The notes below the pieces were generated by a model. That model was not told the DNA's origin and did not search any database. It was given only the letters and a program-made list of their open reading frames with translations. Positions 1 to 64,000 of a DNA stretch of 64,000 bases are shown in pieces (position 1 is the first letter of the stretch; the number at the start of each line of letters is the position of its first letter). Source of the stretch: Monoplex corrugatus. Its lineage: Eukaryota; Mollusca; Gastropoda; Littorinimorpha; Ranellidae. Location: positions 38,433,630 to 38,497,629 of the forward strand of contig JAPXFY010000022.1 of assembly GCA_030674185.1 (NCBI GenBank), given 5' to 3'. The position numbers and the translations under genes are program-made.

Positions 1-743
1 GGGGCCGATTTTGATCAGATTTTTTTCGTTTGAAAAAGTGCTGACCATATCGAAGCCCAAGATGGCATCCAGACACTATACAGTTGAGGAAGTAGCTCGA
101 TTTTTGATGGATTTACCTGATAATCTGGACAGTTCTGATGATGAAAGTGGTGGCCATGGTGACGGAGATGCCATTGTTGTTCAACCAACAGAGGATTCTA
201 GTTGGACAGTGATTATCCTGAGGATTTTGTTGACATTCCAAGCACCTCAAGGTAGGCGTGGTCGCGTGCATGTTTGATCAAGTTATGGACAGACACTTGG
301 CCGTGCAAGGAGTGAACCAAGCTGTGTTTGCTCTGCAGCAGATGATACTTTTGATGTCGACATTCTTAAGAAGTACCCCACTTAGTACCACGGCTGCCAT
401 GGACCTACTGAGTCCCTGCCACTGGATGTACGTTGTACACCATTTTACATCATTTCTGCCAACAATAATCTTCATAAAACATTCACATTAATTTTATGTT
501 GTTGTTTTTTTAAATCAACTCCTAATTATCTTTTGAAAAGTAAATTATCCCCCTTGACCAGGAGTTATCTGTGCTTGGATTGACAGAAAAACATCTACAA
601 TAAATAGCCAGTTCATTTTCCTTCAGGAAAATATATAGTTTATTAAATATTAGGTAATTTAATTATTTTTTTATTATTTTTTTCTCTAATGTAACCCATT
701 TTTTAGCAAAAAATCTGAAAAGTTCCGGAAGTCAAGGGGTTAA
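1..743 (+). mobile_element. Decayed piggyBac-like transposon, left end outside window
   Basis: The segment begins in the 5' leader of an acidic-N-terminal transposase fragment (start codon at 62) and ends at 740-743 in TTAA, preceded by GTCAAGGGG and TTCCGGAA. Read from the outside the end is TTAA-CCCCTTGACTTCCGG, the style of a piggyBac terminus (TTAA target followed by CCC). Between 278 and 740 no long coding frame survives. The assignment rests on the TTAA end plus the acidic N-terminal fragment; no catalytic core remains. Confidence 0.6.
62..277 (+). pseudogene. piggyBac-like transposase N-terminal fragment
   Basis: Starting at the ATG at 62 the frame opens with MASRHYTVEEVARFLMD, then an acidic stretch around NLDSSDDES, the usual layout of piggyBac-domain transposase N termini. 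The frame then loses family resemblance and stops at 277. Downstream, in another frame near 340-385, DDTFDVDILKKYP may be a further remnant. None of the catalytic aspartates of the family is present, so this cannot encode an active enzyme. It could also be a PGBD-like host gene fragment, but the nearby TTAA terminus favours a transposon fossil. Confidence 0.5.
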
Positions 744-779
744 CTATGTTTGAATTTGTTTTCAGGTTTGTTTTTTAAA

Positions 780-965
780 TCCCCTATGTGATAAATTGGA
801 TGGAATGGTCAATGCCAGGGGCATCTCCTTAGATTATGTGCGTGAATGCATTGATATGTGTTCCATTATTTTCCTTTTTTTTTCCCCAGTTGAAGTATTG
901 TGTGTGTATTGAAACAGTCATTGCCCTGATATGGCTTTGCACAGTTGGCTGGGTTTTAAACAAAA
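780..965 (+). repeat. Repeat A, 3' part
   Basis: Matches the 3' third of the ~560-bp repeat best seen at 8388-8935: GATAAATTGGA...GGTCAATGCCAGGGGCATC, then GCCCTGATATGGC and a CAGTTGGCTGGG tail followed by A-rich sequence. Confidence 0.75.
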
Positions 966-994
966 ATAACAGTAATAGTAACTTGAATGTCTTG

Positions 995-1190
995 ACCAGC
1001 ACCACAGCTGTCTGATCTCTCTTGTCTGTATCTCTCAGGCCTGGTTGAGTCCAGATAATTATGTGGTGTAGAATACGGTCCTGTATGTCCCTTTAAGGTT
1101 GTCTCAATCCAGAATGAAACTTTGTAGCATCATGAGTTTGTTCCCCTGTCACTGTGCATCATCGTAGCATTATAAACACATTCTTTTTTT
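995..1190 (+). repeat. tRNA-derived SINE family B, 3' fragment
   Basis: Shares TGTCTGTATCTCTCAGGCC, GTCTCAATCC and the TAGCATCATGA segment with the full copies at 27656 and 56770. The head with the Pol III boxes is missing here. Confidence 0.65.
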
Positions 1191-1244
1191 GTTGTTGTTG
1201 TTTTTTTTGTTCTATTTTATTTTTTTATTTAATTTTGTATATTT

Positions 1245-1735
1245 TATACAAGAATCATTGCACTTAGGGAGATTTCTTTTATGTTCACCTTTTTTTTTTT
1301 TTGGTCCCATTTTCTACACCACCTTAATGGCCACAGAAGCTGGTACAGTTTTTACAATGCGATGATGATGATGTTGATGAGGATGATAATCATGATGCTA
1401 TAGAGTTCCATCTGGGATTGAGATTGTGACAGAGCTGTACTCTACGCTTACTATCATAATAGTCCTGGCATCAGCCAGACCTGAGAGATACAGACACCTG
1501 CTGCTTTGGTCAGAGGATTTGAGGAACATTCTCAATGACACATCCATGAAGTGGATGAGAAATGACTGTGTGATCCCAGTCTTCTCAATGAGATTACAGT
1601 ACGCTCAACTCTGGGTTGGAGCAACAACAAAAAACACCATGATTTTTTATTGTAATGATTGAGATTCGAACCCCCAACCTTCCAATTGGTAATCCATTGC
1701 ACTAACCACTACACCATGGCAACTGGCATTACAAA
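1245..1735 (-). repeat. tRNA-derived SINE family B, near full length
   Basis: On the minus strand the head carries a tRNA-like A box in CCATGGTGTAGTGGTTAG and a B box around GGTTCGAATCTC near 1660-1672. It is followed by the family body and the GGTGGTGTAGAAAATGGGACC tail at the low-coordinate end. Boundaries were judged by comparison with the other copies. Confidence 0.75.
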
Positions 1736-1810
1736 CAAATTGTCCCATATTCTTGTGACAGTGATATGACACACGGATGAGATGAGAACAAAAATTGTCA
1801 TGTGTGCCTA

Positions 1811-2055
1811 TGTTAAGACAAGCAACATTTATAGCCCATTTTATGAGGAAAGGGGAATTAGAGCACTGGTCACAACAGGAAAGGTGGAGGGAAAGAGAAC
1901 ACCGGGTAGACACAGGAAGAAAATATTGGATGGCTAAGAAAAGAGATGGTGGAAGATGTACTTGCAGCGACAAGGGATAGATGCATATGGAGGGCCATGA
2001 TCGCCAGTGCCATGTGGAAGGGTACATGATGATGATGATGATGATGATGATGATG
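1811..2055 (+). mobile_element. RTE-type LINE, 3' fragment with (ATG)10 tail
   Basis: Decayed coding sequence for the LINE C terminus (AHFMRKGELEH, MHMEGHDRQCHVEGY) ends in ten ATG repeats at 2026-2055. It matches the 3' end of the long minus-strand RTE copy at 16490-19600. The insertion stops 18 bases before the FBXO21 exon at 2074, so the LINE tail is part of that exon's acceptor region. Confidence 0.85.
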
Positions 2056-2073
2056 TGTGTCTATGATTGCCAG

Positions 2074-2213
2074 GTTCTCAACACAAAGAAGGGTATCCCG
2101 ATCAGTCTCGGCATCCTGTATAGTGCAGTGGCACGCAGACTGGGAGTGATCTGCGAGCCGAACAACGCCCCCGGCCACGTTCTGCTGGTCTTCAAAGACT
2201 ATGAAGGATCCAG
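2074..2213 (+). CDS. FBXO21: FBXO21-like gene, SirB1/transglutaminase-like exon
   Basis: Exon of an F-box only protein 21 orthologue, the substrate receptor of an SCF-type ubiquitin ligase. It encodes the SirB1 (transglutaminase-like) motif KKGIPISLGILYSAVARRLG followed by CEPNNAPGHVLLVFKDY. The acceptor is TTGCCAG before 2074 and the donor is GTGAGT at 2214. The exon starts in phase 0 and leaves two bases (AG), which join the G at 7836 to restore an Arg codon; that exact join supports the model. The upstream exons (F-box and start of the SirB1 domain) lie outside the window. Confidence 0.9.
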
Positions 2214-2319
2214 GTGAGTCTCCAGCTGTTCCGGAACCAAGTCTGTGGACAGCCGTTAGAATATTTCCAAGCGTATAGTAAGCTCGAAATAGACTTTCAC
2301 TCTCTCTCTGTCAAACACC

Positions 2320-2870
2320 TTCCCTGTCTGCTTTTAAATCCAGTGTTAAAACCCACCTCTTTCCTCACTTCCATTTCTGCTTTTAAATCCAGTGTAAAAA
2401 CCCACCTCTTTCCTGACTTTGTGCTTTCAAATCCAATGTAAATACCCACCTCTTTCCTGACTTTGTGTTTTTAAATCCAATGTAAATACCCACCTCTTTC
2501 CTGACTTTGTGTTTTTAAATCCAATGTAAATACCCATCTCTTTCCTGACTTTGTGCTTTCAAATCCAATGTAAATACCCACCTCTTTCCTGACTTTCTGT
2601 TTTTAAATCCAGTGTAAATACCCACCTCTTTCCTGACTTTGTGCTTTCAATTCCAATGTAAATACCCACCTCTTTCCTGACTTTGTGCTTTTAAATCCAG
2701 TGTAAAAACCCACCTCTTTCCTCACTTTGCTTTCTGCTTTTAAATCCAGTGTAAAAACCCACCTCTTCCCTGACTTTCTGCTTTTAAATCCATTGTAAAA
2801 ACCCACCTCTTCCCTGACTTTCTGCTTTTAAATCCATTGTAAAAACCCACCTCTTTTCTTGACAACTCAC
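2320..2870 (+). repeat. 44-bp tandem array derived from LINE C-terminal coding
   Basis: About twelve units of CTTTTAAATCCAGTGTAAAT plus ACCCACCTCTTTCCTGACTTTGTG. The unit reads as FKSSVKTHLF in one frame, the hallmark C-terminal motif of CR1/L2-type LINEs (compare FKSALKTHLF at 60420-60455). Confidence 0.85.
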
Positions 2871-2984
2871 CTCTTTCTCTCAGCTTGTGTAGGTCGTTTT
2901 TGTATGTTGTATGTAGTCTCTGTTGGTTACACATGTATGTGTGACTGTGCTTTGATTTGAATTATCAAGATTTGGCACTACGAT

Positions 2985-3175
2985 TTTTATTATTATTATT
3001 ATTGTTATTATTATGATTATTATTATTATTATTATTATTATTATTGTTGTTGTTGTTGTTGTCATTGTTGTTGTTGTCATTGTTGTTGTTGTTGTTATCA
3101 TCGTCATCATCTTCATTATTGTCATTATCATCATCATCATCATTACTATTATTATTATTATTACTAGTGTTGTTA
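2985..3175. repeat. ATT/GTT/ATC trinucleotide microsatellite
   Basis: Imperfect TTA, TTG and TCA triplets. Poly-Asn, Ile, Leu and Ser frames across it are artefacts of the triplet period. Confidence 0.95.
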
Positions 3176-3267
3176 TTAAGCATTACATCTTTATTACAAG
3201 TTCACAAAGTGGAATGTGGAATGTGTTCAATAGGGTTTCGTCACATTTGCACAATTACACATGTGCA

Positions 3268-3740
3268 ACCAATAACCATGATGTGGTTAGCACGACAGAC
3301 TGCTGAAGGAAGTGTATGGGTTCAAATCCCCATCAATCCTGTCAAAATCATTGTGGGATTTTTCGGTTCCAACTGGCTCCTACCTAGAGTTGGGCGTGCT
3401 ATGGGCTCATTGGGAAAACTGGGACCACACAGTCGAGTCTCATCTATTTCACGGATGCATCATTTAGGGTGTTTGTCAAATCTTCTGACCAACACTACAG
3501 GTGTCTGTATCTCTCAGGCTTGGTTGATGCCAGGATATATTATGATAGTAAGCTTTGTCTCAATCCTAGAAAGAACTCCATAGCATCATGAGTATCATCC
3601 TCATCGTGTTTTTTGTCATAACAGTGTAAAAAGTGTCCCGGCCTCTATGGCCATAAAAGTGGCGTAGAAAATAGAACCAAACAAAAGAAAATGATGAGCA
3701 CAATGGAAACTGCCTAAGTGCGATGATCCTTTAAAAAAAA
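3268..3740 (+). repeat. tRNA-derived SINE family B
   Basis: A degenerate head (GATGTGGTTAGCACGACAG) and B box GGTTCAAATCCCC are followed by the family body (ATTGTGGGATTTTTCGG, GGGCGTGCTATGGGCTCATT) and a 3' end with AAAATGATGAGCACAATGG. Same order as the copies at 27656 and 56770. Confidence 0.85.
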
Positions 3741-3832
3741 GTCCATATGCGCTCCACCCAAATCTGCCAGCGGTCACTTGGTAGACACCTATAAAACACT
3801 AAGCTGACACCCCAGAATGATGGAAACATTAA

Positions 3833-4147
3833 TCCTTTTACTCCCGCACACTATCCACCAACTGCAAACAAATTAACTGACTCGCTCACCCTGTCCACCA
3901 GCTTCCTGAAAGGACAGGTTGAGGGAGTCAAGGGTTAATTTTTTTGCTTTGCTAGCATGGTTGACAATGCGGGATGTAAGTGGACAGGGTGCAGTGTCAA
4001 AGGGTTAAGTTTTTGCTTTGCTAGCATGGTTGACTGTGTAGGATGCTGGTGGACAGGGTGAAGGAGTCAAAAGGATTAAGTTTTTGCTTTGCTAGCATGT
4101 TTGACAATGCAGGATGCTGGTGGACAGGGTGAGGGAGCCAAAGGGTG
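3833..4147. repeat. TTAA-type fold-back MITE cluster
   Basis: Several copies of GGGTTAAGTTTTTGCTTTGC, GCTAGCATGGTTGAC and GGATGCTGGTGGACAGGGTG, preceded by the inverted half (ACTCCCGCACACTATCCACC). Part of the TTAA-ended family described at 28397. Confidence 0.7.
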
Positions 4148-4679
4148 AAGATGGGCAGTGAAAGGACCGGATTTTATGTTGCAGGTGGGGATTGAACTTG
4201 CGATTTAGATATTAAAATTCACTTTTCTTCTTCTTATGTTGAAAACTTCAGCTGGGCCTTTTGCAAAAAGCAGTCGGCAGATTCTAACAGGACGTTGCAG
4301 GTTAACACATTCATGATGGGAAACATCGATAGTTGTTTTCACTGTAGCAACCTCTGTGGAGAGGAAACATCGGTCATAGTTTCAACAGTTAAAGGTACAG
4401 AACTGGCTCTAATTTGCCCAACGCTAACCTGGGAGTTATCTCCCATGTTTGCTTACTTCCATTAGTGTTTGATTGGTGTTTTGTATATGTCAGAACAAAT
4501 TTTTAGCCCATTTGAAAAACAAGAAAAAAGAACAGAAAAAGGGCAAGAAATCGTTTCACATGTGAGGAAATTGTGTGACTACTCGACCTTTATAACTACA
4601 ATCCTGGTAGTGATGAAAATGAAGCTTCTGAGGAAGAAAATGATTCAGACTGTTATTGTTGTTTAAAGTCCAGCCGACT
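4148..4679. other. Intronic stretch without a recognised gene
   Basis: Contains a fragment (about 4150-4205) resembling the tRNA-like sequence at 51780-51840 (GATGGGCAGTGAAAGGACC, TGTTGCAGGTGGGGATTGAA). The rest is unassigned intron sequence with no credible coding frame. Confidence 0.4.
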
Positions 4680-5190
4680 GCGTAGAGGGCTATAACTGTT
4701 TCAAAACACACAAGACTTCAACAGAAAAAAAAAAAGAAAAAAAAAATTAAGTACACATATCAATGCATTCACACACATAATCTAAGGAGATGTCCCTGGC
4801 GTTGACCACTCTGTCCAATTTATCGCACAGGGGATTTAAAAAGCATAGCTGAATACAAATTTAAGCATACTTAAGGACACCAAAACATATATAAAAACGG
4901 GCCTCAACTACCTAAAATTGCTTCCGCATATCTCACCTCCCTAGAGGTAAAAATGCATTTAATACATGTACCCAATTATCAATCCTAAGAAAAAGTACGA
5001 AAGACTTTATCGAACACGTACAGATGAAAGGACCAGCAAGGCAGTAAATGATAGGAAGACAGGACAGAAAGCAAAGGAACAATGCAGAAACAAAGAGAGT
5101 AACAGAAAAGAGGAAATGTTTAGGACAGAATTTCCAGAAGGAAGGGATACTGTTTATGCTGAAAGGACCCCCAGCATCCCCATGGGGGTA
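4680..5190 (-). repeat. Repeat A, near full length
   Basis: On the minus strand it begins at CCCCCATGGGGATGCTGGGGG (about 5190), passes GTATCCCTTCCTTCTGG, and ends in GCCCTCTACGCAGTCGGCTGG and AACAATAACA near 4655-4690. Same order as 8388-8935. Confidence 0.85.
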
Positions 5191-5424
5191 AGGTGATTCA
5201 AACGAGGGCAAAACACATGCGGTAGTGCCTTCAACAAGTGCTAGTGAATCAGTAATGGGTATGATAATTGCATTGATTATGAAAAAAAAAACCCAAAAAA
5301 GTCAAATAATCACTTGTACTACAAAAATACTTCCAGATTTTATTTTGACAGATTCAAATTGTCTCAGTCACTTTACCAGAAGTGTCTAAAATTTCTTGCA
5401 ATTCTGTCTGTAATGAGAGATGCT

Positions 5425-5628
5425 ATTTGAGAAAATGACAAGTATCCAGACAGCAAAGCTGGACAGAAAAAGAGCACCAGGCAGACCCAGGGAAAATATG
5501 TTGGACAGACTTGCAGAGTGGCTGAAGAAAGAGAGGGTGGAAGAGGTGCTTGCAGCAACAAGGGATAGAAACATATGGAGGGCCATGATCGCCAACACCA
5601 TGTGGCAAAGCACTTGATGATTATGATG
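5425..5628 (+). mobile_element. RTE-type LINE, 3' fragment
   Basis: Encodes a degraded RTE C terminus (RKRAPGRPRENMLDRLAEWL, NIWRAMIANTMW), homologous to the minus copy ending at 16504. The tail at 5620-5628 is short (GATGATTATGATGAT). Confidence 0.85.
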
Positions 5629-5969
5629 ATCCAGGCATGCTATATTTTCTTAAGGCAACCTCCGGCCAGTGCAGCAGCAGCCCTGAGGCAAGCCCCATCA
5701 CAATAGAGTTAAAAGAATTCATTAGTGTCTTTATTAGTTCACAATCCCTGGATCTCACCCGGGTCACTCCAACCCTGACCATTTCCCAGACTTCTTTTCC
5801 CAGTTGAGAGCTTTATTGCACTTAGACAGTTCCATATGTGCTTTACTTAGTCTGCCTTCTGTTATCAAGGAGATTCCTTGAGCCTGCGCACAACCTGTTT
5901 TGCTGGCAGTGTTTTGAAATGAAGGAATGGGGGGGGGGGGGGGGGGGAGGCAACAGGTTGTATGAAACA

Positions 5970-6200
5970 TTAAACCTTTGACTCCCACCAGCTGCAGACC
6001 TTAACTCTTTGACTCCCTCACCCTATCCACCAGCTTCCTCAAAACTTAACCCTTTGTCTCCCTCACGCTGTCCGCCAGATTCCTTCCTGCAAGGAAGCCA
6101 GTGGATAGGGTGAGGGAGTCAAAGGGTTCAGTGTTTGCTTTGCTAGCATGGTTGACAATGCAGGATGCTGGTGGACAGAGAGCAGGAGTCAAAGGGTTAA
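5970..6200. mobile_element. TTAA-type fold-back MITE
   Basis: Inverted halves: TTAAACCTTTGACTCCC at 5970, a centre with CTTCCTGCAAGGAAGCCAGTG, and GGAGTCAAAGGGTTAA ending at 6200. Family described at 28397. Confidence 0.8.
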
Positions 6201-6464
6201 GCTCACACTACCAGAATGCTTGCAGCATTAAGAGCAGCAAATAGCTGAGTTATTATGTAGCGGGCTGGGAATGAACTCGAGATAGCACATCTTGAAAACC
6301 AGAGTTGACTTGGACCTTTTGCGAAGATGGTTGTAACTGGTACAACGTTGATTTCAGGTCGGGGTGGTTTTGAATAAAAATCCGTCTTTTCTGGGATATT
6401 TTGTGAAGATGATTGTAACTGATGCGACATTGATTTCAGGCCGGGATGGTTTTGAATAAAAATC

Positions 6465-6655
6465 AGGAACCAGAAAAAAACACGAAAAAAGAATCAGAAT
6501 GCATATTTGATACCAGGTGCAAATTTTCGGCTAACTGGCCTTTGTTAGTTGTCTTGTCTGGTTGTATTAAATATGCGTTCTGATTCTTTTTCCATGTTTT
6601 TTCTGGTTCCTGTTTGCTTGAACACGGGCAGTCACACTTGTTTTGATTATGCATA
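6465..6655. mobile_element. Fold-back element F, short copy
   Basis: Left arm GGAACCAGAAAAAAACACG and right arm TTTTTTCTGGTTCC face each other around a GGCCAACTGGCC-like core. ATAAAAATCAG occurs on both sides, a candidate target duplication of about 11 bp. Homologous copies are at 7485, 35762 and 43985. Confidence 0.8.
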
Positions 6656-6807
6656 AAAATCAGTCATTTCTGGGATATTGTGTGAAGATGGCCCTAACTG
6701 ATGCGACATTGATTTCAGGCTGGCGTAGTTTTGAATTAAAATCAGTCTTTTTAGGGATGTATTTGTCAAGATGGTTCCGACTGATGCAAGATTGATTTCA
6801 GGTTACC

Positions 6808-7440
6808 CCCAGTGTGGATTCTGGGAGCTCTTTCAGTATGAACAGTATCCCCACCTTCTGGAAATTCTGTGCTAGAAATTTCCTCTTTGCTGTCACTCCC
6901 ATTGTTTGTGCCTTGTTCTTTTGCTTTCTGTCATTTCTTTCTATCATCTACTTTGTTTTCTGTCATTTCTTTCTATCATCTACTTTGTTTTCTGTCATTT
7001 CTTTCTATCATCTACTTTGTTTTCTGTCATTTCTTTCTATCATCTACTTTGCTTTCTGTCATTTCTTTCTATCATCTACTTTGTTTTCTGTCATTTCTTT
7101 CTATCATCTTTGTTTTCTGTCATTTCTTTCTATCATCTACTTTGTTTTCTGTCATTTCTTTCTATCATCTACTTTGTTTTCTGTCATTTCTTTCTATCAT
7201 CTACTTTGTTTTCTGTCATTTCTTTCTATCATCTACTTTGTTTTCTGTCATTTCTTTCTATCATCTACTTTGTTTTCTGTCATTTCTTTCTATCATCTAC
7301 TTTGTTTTCTGTCATTTCTTTCTATCATTTTCTGCCTTGCTGGTCTATTCACCTGTATGTGTTTGATAAAGTCTTTCATACTTTTTCTTAGGACTGATAA
7401 TTGGGTACATGTACTAAGTATGCATTTTTGTGGTTGTAAC
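6808..7440 (+). repeat. Repeat A with internal 32-bp tandem expansion
   Basis: Repeat A starts normally (GTGGATTCTGGGAGCTCTTTC, GTATCCCCACCTTCTGG). Its TTGTTTTCTGTCATTTCTTTCTATCATCTAC segment is then repeated about 12-13 times (6945-7330), after which the repeat continues to GATAATTGGGTACATG. A 32-bp period opens all three frames, so the long Phe/Ser/Leu frames here are not genes. Confidence 0.9.
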
Positions 7441-7484
7441 TGATGCGACTTTGATGTCAGGCCAGGATGGTATTGAATAAAAAT

Positions 7485-7680
7485 CAGGAACCAGAAAAAA
7501 CATACAAAAAAGAATCAGAATGCGTATTTAATTCAACCAGACAAGACAGGCACAAATTTATGGCCAACCGGGCTTTATCAGTTCTCTTGTCTGGTTGTAT
7601 TAAATACGCATTCTGATTCTTTTTTCATGTTTTTTTCTGGTTCCTGTTTGCTTGAACGCGGGCAGTCGTACATGTTTTGA
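7485..7680. mobile_element. Fold-back element F, second copy in the intron
   Basis: Same arms and core as 6465-6655, again between GAATAAAAATCAG and GAATAAAATCAG. The two copies probably arose by duplication of a larger block containing the acceptor-like unit plus the element. Confidence 0.75.
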
Positions 7681-7835
7681 TTTGTGAATAAAATCAGTCA
7701 TTTCTTGGATATTGTGTGAAGATGGTCCTAACTGACGCAACATTGATTTCAGGCTGGGGTAGTTTTGATTAAAAATGAGTCTTTTGTGGGATATTTTGTG
7801 AAGATGGTTGTAACTGATGCGACGTTTGATTTCAG

Positions 7836-7974
7836 GCCCAATACCTTTGAAGAACTGACTTTCATCGACGCTTTCAACAGAGGCAAAGAGATGAGGTGTC
7901 AGGACTGTGTCCGCACCCTGTTAGAGGGCCATCGAGCCAGCATACCTCATTTCTACATTGCAAAGCCGCATACT
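7836..7974 (+). CDS. FBXO21: FBXO21-like gene, exon following the SirB1 core
   Basis: Starts after TTGATTTCAG with a single base completing Arg from the 2074-2213 exon, then reads PNTFEELTFIDAFNRGKEMR, CQDCVRTLLEG and HRASIPHFYIAKPHT, and ends on a codon boundary before GTTAGT. TFIDAFNRGK matches the conserved (T)YIDxFxxGK stretch of FBXO21/SirB1 proteins. Its acceptor has about six close copies upstream (6340-7755), so acceptor choice could be ambiguous; only this copy is followed by the coding frame. Confidence 0.9.
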
Positions 7975-8084
7975 GTTAGTAGTTCCTGTTTGTTTGTTGA
8001 GGCGGTCCGTTTTTTGTTGTTTTTTGTTGTTGTTGTTTTTTCACAGCTTGTGTTACATTGTTTTTCCTCCCGTAGGGATTCTGG

Positions 8085-8300
8085 GGCTTTTTCAATATAA
8101 ATAGTATCCCCATCTTACTGAATTTTGTGCTAGAAATTTCCTCTTTTCTGTCACTCTCTTTGTTTTTTTGCTTTTTGTCATTTCCTCTTATCATTATCTG
8201 CCTTGCTGGTCCATTCACCTGTGTGTGTTCGATAAAGTCTTTCACTGTTTTTCTTAGGATTGATAATTAAGTACATATATGAAGTGCATTTTTGGCTTAG
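8085..8300 (+). repeat. Repeat A, 5' part
   Basis: GATTCTGGGGCTTTTTCAAT, AATAGTATCCCCATC, TTCGATAAAGTCTTTCAC and GATTGATAATTAAGTACAT, in the order seen in the next copy. Confidence 0.85.
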
Positions 8301-8387
8301 GGAAAGTGAGATATGCGGAAGCAATTAAAAGTAATTTTGGTCTGTTTTTATGTTTTAGTGCCTTTAGTTATATTTGTATTTGTCCCC

Positions 8388-8935
8388 CTGTGGGGATGCT
8401 GGGGTTCTTTCAGTATAAATAGTATCCCCACCTTCTGGACATTCTATGCTAGGAATTTCCTCTTTTCTGTCACTCTCTTTGTTTCTACCTTGTTCCTTTG
8501 TTCTCTGTCATTTCTTCCTATCGTTTTCTGCCTTGAGGGTCCTTTCACCTGTGTGTGCTCGATAAAGTCTTACACACTTCTCTTGGGATTGATAATTAGG
8601 CACATGTATTAAGTGCATTTTTGGCTCTAGGGAAATGAGATTGGCGAAAACAATTTCACATAATTTAGGCCCGTTTTTACATATGTTTTAGCGTCTTTAG
8701 TTATCTTTGAATATGTATTCAGCTTTGTTTTTGCTTATCCCTTAAATTGAACGGAGTGGTCAACGCTAGGGGCATCTCCTTAGATTATATGTGTGAATGC
8801 ATTGATATGAGTAGTTACTTGTCTTTTCCTTTTTTCCTGTTGAAGTATTGTACATGTTCTGAAACAGTTATAGCCTTGATATGGCTCTACACAGTTGGCT
8901 GGGCTTTCAGCAGAAATAACAATAACACTGTACAT
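8388..8935 (+). repeat. Repeat A, reference copy (~550 bp)
   Basis: Order of landmarks: CTGTGGGGATGCTGGGG, CAGTATAAATAGTATCCCC, ATTTCCTCTTTTCTGTCACTC, GTGTGCTCGATAAAGTCTT, TTGATAATTAGGCACATGTA, GGCTCTAGGGAAATGAGA, GAACGGAGTGGTCAACGC, GGGGCATCTCCTTAGATTAT, GCCTTGATATGGCTCTACAC, AGTTGGCTGGGCTTTCAGCA. At least ten copies or parts occur in the window, in both orientations. No coding capacity; a SINE or other non-autonomous element is likely but I could not place a Pol III promoter. Confidence 0.85.
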
Positions 8936-9028
8936 TGTTTTGCCCCAACTATGCAGGCAGTATGTTGCTGCATAGTCTGCATATTCTGTCTTTTGTGGGC
9001 TTCCATGCTGGGTGTTTTCTCATTTCCT

Positions 9029-9158
9029 TGACCTCTGGACTCCCTCACCCTATCTGCCAGCATCCTGCATTGTAAGCCATGATAACAAAGCAAAAACGTA
9101 ACCCTTTCACTCCCTCACGCTATCCACCAGCTTCCTGCAAGGTGAGGGAGTGAATGGG
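9029..9158. repeat. TTAA-type fold-back MITE remnant leading into the array
   Basis: CCTTGACCTCTGGACTCCC, GCATCCTGCATTG, AACCCTTTCACTCCCTCACG and TATCCACCAGCTTCCTGC. These are the halves of the TTAA family just before its 43-bp unit becomes tandem. Confidence 0.7.
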
Positions 9159-10146
9159 TTAAGTTTTGCGACTTATGGACAGGCTGTTGAAGTGAATGAG
9201 TTAAGTTTCTGCAGCTTACAGACAGGCTGTGGAAATGAAAGGGTTAAGTTTCTGCAGCTGATGGACAAGCTTAGGAAGTGAAAGAGTTAAGTTTCTGCAG
9301 CTTAGGGACAGGCTTAGAAAGTGAAAGGGTTAAGTTTCTGCAGCTTAGGGACAGGCTGTGGAAGTGAAAGAGTTAAGTTTCTGCAGCTTAGGGACAGGAC
9401 AGGCTGTGGAAGTGAAAGTTAAGTTTCTGCAGCTGATGGACAGGCTGTGGAAGTGAAAGGGTTAAATTTCTGTAGCTTATGTACAAACTGTGGAAGTAAA
9501 AGGGTTAAGTTTTTGCAGCTTATGGACAGGCTGTTGAAGTGAAAGGGTTAAGTTTTTGCAGCTTAGGGACAGGCTGTGGAAGTAAAAGGGTTAAGTTTTT
9601 GCAGCTTAGAGACAGGCTGTGGAAGTGAAAGGGTTAAGTTTTTGCAGCTTATGGACAGGCTTTGGAAGTAAAAGGGTTAAGTTTTTGCAGCTGATGGACA
9701 GGCTGTGGAAGTAAAAGGGTTAAGTTTCTGCAGCTTATGTACAGGCTGTGGAAATAAAAGGGTTAAGTTTTTGCAGCTTAGGGACAGGCTGTGGAAGTGA
9801 AAGGGTTAACTTTTTGCAGCTTAGGGACAGGCTGTGGAAGTGAAAGAGTTAAGTTTCTGCAGCTTATGGACAGGCTGTGGAAGTGAAAGAGTTAAGTTTT
9901 TGCAGCTGATGGACAGGCTGTGGAAGTAAAAGGGTTAAGTTTCTGCAGCTTATGGACATGCTGTGGAAGTAAAAGGGTTAAGTTTTTGCAGCTTAGGGAC
10001 AGCTGTGGAAGTAAAAGGGTTAAATTTTTGCAGCTTATGGACAGGCTGTGAAAGTAAAAGGGTTTAGTTTCTGCAGCTTAGGGACAGGCTGTGGAAGTAA
10101 AAGGGTTAAGCTTTTGCAGCTTAGGGACAGGCTGTGAAAGGGTTAA
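9159..10146 (+). repeat. 43-bp TTAA-bounded tandem array, ~23 units
   Basis: Unit TTAAGTTTCTGCAGCTTAGG plus GACAGGCTGTGGAAGTGAAAGGG, head to tail from 9159 to 10146 with T/C and A/G variants and a few short units. Every unit starts with TTAA and ends in GGG, so each unit edge is a TTAA-CCC-type terminus. It is homologous to the 43-bp units at 38105-38345 and 50568-51000. Confidence 0.95.
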
Positions 10147-10219
10147 ATCATGAGATACGGAATTGACTTACAGGATGTTTAATCTGCGTCTTGGATGTTT
10201 TGTGTGCATGAATAGTGTT

Positions 10220-10411
10220 TTAACCCTTTGACTTCCGCACCCTGCCCCAACTGCAAAAACGTAACCCTTTGGCTTCCTCGTCTTATCCACCAGCTTCCTT
10301 CGTGAAGCTAGTGGACAGGGCATGTGACTCAAAGGATCATGGGTTTTGCTTAGCTAGCATGGTTTGCAATGCAGGATGCTGGTGGACAGGGTATGGGAGT
10401 CAAGGGGTTAA
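10220..10411. mobile_element. TTAA-type fold-back MITE
   Basis: TTAACCCTTTGACTTCCGC at 10220 and GGGAGTCAAGGGGTTAA ending at 10411 are inverted termini. The centre has CTTCCTTCGTGAAGC and TTTGCTTAGCTAGCATGG. Confidence 0.85.
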
Positions 10412-10449
10412 GCAGTAGCTGGTCTGCTGACATGTTGATCTGGAATCTC

Positions 10450-10745
10450 CATCCTGTACCCACCAGGTGGGAGGTTTACCCAGATGGGAGGGAAAATCTC
10501 CATCTTTACCCATCAGGTGGCAGGTTTACCCAGATGGGAGGGGGAAATCTCCATCCTTTACCCCCAGGTGGGAAGTTTACCCAGATGGGAGGGAAAATCC
10601 CCACCCTTTACCCACCAGGTGGCAGGTTTACCCAGATGGGAGGGCAAATCTCCACCCTTTACTGTAGGGAAAATCTCCACTCTTGACCCCCCAGATGGGA
10701 GGTTTACCCAGATGGGAGGGAAAATCTCCACTCTTTACCCACCAG
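10450..10745 (+). repeat. ~51-bp tandem array
   Basis: About six units of CCACCAGGTGGGAGGTTTAC, CCAGATGGGAGGGAAAATCTCC. The inner CCACCAGGTGG and CAGATGGGAGG give it partial dyad symmetry. Confidence 0.9.
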
Positions 10746-11155
10746 TTTCAGTTTCTCAAGATGACATCTCCGCACTCAGAACAAATTCTATGTGCACTAA
10801 CATCACAGGTGCCACATGTATGGTGACCGTGGCACATGCCTTAAACCTGCACATAAACCCATGAGCTGGCCAGGTCCTGAGGCCCTACCTAGACTATATT
10901 TTATACTGGTATTTTTTATCAGCTTGCCACTGGAATAATCTTGGTTACATGTAAATGACATATGTGTATCATACCTTCATAAAAGGAACATACATATAAA
11001 GTAAATAAATAACAAATAAAGGTCTGAATCAGAACACAATTAGCTATTATGTATAGACTCGTCTCACATGACAGACTCCCCCCCCCCCCCACCCCCCGAG
11101 TCAATGCCCAAATGCTCAGCTGTCTATCAACAAGGTGAAGACAATATTTACTTAA
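10745..11155 (+). repeat. Interspersed repeat E (TTTCAG-headed)
   Basis: Begins GTTTCAGTTTCTCAAGATGAC, then CCGCACTCAGAACAAATTC, CACATAAACCCATGAGCTGG, AATAATCTTGGTTACATGTA and a C-rich stretch, ending near CAGCTGTCTATCAAC. Same order at 28602-29039, partial at 38878-39010, inverted at 24200-24420. Confidence 0.8.
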
Positions 11156-11339
11156 TCATAGGTAAGTAAGTGAGTAAGTAAATTTATCTGCATATTCCTT
11201 CATTTTGTATTTATTTATTCACCTACATGTACTTACTTTTTCTTATTCACTTACTTACTCACTCACTCACTCACTGGCTTGCTTGTTTACTTGTTGCTTG
11301 CTTGCTTGCTTACTTTTTTTTTTTCATTTCAATCTACAG

Positions 11340-11522
11340 ATTTTTAAACGCATGGCTCGCAACCTGGTTTTCAACAGCAGACGGGACAACGTTTATGGGG
11401 ATGAAGCCATACCATTCCTTCAGGACGCTCTCACGCTGTTCCTGGCCCTCTCACCCTCTGACCCGCACATGATCTCAGAGTATGCTGGTCTCTGTCTCAG
11501 CATGAACATCAACTTGCCTGAG
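11340..11522 (+). CDS. FBXO21: FBXO21-like gene, middle exon
   Basis: Acceptor CAATCTACAG, 61 whole codons, donor GTAAGT at 11523. Encodes IFKRMARNLVFNSRRDN, VYGDEAIPFLQDALTLFLAL and SPSDPHMISEYAGLCLSMN, matching the helical region after the SirB1 core in FBXO21. Joins in phase 0 to the exon ending at 7974. The following exon, expected to end just before the YccV-like domain in phase 2, was not found before 33554. Confidence 0.88.
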
Positions 11523-12250
11523 GTAAGTGATTAGGTTTAAATCACTCACTACATACAGTTATGCCCCTTGCCGTTCCCCTGATATGCACTATTTTTATAG
11601 GTCATGAGAACAATTCTCACACAAACAAATGAAAACAGAGAGCTTTGAAATTTGGCAGGTTATATATTAAAAGATTGGTGTACAACATGCTGAAATTTCA
11701 ACTGTGTAACTCTCATGGTTGCTGAGTAATGGTACAAGAAAAATTAGAGAAATTTTCAGGTGAAAAATGCCTTACAAAATACAGTCAGGTCAATATATCA
11801 ATTCCTACAGTCACATTTTGAATGAAATTTCATAAAATCCAAATTGCACACACTCCAAGTGTACTGACGGAAGAGATCGTCTTGAAAAACGCTGAGATGT
11901 CAAGTGTTGTTCAGCCATTTGCTTTTCCGTTGTCTGCTTCGTTGCAGAGTGAGTGGGTCGTTAACATTGCACTGTCTACATACCAGCTGCAGAGTATAAT
12001 GACCTAATGGCCTGAAACAAGGCTTAGAATGATGGAAGAATCTATTTCTGGCCATTAGTTTTTGATAAGGAAAATATTGAAAGCCCCGCGAATTTTCAAA
12101 ACCCCAAGTCGGATTTCTCTGACGCTTGTACACAAGCATTGTTGAGACATGGATCAGGAAATCCCGACGCTCATAGCAAGAGAGTTAAAAAGAAAAAAAA
12201 ACAAAGAAAAAAAAAATGAGGGGTGTGAGAGTCAAGTTGGGTGAACAACA
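11523..12250. other. Intron sequence, no gene recognised
   Basis: Low-complexity-free intron sequence. CTTCGTTGCAGAGTGAGTGG near 11940 looks like an acceptor, but the following frame shows no FBXO21 similarity. I see no repeat family here. Confidence 0.4.
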
Positions 12251-12269
12251 GAATTCCTTTTCTTTTTTT

Positions 12270-12551
12270 AACTTGTTTTTATTCATTTTCAATTACATAG
12301 CATTTTATACATCTTGAAATGTATACAATGCATAATTCAACAGATCTAACAAAATGTAGAAAAACCAAGCATTCGTTGCAATATTTATATGTACACATAC
12401 ATATACAAATACGTATGTATATATATAGATATACATAATTATACATACACATACACACATATCCACATACATACATATATATACACCTATGCAATTCAAC
12501 AGATCTAACAAAATGTAGAAAAACCAAGCATTCGTTGCAATATATATGTAC

Positions 12552-12635
<84 letters not shown>

Positions 12636-13041
12636 CATACACATATACACATATCCACATACATACATATATATATATATACACACACCTATGCATATAC
12701 ATATACACATACATATACATATATATATTTGAATGTTGTATAAACACACGTGCGCGTCAGTTGTGTTCATATAAGTGGAGTACGCTGTGGTGGAGGGATG
12801 AAGATTTGGTATTCAGTGTTAAGATTGGGGTGGGGGAGGGAGGGATGGGACAAATATCTCATGTGGTTGAAAAGAAAAAAGATTGGATTACTCTGTGAAC
12901 AGTTTTCATTAAAAAAAATGTTTGTCTGTGTTCATACACACCACATACATATGTATATATACACACATATGCATACACATATACACATGTATATACATGA
13001 TGTTATATATGTGTATATGAATATGCATATATACATATATA

Positions 13042-13077
<36 letters not shown>

Positions 13078-13080
13078 TAT
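12270..13080. repeat. AT-rich microsatellites with a local duplication
   Basis: A ~65-bp block (AACAGATCTAACAAAATGTA, AAAACCAAGCATTCGTTGCA) occurs at about 12340-12400 and again at 12497-12557. (TA)n runs follow at 12560-12630 and 13028-13080 with ATACAC/ATATGC variants around them. The Tyr/Ile/Cys frames are repeat artefacts. Confidence 0.85.
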
Positions 13081-13679
13081 GTGTGTGTTTGCGCATAAGA
13101 AAAGGAGGCTAAAGACGCAAGGACCTATTTTCGCGTACGGTCGAAATTGGTCTCTGACCGGTCAACTTGTCAATAATCTTATTTTTTGCTCAATCGATTT
13201 TACAATCATTTAACTTTATCATCGTACATTGATTCTACATGTTTACGCCTAAAAGGACAGAATTTTTGTGTTTAAAGTGGGTAGGGGTGGCCAACAAAGG
13301 TCTCAAATTTGGAACTTTTTGGTCTACTCCAAGCTTTGCAGTGTTCATTGAGAAACGAAGGGGTTTGCCTTTGTGCGCATGTATAAACTATGTCATGGGT
13401 GTAAAGTGGTCTCATTGAACTATTTTTAACCTTACTGCAGCGAACCAACTGCGTAGAAAGAGTGGAATTTTCCACGAATTCGACGACACAAGCACTGTGC
13501 TCCGTCTTTAGCCTCGTCGCAAAGTACGGTCAATTTTCAGCTAATTATTCACCTCCTGTGATTAAGTGTGAATTTTTTGAGTGACTTTAAGCCTTTATAA
13601 AGAAGTAAGACCCAGTTTTAAAACATCCTTCTGTGTTTTGGAACTGAAATAATTCAAGAAAGTGACCAAGGTGATAGCA

Positions 13680-13872
13680 ATGGCAACCGGAAGTGGGACG
13701 TCGACCGCTTCTGCTAAACAAATTTCGTTTGCTAGAATCGCAAGTCTCCTTAATGGAAGAGGGAATTTGCCAGTATCTGAGGTGTCTTCTGTCATTACCG
13801 ACTACTTTGCTGGTTCAGATGAAGATACTGATTCAGATGAAACTACTGATCATGATGAAGACACCACTCAAG
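13680..13872 (+). CDS. Transposase-like gene, exon 1
   Basis: ATG at 13680 opens MATGSGTSTASAKQISFARI and continues through SLLNGRGNLPVSEVSSVITD to an acidic D/E-rich tail (AGSDEDTDSDETTDHDED). It ends with one base (G) before donor GTAGGC; the next exon supplies GA to make Gly. No domain is recognisable; a short Ser/Thr head and acidic tail suit an N-terminal regulatory region. There is no in-frame ATG further upstream in the 5' leader that starts at the inverted repeat. Confidence 0.7.
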
Positions 13873-13949
13873 GTAGGCGTTTTTCTTTGTTGTGTGTGTT
13901 GGGCCTGCCCAACTATCACACAAGGCCGAATGTGTTGCCTTTCTGTTTT

Positions 13950-13959
13950 CAACCTAGCT

Positions 13960-13999
<40 letters not shown>

Positions 14000-14000
14000 T

Positions 14001-14042
<42 letters not shown>

Positions 14043-14267
14043 GTGTATAGTGCGTGCATGTGTGTGGTTTCCGTGTTGTGTGTGTGTGGGGTATTTATGG
14101 TGTGGGTGTGTGTGTGTGGTTGGGGTGTGTGTAGTGTGTATGTTGTCTTGTGTGGTCTGGGTGTGGTGTGTGTGCATGTATGCATGTGTGTGTGCGTGGG
14201 TGGGTATGGTTTGGTTGTTTATAGTGTGTGTGTGTGTGGTTGGCGTGTGTGTGTGTGTATGTGAGAA

Positions 14268-14330
<63 letters not shown>

Positions 14331-14570
14331 GGTGTGTGTGTATTGTTTTTGCATGAGGTTGATGATAATGGTGTGTGTGTCTGTGTGTGTGTAGTGTGCT
14401 GTAGTTTGTGTGTGGTGTAATGTTTGTGTGAGGTTTTACTGTTAGTGTGTCATGTTGTGGGTGTGGAATGGTGGTCAGTGTGTGGGGTTTGGTGTGTGTG
14501 CGTATGTGTGCTTGTGAGTGGGTGTACATGGTGTTTGTCTTTTGTTTATGCCTTTTTTCAGTAAAAAAAA
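13950..14570. repeat. (GT)n-rich microsatellite within intron 1 of the transposase-like gene
   Basis: Long imperfect GT tracts (13961-14040, 14270-14330) with TGG and TATG interruptions. Long Cys/Val frames on + and His/Thr frames on - are artefacts. Confidence 0.95.
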
Positions 14571-14604
14571 TACTCATGTGCTGTGAATTGTTGGTTTGTT
14601 ACAG

Positions 14605-15530
14605 GAGACTGCGAATCTGGTCCTGAAGATGACTATGAAACTGTGAAAAAGGATGACAGTGACATCAAAGCAGAGGCTGCTGATTCTGGCCAGTTTGCTG
14701 ACAATGCTGGGAAGAAGGATGTCAAAAGTGGTCACCAGTTCACCTGTTCTTGCAAGCTCAACAACCAGCCCTGTAGTTTGATGTTCACCCAAGTTGAGTT
14801 GCATGACTTGGGGGAGTGTCAACAGGCACTACTTAAAGATGAACTGGATTTGGCAGTGCTGACCCAGATTCGTGCAGGGATCCATGATGGGACTTTCACT
14901 GAACGACCAAAGCAGAAGAAACAGTCTGAAAGAAAGCGAGTTCGGGTGGAGTACACACACAAGGGCAAGCAAATTTGCAGAGACACTTTCATGTTTATTC
15001 GTGGAATTTATAAACGGAGACTCACGAACTTGATTGCGCATTATCGTGAACATGGCGTTACAGCACGTGTACATGTACACGGCAACACAAACCGCATTCC
15101 AAAACATTCCTTAATGTTTGATGAACGGATGGATGTTGTCAGGTTCATTCAGAATTATGCTGAAGAAAATGCAATTTTACTTCCCAGTAGAGTTCCAGGA
15201 TATTCCAGAACAGACGTAAAGCTACCGCCATCTTCATGCACCAAAAGTGCTGTCTACAAAATGTATGCTGATTCATGTGTAGTGTCTAACAAGAGAGCAG
15301 TTGCTGAGAGGACTTTCCTGCAGCTGTGGAGTGACTGTGTCCCAGAAATCCTTCCCATGAAACCAAAGAGTGATCTGTGTTGGACTTGCCAGAAAAACAG
15401 CAACTTGGTCCGCAGCAGCACCAACATCTCAGAGGAGGAAAAGCTGGACCTCTTCAACAAAGCCAGAGAGCACATCCAGCATGCCTGTGCAGAGAGGGAA
15501 GAATACAAGCGCATTCAGCGGCAAGCAAAG
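14605..15530 (+). CDS. Transposase-like gene, exon 2
   Basis: Acceptor TTGTTACAG; 308 codons plus the split Gly. It carries a Cys cluster (FTCSCKLNNQPCSLMFTQVE), a basic hinge (KQKKQSERKRVRVEY), KGKQICRDTFMFIRGIYKRR, HGNTNRIPKHSLMFDER, FIQNYAEENAILLPSRVPGY and a CxxC pair in DLCWTCQKNSN. I recognise this from uncharacterised, widely duplicated invertebrate proteins but cannot name a Pfam entry with certainty. The exon ends AAG before GCAAGT, a consensus GC-AG donor. The frame is intact throughout. Role inferred: DNA-binding half of a transposase. Confidence 0.75.
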
Positions 15531-16060
15531 GCAAGTTTACTATTATTATTAGGTACTCTATAGTCACAGAGGCGTCCCTGTGAAATTCGGGTTGCTCCCA
15601 CCTGGAGAGCGTGTTGCTAGCCAGAGGCGCGCCACCCCTTTTTTTCTTTCTATTTTTTTTTGCATGCAATTTTTGTGACTGATGAGGGGAGGGTGTAAAT
15701 TTTGACCAAAATGACAAACTTTTTTGTTGCCACTAGGTTTAACGTATGCTAAGTACATGGGCACACGGGACCTCGATTTATTGTCTCATCCGAAAGACTC
15801 CACGTTCAGACCGTAAGGCCTAGTGCAAAGTGACAGGAAAAATCCCCTGTACCCAGGTTCAAACTCGGGTTTACTTGAAAGAAGCGAACATGCTACCAGT
15901 GTGCCACTCTACACCTGTCTCTTATTGGAGCATTTAATAATAGAGATTTGTTTGTATTTTCTGCCCGAGTTACTAAACCAGACCATAAGCATTGTTCATT
16001 TAGGGTGTTATAATGATGCAATGTATTAGATTTTTTTTTTCTATCAGTACTTTGTACAAT
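15531..16060. other. GC-AG intron start with degraded repeat
   Basis: The intron opens GCAAGT. The stretch 15760-15910 (CACACGGGACCTCGATTTATTGT, TCTCATCCGAAAGACTCCACG, CCCAGGTTCAAACTCGGGTT) looks like an old interspersed repeat with a tRNA B-box-like GGTTCAAACTC. Nothing else recognised. Confidence 0.5.
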
Positions 16061-16079
16061 TAAAACTTTTACAAGGGAT

Positions 16080-16158
16080 GATAATTGTGTGTGCATACAT
16101 GCATGTGTATAGGGGGTGGGTGGGTGAGATTGTGCGTGTGTTTGTGTGTGATGAGAGC

Positions 16159-16189
<31 letters not shown>

Positions 16190-16260
16190 ATGAGAGGGAG
16201 GGAGAAAGAGAGAGAGAGAGTGTGTGTGTGTATCTGTGTGTGGGAGTGTGCAAGTTGTAA
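16080..16260. repeat. GT/GA microsatellite
   Basis: (GTGTGT), GAGAGGGAGGGAGAAAGAGAG and GTGTGT tracts; no gene. Confidence 0.9.
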
Positions 16261-16503
16261 TGTGAACAAGTGTGCAATGGTGAAGGAAGATTGGGGAGGG
16301 TATTGTGAGAGTGTGTACACTTGATATGTGCTTGATGGTTTGTTGTCATGCTGCTTCTGATTGTGAAAATGATGGGGTTCATAGCTAAAATTCTTACAAC
16401 TACAACAGTACAAGGAATAATGTTATTTATAACAATGATCATCATTATCATCATCATCATAGAAGGTTTTATATGTTGCACATTCAGATCATCATCATCA
16501 TCA

Positions 16504-16905
16504 TCAGGTGCCCTGCCGCATGGCGTTGGCGACCATGGACTTCCAACCATCTCTCTCTCTCGTTGCCCCCAGCATCTCCCCCACCCTCTTCATCCCCAGC
16601 CACTCTGCAAGTCCGTCCAGCATTCTCTCCCTGGGTCTACCTGGTGCTCTCTTTCCCTCCAGCTTTCCCGTTGTGACCAGGTGCTCCAAATCCCCCTTCC
16701 TCATAAAATGGCCTATAAATGTTGCCTGTCTTTTCCTAATCTTCCTTATGAGTGATCTACTTGTGTCTGCCTCCATCAACACTGTCTCGTTTGTTTTCTT
16801 TGCTGTCCATGGAACTCTCAACATTCTTCTGAGAAACCACATCTCGGCTGCCTCGATCCTGCTCTGGCTTTGCTTGCTGACTGTCCACGCCTCGCATCCG
16901 TACAA
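16504..16905 (-). pseudogene. RTE LINE C-terminal domain
   Basis: YGCEAWTVSKQSQSRIEAAE, FLRRMLRVPWTAKKTNETVL and KRAPGRPRERMLDGLAEWLG, ending just before the trinucleotide tail. This is the segment found as isolated 3' fragments at 1811, 5425, 37036, 42997, 49616 and 56416. Confidence 0.9.
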
Positions 16906-16935
16906 CAGTATTGGTTCTATATAACATTCAAGGAC

Positions 16936-17922
16936 TCACTTTCTGATGTTAATTGATAGGCATTTGTTGGTAAGAATGCTTGTCATCTTCTTGAATGCTG
17001 TTTTGGCTTGGCCGATTCTGCCAGCTATTTCCGATGTGCATCTGCCGTCTGATGAAATGACCGTTCCCAGGTATTTGAACTTATTAACCTGTGTCAAGGT
17101 TGTGCCGTTTGCTGTTATTTTGCAGGAGGGGATTTCATGTTTTTTACTGATCACCATGACTTCAATCTTCCAGCTGTTTAGTTCCAACCCCTTACCTTTG
17201 CTTTCTGTTTCTAGTATATTCACAAGGTTTTGTAGGTCCCTTTCATTTTCTGCAATTAGCATGGTGTCATCTGCGTACCGAATGTTGTTTATCATTTTCC
17301 CTCCAACCTTTAATCCAGAGTCTTCTTCTAGGTTTCTCATGATGTTTTCGCTATATAGTGAAAACAGATCTGGTGACAAAACACAACCCTGTCTGACTCC
17401 TCTTTTGATGTTTTGAAAAGAGCTTATATTGTTTTCTATTCTCATTGCAACTGTTTGTTCCCAGTACATATTCCTGATTACTCGTAGATCTTTTCCATCG
17501 ACATTGAGTCTCTCCAGTTGGTTGATCAATTCATCATGTCATACCTGATCGAAAGCCTTGGTATAGTCAACAAAGCATAAATACAAATCCTTATTCATCT
17601 CAATTGACCTCTCTATGATAGTTCTTAGGATGTATATGGCATTAATAGTTCCTTTCCCCTCCACAAATCCACACTGTTCTTCTGCTATTTCTGTTTTGAT
17701 TCTATTCCTTGTCTTCATCATGATTATTCTTAACAGGATTTTTGTTACATGACTCATCAAACTGATTGTGCGATGGAGTTCGCATTCTATAGCCCCTGTC
17801 TTCTTTGGAAGTGCAATGAAAATTGATTTTGACATATCTTTGGGGATTTTCCCAGTGTCATTAATTTCATTTAGGAGGACTGTTATTTTTTCTATGCCAA
17901 ATTCCTCCAGGGCTTCAATCAT
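16936..17922 (-). pseudogene. RTE LINE reverse transcriptase
   Basis: Two abutting frames: 17539-17922 encodes MIEALEEFGIEKITVLLNEI, SIFIALPKKTGAIECELHRT, AEEQCGFVEGKGTINAIYIL and LCFVDYTKAFDQV (catalytic Asp of motif A). 16936-17529 encodes GVRQGCVLSPDLFSLYSENI and IRYADDTMLIAENE (motif C YADD). A break between motif A and motif B at about 17530-17540 inactivates it. Parts match the 5'-truncated copy at 37036-37767. Confidence 0.9.
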
Positions 17923-18073
17923 CTCTGTAGTAATGTTGTCTGGTCCTGGGGCTTTTTCAGTGCTGCTCTAACTTCATCTTTCATTATGGGTGGTCCTTCT
18001 AAGTTCTTTTTCATAATGTGTTCTTCGTTTCTGTCATCCTCAAAAAGGTCTTTAATGTACTCTCCCCATCTGT

Positions 18074-18784
18074 CTAATATTTTGTCTTTTTCCATGATAA
18101 GCGTGCCATATTCGATTTTATGCAACCAGTTGATGTGCATGTATTTTTCCTGTGGACAATTTCTTCAATTCGTGTGTACATACCCTGAGGATCCATTTTG
18201 TGTCGTTCTTCTATCTCTTTGCATTTTGTGTTCAGCCAAGCTTCCTTAGCTTCATTGCACCTATACCTGATTTCTTTGTTTATCTTCCTGTATATCTCCT
18301 CGTTTCTCTTTGCCTTCCTCCTTTCCTCCATCAGGCCCAAAATTTCATTAGTCATCCAACTCTTTTTTGCTTTTCTATTTGCCTTAGGGATTTCTTCACA
18401 AGCTTCATTTATAGAACTTCTCAACTTTGTCCATTGTTCCTCACTGTCACCGTCTTCCAGAGCACTGAATTTGTTTTGAACATGTACATTAAATTTTTGA
18501 CGTATCATTTCATCTGACTTTAAGAGTCCAAGGTTTAGTTTGATGTTGCTTTTGGTCTGTTTCCTTCTCCTCAATTTCAGCCTGAACCTTCCCACTACCG
18601 GATTGTGGTCACTGTTGCAGTCTGCGCCTGGTAGTGTTTTTGCTGACAGTAAAGAATTTCTAAATCTTTTGTTGATCAGGATGTAGTCAATTTGATTTTT
18701 GGTATTATCTACTGGACTCATCCAAGTCCATTTTCTTCTGTTAGGCTGCTCAAACCAGGTGTTTCCTACTATGAATTCATTCAT
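18074..18784 (-). pseudogene. RTE LINE endonuclease C terminus and linker
   Basis: Contains QIDYILINKRFRNSL and DCNSDHNPVVGRFRLKLRRR (the final endonuclease Asp-His patch), then the Lys/Arg-rich linker typical before the reverse transcriptase of this clade. Frame ends at 18074 with a shift to the next block. Confidence 0.85.
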
Positions 18785-18880
18785 CTGTGCCCATTCTACA
18801 AGCTTCCCCCCTCTTTCATTTGTGTACCAAGGCCATGAGGTCCAACTATATCCTCCACCCTATCCTGTCCCACTTAAGCA

Positions 18881-19446
18881 TTAAAATCTCCCATTATGAC
18901 TGTAACTTCTTGTGATTTACATTGGACCTTGGCCATCTCTGAAACTTCGTAAAAGTTGTCGATGTCTTCCTGAGTACTTGCGGATGTTGATGCATACACC
19001 TGTATGGTGTTGATATCAAAAGGTTTGCCTCCGAATTTGACCAGTAAAACTCTGTCGGACACTGCCCAGTATCCCTTAACTGCTTTTGATTTGTCTTTGT
19101 CCATTATGATTCCTACTCCTCTTTCATGTGAATTACCACCAGAGTATATCACTGTATATTCCCCTGATGTTATCATGCCTGCCCCCTTCCATCTCACTTC
19201 CCCCAGTCCTAAAATACTAATGTTAAGCCTTTCCATCTCCATTTTGATGTTGTCTAATTTACCTTTCTGCAGCATTGTTCTTATATTCCACGTTGCTATT
19301 TTGGTGTTGAATTTAATTTTGGTCGCAGTAGCTGGCTGACGGTCTGGTGTCACCTGCGCCGCATGACAGTCCCTACCGGACGAAGGTGCTCCGCAGGAGC
19401 ACCTATTGATGTCATTAACTTTCTTCTTTCTCTTTCTCCTGTCCAT
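18881..19446 (-). pseudogene. RTE LINE endonuclease region
   Basis: Apurinic-type endonuclease N-terminal part: TKIATWNIRTMLQKGKLDNI, LNISILGLGEVRWKGAG (Asn and Glu of the first catalytic patches), GVGIIMDKDKSKAVKGYWAV and the catalytic VTVIMGDFNA. It is followed in a shifted frame by WTWMSPVDNTKNQIDYILIN and CNSDHNPVVG (18784 downwards), the C-terminal Asp/His patch. The frame break lies between these two blocks near 18800-18880. The function would be nicking target DNA for reverse transcription. Confidence 0.9.
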
Positions 19447-19660
19447 GGTTTTCCTGGGGAAAAACTACGATGGTGGTTTCCCCTTGCCTTCCATCATTTT
19501 TTGTTTTTTTTAGGGTTAACTCCCTTAACCTTACTCTCTCCTGAGATGTCCACAAGGCAGTGGAGCTATTTACCCATAGCTTGGGGATCTGGTTCGTGAG
19601 CACCAGGGCGACATTCAGATCGCTTAGTGAAAATAATTATTCTGCTTTAGTTCTTTCCAG

Positions 19661-19988
19661 GAAGCAGCAAAGGATCTTGCTCTGTCACTGCGCACGCCTG
19701 GAAACAACTTTCCAGACCAAGGTCGTGACCTGTTCTCCCACTACAGTTTCGACTTTGCACAGCAGTTGCATTATCCATCAAATCCACTGCAACCTGGGCT
19801 GATTTACTTTAAAACACCGCGCAAGTGTGGAGTTTTTGGAGTTCTGGTCGAAGCCTTGCCACAAATGGTGCTGTTTTTGCTGGACGAGGCTGTCGACACA
19901 GGCAAAGGAGCCAACACAGTCATAAGCATGCTGGATTTTTTTTGTTCACATTATGGTTTGAAGGAAAATGTGTGCCACCTGCATGCTG
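19661..19988 (+). pseudogene. Transposase-like gene, last exon, part before insertion
   Basis: Acceptor TTCTTTCCAG. Encodes EAAKDLALSLRTPGNNFPDQ, DLFSHYSFDFAQQLHYPSNP, LIYFKTPRKCGVFGVLVEAL, LLDEAVDTGKGANTVISMLD and ENVCHLHA, then is cut within an Asp codon at 19988 by the hAT-like element. FDFAQQ (candidate first acidic residue of an RNase H-like fold) and the later ADNC would be the DDE-type positions; that is inference. The reading frame resumes exactly at 21115 once the element and one duplicated target are discounted. Confidence 0.85.
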
Positions 19989-21109
19989 CATGGGTGAAAG
20001 TTGGCTGACGGATTGACGGATATCCGTCAATTCAAATGAGTGACTGACGGAAAATCCGTCAATTTTTTTCCCGGTGTTTTTTTTTTTTTTCCCCGAAAAA
20101 AAAATCAAAACTTCGGTCCGCGATCTGCACCCGATCCAAGTTATCGGTCCGCTCGGTTGTTTCCAGTCGCCATCTTGAAATTCATTCTCGTGGTTCGCTC
20201 GCTGCTGTGTGCCTCTCCTCTGTCTTTTGTTGTGATGGTGGTACAGTACCGAGATGAATTTCTTGAGCGATGGTGATAAGGAGGCGTTAGCGATTGACAA
20301 AAGCGTAAAGAATAAATGGTCATGGAAATGGCTAAGTGAAAAAGACAGCGAGGAGAGAGAATTTCGGTCGTGGTGCAGGAAAACCAACAAACGTTTGCCT
20401 TATTCATGATTGTTGACAAAATAAAAGGTAGCCTTATTTTCTGGTTATGGTGATCCATGATGTTTTGTGTGTTCTGTAACACTCCTGATTGTGTTGGTAA
20501 ATTAAAATATAATGTCTTTGGATTTGATAGTTGATAATGTCTTTGAATTTGATGGTCAAGATACTTAGGTTTGCCTTATTCATGGTTGTTGACAAGATAA
20601 AAGGTAGTCTTATTTCTGGTCATGGTGATCCATGATGTTTTGTGTGTTATGTAACACTCCTGATTGTGTTGGTAAATTAAAATATAATGAATTTGAATTT
20701 GATAGTTTCATTTATCTGTCATGTTTCATTTCAAAATACAATAATGTTTTATCAAATGGATAACATGCAAACTCAGAAATTTCACACTCTAATTGTGGCT
20801 AGACTTAAAAGCACTGTTGAAAATAGTTTGTGCAATTTAGTCACAATAGAGTTATATGAATAATAATGCACTTTAGGAAGTGTTGCCTTTAAAAACAAGG
20901 TAGTGTTGCAGCAAAGAAAATTTTACTCTCAGGTTCAAGGAGAGACCTCGAAAATGCTTTGAAAATGCGATTTTTCGTTTTCGGCCGGGGGGGTTCGCCC
21001 CCCTGGTCCCCCAGCGGGGCTTTGCCCCTGCACCCCACCAGGGGCCTCAGCGGCCCCTGGCCCCCGGCCAGATTTTCAGTCAAATCAAAATTTCCAACTT
21101 TCACCCATG
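19989..21109. mobile_element. hAT-like non-autonomous DNA element, 1,121 bp
   Basis: Perfect 16-bp inverted termini CATGGGTGAAAGTTGG (19989-20004) and its complement (21094-21109), with the 6-bp target ATGCTG duplicated at 19983-19988 and 21110-21115. Removal restores the host frame (H-L-H-A-D-N-C). The left subterminal region has alternating TGACGGA/TCCGTCA motifs, the right one a GC-rich hairpin block (20985-21070). It keeps a small coding remnant at 20254-20409 and two ~135-bp tandem copies at 20397-20530 and 20573-20706. Confidence 0.9.
20254..20409 (+). CDS. Short hAT-like protein N terminus inside the 1.1-kb element
   Basis: A 51-codon frame beginning MNFLSDGDKEALAIDKSVKN, then KWSWKWLSEKDSEEREFRSW and CRKTNKRLPYS, ending TGA. 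The Trp-rich K-W-x-W-x-W-L block followed by a Cys resembles the extreme N terminus of hAT-related proteins (ZNF862/C17orf113-like), where it precedes a zinc finger. The rest of the protein is missing, consistent with an internal-deletion derivative. Whether it is translated is unknown. Confidence 0.45.
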   Translation: MNFLSDGDKEALAIDKSVKNKWSWKWLSEKDSEEREFRSWCRKTNKRLPYS

Positions 21110-21114
21110 ATGCT

Positions 21115-21822
21115 GACAACTGCACCGGCCAAAATAAAAACAATGCAATGCTCCAGTACCTGCTTTGGCGTGTCATGACTGGCCAACATGACAGCATCAC
21201 TCTGTCATTCCTTGTTGCAGGACACACTAAATTCTCACCCGATTGGGCCTTTGGCATGTTTAAGAGAAGGTTCAGGTTGACGAAAGTGGACTGCTTAGAT
21301 GACATTGTTAATGTGACCAAGAAAAGCTCGTCTTCCGGCATCATCATACCACAGGTGTGTGGCAGCCAGGATGGCAACGTTGTCGTACCAACCAGAGACT
21401 GAACCACATTTCTGGACACCTGGTTCAGGAAACTGGTGGGACTCAAGCAATTCCATCACTTTGAGTTTGTTGAGACTGGGGAGGTTCATGTCAGGCTCAC
21501 TGTTAACTCCGATCGACAGGTGATCAACCTCCTGAAGGGTGCTGAGCGTCCAGATGGAACTCTACCTCCCATCCTGAAACCTGCAGGCCTGAGTGTTCAG
21601 AGATAGCATTATCTGTACAATGAGATCCGTGAGTTTGTTGATTGTGAACATCAGGATCTTGTCTGCCCAGCCCCGTGCACACCTTCAGATTCTGCGTCAG
21701 CATCTTCCTCGTCAGAACAACAACATGCTACAACCAGCAGCCTTCCCACACCAGTTGCTGTGCAGAAGAAGCCAGGCAGGCCCAAAAAGTCTCCAAGGGG
21801 ACTTGCAGCAAAGAAGAAATAA
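21115..21822 (+). pseudogene. Transposase-like gene, last exon, part after insertion
   Basis: Resumes with DNCTGQNKNNAMLQYLLWRV, then SFLVAGHTKFSPDWAFGMFK, RRFRLTKVDCLDD and GSQDGNVVVPTRD, a TGA at 21400-21402 (probably from TGG), TTFLDTWFRKLVGLKQFHHF, EVHVRLTVNSDRQVINLLKG, LPPILKPAGLSVQR, a TAG at about 21604-21606, then HYLYNEIREFVDCE and a C-terminal AT-hook KKPGRPKKSPRG before TAA at 21820. Two in-frame stops plus the insertion make the gene dead. The rest of the frame is remarkably preserved, which suggests recent loss. Confidence 0.85.
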
Positions 21823-22543
21823 GCACTTGAAAGAATGTCAGATTTTGGGGTTCCTTTCTGTGTGTCTGTCTCTCTCTCTCCCTTTTTTTTTTAAAGGAGA
21901 GGTTTTTTTGAAATGCCTGAATGTGGTAAAATAACTGTTACATGTACTACTATTGTTTTTGATGGTTTTGTTACACCCACAGCCACAAATTGGAGTGCTC
22001 TGCAAAGACGGATGGACTGGTGTGCTCTTAGCCATGTTTCAATAATTATACTGAGCGTAAATATATTTTTTTCACTTTATTATTCAAAATTATGCTTATT
22101 TTCCATCTATCTTTAGCCTCTAAACTATGGTTACCTTTTCATGTTCATCTCTGGCATTTTTGTTTTGTTGGGGGTGATTAATTAATTTTGTTGAATTTTG
22201 CGACATTTCACCATTCATATTTTATTTTCTGTGCTCATACAAAAGAAACATCTCATTTTCCTGACCTCACTGATCACTCTGAGATATTAGGAAGTAAATA
22301 TAGACTTTAGAAATACCAACAATTTGCTCAGGAAAATTCTGATTTTTGAGAAATAATATCTCAAATATCTTGAAATGTTTGTGGACAATTTTCTCTGTTC
22401 ATACTGTGTGTGGGTCATGCACTTCAAACTTGTGCTAAAAAAAAAAACTATAGAAGATAGAACAATTCTGTTTTTTTGCATCTTGTTCAGTGCACTTTGA
22501 ATTTTATAAGCAAATAAAAAAAATGAGAATGCAGAAATTTGGA
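21823..22543. other. 3' region of the DNA transposon
   Basis: AT-rich sequence between the stop codon and the right inverted repeat; holds a poly-T tract at 21888 and no coding frame. AATAAA-like signals (GCAAATAAAAAAAATG near 22509) lie close to the right end. Confidence 0.5.
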
Positions 22544-22567
22544 CTTTAGCCTCCTTTTCTTGTGCAG

Positions 22568-22569
<2 letters not shown>

Positions 22570-22608
<39 letters not shown>

Positions 22609-22631
22609 GTGTGTGTGTGTTGTGTGTGTGC

Positions 22632-22690
<59 letters not shown>
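22570..22690. repeat. (TA)n and (GT)n microsatellite between transposons
   Basis: CACATATATATA at 22572-22604, then TGTG tracts to 22690, immediately left of the mariner TA target. Confidence 0.95.
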
Positions 22691-22692
<2 letters not shown>

Positions 22693-22696
<4 letters not shown>

Positions 22697-24032
22697 GGTG
22701 TTTTCCAGTAGAATGAGACCAACGAACTTATACGTCAAAGACTCACCGGCAAAAAAAAAAAATTTATTTCATCTGTTCGAAGTATTCACCTCCTGCTGCC
22801 ACACACTTCTGCATTGGCTCGATCCACAGTAGAAATGCCACTCTGCAGGCTTCTTTGGGTATATGTGACAGACACTGGAAAACCGCCATTTCCAAGGCTG
22901 CTCGGCTCTTGAAACTTCTTCCTGCCAGTGATTTCTTCAGATGTGGAAACAGGTAAAAGTCACAGGGTGCAAGGTCTAGGGAGTAAGCAGGGTGTGGCAA
23001 AGTATGGATCTTCTCGATTGCAAGGTATTCTCGTACGAGCCTTGACTTGTGAGCAGGTGCGTTATCATGAAGAATCTTGATTCCTCTCATGCCTGCGGTT
23101 GGTCGGGAAGTTGCATAAAACTTCTTGATGTCAGACAGTACTGAGTCTCTGTAGAACTTTCCGGTGATGGTCTCTCCTTGTTTGCATGGTTTCTGTAGCA
23201 CGATCCCCTTTGTGTTGAAAAAGATGGTGTATAACACTTTCTTTTGCGAACGTTGACGACGAGCGATTTGAGGAGGAATCCCACCTTTAGGAATCCAGGC
23301 CTTGTTCTGTGACTTTCTCCGAGGTTCATACATGTACACCCAGGTTTTGTCACCTGTCACAATTTCATCCAGCTGCTTTGGGTCGCAGTTCTTGTAAATT
23401 TTCAGCATATCTTGGCAGAAATGTAGCATACCCCCCTTATTTTCTGGCGTCAAAATGTGAGGGATCCATCTTGATGATGCCTTCCTGTAGCCAAGCTGAT
23501 TTCTTAGGATCCTTGATGCAGTCGACGAATGAATGTCGAGACAATCAGCGATCTCTTCAAGGCTGACTCTTGAATCAGCATCAACCACTGCCTTCACACT
23601 AGCCAGCAACTTTTCTTCACACTTTTTGCTTTTTTGCATTTTCCCCCTGTTGTCTTCAGTGCTGGCCTGGCCACTTGCAAAATATTTTACCTGTCTGAAC
23701 ACAGTTGCTTTTGAAGGAGCAGAAGGTTGTCCCAAAGCTCTCATGTCCGCAAGTGTTTCGGATGCATTATTTCCAAGGGCAACACATTCCTTGATGTAGC
23801 TGCGATAATCCCGCTGTTGAAAATGCCATTTTCTTTGCCATTTTTCAGATCAGTGTCTGACAGGGCCTTGACATACACTGTCAGAACCCTAAGACGGATC
23901 AAAGATGAATAACTAAATTTGGCACAGAATTACATCATAGGCTGACGTTTTCTGTGACATAATTTTCCGTTTTCTGTAAATGCGTTTTCAAGCTATACAG
24001 ACATGGTCTCATTCTACTGGAAAGTACCCTTA
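22693..24032 (-). mobile_element. mariner element with TA target duplication, 1,340 bp
   Basis: Inverted ends CGAGGGTGTTTTCCAGTAGA (22693) and the complement of TAAGGGTACTTTCCAGTAGA (ending 24032) continue as ATGAGACCA on both sides. TA lies outside each end (22691-22692 and 24033-24034). It sits between a GT tract and a TA tract. It contains one transposase gene on the minus strand. Confidence 0.92.
22764..23841 (-). pseudogene. mariner transposase (DD34D), one frame break at N terminus
   Basis: 326 uninterrupted codons from 23744 down to the TAA at 22764. An upstream in-phase extension reads FQQRDYRSYIKECVALGNNA, and the likely start ATG is at 23839-23841 in another frame, separated by one extra base in a T/A homopolymer at 23820-23823. 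Motifs: paired helix-turn-helix (SLEEIADCLDIHSSTASRIL, GYRKASSRWIPHIL), catalytic Asp in TGDKTWVYMYEP, HDNAPAHKS, and SLDLAPCDFYLFPHLKKSLA. There are 34 residues between the second and third Asp, the canonical DD34D signature. If the indel is a sequencing error this copy could be intact. Confidence 0.9.
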
Positions 24033-24043
24033 TATATATATAT

Positions 24044-24075
<32 letters not shown>

Positions 24076-24155
24076 CACACACATATACATATATACATAT
24101 TTATATGTACATATACACACACATGTATAAACTTATATATATACACACACACAGA
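24033..24155. repeat. (TA)n/(CA)n microsatellite
   Basis: TATATATA with ACACAC and TACATATAC variants flanking the mariner right end. Confidence 0.95.
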
Positions 24156-24199
24156 ACATCAGAATTGCAGTGAGGTCGTGGAATCAATCTTTGACACCT

Positions 24200-24420
24200 G
24201 CGCTGGTGGGTAGAAGTGGAGATTCTTCTGATCTTCAAGGTCAGCATGTTTGCAGGACCTGGCAAACTCATGGGTTTATGTGCAGGCTTAAGGCTTGTGC
24301 CATGATCACCACACACATGACACCTGTGACGTTGGTGTGTATGGAATTCGTTCCGAGCGCAGGGACATCGTTTTGAGAAACTGACACTGAAACCATGTTT
24401 GCAGACCAGATAATCTGTAA
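24200..24420 (-). repeat. Interspersed repeat E, inverted partial copy
   Basis: On the minus strand: TTTCAGTGTCAGTTTCTCAA, CTGCGCTCGGAACGAATTCC, CACATAAACCCATGAG. This is the 5' half of the repeat at 28602. Confidence 0.75.
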
Positions 24421-24436
24421 AACGCACTTTTTTTTT

Positions 24437-24534
24437 TAGGGATCATCACACTCAGGGAAGTTACCCTTATGCTCACCGGTTTTTTTTTGTTTTTTTTTCT
24501 TTTTCTTGTTTTTTTTCATCCCATTTTTCATGCC
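24437..24534 (-). repeat. SINE family B, 3' tail fragment
   Basis: GGGATCATCACACTCAGGGA, GTTACCCTTATGCTCACCGG and poly-T, the complement of the family 3' tail. Confidence 0.65.
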
Positions 24535-25085
24535 ACCATGGGGATGCCAGGGGCTTTTTCAGTATAAATAGTATCCCTTCCTTGTGGAAATTCTGTGCTA
24601 GAAATTTCCTCTTTTCTGTCACTCCCTTGTTTCTGCCTTGTTCCTTTGCTTTCTGTCATTTCTTCCTATCATTTTCTGCCTTGTTGGTCCATTCACCTGT
24701 ATGTGTTCGATAAAGTCTTTTGTACTTTTTCTTAGAATTGATAATTGGGTGCATTTATTAAGTGCATTTTTGGCTCTAGGGAGGTGAGATATGCGGAAGC
24801 AATTTTAGGTCATTTATGGCCATTTTTATGTGTGTTTTGGTGTCCTTAGGAATGCTTAAATTTGTGTTCAGGTCTGTTTTTTAAATCCTCTGTGTGCTGT
24901 ATGATAAATTGGACAGAGTGGTCTATGCCAGGGGCATGTCCCTAGATTATGTTCACGAATGCATTGATATGTGTACTTAATTTTCTTTTCTTTTTTTTTT
25001 CCTGTTGAAGTTTGTATGTTTTGAAGCAGATATAGCCCTGATATGGCTTTATACAGTTGGCTGGGCTTTAAACAACACATAGCAA
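24535..25085 (+). repeat. Repeat A, near full length
   Basis: CATGGGGATGCCAGGGGCTT through GCCCTGATATGGCTTTATAC and AGTTGGCTGGGCTTTAAACA; same order as 8388-8935. Confidence 0.9.
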
Positions 25086-25444
25086 ATGAAATTAAGCCAG
25101 ATTATGGATAAGACACTTTAGTTTCCGTGCCACAGGTGGTAACTCTCACACCTCCTCACCCCTTCCCGCTACTGTCCGCGCTGGCTGGCTGGAATGCGGT
25201 TATGGCTGGCACTGGAATTCCTCTATTTTCTCTGTTGTGCTTCTGTGGCTGTTGTCAATTTTCTCTTGTCTTTGAATCATTATAACTTCAGTTTGACAGT
25301 TTGTATGGCCATCATGATTTGGATTTGTGCTCTGCTATATTTGCTTCTGATATTGTAAGTAAAATTGTAGGGGTTAGATATATGTGTGTGAAGTAAATGA
25401 CAGATAACTGCAGTGTGTTCGTGACAGTGTAGCGTTACAAGAGA
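25086..25444 (+). other. Possible 5' flank of the CxxC gene
   Basis: No repeat recognised. A unique-looking stretch with CCGCTACTGTCCGCGCTGGC and AT-rich sequence precedes the ATG at 25445. A promoter is plausible but no core element can be pointed to. Confidence 0.35.
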
Positions 25445-25818
25445 ATGGATACAGACCAACATTCAGATGTATCCCATTTTAACAAACTGAATGCACTATG
25501 TAGAATTTGCAGAGAAAAATCGAAAAAAAAGGAGGCAGACAAAGCTGCAAAACTGTGTAAAAACTATGTGAGTGAGCTGGAAAAGTTTCTTGGTATCACT
25601 GTCTGTGAAGAAACTGATGGTCGTTTTGCTCAATATGCTATCAGAGGTTACTTGCAGTTAAGCGCGCATCACAACCCTCAGACCGGACACTTCATGCTGC
25701 CCAGGCTGCCATAGAAAAATCCAGTGAAATATGGACATTTTATGATCCATCCATCAGTAGTTATGACTGTGCTGTATGTAGTTGCGTTTTGAAACAGAGC
25801 AAGGGTGGACGGCCATTG
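25445..25818 (+). CDS. Cysteine-rich (CxxC) protein, probable first exon, one frame break
   Basis: ATG at 25445. Frame 1 reads MDTDQHSDVSHFNKLNALCR, ICREKSKKKEADKAAKLCKN and YVSELEKFLGITVCEETDG. At the TTTT run at 25624-25627 the frame must shift by one missing base to continue as FCSICYQRLLAVKRASQPSD, AAIEKSSEIWTFYDPS, SSYDCAVCSCVLKQSKGGRP. The exon probably ends before GTAAAT at about 25819. Three CxxC pairs (CRIC, CSIC, CAVC) suggest a treble-clef or ring-like zinc module, as in N termini of several transposon-derived proteins, including RAG1-like ones; I do not assign the family. The rest of the gene is not visible before the gap. Confidence 0.55.
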
Positions 25819-26400
25819 TGTAAATACAGAATGTTAGAAACACTGCTTTCTCTTTTTTTTCTTTCTAGCATCAGTTAATGCATTGCTTGTTTTGAATGAT
25901 AAACAGTACAAACTTTTAGAGAGACAGAGGGAAAAAAATCGACTAAAATGTCTGCGGAAGTGCGTGTACGTGCATGTACAAACCCTGCCTCATAAGTTCA
26001 GCGGCACCTGTTCTCTGCGTCTACCCCACTCGTAGCTGGAACGGATTATTCCTATTACAGTGGAGTACTTAATAACTTCCTTGTGGCCGGCAGAGGAATC
26101 TAACCCAATTTTTGGTGAGTGGTAACTGTAGGAGCTAGTCTGCTCTTACCACGGTACTAACTCTGTCCCAGCATAAAATTGGCAGACACATGACAGAATG
26201 TGTGAAAGTATGCGCTTTTTTGTTGTTGTCAGTGTGTGACTTCCACCACAGTGTCTGTTGCATGGCATGTAATTACAGTCTACTGCATGCTGCTGCTTTT
26301 AGTTATTCCTGTCATGTTTATAGTCTATGGAATCTGTAGTTTACGGGCTATACAGTGATGCACAACAAAACATGAAGGCTTTTGAACAATGAGTCGGAAT
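25819..26400. other. Unassigned sequence up to the scaffold gap
   Basis: Starts with a possible donor GTAAAT. No repeat family or further exon of the CxxC gene is seen. Confidence 0.4.
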
Positions 26401-26500
26401 NNNNNNNNNNNNNNNNNNNNNNNNNNNNNNNNNNNNNNNNNNNNNNNNNNNNNNNNNNNNNNNNNNNNNNNNNNNNNNNNNNNNNNNNNNNNNNNNNNNN
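26401..26500. other. Assembly gap of 100 N
   Basis: Exactly 100 N, a conventional placeholder for a gap of unknown size. A LINE fragment abuts the right edge and the sequence on the left does not continue it, so material is missing here. Missing FBXO21 or CxxC-gene exons could lie in it. Confidence 1.
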
Positions 26501-27345
26501 ATTTACTGATTGGTGGGATCTTATCATATAACTCTTTGTTAGTTGGATGTTCTCTCCAGGATTTGTTCAGGGCTGCACGCAGCATTCGTGTGTATGCTCC
26601 ATCAATCTTCTTCTCCAATGTCGTTAGGGTCCAAGAGATTGAGACATATGTAAGAACGAACTCTACTGCTGCTCAGAAGAAGTTTCTTTTCAAGTTGTCG
26701 GGTAGATTGGATTTCCAGATTTTGTCCAGTTGATTAAGTGCGCCCCAGGCATTTCTGAGTCTGATGTTGATGTCTTGTTCTATGGAGTCAGTGTAGCTGC
26801 CAGGTATTTAAGTCTTGAACTTGTTTGATCGTATCTCCATTGAGACTTCTCATACCTTCTGATGCGTCTTGGTTCAGACAGATGAACTCTGTTTTGTTCG
26901 CATTGAGGTGGAGCCCGATCTCCATTGCTGTTCTTTTGACATTGTGAAGGAAAGATGTTGCATCCTTAAGGAGGCCTGCGAGAACAGCCAGGTCATCAGC
27001 GTAATCTGCATCTGTTATCTTTACTGCAGGGTAGCGTCTGCTCTTCTGTTCTGTGAGGGTAAAGCCGAGTTTTTTGTTCTTGTCCACTGCTTTCCTCAGC
27101 ACATAATTGTGACAGATGATAAAAATGTAGGGGGCAAGCGTATCTCCTTGAAGGACTCCAGCAGTGATGTCAAAAGAAGTCTGTGTCTCCATCGGGGAGC
27201 GAACCATAGAGCAGGTATTCTGATACAGCATCATGATGGCGTCTACTGTTTCCTTGGATAGTCCATATGCAGTTAGAATCTCCTTCATCTTTCCTCGGTG
27301 GATCGAATCAACTTCATACAACTTAATGACTTTAAACATATATAA
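26501..27345 (-). mobile_element. Non-LTR retrotransposon fragment (RT and C-terminal part)
   Basis: On the minus strand from a poly-A-like edge (poly-T at 27352): SKETVDAIMMLYQNTCSMVR, ITAGVLQGDTLAPYIFIICH (motif B), KITDADYADDLAVLAG (motif C YADD), NANKTEFICLNQD, then in shifted frames the thumb-side sequence ending ALNKSWREHPTNKELYDKIP at the gap. Motif A is missing (5'-truncated) and there are frame breaks. The clade is uncertain. Confidence 0.85.
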
Positions 27346-27655
27346 TATCTACTTTTTTTTTTTAGTACAAGCTTTATTCAAGTACGAAAATAATCAGCAG
27401 AATGTACACTTTCCAGTGATATGTATATCTCAGAACACCCCAAAAGCTAGTTAAGACTGATTTCGTGCTGGGAGGTCACATATATTCAGTATTGTGGGAA
27501 GGGATTGAAGCCCTTCTGACCAAACTTCAAACAACCTGCAAGCTGTAAGACTTTGTGGATGAAATATTTTGGTGACAGACATTTCAGATCTTACTTCTTT
27601 TGCCTACAGACGCATACAACAAACATCACAAAGTGTAAAACGAAGGTCAAAATTA

Positions 27656-28110
27656 ATTTGTACCAGTCGCTGTGATGTAGTGTTTAACGCAACGGACTAC
27701 CAACTGGAAGGTTGTGGGTTCGAATTCCCATCAGTACTTTCAAAAATCATTGTGGGATTTTTCGGCTCTAGCCTTCTCCTACCCAGAGTTGGGCGTGCTA
27801 TGGGCTCATTGGGAAGGCTGGAACCACACAGTCGAATCTCATCCACTTCGCGGATGCATCATTGAGGGTGTTGCTCAGATCTTCTGTCCAACACCGCAGG
27901 TGTCTGTATCTCTCGGGCCTGGTTAACATCAGGATATATTATGATAGTAAGCGAAGAGTACAATCCTGTCATGCTGCAGTCTCAATCTTAGATGGAACTC
28001 CATAGCATCATGATTATCATCCACATCGACATCATCATATCCATAATAAACACTTTTTCAGCTTTGTGGCCATTTAAGTGGTGCAGAAAATAAGACCAAA
28101 AAAAATAATT
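27656..28110 (+). repeat. tRNA-derived SINE family B, reference copy
   Basis: Pol III-type head: A-box-like TGATGTAGTGTTTAACG (27672-27688) and B box GGTTCGAATTCC (27718-27729), then ATTGTGGGATTTTTCGG, GGGCGTGCTATGGGCTCATT, GGTGTCTGTATCTCTCGGGC and a 3' part ending GGTGCAGAAAATAAGACCA. Five other copies or fragments occur in both orientations. Confidence 0.9.
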
Positions 28111-28396
28111 TGTCTGTTGAAGGTTGCCTGCAGACACATACAACAAACAGCATACAAAGTAAAACAAAGGTCCAGATTGATCTGTTGTGTTGAAGGTATA
28201 TCTACAGATACATACAGAAAACAGCAAAATATCTAAAATAAAAGTCAAGATTAATCTGTTCAAGATATGCCTATAGGCACATGCAGCAAACAGCATGACA
28301 TCTCAGAAAAAGGTCCAGATTTATCTGTGTCGTGTTGAAGATGTGCCTTTAGATACATACAAGAAAACAGTGTAAAATCTAAAAGAAAGGTCCAGA

Positions 28397-28575
28397 TTAA
28401 CCTTTTGACTCCTGCACCCTGTCCTCCAGCATCCTGCATTGCCAACCATGCTAGCAAAGCAAAACCTTAACCCTTTGACTCCCTCACCCCTACAGGAAGC
28501 TGGTGGAAAGGGTGAGGAAGTCAAAGGGTTATTTTCTTGCAGTTGGTGGATAGGATGCAGGAGTCAAAGGGTTAA
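28397..28575. mobile_element. TTAA-type fold-back MITE, reference copy
   Basis: TTAACCTTTTGACTCCTGCA at 28397 and GCAGGAGTCAAAGGGTTAA ending at 28575 are inverted. Inside are the paired blocks CACCCTGTCCTCCAGCATCC and GCTAGCAAAGCAAAA, and AAGCTGGTGGAAAGGGTGAG. TTAA flanks followed by CCC/CCT are those of piggyBac-type transposition; the CCCTTTGACTCC terminus resembles the CCCCTTGACTTCC end at 740. Confidence 0.9.
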
Positions 28576-28601
28576 TCTGTAGTCTGTTGAAGGTATGCCT
28601 A

Positions 28602-29039
28602 CAGTTTCAGTTTCAGTTTCAGTTTCTCAAGATGATGTCTCCGCGCTCAGAATGAATTCCATATGCACTAACGTCACAGGTGCCATGTGTATGGTGAACA
28701 TGGCACAAGCTTTAAGGCTGCACATAAACCCATGAGCTGGCCTGGTCCTGAGGCCTTCCTAGCCTATGTTTTACCTAGTCTGTATGTTATTCTGGCATTG
28801 TATCAGCCTATCACTGGAATAATCTTGGTTACATGTAAATGACATGTGTATCTGTGTATCGTATCTTCGGAAAAAGGAACTTTATATAAAGTAAGTAAAT
28901 AAATAAGTAAAGGTCTGAATCACAACACAACTAGCTGTTCTGTATAAACTCGCCTCACATGACTGAAAGACATCCCCACCCCCACCCCCCAGTCAATGCA
29001 CAAAGCCTCAGCTGTCTATCAACTAGGTGAATACAATAA
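28602..29039 (+). repeat. Interspersed repeat E, reference copy
   Basis: Three TTTCAG repeats, TTTCTCAAGATGATGTCTCC, AATGAATTCCATATGCACTA, CGTCACAGGTGCCATGTGTA, GCACATAAACCCATGAGCTG, TATCACTGGAATAATCTTGG, a C-rich run at about 28977-28990 and GTCAATGCACAAAGC. No coding frame. Confidence 0.85.
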
Positions 29040-29231
29040 TTAACCCTTTGACTCCCGCACACTCTTTATCAGCTGCAGAAACTTAATCTTGTGACTCCTA
29101 GACCCTATCCTCCAGCTTCCTGTGGGAAGCTGGTGGATAGGGTGAGGGAGTCACAGGGTTATGTTTTTGCTTTTCTAGCATGGTCGACAATGCAGGATGC
29201 TGGTGGACAGGGTGCGGAGTCAAAGGGTTAA
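29040..29231. mobile_element. TTAA-type fold-back MITE
   Basis: TTAACCCTTTGACTCCCGCA at 29040 and GCGGAGTCAAAGGGTTAA ending at 29231, with the central CTTCCTGTGGGAAGCTGG stem. Confidence 0.9.
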
Positions 29232-29233
29232 TT

Positions 29234-29499
29234 CAAGGGTTGACAACAGTAACCAAGTATCTCGATTTTCTAAAAGTTTACAGGAGACGATTTCTAACTG
29301 GGTTTTCGGGAGAGGCTATATCTACATTTTGAGATACTGGTTTTTGTTTTTATCGGTAACCGATCAAAAATCAATATCATGGCAAAAGCGAAGTCCACCA
29401 AGTGAAAGAGCACATCAAAAGCAACAGTTCAGAATAAAAAAGTGCAAATTGACAAACAAACAAAAAAGGAGATACTGGGTTCTGGCTGTCAACCCTCAA
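29234..29499. mobile_element. MITE with ~30-bp inverted repeats
   Basis: AAGGGTTGACAACAGTAACC-AAGTATCTC at 29234 faces GAGATACTGGGTTCTGGCTG-TCAACCCT ending at 29499. The 266-bp body is AT-rich without coding. No clear target duplication, so superfamily is open. Confidence 0.65.
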
Positions 29500-30120
29500 T
29501 ATTTTCTCAAACATAGGCCTGCCAGTCCGTCGCTCACATTAAAAGACACATAGAACGAAGAGCATGAAAAGTAAAACAAAGGTCCAGATTGATTTGTGTC
29601 TGTTCAAGGTATGCCTAAAGACACATACAACAAAGAGCATACAAAGTAAAACAAAGGTCCTTACTGATTTGTGTTGTGTTCAAGGTATGCCTAAAGACAC
29701 ATGCAACAAAGAGCATACAAAGTAAAACAAAGGTCCACTTTGATTTGTGGTCTGTTCAAGGTATGCCTACAGACACATATAACAAGTAGTAGTAGTAGTA
29801 GCTGAGGGCTGGCTCGTAGCCTAGGCCTACTGGCCTTTTAACGCCCTATCTTTATTTACGCTTTCTTCTTCGGGGTCTGAAAAGCATGCCTTAATATTCA
29901 TACTTGAGCAAATCTGCTTCAGTCTATTTTTTAAATAAAATTTTGAATTCTGCGTCATCGTCCAGGAAATTTTTGAATTTGTTAATGCTGTTAGTAAATT
30001 TAATTTCAAAAGGAATTTTATTCCACAATTTAACAATTCTGTTAGAAAAACAAAACGCTCTTGTGTTAGTATTTCTGTGTTTAACAAATATTTTACCTTC
30101 AGCATTCCTTGTTATACTAG

Positions 30121-30454
30121 CAGACCTGCCAACCCATACGATTTTGGCGTATTTAGTACGCCAGTTTACTCAAAATACGACCAATACGCCGACTTAATAA
30201 AAAATACGACGAAAAAAAAAATTAAAGATAAAAAATCAAAGTACCATTAGAAAGTGAATTTTTGGGCTCAGAATGCTCTAGATTGCACAGATTTGCACCA
30301 ATTCTTTAAAAATTTTCCGGGGGGCATGCCCCCGGACCCCCCTAGTTAGCTTGCGCCTTCGGCGCTGCGCACTCAGAATACACCAATATTTTCAAAAATA
30401 CTCCATTTTTCCTGGACAAATACTCCAACTTAAAAGTCAGGGTTGGCAGGTCTG
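30121..30454. mobile_element. 334-bp non-autonomous DNA element, 6-bp target duplication
   Basis: Perfect 15-bp inverted termini CAGACCTGCCAACCC (30121-30135 and complement at 30440-30454) between TACTAG at 30115-30120 and 30455-30460. It has repeated ATACG/TACGCC motifs near the left end and a GC-rich hairpin (CCGGGGGGCATGCCCCCGG, 30317-30335) near the right. It interrupts the CR1 C-terminal frame. Confidence 0.93.
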
Positions 30455-30973
30455 TACTAGCTTGTGGAAAGGAAAAAAATGTTCAACTGATAGCTTATCC
30501 ATCCCATTCATTATTTTGTATACCTGTATTAAATCCCCCCTAACCCTCCTACCTTTCAGTGAATGAAGTTTTAAAAACTTAAGCCTTTCTTCATAACTCA
30601 TATTTTTACACTCTATAAGCAACCTAGTTGCCCTTCTTTGTACATTTTCAATCATTTTTGACTGTCTTATCAAATAGGATTCCAAACAACACTTGCGTAT
30701 TCTAAATGTGGTCTAACAAAAGCCTTATACAACATTAAAAATGTATGTTTATTCATGTACAAAAATGTTCTTTTGATAATTCCTATCATTTGGTTAGCCC
30801 TATTTGCTATTCTTTTAATGTGCAGGTCAAAGGATAATTCACTATCAAATGTAACTCCCAAGTCTTTCTCCGTTTCACACACACTAATTTTCTGTACATC
30901 ATTTCCAATTTTCATGAAATACTCTCGTCTAATATTCTTCTTACCAACATGCATTACATGGCATTTTGAAACA

Positions 30974-32035
30974 TTAAAAATATAAATTCCAAGTATCTGA
31001 CCAGTTTTGTAGTATTAGCAAGTCCTGTTGAATTAAATTAACATTGGCAACCTTGTCATATAGTTTTATATCGTCAGCAAAAATTTTGCAAGTACAGTGC
31101 AGTGAATCAGGTAAGTCATTTATAAATACTGTAAACAAGATTGGACCCAGTACACTGCCCTGAGGGATCCCGCTTTTTACTTTTGTTTCTTCTGATTCAG
31201 CATTTCCTACCTTTACCCTCTGCTTTCGATCATACAAAAAATTTTGGATCCATTTGAGTGTATTTCCTGTAATATCATAAGATGCTAATTTTATGAGCAG
31301 TCTTTCGTGAGGTACAGAATCAAAAGCTTTTCTAAAATCAAGATACACGATATCAAAGGGGTCCCCATTGTCCCTCATATTGGTGAAATCCTCCATAACT
31401 TCTAATAATTGGGTTACACAGGATCTTTTCCCTCTAAATCCATGTTGACATTTTGCATAAAATTTATTGCTTTCAAAGTGAGAAATGATACAATCTCTTA
31501 CTAGTGATTCCAGTACTTTACAAACAATACAAGTTAAACTTACAGGTCTATAGTTCCCAGCGTCACTCCTATTTCCTTTCTTAAACAAGGCTTTAACATC
31601 GGCTGTTTTCCAATCCTTTGGTAACTCACCTGATTCTAAGGACTTATTAAATAATATACAAGGTGGCTTTGCAAGTTCTTTACTTACTTCCTTTAGTATC
31701 CTAGGGGATATCAAATCTGGTCCTTTAGCTTTATTCGGGTTTAGTTCCTGTAACTTATTTTCTACCGCAGTTGGAGTAACTCTGATATCACATAATGATA
31801 TACCATTTGACTTTGAATTTTCTATTAAATCTGGTAATGTACTGATATCTTCTGTTGTAAAAACGCTTGCAAAAAATTTATTTAAAACTTCAGCTTTGTC
31901 TTTATCTGTAACAACCAGTTTTCCATCATTGGTTTTTAAGGGGCTAATACCTGTATTAACTTTTGTCCTTTCTTGTACATATTTCCAAAAATTTTTCGGG
32001 TTACTTTTACTTTCCTTAGCAATATTTTTCTCATA
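30974..32035 (-). pseudogene. CR1 reverse transcriptase
   Basis: Reads KNIAKESKSNPKNFWKYVQE, GPDLISPRILKEVSKELAKP, GNYRPVSLTCIVCKVLESLV, FDIVYLDFRKAFDSVPHERL (motif A), SGIPQGSVLGPILFTVFIND (motif B) and CKIFADDIKLYDK (motif C FADD), over 300 uninterrupted residues. It ends at a frame break near 30974; the thumb and C-terminal sequence continues at 30670-30954 and 30455-30685. The upstream side is cut by the inverted duplication. Confidence 0.92.
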
Positions 32036-32116
32036 GAGTATGAGAAAAATATTGCTAAGGAAAGTAAAAAGTAACCCGAAAAAATTTTGGAAATATGTAC
32101 AAGAAAGGACAAAAGT
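31959..32116. repeat. 77-bp near-perfect palindrome inside the CR1 element
   Basis: Left arm 31959-32035 and right arm 32039-32116 are inverted copies with one extra A and one substitution, separated by three bases (GAG). The right arm is an inverted duplicate of the KNIAKESKSNPK coding segment. Confidence 0.93.
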
Positions 32117-32535
32117 TTGGTTTTCTTCAACAATTTGGTACATTCATTTCTTACTGTTATATATCTATCATAATCACTACCTTTTTTGGTTCTCAAATAT
32201 CTTTTATATGTATTATACTTCTTTTTAATTTTCCTCAGAGCCTTTTTATCTAACCATATCGGTCTGAAATGTTTATAATTACTAACTTTAACTTTTGGGA
32301 CACATTCCTCAACACCATCATTTAACACTTGTTTTTATCATACCCCAAGCACTCTCAACATCCATATTGACCAAGTCACTCCAATCTTCATCCTTTACAA
32401 TATTATTAAGTTTTCTGTAATCACCCTTATTAAAATCATACTTGTATTTGTCTACTATAGGTGCATTATACATTGAGACATACAATTTGAATTTCAATAC
32501 ATTGTGGTCACTTTTACCAACCGGTTGTAAGTGCT

Positions 32536-33105
32536 CTATATCTGAGATAAGTTTTCTTCATTTACTAGTACCCAGTCATCCAGAGAAGGAATTTGTCCTT
32601 TCCTTCTTCGAGTAGGTTCTGATACCTTTTGAATTAAAAATGCATCACGTAAGTTCTCAATTATTTTGTCACTTTTATCACCTCTCCACTCTCTATCCCA
32701 ACCGACATTTGGAAAGTTAAAGTCACCAACAATACAAATCTTATCATACTTATTAAGTTTATCAGATTTTAAAACATCAAACAGCTTTTTGTCATTTTCT
32801 ACTGTGCTTGTATTAGGACTTCGATATATACATCCTAACAATACTTCTTCACCATTAACACCACTAAAAGAGCACCACACACTTTCTTCAAGGTCTTCAT
32901 TATTTAACTCTTCACACTCTCTTGCATTCAACCTTTTTTCAGTATATAATACAACTCCCCTTTGGGGATTTTTTGACACAAACATATCAAAATTAGGAAA
33001 AGAATATTGATTCTCAATAAAATCTCTCACACTCTTCGGCTTGATTTCTGTCAGCCCAATCACACTTGGTTTTAATATCTTAATGAGAACGGCCAAAAAA
33101 CTCAT
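32536..33105 (-). pseudogene. CR1 endonuclease, 5'-truncated
   Basis: SVIGLTEIKPKSVRDFIENQ (catalytic Glu), NPQRGVVLYTEKRLNAREC, EEVLLGCIYRSPNTSTVEND, KYDKICIVGDFNFPNVGWD (catalytic Asp/Asn) and FLIQKVSEPTRRRKGQIPSL. The first endonuclease patch (N-A-R-S-type) is absent and the remainder (D-H patch) is in another frame below 32535. Confidence 0.9.
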
Positions 33106-33553
33106 CTTTTTTGTTTAACATAAACTATAACAAAGAGCATACAAAGTAAAACAAAGGGTCCAGCTTTGATTTGTGTCTGTTCAAGGCATGCCTACAGACA
33201 CATATAACAAAGAGCATACAAAGTAAAACAAAGGTCCAGTTAATTTGTGTGTTCAAGGTATGCCTACAGACACATATAACAAAGAGCATACAAAGTAAAA
33301 CAAAGGTCCAGCTTGATTTGTGTTGTGTTCAAGGTATGCCTACAGACACATATAACAAAGAGCATACAAAGTAAAAAGGTCCAGCTTGATTTGTTTTGTG
33401 TTCAAGGTATGCCTAAAGACACATACAACAAAGAGCATACAAAGTAAAACAAAGGTCCCTATTGATTTGTGTTGTGTTCAAGGTATGCCTGCAGACACAA
33501 AAAGAGCATACAAAGTAAAACAAAGGTCCAGGTTGATTTGTGTTGTGTTCAAG

Positions 33554-33697
33554 GTATGCCTACACCTGTGTGATATATGGCTGGGACCATGAGTGCCAGG
33601 CCCCCAAGGACTGGATCAGATGTCTTGTCCAAAAAACAGTACCAGCCCTTCTACAACGTCCTGGTCGACGATGGCAGCTCTCGCTATGCTGCGCAAG
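33554..33697 (+). CDS. FBXO21: FBXO21-like gene, YccV/HspQ-like domain exon, one frame break
   Basis: Acceptor GTGTTCAAG; reads (G)YAYTCVIYGWDHECQAPKDW and IRCLVQK, then after an A6 run at 33631-33636 must shift by one base to read QYQPFYNVLVDDGSSRYAAQ. YGWD...W...QPFYNVLVxDGSxRYxAQ is the signature of the YccV/hemimethylated-DNA-binding-like domain at the FBXO21 C terminus. The exon is one base too long (144) for its phases (one base in, one base out), confirming a single-base insertion or sequencing error. The donor GTACCC is weak. The last G joins AG of the next exon to give Glu. Confidence 0.88.
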
Positions 33698-33779
33698 GTA
33701 CCCGGTCAATAATTGTATCGTTCTTCTAATTTCTCTCCTCTTCCCCGTCAGGTACAGGAAAGGGTTAAGGGCAGAAACC

Positions 33780-34160
33780 TTCTGTCTTCTGAGGATCTTC
33801 TGCTGTCCAGCTCTCAAGGGGGGGGGGGCTGTCTTCTGAGGATCTTCTGCAGTCCAGCTCTCGGGGGAGGGGGGGGAGCTGTCTTGTCTTCTGAGGATCT
33901 TCTGCTGTCCAGCTCTCAAGCAGGGGGGGGGGGGGAGGGCTACGTCCTTTGTAGGTTTTTCTATTGCTTCCCATCCCCTCAGTAAGGAAGGTGTAGGTTA
34001 GGGCGACCTTCTGTCTTCTGAGGATCTTCTGCTGTCCAGCTCTCAAATAAGGGGGGGGGGGCTGTCTTCTGAGGATCTTCTGTTGTCCAGCTCTCAAGTA
34101 GGGGGGGGGGGGAGGGAGCTGTCTTCTGAGGATCTTCTGCTGTCCGGCTCTCCCCCATAG
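33780..34160. repeat. Tandem array with poly-G runs
   Basis: About six units of TGTCTTCTGAGGATCTTCTG, CTGTCCAGCTCTCAAG followed by 8-13 G. G-runs spaced ~50 bases apart could form G-quadruplexes. Confidence 0.9.
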
Positions 34161-34234
34161 TACATAGTTATGTGAGAAATCTCTGCAAGTGGATTGGAAC
34201 AAGCAGACAAACAACAAACTTTTCCAAATCCACC

Positions 34235-34335
34235 CCAACCTTAACACTTTGACTCTTGCCCCATATCCACCTACTGCAAAACCTTAACCCTTTGATTCCC
34301 TCACCCTATCCACCCACCAGCTTCCTGCAGGTTAC
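34235..34335. repeat. TTAA-type MITE, left half only
   Basis: CCTTAACACTTTGACTCTTGC, CATATCCACCTACTGCAAAA, TTAACCCTTTGATTCCCTCA, TATCCACCCACCAGCTTCCT; the right arm is missing. Confidence 0.7.
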
Positions 34336-34675
34336 ACATGGGTCACACATCCTACACTCCTTCCTACCTTTTAAACAATGAAGCAGCATTGTAAGGTTTA
34401 CCATGTTACTAGCCTTTCAGCATTAGACACCTTCTTGAATGCTGGAACTTGCATGATGTGAGACATAAGCACTATATGGCAGACTCCTTGAAGAACCTCT
34501 TCAGAGATGTTCCTCTGGATATAATTTTCAAATATTTACAAGAGATCATTAGATTTTATTTGATATGATTTTACATAAGAACGATTTTTTTAACAATGCA
34601 TTGTAGACTTAAAAAGATTATGGTGAGCTTGATTTTTTAACTGTTGTCTTTTTATTTAAACTTGGGTGTCATTTT
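34336..34675. other. Intron sequence, no gene recognised
   Basis: AT-rich intron with no repeat or coding signal that I can identify. Confidence 0.4.
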
Positions 34676-35365
34676 TAACATGTTAGCCCTGATATAGCTC
34701 CAGTGGTCAGCTGGGCTAGAAGCAACATGAACCTGAACTTGGGTGTTGTTTTTAACGTGGCGTTAGCCCTGATATGGCACTAGTAGTCAGCTGTGCTACA
34801 AGCAACATGAACCTGAACCTGGGTGTCAATTGTAACGTGGTGTTAGCCCTGATATGGCTCTAGTAGTCAGCTGTGCTACAAGCAACATGAACCTGAACCT
34901 GGGTGTCAATTTTAACATGGCGTTAGCCCTGATATGGCACTGGTAGTCAGCTGTGCTACAAGCAACATGAACCTGAACCTGGGTGTCAATTTTAACGTGG
35001 GTTAGCCTGATATGGCTCTAGTTAGTCACTGTGCTACAAGCAACATGAACTGAACCTGGTGTCAATTTTAGCGTGGCGTTAGCCTGATATGGCACTAGTA
35101 GTCAGCTGTGCTACAAGCAACATGAACCTGAACCTGGGTGTCAATTTTAACGTGGTGTTAGCCCTGATATGGCTCTAGTAGTCAGCTGTGCTACAAGCAA
35201 CATGAACCTGAACCTGGGTGTCAATTTTAACGTGGTGTTAGCCCTGATATGGCTCTAGTAGTTGCTGGGCTATAAGCAATATGAACCTGAACTTGGGTGT
35301 CAATTTTAACGTGGTGTTAGCCCTGATATGGCTCTAGTAGTCGGCTGGGCTATAAGCAATAAGAT
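34676..35365 (+). repeat. 80-bp tandem array, ~8.6 units
   Basis: Unit TGTTAGCCCTGATATGGCTC, TAGTAGTCAGCTGTGCTACA, AGCAACATGAACCTGAACCT, GGGTGTCAATTTTAACGTGG. The first 45 bases equal the 3' tail of repeat A (GCCCTGATATGGC...GGCTGGGCT). Two more units are at 60985-61165. Confidence 0.93.
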
Positions 35366-35660
35366 GGAAGGATTAAGGGCTGTCTGAAGATAGGGTGTGG
35401 GAGGTGATGGATTAAGACTGTCGGAAGATAGGGTGTGGGAGTTGACGGATTAAGACTGTCGGAAGATAGGGTTGTGGGAGTGATGGATTAAGACTGTCGG
35501 AAGATAGGGTGTGGGAGTTGACGGATTAAGACAGTCGGAAGATAGGTTGTGGGAGTCCAAGGATTAAGACAGTGAAAAGATAGGGCGTGGGAGTGGAAGG
35601 ATTAAGACAGTCAGAAGATAGGGTGTCTGAGTCGAAGGATTAAGACAGTCCATTGTGCAG
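35366..35660 (+). repeat. 38-bp tandem array related to the TTAA family
   Basis: About seven units of ATTAAGACTGTCGGAAGATA, GGGTGTGGGAGTTGACGG. TTAAG at the start and GATAGGGTGTGGGAGTC...AAGG at the end match the right half of the TTAA MITEs. Confidence 0.85.
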
Positions 35661-35761
35661 CTCTTGTCAGAATTTCTTGCTGTTCTAGTGTAAAGCAAAA
35701 GGGTTCCGAAGGAACAGTGAAGGGCTTAATCTATTTATCATTATGTAGAGGGAGATAAGAA

Positions 35762-36076
35762 CTATAAAAAAAACATGAAAAAAGAATAAGAGCGCGTATT
35801 TAATATAAAAAGACAAGACAGGCTCAAATTTTCGGCCAACTTGCCTTTGTCAAGCATAAGATGGCAAACAAACACCAGATACAAAAATTTGGAGAAAAAG
35901 ACTGAAACTTCCCTAATTCTGTATCTGGTGTTTGTTTGTTTGTGATCTTACACTTGACAAAGGTCAGTTGGCTGAAAATTTGCGCCTGTCTTGTCTTGTT
36001 GTATTGAAGACACGTTCTTATTCTTTTTTCGTGTTTTTTTCTGGTTCCTGTTTGCTTGAACGCGGGCAGTCACACT
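35762..36076. mobile_element. Fold-back element F with ~16-bp target duplication
   Basis: GTAGAGGGAGATAAGA occurs directly on both sides (35746-35761 and about 36081-36097). Arms AAAAAAAACATGAAAAAAGAAT and ATTCTTTTTTCGTGTTTTTT, then CAAGACAGGCTCAAATTTTC and AAAATTTGCGCCTGTCTTGT, flank a short core (CAGATACAAAAATTTGGAG). It ends with GAACGCGGGCAGTCACACTTG. Confidence 0.85.
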
Positions 36077-36135
36077 TGTTTTGTAGAGGGAGATAAGATG
36101 GATGCCCTGACCTTCGTCATCTCTTGTCGTTGCAG

Positions 36136-36305
36136 AGAACCTTTTGTACACACAGGAGGTGAAGGAAATCACACATGAGAAGGTCGGCAGGTATTTTCAG
36201 GAATTCAACGGTCGTTACTACTTGCCGAACGCTGACAAGCAGCAGGAATATCCTGATGATGTTGCCACGACGAGGACTTTGATGGACACCTTTTTAGATC
36301 CATGA
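36136..36305 (+). CDS. FBXO21: FBXO21-like gene, terminal exon
   Basis: Acceptor GTCGTTGCAG. AG completes Glu with the preceding exon, then NLLYTQEVKEITHEKVGRYF, QEFNGRYYLPNADKQQEYPD and DVATTRTLMDTFLDP stop at TGA 36303-36305. The stretch QENL...I.H..VGRYF.EF.G..Y.PN.......YP.D is the conserved C-terminal tail of FBXO21. No indels. With the four upstream exons it gives 220-odd C-terminal residues of the protein. Confidence 0.93.
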
Positions 36306-36860
36306 GTTCATGAAGAGTTCTTCTGAATACATGAAGTGTACTTCTGAGCACACGAAGGATACTTCTGAGTGTATGTTTGTGTGTGTGTGTTTCTGTCTCT
36401 GTGTCTGTGTCTGTGTGTGTGCATGTGCACGCAGTTTTTTGTTTCAACTTGACTGCAGTTATGCACAAATGTAATTGTCTGTGCAGATTCTGGATTGGTA
36501 CAAGATCTTTTTTATAAATAATACCAAGAATTTTTTAAACCACAGGACAGGAAAAAGTAGACATTTATATTCAAGAGAAAGACAGAAGTTTTTGTTTTGT
36601 TTTGGGATTTTTTTTTCAAATAATCTATTTGTATTTTTACAATTTTGAACTTGCTGTGGGATTATTTATGTGAGACAGAGGGAGGTAGAGAGGGGAGAGA
36701 GAGAGAGTGTGTGTATGTGTGTGTGTGTGTTTTCTTTGTTGTTGGTTTTTGTGTGTGTGTGTGTGATGGGGGAAGGGTTTATATGTATGTACAAATGTTT
36801 TGGGGGATGATGGGGTTTCATTCTGTAAGCGGTTTGTGTTTGCATTGCAGATTTTTTTTC
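36306..36860 (+). other. Probable 3' untranslated region of the FBXO21-like gene
   Basis: Follows the stop codon: three imperfect ~25-bp repeats (CATGAAGTGTACTTCTGAGC-type), GT tracts at 36380-36430 and 36712-36770, AT-rich sequence. No canonical AATAAA is seen; TATAAATAATACC near 36515 is the closest. Confidence 0.5.
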
Positions 36861-37945
36861 TGATGATGATAGACACCTCATTTGATGAATTTAATTGTGT
36901 ATATACAAGACATCATATACATATTATGGGCATTTCTGCTACCTCATTTGATGAATTTAGATGTGTATACAAGACATCTTGTACAGATTTTGCACACGTC
37001 TGCAACCTCATTTGATGAATTTAGTTGTGTAGACAATAGAAAAGAGCAAAACTAAAGGACTGGAGCTAAATAAGAAGAAGACTGAAGTCATGGTAATCAG
37101 TAAAAAAAAAAAAAACATGAAATCCCCTCATGCAAAATAACAGCAAATGGCACAACTTTGAGACAGGTTGATAAGTTTAAATATCTGGGAACGGTCATCT
37201 CATCAGACAGCAGATGCACATCAGAAATAGCCAACAGATCTGCCAAGCCAAAATAGCAATCAAGGAGATGAAAAGCATTCTTACCATCAAATGCCTATCA
37301 ATTAACATCAGGAAGAGAGTTCTTGGATGCTATATAGAAATGATACTGTTATACGGTTGTGAGGCATGGACAGATAACACACAAAGCCAGAACAAGATTG
37401 AGGCAACTGAAATGTGGTTTCTAATAAGAATGTTGAGAGTTCCATGGGCAGCAAAGAAAGCAAACAAGACAGTCTTGAAGGAGGCAGACATGAGAAGATA
37501 ATTGAGAAAGAAGATTAGAAAAAGACAAGCAAGATTTGTAAGACATTTTATGAGGAAAGGGGGATTAGAGCACCTGGTCACAAAAGGAAAGCTGTAGGGA
37601 AAAGAGAGACCCAGGGAGAAAAATATTGGACGGACTTGCAGGGTGGCTGAGGACAGAGGGTCGGAGATGAACTTGCAGCGACAGGGGATAGATTCATATG
37701 GAGGGCCATGATCGCCAACAGCATGCGGCAGGGCACATGCTGATGATGATGATGATGATGATGATGATACAAGACATGATGTACAGATTATGGGCATGTC
37801 TGGAAACCTTATTTGATGAATTTGGTTGTGTATACAAGATAAAATGTTCAGATTATCTGCATTTCTGCAGCCTCATTTGATGAATTTAGATGTGTGTACA
37901 AGACAGCATGTTCCGATTATCGGCATGTTTGCATTTTGCCAAGAA
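36860..37945 (+). repeat. 64-bp tandem array interrupted by an RTE fragment
   Basis: Units of TTTGATGAATTTAGTTGTGT, ATACAAGACATCATGTACAG, ATTATGGGCATGTCTGCAAC, CTCA at 36876-37035 and 37768-37945. The RTE copy sits after TTAGTTGTGTA of one unit. Confidence 0.9.
37036..37767 (+). mobile_element. RTE-type LINE, 5'-truncated, (GAT)n tail
   Basis: Begins in the RT domain after motif C (TKGLELNKKKTEVMVISKK-type sequence), then GTTLRQVDKFKYLGTVISSD, NIRKRVLGCYIEMILLYGCE, MWFLIRMLRVPWAAKKANKT and ends with GATGATGATGATGATGATGAT at 37741-37767. Frame breaks and an A14 run at 37106. Same family as 16490-19600. Confidence 0.9.
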
Positions 37946-38104
37946 ACAAATGAGAAGAAACATTCCCTTAGCAATGTTCTGGTGCCTGGCCTATGAAGAC
38001 TGAAGTCTAAAGTTGTGGAGCTGGTACGCCAGTTTTGTCTGGCTGTACGCTTAATGTGATTCATTAGCATCAGTGGGCAGTTGAATATCGATCACCAGGC
38101 GTCG

Positions 38105-38468
38105 TTTCCCCCCTTGGACTCTCACCCTATTCACCAACTGCAAAAACTGAACCCTTTGACTCCCTCACCCTATCCATCAGCTGCAAAAACTTTACCTTTT
38201 GATTCCCTCACCCTATCCCCCAGCTGCAAAAACTTAACCCTTTGGCTCTCGCACTGTATCCACCAACTGCAAAAACTTAACCCTTTGACTCCCACACCCT
38301 ATCCACCAACTGCAAAAACTTAACCCGTTGACTCCCTCACCCTATCTACCAGCTTCCTGCATGAAGCTGGTGGATAGGGTGAGGGAGTCAAAGGGTTAAG
38401 TTTTTGCTTTGTTCGCATGGTTGGCAGGCGGGATCCTGGTGTACAGGATGCAGGAGTTGGAGGGTTAA
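38105..38468. repeat. TTAA-type MITE with ~6 tandem 43-bp units
   Basis: Units of CTTAACCCTTTGACTCCCTC, ACCCTATCCATCAGCTGCAA, AAA are tandem from 38110 to 38345, then the other arm (AAGCTGGTGGATAGGGTGAG, GAGTCAAAGGGTTAAG) follows. The complement of the unit matches the array at 9159. Confidence 0.9.
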
Positions 38469-38505
38469 CTCTTTTGCATTTGCACTTTCAAATGTGAAAT
38501 TTCCA

Positions 38506-38698
38506 TTAACCTTTTGACTCCCGCACCCTGTCCACCAGCATCCTGCATTGCCAACCATGTTAGCAAATCAAAAACTTAAACCTTTGAATCCCTCACCCTG
38601 TCCACCAGCTTCTTGCAGGAAGCTTGTAGATAGGGTGAGAGAGTCAAAGGGTTAAGTTTTTGCAGTTGGTGGATAGGGTGTGGGAGTCAAAGGGTTAA
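38506..38698. mobile_element. TTAA-type fold-back MITE
   Basis: TTAACCTTTTGACTCCCGCA at 38506 and GGGAGTCAAAGGGTTAA ending at 38698, immediately beside the previous block. Confidence 0.9.
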
Positions 38699-38704
38699 TA
38701 TTCC

Positions 38705-39010
38705 CCCATTGGGATGCCAGGGGGCACTTTCAGTATGAACAGTATCCCTGCCTTCTGGAAATTCTGTGCTCGTAATTTCCTCGTTTCTGTCACTCTCTTT
38801 GTTTCTCTCTTGTTCCTTTGCTTACTGTCATTTCTTCCTATCATTTTCTGCCTTGTTAGCCCATTCATCTGTATGTTTCAGTTTCAGTTTCAGTTTCTTA
38901 AGATGGCATCTCCATGCTCAGAATGAATTCCATATGCACTAACATCACAGGTGCCATGTGTATGGTGATCATGGCATAACCTTAAGCCTGCGCATAAACC
39001 CATCTGTAAA
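38705..39010 (+). repeat. Repeat A 5' part joined to repeat E
   Basis: CATTGGGATGCCAGGGGGCA, AACAGTATCCCTGCCTTCTG to CCATTCATCTGTATG (repeat A), then TTTCAGTTTCAGTTTCAGTT, TTCTTAAGATGGCATCTCC, CATAAACCCATC (repeat E). Confidence 0.8.
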
Positions 39011-39282
39011 TGTTCTGTAAAGCCTGCCTACTTTTTAAACTTCATTAAGTTTTAAGCAAATTTATTTGGAAACAAACTTGTAAGACGGTGTTGTATGATG
39101 CAACCTATTGTGTTGACTGCAAATGAAATTATTGGTCTGGGAAAGCAAATTAAGCTTTGCAAGGTCAGAAATGTGAGAAGCATGTGTGTGTTGTACTGTT
39201 TTTCACACATGTGTGAGTTGATATTAATTTTCTTTTTTGATTATGTAATGATGTGATTTGGGGTTAATTGCTGTCTTTTTGT

Positions 39283-39510
39283 GCCCCTGTGTGGGTGCCG
39301 GGGGCTCTTTCAGTGTAAATATAAATATTGAAATTATAATTATTATTATTATTATTATTATTATTATAAATAGTATCCCCCACCTTCTGGAAATTCTGTG
39401 TTAGAAATTTCCTCTCTTCTGTCACTCTCTTTGTTTCTGCCTTGTTTCTTTGCTTTCTGTCATTTCTTCCTGTCGTTTTCTGCCTTGCTGGTCCATTCAC
39501 CCCCTCTCCC
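39283..39510 (+). repeat. Repeat A 5' part with an (ATT)n insertion
   Basis: CCTGTGTGGGTGCCGGGGGC, CTTTCAGTGTAAATA; then AATTATAATTATTATTATTA splits the motif before ATAAATAGTATCCCCCACC. GTAAATATAAATA...ATAAATAG shows the microsatellite grew at TATAAATA. Confidence 0.8.
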
Positions 39511-39817
39511 CTCTCCACCTTGTTTATTGTTTATTGCTTCTTTTACTTCTAGTTATTTGTAATATACTTTGTTGTTATCAGTGGTTGATCTTCTCATAGA
39601 CCATGTTAATAATTCATAGTATACATTGTTGTTGTAAGGAGTTGAAATGTACTTCCTTTACATGTACTTGCCTTTTCTCATGCTGTTGTAATGCACTTGA
39701 TTGATTGGTATACATATGGAAATTCATACTTTATTAGAATTCCTTTTATTATTTGTATGATGTAGCATATGTCATTCTTAATCCAATGTCATCATTGCAT
39801 TAGTTAACACATCTTCT

Positions 39818-40560
39818 CCCTGTGGAGATACTGGGGACTCTTTCAGTGTAAATAGTATCCCCGCTTTCTGGAAATTCTGTGCTAGAAATTTCTTCTTTTC
39901 TGTCACTCTCTTTGTTTTTGTCTTGTTCCTTTGCTTTCTGTCGTTTCTTCCTATCATTTTCTTTCTTGCTGGTCCATTCACCTGTATGTGATCGATAAAG
40001 TCTAACATACTTTCTCTTAGTATTGATAATTGGGTATGTGTATTAACCCTTTGACTCCTGTACCCTGTCCACCAGCATCCTGCATTGTCAACCATGCTAG
40101 CACTGTGTAGCAAAGCAAAACCTAACCCTTTGACTCCCTCACCTTATCCACCAGCTTCCTGCAGGAATCTGGTGGATAGGGTGAGGGGGTCAAAGGGTTT
40201 TTACAGTTGGTAAATAAGGTGCAGGAGTGAAAGGGTTAAGTGCATTTTTGGCTTTAAGGAAATGTGATGTGTGGAAGCAATTTTAGGTAATCGAGGCCTG
40301 TTTTTGTATATGTTTTAGTGTCTTTAGTTATATTGAGATTTGTGTTAAGGTGTTTTTTTGAAATCCCCTGGTGATCAGTTGGACAGAGTGGTCAGTGCCA
40401 GTAGCATATCCTTAGATTATGTGTGCGAATACGTTGATGTGCACACTAAATTTTCTTTTCCAGGTGTTTCTTTTTCTCTGCCTTATTCTGTGATATATGG
40501 TGTACTTTTTGAGATGTTATAGCCCTGGTATGGCTCTATGCGGTCGGCTGGGCTTTAAGT
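39818..40560 (+). repeat. Repeat A, interrupted by a TTAA MITE
   Basis: Repeat A runs from CCTGTGGAGATACTGGGGAC to GATAATTGGGTATGTGTATTAA, then the MITE 40043-40239, then AAGTGCATTTTTGGCTTTAA to GCCCTGGTATGGCTCTATGC and GTCGGCTGGGCTTTAAGTAA. Confidence 0.9.
40043..40239. mobile_element. TTAA-type fold-back MITE inside repeat A
   Basis: TTAACCCTTTGACTCCTGTA at 40043 and GTGAAAGGGTTAA ending at 40239. The host repeat reads GTGTATTAAGTGCATTTTTGG when the MITE and one TTAA are taken out (compare CATGTATTAAGTGCATTTTTGG at 8600), so insertion was at a TTAA and the TTAA was duplicated. Confidence 0.92.
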
Positions 40561-41060
40561 AACAATAACAATCCTCCCTCCCCCCCCCTTCCCTGGGTTG
40601 TTTTAATGCTTTTTTTGCTTCCTTCTTTGTATTTGATTCTAAGTCTATAATTAACTTTTTTTTTGGATAGAATATAGATACAACTACTAGCAATATTGTT
40701 ATATTGTTGTTACTGTTTTCGCTGTTATTGTCAAAATTTAACATGTATGTTTATTTACATATGTCTACCATTAGCTAGTCATGTTTTTGTGAAGCGTATG
40801 AGCCATTGGTGTATATACAAAAGTCGTATACTGTCACAATTTATCTCATAGCATGCCTCATATTTTATGTTTATTTTTTCCCACATATTTTATGTGTGGA
40901 GTAGCAAGGACTAGCTGTAAGACTGATCCAGTGGGACTTAATGCTACTGTCCTTGAGTAATACATATTCTGAAGTCTTAAGTCGCCCGCTTCACTTCATT
41001 TTAGGTGTAAATATTTAGATGTATTGAAAACAGGTGTTGAATGACTCATATTGTACCATG
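40561..41060. other. No gene recognised
   Basis: A C-rich run at 40577-40590 then AT-rich unique sequence; no repeat family or coding frame supported. Confidence 0.4.
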
Positions 41061-41065
41061 AGAAG

Positions 41066-41500
41066 AGTGGCAGAATGGTCCAGGCATTTCCTTGCCTATA
41101 CCTAGACTCCAGGTTCCAGGGTTCGTTTCCCGTAGAGGCCTCGACTTTTCTCCTCAGTTTGACCCGAAAATTGAAGTTAATATCTGGTCCTTTGGAAGGG
41201 GACAAAAAATGAGTCAGACCAGTGTGCTTTCTGGCCTGTGCATGCTAATGATCGCATGGCATTTGAAAATTTTGAAGAGCAGGGCATTCGCCCTGCTGCC
41301 TTGGTATAAAAATATTGGAGAGAGAGGTTCATTACCCAGGTCCCATCCCTTGAAAGCCAGTTAGCCTTCTTCCCTTTCTGAAGGCTTGGTTTAAAAAAAA
41401 AAAAGGTGGCAAAATAAAAAAAAGGGTGGTGCTGCACTGTGGCGAGGCGATCTCAAGGGGAGAGCAACCTGAGCCACACTCAGTAAATCCATTGTGACAA
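41066..41500 (+). repeat. tRNA-Leu-like SINE family C
   Basis: Head GTGGCAGAATGGTCCAGGCA (A-box region) and GGTTCCAGGGTTCGTTTCCC (B box GGTTCGTTTCCC), then GTAGAGGCCTCGACTTTTCT, TTTCTGGCCTGTGCATGC, AGAGCAGGGCATTCGCCCTG and a 3' tail with ATGAATATGAATATTAATG. A second copy is at 55440-55860. Confidence 0.75.
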
Positions 41501-41869
41501 AAAGACATGAATATGAATGAATATGAATATTAATGAATGTTTTTCTTGAGTGCTAGTGGGCCTACTGTAAAGGAATTATCTATTCCTGACTAGTTAAAAG
41601 AACAGCCATACTGTTGGAAGTATGTATGCTAACCACATCTCTATTCTATTGTGATAGGTGACAGTTGTACCGTCATTAACTTCGTCTTTCTTGGGCAGCC
41701 ATTTTTGTTCTAGCACCGTTTTAGGCAGCTAAGTGTTCTTTTTGTTTTGCCTTTGATCAATCACTGTTTGTGTCTGTCCCTATCTCTGTGTATGTCGTCT
41801 GCTTGTTCGCTTGTGTTGAAAATAAGTGATATTTTTCTGTTATTGAAACTAGTCTTCTTTTATTTGTTG

Positions 41870-42151
41870 GATTGGATATACATATAATTATATAGAATAG
41901 ATATATATAGATATATATATATATATGTAACTGTGTGTATGTATACATATGTATTTGTGTATATGCATGTAGATATATATGTATATCTATATGTATGTAT
42001 GTATGTATGTGTGTGTGGTGGGTGAGTGGGTGAGATAAAGAGAGGATGTGCATCTGTACGTGCATGCATGCATGCGTGTGTGTGTGTTTGTGTGTGAGAC
42101 TGATATAGGATGACAACTTGGGCCAATGTACAACCACAAACACAAACACAC

Positions 42152-42242
<91 letters not shown>
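41870..42242. repeat. (TA)n and long (CA)n microsatellites
   Basis: TATAGATATATATA region at 41880-42010 and an almost pure (CA)n at 42145-42242. Confidence 0.95.
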
Positions 42243-42247
<5 letters not shown>

Positions 42248-42265
42248 TATGAATATGTCGGCACC

Positions 42266-42815
42266 TGTGGGGATGCCGGGGGCCCTTTCAGTGTAAACAG
42301 TATCCCCACCTTCTGGAAATTCTGTGCTAGAAATTTCCTCTTTTCTGTCACTGTCTTTGTTTCTGCCTTGTTCCTTTGTTTTCTGTCATTTCTTCCTATC
42401 ATTTTCTTCCCTGCTGGTCCATTCACCTGTATGTGTTCAATAAAGTCTTACATACTTTCTCTTGGGATTGATAATTGAGTACATGTATTAAGTGCATTTT
42501 TGGCTCTAGGGAGGTGAGATATGCAGAAGCAATTTTAGGTACTTTACGCCCATTTTATATATGTTTTAGTGTCCTTAGATATGCTTGAATTTGTATTCAG
42601 GTGTGTTTTTTAAATCCTCTGTGCAATGAAATAGATGAGTGGTCAACGCCATGGGCGTGTTCTTAGATAATGTGCGCGAATGCATGGATATGTGTACTGA
42701 ATTTTCTTTTCTCTTTTTTTTTTCTTTTCTTTCTTTCCTGTTGAAGTTTTTATGTTTTGAGGCGGTTATAGCCCTGATATGGCTCTACACAGTCGGCTGG
42801 GCTTTAAACAACAAT
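42266..42815 (+). repeat. Repeat A, full length
   Basis: CCTGTGGGGATGCCGGGGGC to GCCCTGATATGGCTCTACAC, AGTCGGCTGGGCTTTAAACA. A second 3' fragment follows at about 42900-42996. Confidence 0.9.
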
Positions 42816-42996
42816 GACAATAACATGTGTAATATGAGTCGTGTGAGTTTGGAAAATAGTGCTGCACCACGTCCGTAAATTGAAATAATCATTGACATGT
42901 AGGTATGCTTAAATTTTGTATTCAGGTGTGTTTTTTGAATCCCTTGTGTGATAAATTGGAAGGAGTGGTCAATGCCAGGGGGATGTTCTTAGATAA

Positions 42997-43365
42997 AGCC
43001 AGAACAAGATTGAGGCAGCCGAGATGTGGTTTCTAAGAAGAATGTTGAGAGTTCCATGGACAGCAAAGAAAACAAACGAGACAGTCTTGATAGAGGCAGA
43101 CACTAGAAGATCATTCATAAGGAAGATTAGGAAAAGACAGGACAACATTTATGAGGAAAGGGGAATTGGAGCACCTGCTCACATTAGGAAAGGTGGCGTG
43201 AAAGAGCGCACCAGGTAGACCCGGAGAGAAAATATTGGACAGACTTGCAGAGTGGCTGTAGACAAAGAGGGTGGAAGAGGTGCTTGAGACAACATAGGAA
43301 TAGAAACCGATGGAAGTCCATGATCGCCAACGCCATATGACAAGGCACTTAATGATGATGATGAT
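42997..43365 (+). mobile_element. RTE-type LINE 3' fragment inserted in repeat A
   Basis: AAGCCAGAACAAGATTGAGG, MWFLRRMLRVPWTAKKTNET, EADTRRSFIRKIRKRQ and a GATGATGATGAT tail at 43353-43365, breaking a repeat A copy at GGGGATGTTCTTAGAT. Confidence 0.88.
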
Positions 43366-43561
43366 ATAGAATGCTTCTAGCACATCAAAGCAGGTTGTGC
43401 ACATGGGTAGCCTACATCTCCACATATATGAGACTGCGAAACACTGATATAGAAATCACTTTCTTTTTACGACGTTGGATTTTGCTGGCTACAGGAAGCA
43501 TATAGCTCTTTCATTTATTATGTTTTCATCGTAACATACTTCTTCGTCTTTCTCCTTCTCT

Positions 43562-43740
43562 CATAACCCTTTGACTCCCGCACCCTATCCACCAACTTTG
43601 AAAACTCAACCCTTTGACTCCCTCACCCTCAGGAAGCTGGTGGATGGGGTGAGGGAGTCAAAGGGTTAAGTTTTTTGCTTTGCTAGCATGGTCGACCATG
43701 CGTGATGCTGGTGGACAGGGTGCGGGAGGCAAAGGGTTAA
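43562..43740. mobile_element. TTAA-type fold-back MITE
   Basis: CATAACCCTTTGACTCCCGC at 43562 (first TTAA mutated to ATAA) and GGGAGGCAAAGGGTTAA ending 43740. Confidence 0.88.
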
Positions 43741-43984
43741 CTTCGTGAAGAGTCATTTGGGTGCCACACTAACAAACTTTCACCAGATTCCTCCAGGTCA
43801 GTTGGCTGTGTGCCAAAGCCTGGGTCTTGCCAGATGGTTTCTGTGCCCATTTCACAGCTTTGCCAGTCGTTTGGGGGAAGGTTGTTTGTTTTGTTTTGTT
43901 TTGTTTTTATGGGTTTTTTTTTTTTCTTCCTCTCTTTCTGGCTGAGCAAGTTCCTGCTCACAGCCTGTGTGGCTGTTAATGTAT

Positions 43985-44335
43985 AGGAACCAGAAAAAAC
44001 ACGAAAGAAGAATGAGAACACGTATTTAATACAAAAGACAAGACAAGACAGATGCAAATTTTCGGCCAACTGGCCTTCGTCAAGCGTAAGGTTACAAACA
44101 AACAAACACCAGATACAGTGTGGCTTTTCTCACACTGGACGGAGCAGTTTCCGTCTTTTTCTCCTAATTTATGTATCTGATGTTTGTTTGTTTGTAATCT
44201 TAGCTTAACAAAGGCCAGTTGGCCGAAAATTTGCGCTTGTCTTGTCTTGTTGTATTAAATACGCGTTCTTATTCTTCTTTTGTGTTTTTTCTGGTTCCCA
44301 TTTGCTTGAATACGGGCAGTCACACTTGTTTTGGA
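43985..44335. mobile_element. Fold-back element F, longest copy
   Basis: Arms of about 110 bp: GGAACCAGAAAAAACACGAA, ACACGTATTTAATACAAAAG, GCAAATTTTCGGCCAACTGG and their complements, around a ~130-bp core that holds a second inverted pair (ACAAACAAACAAACACCAGATACA / TGTATCTGATGTTTGTTTGTTTGT). TGTTAATGT occurs at both flanks. The 3' side continues ACGGGCAGTCACACTTGTTTTGG as in the other copies. Confidence 0.88.
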
Positions 44336-44549
44336 TTTTGTTAATGTCTATTTGTGGATATGATACTTTGTGAGCACACTTGAATTTGTCACGTTTGGCT
44401 TCACTTAATAAGTGTGAAGTTGTTTCAGAATGAAGTGATTGTACTAACCTTTTGGTTTTTCAAAGTATGTTCCAATGAAGTATGGTACTTGCTGTGTCAG
44501 TGTTTGTCTCTTTGTGTGTGTGCGCGGGCGCACGTGTGTGTGTGTGTTC

Positions 44550-44555
44550 ATCACA

Positions 44556-44596
<41 letters not shown>

Positions 44597-44612
44597 GTCT
44601 CTCTCTCTCTCT
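44550..44612. repeat. (CT)n microsatellite
   Basis: CTCTCTCTCTC tract replacing the 5' end of a repeat A copy. Confidence 0.9.
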
Positions 44613-45080
44613 GTGCTAGAAATTTCCTCTTTTCTGTCACTCTCTTTGTTTCTGCCTTGTTCCTTTGCTTTCTGTCATTTCTTCTCACCATTTTCTGCTT
44701 TGCTGGTCCATTCACCTCTATGTGTTCGGTAAAGTCTTACATACTTTTTTCATAGGATTGATAATTGGGTAATGTATTGAGTGCATTTTTGGCTCTAGGA
44801 AGGTGAGATATGTGGAAGCAATCTTAGGTACTTTATGCCCGTTTTCATATATGTTTTGGTGTGCTTAAATTTTATTCAGGTGTGTTTTTTTTAAATCCCC
44901 TGTGCGATAAATTGGACGGAGTGGTCAACGCCAGGGGCATCTCCTTAGATTATATGCTCGAATGCAAACTTAAATTTCTTTTCTGTTCTTTTTTCCTGTT
45001 GAAATATTATGTGTGTTTTGAAGCGTTGATATGGCTCTGCACAGTCGCTGGGCTTTAAACAAAAATAACAGTAACAGCAA
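44610..45080 (+). repeat. Repeat A, 5' end replaced by (CT)n
   Basis: GTGCTAGAAATTTCCTCTTT to TTGATATGGCTCTGCACAGT, CGCTGGGCTTTAAACAAAAA, with the A-rich tail up to AACAGCAACAG. Confidence 0.88.
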
Positions 45081-45083
45081 CAG

Positions 45084-45232
45084 AACAGGGACCAGAAGAA
45101 GCAAAAACCAAGGTCGCTGAACTTGCTCGTATGCAGCGTCCACCAAAAAACACGTGCCTTCAGAATATGTCTTGTATCCCACATGAAGACCCACACCAGG
45201 ACCAGTATGCCTACTTACCTGTCAGATCAACA
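45084..45232 (+). CDS. Candidate exon of an unidentified gene
   Basis: A unique-looking segment between repeat A and an ATC array. It encodes QGPEEAKTKVAELARMQRPP, KNTCLQNMSCIPHEDPHQDQ and YAYLPVRST, and ends on a codon boundary at a good donor (ACA-GTAAGA). The acceptor (CAACAG) lies in the A-rich tail of the repeat with no pyrimidine tract, which weakens the 5' border. Composition and the lack of stop codons look coding, but I do not recognise the family. It is about 8.8 kb beyond the FBXO21 stop, so it would belong to another gene. Confidence 0.4.
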
Positions 45233-45239
45233 GTAAGAC

Positions 45240-45635
45240 TCCATCATCATCATCATCATCGTCGTCGTCATGTTCATCACCATCGTCATCATCATGCTCC
45301 TCATCATAATCGTCGTCATTATCTTATCATCATCTTATCATCATCATACTCATCGTCGTCGTCATCATCACCATCGTCGTCGTCATCATCATCACTGCCA
45401 TCATCATCACCACGCTCATCGTCGTCATCACCACCACGCTCATCGTCGTCATCACCATCATCATTATACTCATCATTACATCATTCATCATCAGCCTCGT
45501 CGTCGTCATCATTAGTCATTATACATCATAGTCTATATCACACTAGCCCATCATGCTCTTATCATCATCATCATCTCATCATCTCACTTCGTCTTCATCT
45601 CTTATTACATCATCATCGCCATCAATCAACTTTTC
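45240..45635. repeat. ATC/GTC trinucleotide microsatellite
   Basis: CATCATCATCGTCGTCGTC-type triplets. Poly-His, Ser and Met frames are artefacts. Confidence 0.95.
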
Positions 45636-45639
45636 ATGG

Positions 45640-46490
45640 TCATTATCATAATGAAATGTATAAGGTTCTAAATCTTCATCATCATTATCATGCTCAATCA
45701 TCATTATCATAATGAAATGTATAAGGTTTTAAATCTTTATCATCATTGTCATGCTCATCATCGTCATTATCAAAATGAAAGGTATAAGGTTCTAAATCTT
45801 TATCATCATTATCATACTCATCATCATCATTATCATAATGAAATGTATAAGGTTCTAAATCTTTATCATCTTTATCTGCTCATCATCATCATTATCATAA
45901 TGAAATGTATAAGGCTCTAAATCTTTAGAATCAGTATCAAGCTTATCATGGTCATTATCATAATAAATGTATAAGGTACTAGATCTTTATCATCATTATC
46001 ATACTAATCATCATCATTATCATAATGAAATGTATAACTAAATCTTTATCATCATTATCATGTTCATCATTGTTATTTTCATAATGAAATTTATAAGGTT
46101 CTAAATCTTTATCATCATTATCATGTTCATCATCATCATTATTATAATGAAATTTATATGTTTAAATCTTTATCATCATTATCAAGCTCATCGTCGTCAT
46201 TATCATAATGAAATTTATAAGGCTTAAATCTTTATCATCAGTATCAAGCTCATCGTCATTATCATAAGGAAATGTATAAGGGTCTAAATCTTTATCATCA
46301 TTATCATGTCGATCATCGTCATTATCATGATGAAATTTATAAGGCACTAAATCTTTTTTCATCATTATGAAGCTCATCATGGTTATTATCATAATGAAAT
46401 TTCTAAGGCTCTAAATCTTAATCATCATTATCAAGCTCATCATGGTCATTATCATAATACAATATATAAGGCTCCAAATCTTTATGCATA
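45640..46490 (+). repeat. 63-bp tandem array, ~13 units
   Basis: TCATAATGAAATGTATAAGG, TTCTAAATCTTTATCATCAT, TATCATGCTCATCATCATCA, TTA repeated with substitutions. It follows directly on the ATC microsatellite, and half of each unit is ATC-like. Confidence 0.92.
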
Positions 46491-46825
46491 AACCAAATCA
46501 GCACTGTTAAGTTTGGTGACAGTGTTGTGACTTACCTCAGCCACGTTGATGATTACATCAGCTCACTTCTTTAGCACTTGGAAACGTCAAGTGAGGCACT
46601 GGTAAAGACGGTATTGTATGTAGGCCTATTGCTCGATTTTTTTTTTAACGTTGGGGGGGGGGGGGGGGGAGAGGGAGGGAGGGTATTATGCAGGTATGCT
46701 TCTGTAGACAAGGATGTTGGTGACATTAACGTGAACTTGTAACCATTCGGTGGCATTTATGTGAATTTACTTAGGTTACCTCCCTTGTGTCTTACTCACG
46801 ATCTGCGTATCTGACATTTACGTTA
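46491..46825. other. Unassigned sequence with a poly-G run
   Basis: Poly-T/poly-G tract at 46638-46670 and no supported gene or repeat family. Confidence 0.4.
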
Positions 46826-47155
46826 CACCTCTCTCTCTTTGTCTCTCTTTATGTGTGTGTGTCTGTCTGTCTGTCTGTTTCTCTGTCCCTGTCTCTGTGT
46901 GTGTGTGTCTCTCTCTCTTTCTGTCTCTTTTGTGTGTGTGTGTGGTCTCTCTCTCTCTCTTCCTCTCTTTCTCTCTTCCTTTCCCCTTTGTCTTTCTCTC
47001 TTTCATACTGTCTCTGTCTGTCTCTCTCTCTTTCTCTCTCTTTCCATCTATCTATATCTTTCTATCTCTATCTCTCTCCCTCTCTCCCCCCCCCTCTCTC
47101 TCTTTCTCTCTGTCTCCCTCTCTCTCCTCCTCTCCTTTCGTCTTTTTTAGCATGT
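46826..47155. repeat. CT/GT-rich microsatellite
   Basis: CTCTCTCTTTGTCTCTC, TGTCTGTCTGTCTG and CTCTCTCT runs, giving long Ser/Leu/Cys frames without meaning. Confidence 0.95.
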
Positions 47156-47219
47156 ATCTCAAACATTGACATTTAGTGTTTCAAAATTGTAGTTATTCGG
47201 TCACAGCTGTGACACATGG

Positions 47220-47848
47220 TTCCAACATTTTAAAGCATTGCTCGAAATAGGTACGGAACATGACGATGTATGAGTTGGTGAGGTACCTGATGATGAGGGG
47301 AGTGGATATACGGATCGGCCAATCTCGACAGAAGAGGTATTATTTGCATTGAGAAAGCTGAAAAACAGGAAATCACCTGGCCCAGATGGTATTATTAGTG
47401 AGCTCCTGAAAGAATCAAGTGATCAGGTAGTACAATTTTTTGTAAGATTATTCAATAGACTTTTTGATTATGGTGAGTTTCCTTGAAACTGGTCTGAATC
47501 AATCATGGTACCTCTTTTTAAAAAAGGTGATATTAATAACCCAAATAATTATAGGGGCATTTCTATTAGTGATGTGAGTAGCAAACTATTTTGTACGATT
47601 ATCAATAACAGATTACAGGAATGGGTAGAAGAAAATAGTATTAAAAAGGGTTTAAAAAAGGATATTCAACAGTAGATCATATATTTACTTTACATGCTGT
47701 TGTACAAAAACAGTTTACACACAATCGCAAACTTTATGTAGCTTTTATAGGTTTCCAAAAGGCATTTGATTCTATCAACAGGAATTTACTTTGGCCAATC
47801 TTACTTAAAAATGGTATTAAAGGTAAACTATATAAATATGTCAAAAGC
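47220..47848 (+). pseudogene. LINE reverse transcriptase N-terminal part, broken
   Basis: EEVLFALRKLKNRKSPGPDG, LLKESSDQVVQFFVRLFNRL, NWSESIMVPLFKKGDINNPN, NYRGISISDVSSKLFCTIIN. A stop follows GEFP (TGA at 47484-47486), another occurs near 47269, and a frame break occurs in the A/G run near 47650-47660. Confidence 0.88.
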
Positions 47849-49246
47849 ATGTATAAGACTGTTAAATCAAAGGTAAGATGTGGAGCTAAATTCACTGACT
47901 TTATCAACTGCACAACTGGAGTGAGACAGGGAGATGCATGTAGTCCGGTATTGTTCTCTCTTTTCATAAATGAATTAGCGCTAGAAGTAATAAATAATGG
48001 AAAACATGGAGCTATTTTGTCTCAAGATGCATTTGAACTGTTCATTCTGTTGTTGGCTGATGATGTTGTTCTGTTGTCAGAAACAGTTGCTGGATTGCAG
48101 GCGCAGTTGAATAGCTTACAGCGTGCTGCGTCTTCGCTCCAGCTAAAAGTTAATATGAGTAAAACTAATATTATTGTATTTAGAAAAGGTGGATATTTAG
48201 GTGCAAGAGAACGATGGGTGTATGATGGTGCGGTAATGCCTGTTGTAAATATTTGCAAGTATTTGGGAATTTTTTTCACTACGCGATTGAGTTATGTTGT
48301 TGCTTGTAAGGATCTTGCCAGTAGAGCTAAAAATGCATTGTTATGGATTATGAAGAAATTGTACAGTCTTAATAATAATTCTTTGGAACTGTTTGTTAAG
48401 CTTTTTGATTCCCAGATCCAACGAATTATGCAATATGGCTCCGAAATTTGGGGGCTAGAGAAAGCTGTTGTTCATTGTGAATCAGTTCATTTGTTTGTCC
48501 TTAAAAAGTTTTTGGGAGTAGATAGGAGAACGCCTAATGATTTTGTGTATGGCGAAACTAATCGTTACCCTGTATATGTGAATTCTGCTGTTAATTGTAT
48601 CCGATATTGGCTCAGATTATTACATATGGATAAATTTAGGATACCATGGAAAGCATATAAAATGCTGTATGATCTAGATGCCAATGGTAAGAAAAACTGG
48701 GTATCGAATGTACGTTTGTGTTTGTACAAATATGGATTTGGATATGTGTGGTTATATCAGGGAGTCGGTAGTGTGAATGGCTTTATTCGTATTTTTCGTC
48801 AACGCTTGATAGACTGTAGATGGCAGGACTGGAATTATCATATTAACAACAGCGAAAGATTTAATTTATACAGAACATTTAGTAGTGTATCTGAAATAAA
48901 ACTGTATTTGCAGCTAAATTTAGAACGACATGTGAAGTATATTACAACAAGATTTAAGTTTGGTGTATCTGATTTGGCTGTACATCGATATAGATATAAA
49001 GTATTAAATGATAATGATTTATTATGTCCATTATGCAAAGAATCTAAAGAAGACGAAGTACACTTTGTCTTTTGTTGTAAAGCATTTACAGATTTTAGGG
49101 AAAAGTTTGTTCAGCCTAAGTATTATAGGCATCCTTGTCTGTTTAAACTGTGCTTGTTGTTGTCATCAACAAATATAGAAGTTGTCCGCAAATTTTCTGT
49201 GTTCTTATATAAAGCTATGAAATTTAGAGAAAATGCTGTGTCATAA
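47849..49246 (+). CDS. LINE reverse transcriptase and C-terminal zinc knuckle, open 465 codons
   Basis: TTGVRQGDACSPVLFSLFIN (motif B), ELFILLLADDVVLLSETVAG (motif C LADD), VNMSKTNIIVFRKGGYLG, VNICKYLGIFFTTRLSYVVA, YGSEIWGLEKAVVHCESVHL and a C-terminal CPLCKESKEDEVHFVFCCKA knuckle. Motif A lies upstream in the same element as LYVAFIGFQKAFDSINR (47729-47780), where the usual catalytic Asp of F-x-D-F is Gly. The long open frame is surprising next to the broken upstream part. Clade not assigned. Confidence 0.88.
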   Translation: MYKTVKSKVRCGAKFTDFINCTTGVRQGDACSPVLFSLFINELALEVINNGKHGAILSQDAFELFILLLADDVVLLSETVAGLQAQLNSLQRAASSLQLKVNMSKTNIIVFRKGGYLGARERWVYDGAVMPVVNICKYLGIFFTTRLSYVVACKDLASRAKNALLWIMKKLYSLNNNSLELFVKLFDSQIQRIMQYGSEIWGLEKAVVHCESVHLFVLKKFLGVDRRTPNDFVYGETNRYPVYVNSAVNCIRYWLRLLHMDKFRIPWKAYKMLYDLDANGKKNWVSNVRLCLYKYGFGYVWLYQGVGSVNGFIRIFRQRLIDCRWQDWNYHINNSERFNLYRTFSSVSEIKLYLQLNLERHVKYITTRFKFGVSDLAVHRYRYKVLNDNDLLCPLCKESKEDEVHFVFCCKAFTDFREKFVQPKYYRHPCLFKLCLLLSSTNIEVVRKFSVFLYKAMKFRENAVS

Positions 49247-49615
49247 GATGAGTTATGGATATGTATAATTCAAACCTTTTTGTGCATTATTTAGAAGGTA
49301 TTGTATTGTTCACATACCCTTTCATAAGGGGCCAAGGCCTAATATGAATAAACTATCTGAAGTCTGAAGTCTGAAGTCTCTGTCTCTCTGTCTCTCTCTC
49401 TGTCTCTCTCTCTCTCTCTTTTTTTTTTTTTGGAGAGGGAAGGAGATAAAGACAAGTGAGAATGAAAATTGGATCGTCTGCCAGACAAAGATTCATTCCC
49501 AGTTTTAGTTTTCCTTCAGACAGTATTTCCTACACGTTGGCGAATTCTTGCGGTTCTGTGTAACTTACATGTTCTGTTTTTTGCCAGTTCTACTCTTATT
49601 TCGATGTCTTTAGTA

Positions 49616-49875
49616 CAGGTGCTGGCCATTAGGAACAGACAAGCAACATTTTGGTGACATTTTATAGGGCAGGAGAAATTTGAGCACCTGGTCATAACAG
49701 GAAAGCTGGAGGGAAAGACAACGCCAGGTAGGCCCAGGGAAAATATACTGGACGGACATGCAGAATGGCTGAGGACAGAGAGGGTGGGAGATGTACAATG
49801 TACTTGCAGCGACAAGGGATAGATTCGTATGGAGGGCCATGATCACCAATGCCATGTGTCAGGGCACATGATGAT
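49616..49875 (+). mobile_element. RTE-type LINE, 3' fragment
   Basis: GCCATTAGGAACAGACAAGC, GGAGAAATTTGAGCACCTGG, AACGCCAGGTAGGCCCAGGG, ending GGGCACATGATGATGG. Homologous to the 3' part of 16490-19600. Confidence 0.85.
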
Positions 49876-50172
49876 GGTGAGTACAGGTGCTATCATGAGG
49901 TTTTAACTGAACCTGGATATTTGAAATGAGAGATTTAAAATCACTCAGATTTTCTGATGCAGTCTTGTTGATTTGAATATCTCCATATGATTGACTTTCT
50001 TCTCCTTACTTTTGTCTTTTTGGCGTATAGATCTACACCTGCATTATTGCCCGCTGCGTCCACTCTGTACAGAATTCTTTTCATAATAATGATAGTGTCT
50101 GACATCAGTGCAGTATTCATCAGCATATCGTAGAACGGCCAGCAAAGAGTGGAAATGCCCCTGACCTCGATT

Positions 50173-50526
50173 TCATTTCTCAGTGCCAAAACTGGACGCC
50201 CGTACAGAATTGGCCACAGATTTTCCACCACCACCACCACATCCTAGCATCTGACGTAGCTCGGCTCGGACAGTACGACCGGTGATGACGTAGAGGTAAA
50301 CGTTGATGGCGTAATTGAAATCCCAGAGGACGGCGCAGATGTCATCAGTGAGTTTGAGCCAGAGCCAGTGGGGACGCAGGATCCGCATCATGGCGTTGGC
50401 GGCTTGCGGGAACACCGTGACCAGGAAGGCGAAAGAGACAGACAGCACCATGTTGGTCACACGCCGGAACATCTCGCTCCGTCGGCCCTCCGACCTTGTC
50501 AGCTGATGCTGGGGGCCCTTCCGTGA
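50173..50526 (-). CDS. Class A GPCR, terminal exon (TM6-TM7)
   Basis: Minus-strand acceptor CTGGCAG; starts SRKGPQHQLTRSEGRRSEMF (third intracellular loop), TM6 VTNMVLSVSFAFLVTVFPQA, a short extracellular loop (RILRPHWLWLKLTDD), TM7 ICAVLWDFNYAINVYLYVIT and helix 8 GRTVRAELRQML. It ends with a Gly-rich tail at TGA (50173-50175). TM7 has NYAINVYLY where most class A receptors have NPxxY, and TM6 has TVFP instead of CWxP. Such variants are seen in lophotrochozoan peptide-type orphan receptors; no ligand can be assigned. Confidence 0.85.
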   Translation of the reverse strand, partial: SRKGPQHQLTRSEGRRSEMFRRVTNMVLSVSFAFLVTVFPQAANAMMRILRPHWLWLKLTDDICAVLWDFNYAINVYLYVITGRTVRAELRQMLGCGGGGGKSVANSVRASSFGTEK

Positions 50527-50567
50527 CTGCCAGCAGATCACAACGATTCAGATTAGACTGACAGAGA

Positions 50568-51139
50568 TTAATCCTTTGACTCCTGCACCCTATCCACCAA
50601 CTGCCAAATCTAATCCTTTGACTCCTGCACCTATCCACCAACTGTCAAAATCTAATCCTTTGACCCCCGCACCCTATCCACCAACTGCCAAAATCTAATC
50701 CTTTGACCCCCGCACCCTATCCACCAACTGTCAAAATCTAATCCTTTGACCCCCGCACCCTATCCACCAACTACCAAAATCTAATCCTTTGACTCCCGCA
50801 CCCTATTCACCAACTGACGAAATCTAATCCTTTGACTCCCGCACCCTATCCACCAACTGCCAAGATCTAACCCTTTGACTCCTGCACCCTATCCACCAAC
50901 TGCCAAAATCTAATCCTTTGACCCCGCACCGTATCCACCAACTGCCGAAATCTAATCCTTTGACTCCGCACCCTATCCACCAACTGCCCAAATCTAACCC
51001 TTTTACTACCTCATCCTATCCACCGTCTTCCCGCAGAGAGATGATGAACAGGGTGAGGGAGTCAAAGGGTTAAACTTTGCTTTGCTAGCATGGTAGACAA
51101 CGCAGGATGCTGGTGGACAGGGTAGGGGAATCAAAAGGA
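50568..51139. repeat. 43-bp TTAA-family tandem array in the GPCR intron
   Basis: Ten or so units of ATCTAATCCTTTGACTCCCG, CACCCTATCCACCAACTGCC, AAA from 50572 to 51000 (TTAA mutated to CTAA in most), then the opposite arm (GTGAGGGAGTCAAAGGGTTA, GCTTTGCTAGCATGG) to 51139. The array starts 41 bases from the GPCR exon acceptor. Confidence 0.93.
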
Positions 51140-51239
51140 TAGATCAGATTTAGTGAGATTGATAGATCAGATTAAGTGAGATTGATAGATCAGATTAAGT
51201 GACATGAAATTAGAAGTTTTGTTGATGTTGTTGTTGATG

Positions 51240-51723
51240 TTTATTTAAATTTTTTAGGTTCATCGTACTTAGGGAGATTTCCTTCATGTTCACCTTTTTT
51301 TTTTTTTATCTTTCCCCAGTTTCTATGCCACCTTAATGGCCACAGAAGCTGACACAGTTCTTATAATGCATAGATGATGATGACGATGAAGGATGATGGT
51401 CATGTTGCCATATAATTCCAGCTAGGATTGAGATTGCGTGGCAGGGCTGTACTCTACATTTACTGTCATACTATATCCTGGCGTCAACCAGGCCCGAGAG
51501 ATACAGACACCTGTGATATTGGTCAGACGATTTCAGCAACACTCTCAAAGACGTCTGGTCCCAGTCTTCCCAATGAGCCCATAGCACGCTCAGCTCTGGT
51601 AGGAGCTGGTTGGAGCCCAAAAATCCCACAATGATTTTTAATTAAAAGGACTGATGGGGATTCGAACCCACAACCTTTCAGTCAATAGTCACTTGCGCTA
51701 ACCACCACACCCCGGCGACTGGT
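51240..51723 (-). repeat. tRNA-derived SINE family B
   Basis: Minus strand: CCAGTCGCCGGGGTGTGGTGGTTAGCG (A-box region), B box GGTTCGAATCCCC at about 51657-51669, the family body and the GGTGGCATAGAAACTGGGG tail. Confidence 0.88.
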
Positions 51724-51734
51724 TAATTAGAAGG

Positions 51735-51900
51735 AGGTTAGGAGGGACTTAGTTACACTAAACTGACACCAGCAGAATGATGGAAACATTCAGATGGGCA
51801 ACGAACAGTCCAGTTTTCAATGTTGCAGGCTGGAATTGAACTCCAGACATCAGATGTTGAGCCCACAGCTCTATCAGAAGGACCGACCAGCGCGCGATCA
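51735..51900 (-). repeat. tRNA-like sequence, possible SINE D
   Basis: On the minus strand GCGCTGGTCGGTCCTTCTGA, TAGAGCTGTGGGCTCAACAT and GGAGTTCAATTCCAGCCTGC give A- and B-box-like blocks. Preceded by a 27-base A/T homopolymer. Related fragments are at 4150-4205 and 6210-6290. It is not a functional tRNA by eye. Confidence 0.5.
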
Positions 51901-51997
51901 AAAAAAAAAAAAAAAAAAAAAAAAAGGTAGTCGCTTGAAGATGGAATCCATGACTTGTTACCAGCAATGGCATTCTGACAACCGAGCTAACAAGGTC

Positions 51998-52206
51998 ATT
52001 AACGATGATGATGATGAGGAGGAGGAGGGGGACAATGATGATGATGACAATGACGATGACGATAATTATGACACTGATGGTGACGACGACGATGATGGTG
52101 AGGAGGAGGAGGGTAACTACGACGACGATGACAACAACGGCGATGATGATGCTGATGATGCCGACGACGACAACGACGATGATGATGACGACGACGACGA
52201 CGATGA
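51998..52206. repeat. GAT/GAC/GAG trinucleotide microsatellite
   Basis: Asp/Glu-coding triplets on +, ending 32 bases from the GPCR exon donor (minus strand). Confidence 0.95.
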
Positions 52207-52242
52207 GCCGGTCAGAGAGAGAAAAACAACCCTGTGACTTAC

Positions 52243-52408
52243 CTGACAGGTGAGCTGGAAAACGATGGCGATGTTGCAGAGAGCGATCAGCGAGAGAGGC
52301 GCCATACTGACACAGGTGGTAGCCAACACGAAATGCACTAGCATATCCGGGTAGATTTTGGTCACGCACACCACCCCGTACTGGTACCGGCTGATGACGG
52401 GTAGATAG
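52243..52408 (-). CDS. Class A GPCR, middle exon (ECL2-TM5)
   Basis: Minus strand: acceptor GGTCAAAG, one base, then YLPVISRYQYGVVCVTKIYP, DMLVHFVLATTCVSMAPLSL and IALCNIAIVFQLTCQ, 55 codons to a phase-0 donor GTAAGT. The Cys in GVVCVT fits the conserved extracellular-loop-2 cysteine and the following hydrophobic run is TM5. It joins in phase 0 to SRKG at 50526. It needs a preceding exon with TM3 and TM4 ending in phase 2, which I cannot find. Confidence 0.82.
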
Positions 52409-52484
52409 CTTTGACCAAATATATAAACGGGTGAGTTGCCTTAGGAAATGTTCCCACCCTCTGTTCTTTTGTTACTGTTATGTT

Positions 52485-52715
52485 TGTTTAAAGCACAACC
52501 AACTTCGTACAACCATATCAGGGCTATAACCGTTTCAAAACGTACAACACATATAAAAAAAAAAAATTTTTTAAAGAAAATTAAGGACACATGTCAATGC
52601 ATTCGCGCACATAATCTAAGGAGATATCCCCGTTGTTGACCACTCCGTCCAATTTTTTACACAGGGGATTTAAAAAACATACTTGAATATAAGTTTAAAC
52701 ATAACTAAGGATACT
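52485..52715 (-). repeat. Repeat A, 3' part
   Basis: Minus strand GTTTAAACTTATATTCAAGT, GGACGGAGTGGTCAACAACG, GGATATCTCCTTAGATTAT, GCCCTGATATGGTTGTACGA. Confidence 0.85.
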
Positions 52716-52779
52716 ATTCATACATACATACATACATATATATATATATGTATATATATATCGTCGGCCTCTTTACATC

Positions 52780-53450
52780 TCAGGAGATGATAGTCTGCAC
52801 CAGGAGGCGTTGTGGTCATGACGTGCACTTACGCCAAAAAAGCCTAGGCTTAAAACCGGTATCTGCTACTCTCCGTGTTGTGTCGATGCTGTGTTACCAG
52901 CGAAGCTGGAGTGACCTCTCCAGGTGCAGGCCTGGGCAAGTGAATATGGAGGACGAGCTGTTGCCCATGCAGCAGATCCCCCTCTCCTCGCCACTAGTAG
53001 AATCCAGGGGAAAGACGGAGGCCTGTACGCCTGGTACCAGGGGCGACGCAGGAGTTGCCAGAACGAGGTTGTAGACAACGGCGAACTGCCTTAGGGACTC
53101 CGACTCCGGATTTTTCTTCAGGGTTGACTCCGAAGCCTTTCCTATGAGTGGGTATGGCCGCAAGGCAGCGGAGGTTTGAAATCAGAGTTTTCCTTCTCTT
53201 AGATGAGCTGTCTTCCCAGACTGATGAGCCCCATCTACCCAAAGCACTGGTTTTCAGGCGCCAGTAACCCGCCTTCACCCCTTCTCCTATCAGTAGTAGC
53301 AGTTCCGCCGGGCTTATATCTAAGCCACGCGAGCAGGCTAGGAGCTGGACTTAGTTGTCAGAGGCTATTGGAGACGCGCGCCGTGAGGGGCATTTTATAG
53401 ACAATGGGAGCTTGTCCCCATTGCCACCCCTCGGCTATGACAACCTTGGA
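52780..53450. other. GPCR intron sequence, probable old interspersed repeat
   Basis: GC-richer stretch without family match inside the window and without a GPCR-like frame on either strand. Landmarks: CCTCTCCAGGTGCAGGCCTG, CATGCAGCAGATCCCCCTCT, GAACTGCCTTAGGGACTCC. TM3/TM4 coding was looked for here and not found. Confidence 0.4.
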
Positions 53451-53646
53451 TACCATATATATACACACATGTATGTATACATATATATATATGTGTGTGT
53501 GTAAATAAATAAATAATGTTAAAAAAAAACGCAATAAAGGGGGGGGGGGGAGACAAAAGACAAGAAAAGACAACTCTCCAAACCAACCTGCAAGCAGCGT
53601 CGCTGTCAAACCGGACAGGAAGTGGGTAGCCTCCCTTGGTGCTCAC

Positions 53647-54039
53647 CAAGTTAACCCAAAGCAGGCGCGGATCAGCAAGCAGCAGCCGTCGCTGACTGCA
53701 GCAGCAAAAGGGTTAAGCTGATCGTCTGCTTCCGCATCCGGGGCCTCCGCATCACGGCCACGGTCAGGGCGTTGCCTAGCAACCCGGCAGGAAGGAGGAG
53801 GGCAAGGGAGATCATGCGGAACGTCAGGTACACCCTGTCCCCGCCACGCATACCCGGATGCTCGATGAAGACGGAAAAGAAGTTGATCTGCCAGCCGCCA
53901 CGGGCGGCTGGGCGGCCGTGACGTTGTCAAACTGTGACGAGTTGATGACGATTGGTGACGTCAGGTTACCGGTTGTCACGTGGTTCGGTGACGTCATTGT
54001 CGGCGTGACGTCATCTGAAGGCGGCGATGTTACTGTCAT
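53647..54039 (-). CDS. Class A GPCR, first exon (N terminus, TM1, TM2), two frame breaks
   Basis: ATG at 54039 opens an extracellular tail, MTVTSPPSDDVTPTMTSPNH, with N-glycosylation sites NLT, NSS and NVT. Near 53895-53920 (GC-rich, partly palindromic) the frame shifts into INFFSVFIEHPGMRGGDRVY, LTFRMISLALLLPAGLLGNA (TM1 with the GN motif), LTVAVMRRPRMRKQTISLTL. At the GCAGCAGC tract (about 53697-53706) one missing base is needed to continue LLLAVSDGCCLLIRACFGLT (TM2). The donor GTGAGC follows 53647. Either a pseudogene or two assembly indels. Confidence 0.72.
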
Positions 54040-54084
54040 TACGCTCTTATACCTGTATTAATTGAATGGGAAGGCATGTATTGT

Positions 54085-54350
54085 TGAAACGAACTGACTG
54101 ACTGACTAACTAAGTAACTAACTGACTGACTGACTGACTGACCGACTGACTGACTAGCTAACCGACTAACTGACTAACTAATAAACGAATAAGTAAATGA
54201 ACAAGTAGATAAATGAATAAATAAATAAATAACTAGATAAATAAATAAATAAGTAAAGAAACAAGTAAATAAACATATAACAAATGAATGTGTAAATAAA
54301 TGAACTAAATAAATACATAAATAAATAGCAAAATGAAACAAAAAAGCGCC
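54085..54350. repeat. GACT/AATA tetranucleotide microsatellite
   Basis: (ACTG)n and TAAATAAATAAA variants. Confidence 0.95.
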
Positions 54351-54375
54351 ATTCTTGTCTGATAAAGACTAGCAT

Positions 54376-54910
54376 GTAGAATGTATTTCATATTGTGTGG
54401 TACTACGGTCTGTTAGAAGACGCCTGCAGGCCTCGTACCTCTGACTTCAAGACAGTATATATTGATGAGTACCAATGGTCTGTTAGATAGAGCCTGCAGC
54501 CTCGTACCTGACATTCAGCCTGTTATAATTGCATATACATGTATGTAAAGAAACGCCTCGCTGATACATACTGACTTAGCTGTTATATTGATGGTACAGG
54601 TCTGTTAGAAGACGCCTGCAGGCCTCGTACCTCTGACTTCAGCTCTGTTATATTGCATGGTACCATGGTCTGTTAGAAGACGCCTGCAGGCCTCGTACCT
54701 CTGACTTCAGCCCTGTTATATTGCATGGTACCATGGTTGTTAGAAGACGCCTGCAGGCCTGTACCTCTGACTTCAGCCCTGTTATATTGCATGGTACCAT
54801 GGTTTGTTACAAGACGCCTGCAGGCCTGGTACCTCTGACTTCAGCCCTGTTATATTGCATGGTACCATGGTTTGTTACAAGACGCCTGCAGGCCTGGTAC
54901 CTCTGCTGGA
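54376..54910 (+). repeat. 68-bp tandem array
   Basis: About seven units of CTGTTAGAAGACGCCTGCAG, GCCTCGTACCTCTGACTTCA, GCCCTGTTATATTGCATGGT, ACCATGGT. The head GAATGTATTTCATATTGTGT at 54378 is present once here and once in the lone copy at 57174-57258. Confidence 0.93.
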
Positions 54911-55043
54911 CTTTGTAACCCTCTACTAGTCAGATTTTATGATGACGGCTCACATTGAAGTCGACACATAATTTCAGTTTCCATACACCATCTTTAAAAC
55001 TTTATTTATTTATTTTCTTAGGAATAGGAATGGTTTGTGTGTT

Positions 55044-55451
55044 TTAGGTATAGAGCCCTTTCACAGTAGGGGGGAGAAATGGGAGAAAGGGTGGTACATG
55101 AAAGAATGGAAACAACATGAACGCGCTTGACATGCACAAGAATGACAGGGACACAGTATCGTGGTAGAAATTAACATTCATTGCGTCATTGTCCACCCGA
55201 TAGATGAACGAGAAGGTATTTTGTTGAATATATACAGTCTGGTCGCTACAGAGGTGTTTGTTACAAACATGGTGGATCCCCAGAAGACACACTGTCTCTG
55301 ACGGAGCCATTAAGGGTTCCTGCCATTCTCTGATCAAGCCTTTGAAGCAGCTGGTGTAGTTTCTTCGTTTTCTTATGTATACATGCCGTTTACTGTTCCA
55401 CTGTACCATCTTGTCCACCATTCTTTCGAACTGACAGAATGGTTCAAACAT
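55044..55451 (-). CDS. Hypothetical 135-codon open frame
   Basis: Minus strand, not in any repeat recognised here. Starts MFEPFCQFERMVDKMVQWNS, later NKHLCSDQTVYIQQNTFSFI and a hydrophobic C-terminal part (LSFLCMSSAFMLFPFFHVPP). No splice context, no homologue recognised, and a chance open frame is quite possible. Confidence 0.2.
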   Translation of the reverse strand: MFEPFCQFERMVDKMVQWNSKRHVYIRKRRNYTSCFKGLIREWQEPLMAPSETVCLLGIHHVCNKHLCSDQTVYIQQNTFSFIYRVDNDAMNVNFYHDTVSLSFLCMSSAFMLFPFFHVPPFLPFLPPTVKGLYT

Positions 55452-55860
55452 CCGCCTGCCAATAACTCAACTCGAAGTTCCAGAAATCGTTTCTCGTAGA
55501 GGCCTCGACTTTTCTCCTCAGTCTGACCGGAAAATCGAACTGAACGTCTAGTCTTTCAGAAGGGGATGAAAAAGGAGTCGACCGGTATGTATGCTTTCTG
55601 GCCTGCGCACGCTTTAGATCCCAGGGCAGTTGAAAATCGTGAAGAGCAGGGCATGCACCTGGCTGCCCTAGCAAAAACAAACAAAAAACAAACAAAACAA
55701 CAACAACAAACTTTGGGGAAAAAACTGCTGGAAAGATAGGTTCATTTCACAAGTTCCTTCCTTTGAGGCCCAACTAGCCTTCATGTCTTTCTGAAGTCTT
55801 GGTTAAAAAAAAGCCAAAAGAAGAAAAAGAGAGAATGTGACAGAGAGGATGACAACTTGG
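55440..55860 (+). repeat. tRNA-Leu-like SINE family C, second copy
   Basis: AGAAATCGTTTCTCGTAGAG, GCCTCGACTTTTCTCCTCAG, TTTCTGGCCTGCGCACGC, GAGCAGGGCATGCACCTGGC and TTTGAGGCCCAACTAGCCTT, in the same order as 41066-41500. Contains an A/C-rich expansion at 55673-55710. Confidence 0.78.
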
Positions 55861-55917
55861 GTCGAGGGTCGTTCGTCAAGCAGGCTTGAGTGTGTCCTAG
55901 CTCAGCATCCTGTATGT

Positions 55918-55918
55918 A

Positions 55919-55957
<39 letters not shown>

Positions 55958-55975
55958 TTGTGTGTGTGTGTGTGT

Positions 55976-56054
<79 letters not shown>

Positions 56055-56091
56055 TTGTGTGTGTGTGTGATTGTGTGTGTGTGTGTGCGTG

Positions 56092-56135
<44 letters not shown>

Positions 56136-56170
56136 GTGTGTGTGTGTGTGTGTTGTGTGTGTGTGGTGTG
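55918..56170. repeat. (GT)n microsatellite with GATT interruptions
   Basis: GTGTGT with periodic GTGATTGT; His/Thr and Cys/Val frames are artefacts. Confidence 0.95.
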
Positions 56171-56339
56171 TGACGGAGGAAGGAAGATAGGTAGGGACAG
56201 GTGTCACACGCCTGCTCCCCTCCTGTCTTCCCCCTCCTCTTGAATCAGTATTTGGCGCCTTGTTAATCTTCTTCTTCTTCTTCTTCTTATCATTATTATC
56301 ATTATTATCATCATCATCATCATCAACAACAACCTTCTC

Positions 56340-56415
56340 ACTCCAGTACCCTATCCATCAACAGCAAATCCATAATCCTTTGATTTCCTCGCCCTATCCA
56401 CCAGCTTCCTGCAGG
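56340..56415. repeat. TTAA-type MITE, one arm
   Basis: CACTCCAGTACCCTATCCAT, CCTTTGATTTCCTCGCCCTA, TCCACCAGCTTCCTGCAGGA then directly an RTE 3' fragment. Confidence 0.7.
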
Positions 56416-56625
56416 AGGGAAAGAGAACACCAAGTAGACCCATGGAGAAAATATTGGACAGACTTGCAGAGTGGCTGAGGACAGAGAGGGTGGGAGATGT
56501 AATTGCAGCGACAAGGGACAGATTCGTATGGAGGGCACATGATGCCGATGATAATGATGATGACAACGACGACGATGATGATGATGATGATGACGATGAC
56601 GATGACGATGATGATGAGATGATGA
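56416..56625 (+). mobile_element. RTE-type LINE 3' fragment with (GAT)n tail
   Basis: AAGAGAACACCAAGTAGACC, GAAAATATTGGACAGACTTG, GACAAGGGACAGATTCGTAT and a GATGACGATGATG tail to 56625. Confidence 0.85.
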
Positions 56626-56769
56626 TGAAACCCTGTAGGCAACGGTGATTTCCACAGACAGGTAAGTACAGACTGTTCCTATGGGTCTCCCATGGGTGCC
56701 AATCTCCCAGGGCCTAACCCCCTCCCCCTCCCGTCATGTGCACACGCATACCCATGATCAAAATATATA

Positions 56770-57320
56770 ACCAGTCGCCGTGGTGTAGTGGTTAGCGCAA
56801 CGGAAGGTTGTGGATTGGAACCCCCATTAGTGTCTTCAAAAACCATTGTGGGATTTTTCGACTCTAACCGGAGCTGGGCGTGCTATGGGCTTATTGGGAA
56901 GACTGCGACCACACAGTCGAATCTCATCCACTTTACGGATGAGTCACTGAGCGTGTTGTTCAAACCTTCTGATAAGCACTGTAGGTGTCTGTATCTCTCG
57001 GGCCTGGTTTATACCAAGATCTATTATATATAGTAAGTGTAGAGTACAGCCCTGTCACGCAGTCTCAATCCTAGATAGAACTCCATAGCATCATGATTAT
57101 CATCCTCATCGACATCATCATCATCGCATTGTGAAAACTGTTCCAGCTTATGTGACCATTAAGGTGTCGTAGAATGTATTTCATATTGTGTGGTAATACG
57201 ATCTGTTAGAAGACGCCTGCAGGCCTCGTACCTCTGACTTCAGCCCTGTTATATTGCAAATGGGACCACAAAAAATGGTGAGCACAAAGGTAACCTCCCT
57301 CAGTACAATGATCCTAAAAA
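56770..57320 (+). repeat. tRNA-derived SINE family B with an 85-bp insertion
   Basis: CCAGTCGCCGTGGTGTAGTG, GTTAGCGCAACGG and the family body; its 3' part GGTGTCGTAGAA...AATGGGACCACAAAA is split at about 57174-57258 by one unit of the 68-bp array of 54376. Confidence 0.9.
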
Positions 57321-57494
57321 AAATGATCAAAAAGATTCTGTCAGTCATGTCAGTGGCTGGTTTATGGAAATATGAAAACACCCAGCTTGCACCACCCAAG
57401 GAGATAGAGCATGCAGACTGCGCAGAAACATACCGCCTGCGCAGTGTGTCCAAAAATTGTTTGCATACACGTATCTGAAAAAATCCGAAGGCTG

Positions 57495-57507
57495 CAACTA
57501 ACTAACT

Positions 57508-57571
<64 letters not shown>

Positions 57572-57597
57572 AACTAACTAACTAACTAACAACTAAC

Positions 57598-57631
<34 letters not shown>

Positions 57632-57787
57632 TAAACTAACTAACTAACTCACTCATCACTCACTCACTCACTAACCAACTAATCAACTAACCAACAAACT
57701 AACTAACTAACTGACTAACTAACTAACTCACTCATTCACTCACTCACTCACTAACCAACTAACCAACTAACCAACTAACCAACAAAC

Positions 57788-57822
<35 letters not shown>

Positions 57823-57856
57823 ACTAACTAACAACTAACTAACTAACTAACTAACT

Positions 57857-57894
<38 letters not shown>

Positions 57895-57895
57895 C

Positions 57896-57929
<34 letters not shown>

Positions 57930-58115
57930 TAAACTAACTAACTAACTCACTCATCACTCACTCACTCACTAACCAACTAATCAACTAACCAACAAACTAA
58001 CTAACTAACTGACTAACTAACTAACTCACTCATTCACTCACTCACTCACTAACCAACTAACCAACTAACCAACTAACCAACAAACTAACTAACTAAACTA
58101 ACCAACAAACTAACT

Positions 58116-58148
<33 letters not shown>

Positions 58149-58163
58149 ACTAACTAACTAACT
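57495..58163. repeat. (CTAA)n tetranucleotide array with internal ~300-bp duplication
   Basis: ACTAACTAACTA throughout. The variant block CTAATAAACTAACTAACTAA, CTCACTCATCACTCACTCAC is present at 57628-57790 and again at 57926-58085. Confidence 0.95.
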
Positions 58164-58451
58164 GAATGAATGAATGAATGAATGAATAAATGAACGAAAA
58201 CATGTATAATTACATAAATACATAAACAATAAATAAAAACAAACAAACAAATAAATAAATAGATGAATAAACAGATAGATACATGTAGATGGATAGATAG
58301 ACAGGTAGATAGAGAGATAGATAGATAGATCGATAGATAGATTTATAGACAGATAGATAGACAGATTGATAGATAAATAGATAAATAGATACATAGATAC
58401 ATCAGAGATACAAAGATGGAGAAAGATAGAGATACAGATAGAGATAGCTAG

Positions 58452-58501
<50 letters not shown>

Positions 58502-58505
58502 GGGT

Positions 58506-58540
<35 letters not shown>
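58164..58540. repeat. GAAT, AATA, GATA and GA microsatellite chain
   Basis: Successive tracts of GAATGAATGAAT, AAACAAACAAAT, GATAGATAGATA and GAGAGAGAGA. Confidence 0.95.
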
Positions 58541-58546
<6 letters not shown>

Positions 58547-58985
58547 CACTGGCTCCCTGTTTCAAAGCGCATACAGTACAAACTAGACACCATGTGCTAT
58601 AAAAGCCTCAATAACGCAACCCCCGATTACCTGTCAAGCCTACTTGAGATCTATCTTCAAACCTTCTGATCAGCACTGTAGGTGTCTGTATCTCTCGGGC
58701 CTGGTTTACACCAAGATCTATTATATATAGTAAGTGTAGAGTACAGCCCTGTCACGCAGTCTCAATCCTAGATACCTAGGTACCTCCGCTCTGCCTCCGA
58801 TCCTCTGACTTTTCGCTTTCCACGCACTAAGCTCAATACCTATGGTCCACGAGCCTTCTCTGTTTCTGGTCCACTCTCCTGGAACAAACTTCCTCTCTCA
58901 GTCCGTCAGCAACCTACTTTTGTCTCCTTCAAGTCCGCTCTCAAAACTCACCTTTTCTCCTCTGCATAAAATCCCGACCTCACTC
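58541..58985 (+). pseudogene. LINE (CR1/L2-type) C-terminal fragment, copy 1
   Basis: CTTCACTGGCTCCCTGTTTC (LHWLP), KLDTMCYKSLNNATPDYLSS, then ~110 bp (58655-58770) copied from the SINE B body (AACCTTCTGATCAGCACTGT to AGTCTCAATCCTAGATA) replace the middle, then RTLRSASDP-like sequence, FSVSGPLSWNKLPLSVRQQP, SFKSALKTHLF. Nearly identical to copy 2 outside the insert. Confidence 0.88.
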
Positions 58986-60085
58986 CGACTGTGTCGATGT
59001 CTGTGTCGACGTCTGTGTCTGTGTCTATCTGTGTCTGTGTTGATGTCTGTGTCTGTGTCTGTTTGTGTCTGTGTCGACGTCTGTGCCTATCTGCGTGTGT
59101 GTTGATGTCTGTGTCTGTGTGTCTGTGTTGATGTCTGTGTCTGTCTGTGTCTGTGTCGATGTCTGTGTCTGTGTGTCTGTATCTGTGTCTGTGTCGATGT
59201 CTGTGTCTGTGTGTCTGTATCTGTGTGTCTGTGTCTGTCTGTGTCTATGTCGGTGTGTGTGTCTATCTGTGTCTGTGTCGATGTTTGTGTCGATGTCTGT
59301 GTCTATCTGTGTCTGTGTCGATGTCTGTGTCTGTGTCGATGTCTGTGTCTATCTGTGTCTGTGTCGATGTCTGTGTCTATCTGTGTCTGTGTCGATGTCT
59401 GTGTCTGTCTGTGTCTGTGTCGATGTCTGTGTCGACATCTGTGTCTCTGTGTCTCTGTGTCTGTGTAGATGCCTGTGTCTATGTGTGTGTCTGTGTCGAT
59501 GTCTGTGTCTATGTGTGTGTCTGTGTCTGCGTCTGTCTGTGTCTGTGTCTGTTTCTGTCTGTGTCTGTGTCAATGTCTGTGTCTGTCTGTGTCTGTGTCT
59601 CTGTGTGTCTGTGTCGATGTCTGTATGTGTCTGTGTCAATGTCTGTGCCTGTCTGTGTCTGTGTGTGTCTGTGTCGATGTCTGTGTCTGTCTGTGTCTGT
59701 GTCTATGTCTGTGTCTATGTCTGTGTCTGTCTGTGTCTGTGTGTCGATGTCTGTGTCTGTGTCTGTGTCAATGTCTGTGTCTGTGTGTGTCTGTGTCTGT
59801 GTCTCTCTGTGTCTGTGTCTTGTGTCTGTCTGTGTCTGTGTCGATTTGTGTCGGTGTCTATCTGTGACCGTGTCAATGTCTGTGTCTGTCTGTGTCTGTG
59901 TCTGTGTCTGTGTCTGTCTGTGTCTGTGTCTGTGTCGATGTCTGTGTCAATGTCTGTCTCTGTCTGTGTCTGTGTCTTTGTGTCAGCGTCTGTGTCTGTC
60001 TGTGTCTGTCTCTGTCTCTGTCTCTGTCTGTGTCTGTCTGCGTCTGTGTCGATGTCTGTGTTTGTCTGTGTCTGTGTCGATGTAG
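58986..60085 (+). repeat. 1.1-kb TGTGTC/GTCGATGTCTGTG satellite
   Basis: Hexamer-based repeats (TGTCTG, TGTGTC, TCGATG). Frames of over 300 codons of Val/Cys/Ser/Leu result from the multiple-of-three period and are not proteins. Confidence 0.95.
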
Positions 60086-60154
60086 ATAGATAGATAGATA
60101 GATAGATAGGTAGAGAGAGAGAGAGAGAGAGGGTGAGTGAGAGAGAGAGAGAGA

Positions 60155-60605
60155 GACTTCACTGGCTCCCTATTTCAAAGCGCATACAGTACAAACTAGA
60201 CACCATGTGCTACAAAAGCCTCAATAACGCAACCCCCGATTACCTGTCAAGCCTACTTGAGATCTATCTTCCCTCACGTACCCTGCGCTCTGCCTCCGAT
60301 CCTCTGACTTTTCGCTTTCCACGCACTAAGCTCAATACCTATGGTCCACGAGCCTTCTCTGTTTCTGGTCCACTCTCCTGGAACAAACTTCCTCTCTCAG
60401 TCCGTCAGCAACCTACTTTTGTCTCCTTCAAGTCCGCTCTCAAAACTCACCTTTTCTCCTCTGCATAAAATCCCGACCTCACTCAACCCCCTCTGCAGCC
60501 TGTCTCCGCTCGGAGTGGAATCACATTGTAATATATATTTGTATATAATATGCTCTCTATAATTTTCCATTGCTTTTCTTCTTTTTCCCCATTTATAGCC
60601 ATTTA

Positions 60606-60678
<73 letters not shown>

Positions 60679-60760
60679 CGTGTGTGTGCGTACGTGCCTA
60701 TGTGTCTGTTCGGCGCTTAGATTTGATTTCCATCAAGATTTTGCGCTATATAATATATTT
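60155..60760 (+). pseudogene. LINE (CR1/L2-type) C-terminal fragment and 3' UTR, copy 2
   Basis: LHWLPISKRIQYKLDTMCYK, SLNNATPDYLSSLLEIYLPS, RTLRSASDPLTFRFPRTKLN, TYGPRAFSVSGPLSWNKLPL, SVRQQPTFVSFKSALKTHLF, SSA then stop at about 60468. The 3' UTR holds a (GT)n at 60608-60675 and ends with GGCGCTTAGATTTGATTTCC...ATTTTGCGCTATATAA, the usual L2-like 3' end. Confidence 0.88.
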
Positions 60761-60779
60761 GTAATTAATGATAATAATG

Positions 60780-60900
60780 ATATGATAATGATAGATAGAT
60801 AGATAGAGAGGAGAGATAAGATGAGATAGAGAGGGATAGAGAAAGAGGGAGAGAGAAGAGAGAGAAATAAAAAGCAGAGAAAGAAAGAGAGATAGGTCTA
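60780..60900. repeat. GATA/GA microsatellite
   Basis: GATAGATAGATA and AGAGAGAG tracts. Confidence 0.9.
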
Positions 60901-60984
60901 TATCGAGGGGCAAACAATATGAAAGGAGATTTGGCGTCTGTTTCAACGTGGGCTTAGTCTTGAACTGACTGTGACACTGTTGTT

Positions 60985-61165
60985 TTAACCGTGTGTTAGC
61001 CCTGATATGGTTCTAGTAGTCGGCTGGGCTATAAGCAACATGAACCTGAACTTGACACTTGTTTTTTAACGTGGTGTTAGCCCTTATATGGCTGTGGTAA
61101 TCGGCTGGGCTATAAGCAATATGAACCTGAACTTGGGTGCTGTTTTTAACACGGTGTTAGCCCTG
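60985..61165 (+). repeat. Two units of the 80-bp repeat
   Basis: GTGTTAGCCCTGATATGGTT, CTAGTAGTCGGCTGGGCTAT, AAGCAACATGAACCTGAACT, as in 34676-35365. The third unit is cut at GTGTTAGCCCTGA by the LINE that follows. Confidence 0.9.
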
Positions 61166-61406
61166 ACTGGATTTCTTTCGTTCCTTCTCCTTTCTTCCTA
61201 GTGTCTGAAATGCCCAGGATGGAGATCTTTCTTTTGGTCATGAATTCCACAATTTCTGGTTCCTTGTCTGTTAGGCCGCAGATGTTCCATGTTCCAGTGT
61301 AGTCGCTATTCCTATCTCGATGTCCGTTTCCATTGCGAGGTCTTTTTCCGTTGGTATCCGTCCGTTTGTATCTCCTTTTAGTTTTCTTAGCGGTTGAAGA
61401 ATCCAC
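61166..61406 (-). pseudogene. Inverted 5' endonuclease piece of the same LINE
   Basis: Minus strand: KKTKRRYKRTDTNGKRPRNG, YTGTWNICGLTDKEPEIVEF and KRKISILGISDTRKKGEGTK, the N-terminal endonuclease (WNIxG and the Glu/Asp patch) that should precede EIHSNFVLIWSGV at 61507. It stops at the shared GEGTKEI junction. Confidence 0.88.
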
Positions 61407-61500
61407 TGTCGGCTTGCTAGGCCAGTCACAGCTTCACCAGAGCCCCGTTAGCCAGCTTGACCTGTTTCCGTCTCCCACGACGTGGACGAGGGGAGAAGGA

Positions 61501-64000
61501 ACGAAAGAAATCCATTCAAACTTTGTTCTCATCTGGAGTGGTGTCAGGAAAGACCAGAGAGCAACGCATGGTGTGGGATTCATCCTACACCCAGACATAG
61601 CAAAGAATCTCATGAGTACAGAATACATATCAGAAAGATTGATTAAAATCGGTGTAAGAAAGTCCAACAAAATCGTCTACTATATCCAAGCATATGCACC
61701 GTGTAACGATTCGTACTCAGAAGAGGAGAAAGACTCATTCTATCAAGAGCTCTCCGACCTCATCAACAGCACCCCTGACAAAGAGGACCTGTATGTCATG
61801 GGGGATTTCAACGGCAGAGTTGGTGAGAGAAGAAACCCGTGGACAAAACATCTTGGACCCCACAGTGACCACAGAACACCTTGCAATTACAACGGGAACC
61901 ACGTGCTGGAACTATGTGCAGAGCATGATCTGATCATCACCAACACCTTTTTCCAACATCGAGCCTCCCAAATTTACACCTGGTACAAATGGAACGACCT
62001 CAGCATCTCGTCTCAAATCGACTTCATACTTGCAAGATCTAGAACACGTTACGCCATCAAAGACTCAAAAGCCATCCCCAATGCCAACCTTGACACTGAC
62101 CACAGGCCTGTCATTCTGGCCTCCAGTACTCAGAAGGAAAAAATAACAACTGCTAGGAAGAACCAGCCTGAAAAGATCAACCTCCTCAAACTGGAAGAGA
62201 AAGAAGTGCAAGAACAGATTGAAAGTGCTATCAAGGTGAAACTTGACCCCATTGATACAACCCCCCTCATCATGGAACAAGCCTGGGACACCTTCAAGCC
62301 AGCTCTCTTGAACACCTTAAGGGAAGTTTGCGGGACAAAGAAATGTAGAGGTAAAAACAGGAAAGCTACAGCCTGGTGGAACCAAGAGGTGAAGGAAGCC
62401 ATCAAGAAAAAGAAGCAGCTATATAAAGCTTGGGTCAAGACCAAGATAGAAGAGGACTACGTCAAGTACAGAATCGCAAGAAGACATAGTAAACGTGTTG
62501 TGAAAGCCTCCAAAGAAAAATCTTGGGCGACCTATGGAGAGAAGTTAAGTGAAATTTGCAAGAACTCCCCAAGAGAATTTTTCAAAAGTGTGAAGACGAT
62601 GAGAGTAAGAGATGAGCCATTCAACCCAACAACAGTAGTGAATGATGCAAATGGAGAGGCACTACACAAAGAAGAGGAAATTCTGAAAAGATGGGAAGAC
62701 TATTTTAAAGACCTTTTAAACCCATCTGGAGTCCAGGCTTCCAGCTCCCAGTTCTCACCACGCTATAAAGACCAGTTAGAGCCCCAAATCCTTGAAGCAG
62801 AAACACGAAAAGCAATTAAGACCAGCCCAAAGGGCAAAGCAGCAGGCAATGATGGCATAACAACTGAAGCCATCCTTGCATGCGGAGAAACGGGAGTTAA
62901 GTGGCTCACCATCATCTTCCAGAAAGCATGGGAAGAGAGGAAAGTACCAATGGACTGGCAAAATGCAATAGTGGTGCCAATTTGGAAGAAGAAGGGCAGC
63001 AAGAAAGACTGCAGCACATACAGAGGCATTTCACTTCTCAGCCATGTAGGGAAAATGTATGCAAAGATTCTGGAACAGCGCACAAGAGCCAAAGCAGAAC
63101 ACCTACTGAGCAATGCCCAGTTTGGCTTTCGGAAAGGAAGAGGGTGCACAGATGCCATTTTCGCACTCCGACAGCTGTGTGAAAGAGCCATCGAATACAA
63201 CCAAGACCTGCATACAGTATTCGTTGATCAAGAAAAAGCTTTTGACCGAGTCAACAGAGACAAGCTCTGGAAGATCCTGGAGCAGTACGACGTGAAAGGG
63301 CAGTTGCTTGATAACATCAGAGCAATCTATGCCAACAGTAGGAGCGCAGTCCGAACAGCCAGTGGAACATCGGACTGGTTCCCGGTTACATCAGGGGTCA
63401 GGCAAGGCTGCGTACTCTCTCCCCTTCTCTTCGTGATCTACATGGACCAGATTACAAAGGAAGCCAATCCAGATCTGGAGGCCCTGAACGAACTATTATT
63501 TGCTGACGACCAGTCCTTGATGAATCAGAACAAAGCAGCTCTTCAAGAACACACAGACCAACTCAACACAAGCTGCGAGAAGTATGATATGAAGATCAGT
63601 ATCAACAAAACAGAAGTTATGTCTGTCAGCAGAAATCCAGGAAAGCTGGACATCAACATCAACGGCACCCAGCTGAAACAGACCAAAGAATTTAAATACC
63701 TTGGCAGCCTCTTCACTGAAGATGGAAAATTGGACAGAGAGATAGAAACAAGATGCCAGAAAGCGAACGCAGTCAGTTACCAACTCGCCCCCCTTCTGAA
63801 ATATCCCAGCATCCCAGTGAGCACCAAGGCAAAACTCATCAACGCCATCTTCGTTCCAACACTCACATACCAGTGTCAGACATGGGCCCTAACAAAAGCC
63901 TTAGAGAGAAAATTGGTCACATGTGAAATGCGCTGCCTGAGAAAAGCTGTCAACAAGACCAGACGCGACAAGATCAAGAATGAGGTGATCAGAAACATGG
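61501..64000 (+). CDS. LINE endonuclease-reverse transcriptase, open frame running off the window
   Basis: 833 codons without a stop. Endonuclease: THGVGFILHPDIAKNLMSTE, YYIQAYAPCNDSYSEEEKDS, DLYVMGDFNGRVGERRNPWT (catalytic GDFN), ISSQIDFILARSRTRYAIKD, NANLDTDHRPVILASS (DH patch). RT: GKAAGNDGITTEAILACGET, WKKKGSKKDCSTYRGISLLS, AQFGFRKGRGCTDAIFALRQ, HTVFVDQEKAFDRVNRDKLW (motif A Asp), VTSGVRQGCVLSPLLFVIYM (motif B), NELLFADDQSLMNQNKAALQ (motif C FADD, 63499-63510), KTEVMSVSRNPGK and FKYLGSLFTEDGKLDREIET. All visible catalytic residues are present. The first endonuclease patch is only in the inverted piece, so this copy cannot make a whole protein. Confidence 0.93.

Follow-up and report, generated by a model that had tools for sequence, protein, structure and literature searches.

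A probable dead DNA transposon with a spliced DUF7869 gene in the gastropod Monoplex corrugatus

The 64,000-nucleotide stretch of Monoplex corrugatus DNA analysed in this study (hereafter referred to as the window) contains a spliced gene lying between two inverted repeats, which raises the question of whether this gene encodes the transposase of a defined mobile element. The host genome is 3.02 Gb in size and contains spliced genes. The features identified in the window are listed in Table 1.

Table 1. Features of the putative transposon and of later insertions in the window
Feature	Position	Strand	Basis or remarks
Proposed outer part of left end, GTGTGTGTTTGCG	13081..13093	+	Inferred from end-to-end similarity and bacterial layout
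Left terminal inverted repeat (as first noted)	13094..13114	+	21-mer search
Subterminal copy of repeat core GAGGCTAAAG	13506..13515	-	391 bp inside left repeat
Predicted exon 1, DUF7869 gene	13680..13872	+	Gene prediction
Predicted exon 2, Cys clusters CSCKLNNQPC and CWTC	14605..15530	+	L002 protein match, E 5e-20
Later LINE insertion, intron 2	16491..19621	-	Reverse transcriptase domain; 11-bp duplication ACATTCAGATC
Predicted exon 3, first part, D404 and D448	19661..19988	+	L002 protein match, E 9e-20
Later insert, 1121 bp	19989..21109	.	16-bp inverted repeats; direct repeat ATGCTG on both sides
Predicted exon 3, second part, DNCTGQNKNN, GHTKFSPD and basic tail	21116..21819	+	L002 protein match, E 4e-30
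Subterminal copy of repeat core GAGGCTAAAG	22111..22120	-	423 bp inside right repeat
Right terminal inverted repeat (as first noted)	22544..22564	-	21-mer search
Proposed outer part of right end	22565..22573	-	Inferred from end-to-end similarity and bacterial layout

The gene, its predicted protein and its decay

The three predicted exons, including both parts of exon 3, share one reading frame that terminates at a stop codon at 21820-21822, and the intron directly after predicted exon 2 is of the GC-AG type. The predicted protein carries CSCKLNNQPC, CWTC, SFDFAQQ, HADNCTGQNKNN, HTKFSPDW and a C-terminal KPGRPKK. The preliminary description of a spliced gene with Cys clusters and these motifs between the repeats was thus borne out. 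The C-terminal AT-hook proposed at the same time held in part: KPGRPKK resembles an AT-hook by eye, but no Pfam AT-hook was detected at E-values up to 1. The Cys clusters and the basic tail may bind DNA. The protein matches DUF7869 (PF25273; E-value of 1.2e-14, 54.7 bits versus the curated cut-off of 26), a domain to which Pfam assigns no function.

Four Asp residues (D404, D448, D483 and D525) are invariant in ten proteins, and D404, D483 and D525, with 78 and 41 residues between them, constitute a putative catalytic triad. The motif order and the invariant Asp residues also make an RNase H-like core a candidate; searches of solved structures yielded no match supporting such a core. By eye, the order is similar to that of Tc1/mariner transposases, in which DN follows a hydrophobic stretch and a PD-containing stretch lies approximately 40 residues further on. 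A comparison with the mariner transposase encoded at 22764-23849 of the window revealed no significant sequence similarity (hhalign probability of 0.6%) and gave no support.

The window copy of the gene is dead, because exon 3 is split by an insert and contains two in-frame stops and because intron 2 harbours a LINE of 3.1 kb. The insert interrupts exon 3 at the codon of D483, and both stops (21400-21402 and 21604-21606) are located in the second part of the exon. This decay had been missed in the preliminary description.

Ends and extent of the element

The 21-mer CAYAAGAAAAGGAGGCTAAAG occurs at exactly two sites in the window with up to three mismatches allowed, once on each strand, and the two copies differ only at position 3 (T/C). 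None of 100 shuffled windows contained any match to it. This result confirmed the earlier report of 21-bp inverted repeats with a one-base difference around the gene. The element occupies a stretch of ~9.5 kb, which is reduced to 5213 bp (~5.2 kb) once the two later insertions are removed.

The boundaries originally assigned to the element (13094 and 22564) are probably 9-13 bp too short. Positions 13081 and 22573 are probably its true ends, each of them next to an ATAT that belongs to a (TA)n tract (13077-13080 on the left and 22574-22577 on the right). Boundaries placed exactly at CATAAG...CTTGTG show no duplication by eye, and the extended ends match the layout of the bacterial relatives described below better. 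An AAAA tract starts from position 16 of the proposed right end, as in these relatives, and AAAA is found at position 20, not 16, of the proposed left end. Because the flanks consist of (TA)n, the target duplication of the window element is unreadable.

The two subterminal copies of GAGGCTAAAG are candidate transposase-binding sites. All four exact occurrences of GAGGCTAAAG in the window and the 200 kb to its right are located within the element; with one mismatch allowed, no enrichment was detected in the window (6 found versus 3.06 expected, and 13 of 100 shuffles reached 6). This adjoining 200 kb on the right-hand side contained no second host copy of the element.

Relatives in bacteria

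DUF7869 was detected above the Pfam cut-off in nine bacterial genomes among those searched. The bacterial relatives are intron-free and ~2 kb in length. One of them, locus L002 in the culture-collection strain Desulfocicer vacuolatum DSM 3385, encodes a protein that is 35% identical to the window protein over its residues 112-698 (~600 residues; E-value of 1e-91). Six of the nine bacterial loci contain an element of 2.0-2.7 kb that is bounded by terminal inverted repeats and filled by the DUF7869 gene. The remaining three comprise one that begins inside the element, one with a masked flank and one without repeats. Among the individual loci, L046 has a masked right flank, L047 and L005 both start within an element, terminal repeats were looked for in L006 and none was found, and L050 is below the Pfam cut-off. 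There is therefore good support for the proposal that a defined element has this gene as its transposase, as the relatives of the gene fill inverted-repeat elements in two-thirds of the bacterial loci.

The bacterial elements have a common end layout. AAAA is present at position 16 in all eight end sequences compared, and A[AT][AT]T adjoins the element ends at 14 of 15 junctions, a class of 4-mer found at 3-6% of positions in those loci. Only two of the six complete elements are flanked by the same 4-mer on either side. An alternative reading, in which the bacterial tips are ATGGGG and a duplication lies beyond them, was rejected, as no such duplication was seen by eye in the four elements permitting this reading (L002, L044, L048 and L049).

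Searches of viral, phage and plasmid collections identified no relatives, and among eight viral stretches with a motif match only one weak match (E-value of 0.04) was obtained. A protein search of genome contigs with the core of the window protein returned 81 stretches, none of which was confirmed. L001, initially a candidate relative, was a chance motif match. Searches against NCBIfam and PHROGs gave nothing significant; the first frame of L003 drew weak transposase names (E-values of 0.11 and 0.027). The evidence for horizontal transfer is at most suggestive.

Affiliation of the element and alternative explanations

We consider it probable that the window contains a dead DNA transposon, that a DDD transposase with A[AT][AT]T targets is the likely product of its spliced DUF7869 gene, and that the family is Sola2. 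The terminal and subterminal repeats would be the binding sites of such a transposase, which would excise the element and integrate it into A[AT][AT]T sites, presumably by a cut-and-paste mechanism. Sola elements are reported to encode DDD transposases, to generate 4-bp duplications and to be found in bacteria and metazoans (PMC10741241), and they have also been reported in mollusc surveys (PMC10294476). The family concerned is probably Sola2, the named group for which target duplications of AWWT have been reported (PMC3627910). The reported likeness extends to the DDD-type transposase (putative here) and the occurrence in bacteria and metazoans (PMC10741241), as well as to the AT-rich AWWT 4-bp targets (PMC3627910), the class of 4-mer found beside the bacterial elements, and short terminal inverted repeats are common to both. 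A difference is that few of the bacterial DUF7869 elements have an identical 4-mer on both sides. Since the target reported for Sola2 transposons is of this kind (PMC3627910), the previous statement that proteins of this type are known only as uncharacterised is probably too strong.

Alternatively, DUF7869 may define a separate, unnamed superfamily of DDD transposons in bacteria and eukaryotes that moves by the same mechanism, which we regard as rather unlikely. Our literature search found no paper naming DUF7869 or PF25273, and the scarcity of identical flanking 4-mers in the bacterial elements is unlike the duplications reported for Sola2 (PMC3627910), both of which favour a separate superfamily. 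However, the reported distribution, transposase type and 4-bp duplications of Sola (PMC10741241) argue against it, as do the reported AWWT targets of Sola2 (PMC3627910), which are the 4-mer class seen at nearly all bacterial junctions. In a bolder form, which we find distinctly improbable, this superfamily would span bacterial insertion sequences and eukaryotic transposons with one end code (G tip, AAAA at position 16 and AWWT target), and the differing flanks of four of the six bacterial elements would reflect the transfer of neighbouring bases from the donor site to the new site, in place of a plain 4-bp duplication. It is very unlikely that the element is moved by another transposase and carries the DUF7869 gene as a passenger or host gene, because this gene takes up nearly all of the six paired-end bacterial elements and leaves little space for another transposase. 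A chance association of repeats and gene might be suspected from the single host copy in view and the microsatellite flanks, but it is extremely improbable given that no shuffled window contained even one such 21-mer and that the same arrangement of repeats and gene recurs in bacteria.

If the DDD transposase reading favoured above is correct, a Pfam domain without function, to which both the window and bacterial proteins belong by the curated cut-off and which is tied here to inverted-repeat elements, gains a testable role as the likely catalytic domain of a transposase, and any DUF7869 gene listed in a gene set would have to be taken for a transposon gene until there is evidence to the contrary. 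The bacterial and eukaryotic versions of what would be one element are open to comparison at the level of their 35% identical proteins, and the small size and lack of introns of the bacterial relatives bring the mechanism within reach of laboratory tests.

Bacterial relatives and their elements

A DNA pattern for DNCxGQNKN matched three stretches (L001, L002 and L003) in genome_contigs, a set in which 84,980 species are represented by a single genome apiece. L002, from Desulfocicer vacuolatum DSM 3385, contains a single 657-aa frame that shares 35% identity with the window protein across residues 112-698 of the latter (E 1e-91), and its product also matched the three main coding pieces of the unjoined window DNA (E 4e-30, 5e-20 and 9e-20). 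L003, from Candidatus Thiomargarita nelsonii, contains two overlapping frames of 303 and 308 aa, for which coupling or frameshifting is possible. L001 was rejected as a relative, being a chance match to the pattern.

The DUF7869 family is rare in bacteria within the genomes sampled. The Pfam model yielded one match, L003's own, among the 398 genomes in the phylum of L003's genome, two among the 42 in its family and seven, including L002's own, among the 389 in the order of L002's genome, with none in 14 control genomes. A profile search of 395 genomes in L002's phylum gave nothing beyond L002's own genome, and in its family the L002 protein used as query had matches in three of the 86 genomes: L002 itself, the distant locus L006 and a short fragment, L005. 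Nine loci exceeded the Pfam cut-off, namely the six elements in the table, L006, L046 (genome G1056) and L047 (genome G953); one more match, L050, fell under it.

A terminal repeat pair surrounds the DUF7869 gene in six of these nine loci. The L002 gene is enclosed by a perfect 43-bp inverted repeat and the L003 frames by one of 45 bp (91%). No terminal repeats were found around the gene in L006; L047 starts within its element, so that one end is visible, and L046 has a masked right flank. The bacterial tips are G-rich, with GGG in each of the eight that were compared and GGC at the left end of L045. AAAA stands at position 16 in all eight end sequences (seven elements) and is followed by a partly common box. 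The GTACCTAT copies in the L048 ends are possibly protein-binding sites.

Features of the window element and of the bacterial loci (agreement, identical bases among the first 30 of the two ends)
Feature	Position	Strand	Remarks
Reported inverted repeats, window	13094-13114; 22544-22564	+; -	21 bp
Window element, likely extent	13081-22573		
Insert in exon 3	19989-21109		1121 bp; 16-bp inverted repeats (CATGGGTGAAAGTTGG); 6-bp direct repeat ATGCTG at both edges
Direct repeat inside this insert	20393-20532; 20569-20707		about 140 bp, 93.6% identity
In-frame stops beyond insert in exon 3	21400-21402; 21604-21606		
LINE in intron 2		-	11-bp duplication
Fragments like the LINE 3' part, elsewhere in window	37025-37756; 42995-43365; 49628-49880; 1815-2045; 5455-5630; 56411-56497		
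Mariner-type element	22692-24033		imperfect 29-bp ends; 119 bp right of proposed window-element end
Mariner stop-to-stop frame	22764-23849	-	361 aa; matches Transposase_1 and DDE_3
Element L002 (G001)			2116 bp; agreement 30/30
Element L003 (G481)			2044 bp; agreement 30/30
Two frames, Thiomargarita element	L003:1752-3583		overlapping by ATGTTAG; N-terminal part and core in separate frames
Element L044 (G915)			2056 bp; agreement 30/30
Element L045 (G1003)			2067 bp; agreement 27/30
Element L048 (G960)			2715 bp; agreement 28/30
GTACCTAT inside L048 terminal repeats	L048:1-3552	reverse	three copies each side
Element L049 (G1044)			2339 bp; agreement 25/30
Distant DUF7869 protein (G049)	L006:1-2616		725 aa; adjoins DUF6788 gene on opposite strand
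Solo Desulfocicer-type end (G031)	L011:1497-1525		25 bp; adjoins ATAT

The window copy and its ends

The preliminary description had placed a spliced gene between inverted repeats, and both parts were borne out. The gene has three predicted exons on the + strand, with the frame continuous over both junctions and predicted splice sites of GT-AG (intron 1) and GC-AG (intron 2), and its product matches DUF7869 at residues 428-610 (E 1.2e-14; 54.7 bits against the Pfam cut-off of 26). The repeat pair is real: within the window it is confined to this element, with two matches against none in 100 shuffles. The copy is dead: a 1121-bp insert interrupts exon 3 at the D483 codon, two in-frame stops lie beyond it, and the LINE in intron 2 has a reverse transcriptase match (E 3.5e-22) and a weak endonuclease match. 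Without these two later insertions, the element measures 5213 bp.

The two ends remain alike outward beyond the reported repeats (right, GTGTGTCTGCACAAG; left, GTGTGTGTTTGCGCATAAG), outside which both flanks are (TA)n. When the ends are set at 13081 and 22573, ATAT flanks both sides and the right-hand AAAA tract begins at position 16, matching the bacterial elements, but the left-hand one at position 20. We infer that these positions are the likely limits of the element, a duplication within (TA)n not being verifiable. Over the window and the 200 kb to its right there are four exact matches to the core GAGGCTAAAG, once in each terminal repeat and once each 391 and 423 bp inside the repeats; with one mismatch allowed there was no enrichment (6 found, 3.06 expected; 6 reached in 13 of 100 shuffles). 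The two inner matches are candidate sites for transposase binding. Neither the repeat nor the gene recurs in the 200 kb to the right, a span too short to gauge copy number.

Protein core and placement

D404, D448, D483, N484, NKN (489-491), G518, H519 and D525 are invariant in the ten proteins (the window protein and nine bacterial ones), with 78 residues between D404 and D483 and 41 between D483 and D525. This motif order fits a DDE/D core, whose putative catalytic aspartates would lie in SxDxxQ, in DN after a hydrophobic stretch, and after GHTKF. The window protein had no sequence match among solved structures, and a profile search against them yielded no match with an E-value of 10 or less. 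A comparison with the mariner transposase of the window showed no significant similarity (hhalign probability 0.6%). By eye, the bacterial proteins also have Cys clusters close to the N-terminus and a CxxC preceding the core, and these may bind DNA. The proposed function of the DUF7869 gene is read from homology and element anatomy.

The window protein and L002 were separated from L003 and L006 in 95% of 200 bootstraps (273 shared columns), and a tree of all ten proteins split the window protein and L048 from the others (aLRT 87, ultrafast bootstrap 83). These groupings place the window protein among the sampled bacterial lineages. Transfer of DUF7869 elements between bacteria and eukaryotes, in either direction, is possible.

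Target sites and a likely name

A[AT][AT]T, which occupies 3-6% of positions within the same loci, adjoins 14 of the 15 readable bacterial junctions, including those of the solo end L011 and the one-end loci L005 and L047; the exception is ATGT. The bacterial elements have a clear A[AT][AT]T target preference. A simple 4-bp duplication is not clear: of the six complete elements, only L003 (ATTT) and L045 (AAAT) have identical 4-mers on the two sides, and the other four differ mid-word (AAAT/ATTT, ATAT/ATGT, and ATAT/ATTT twice).

In a review, Sola elements are given DDD transposases and 4-bp duplications and are placed in bacteria and metazoans (PMC10741241), Bao and Jurka describe Sola2 duplications as AT-rich 4-bp AWWT sequences such as ATAT, AAAT and ATTT (PMC3627910), and a mollusc survey counted Sola1, Sola2 and Sola3 (PMC10294476). 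From these descriptions, Sola2 is the likely name for the window element; membership is not claimed. The differing 4-mers in four of six elements argue against plain insertion of the Sola2 type, or else the flanks have been altered since. The literature searched contained no mention of DUF7869 or PF25273 and no relevant paper for the motif strings of the protein. The 3 kb fetched around L011 held no gene or second end, and its solo end stands there by itself.
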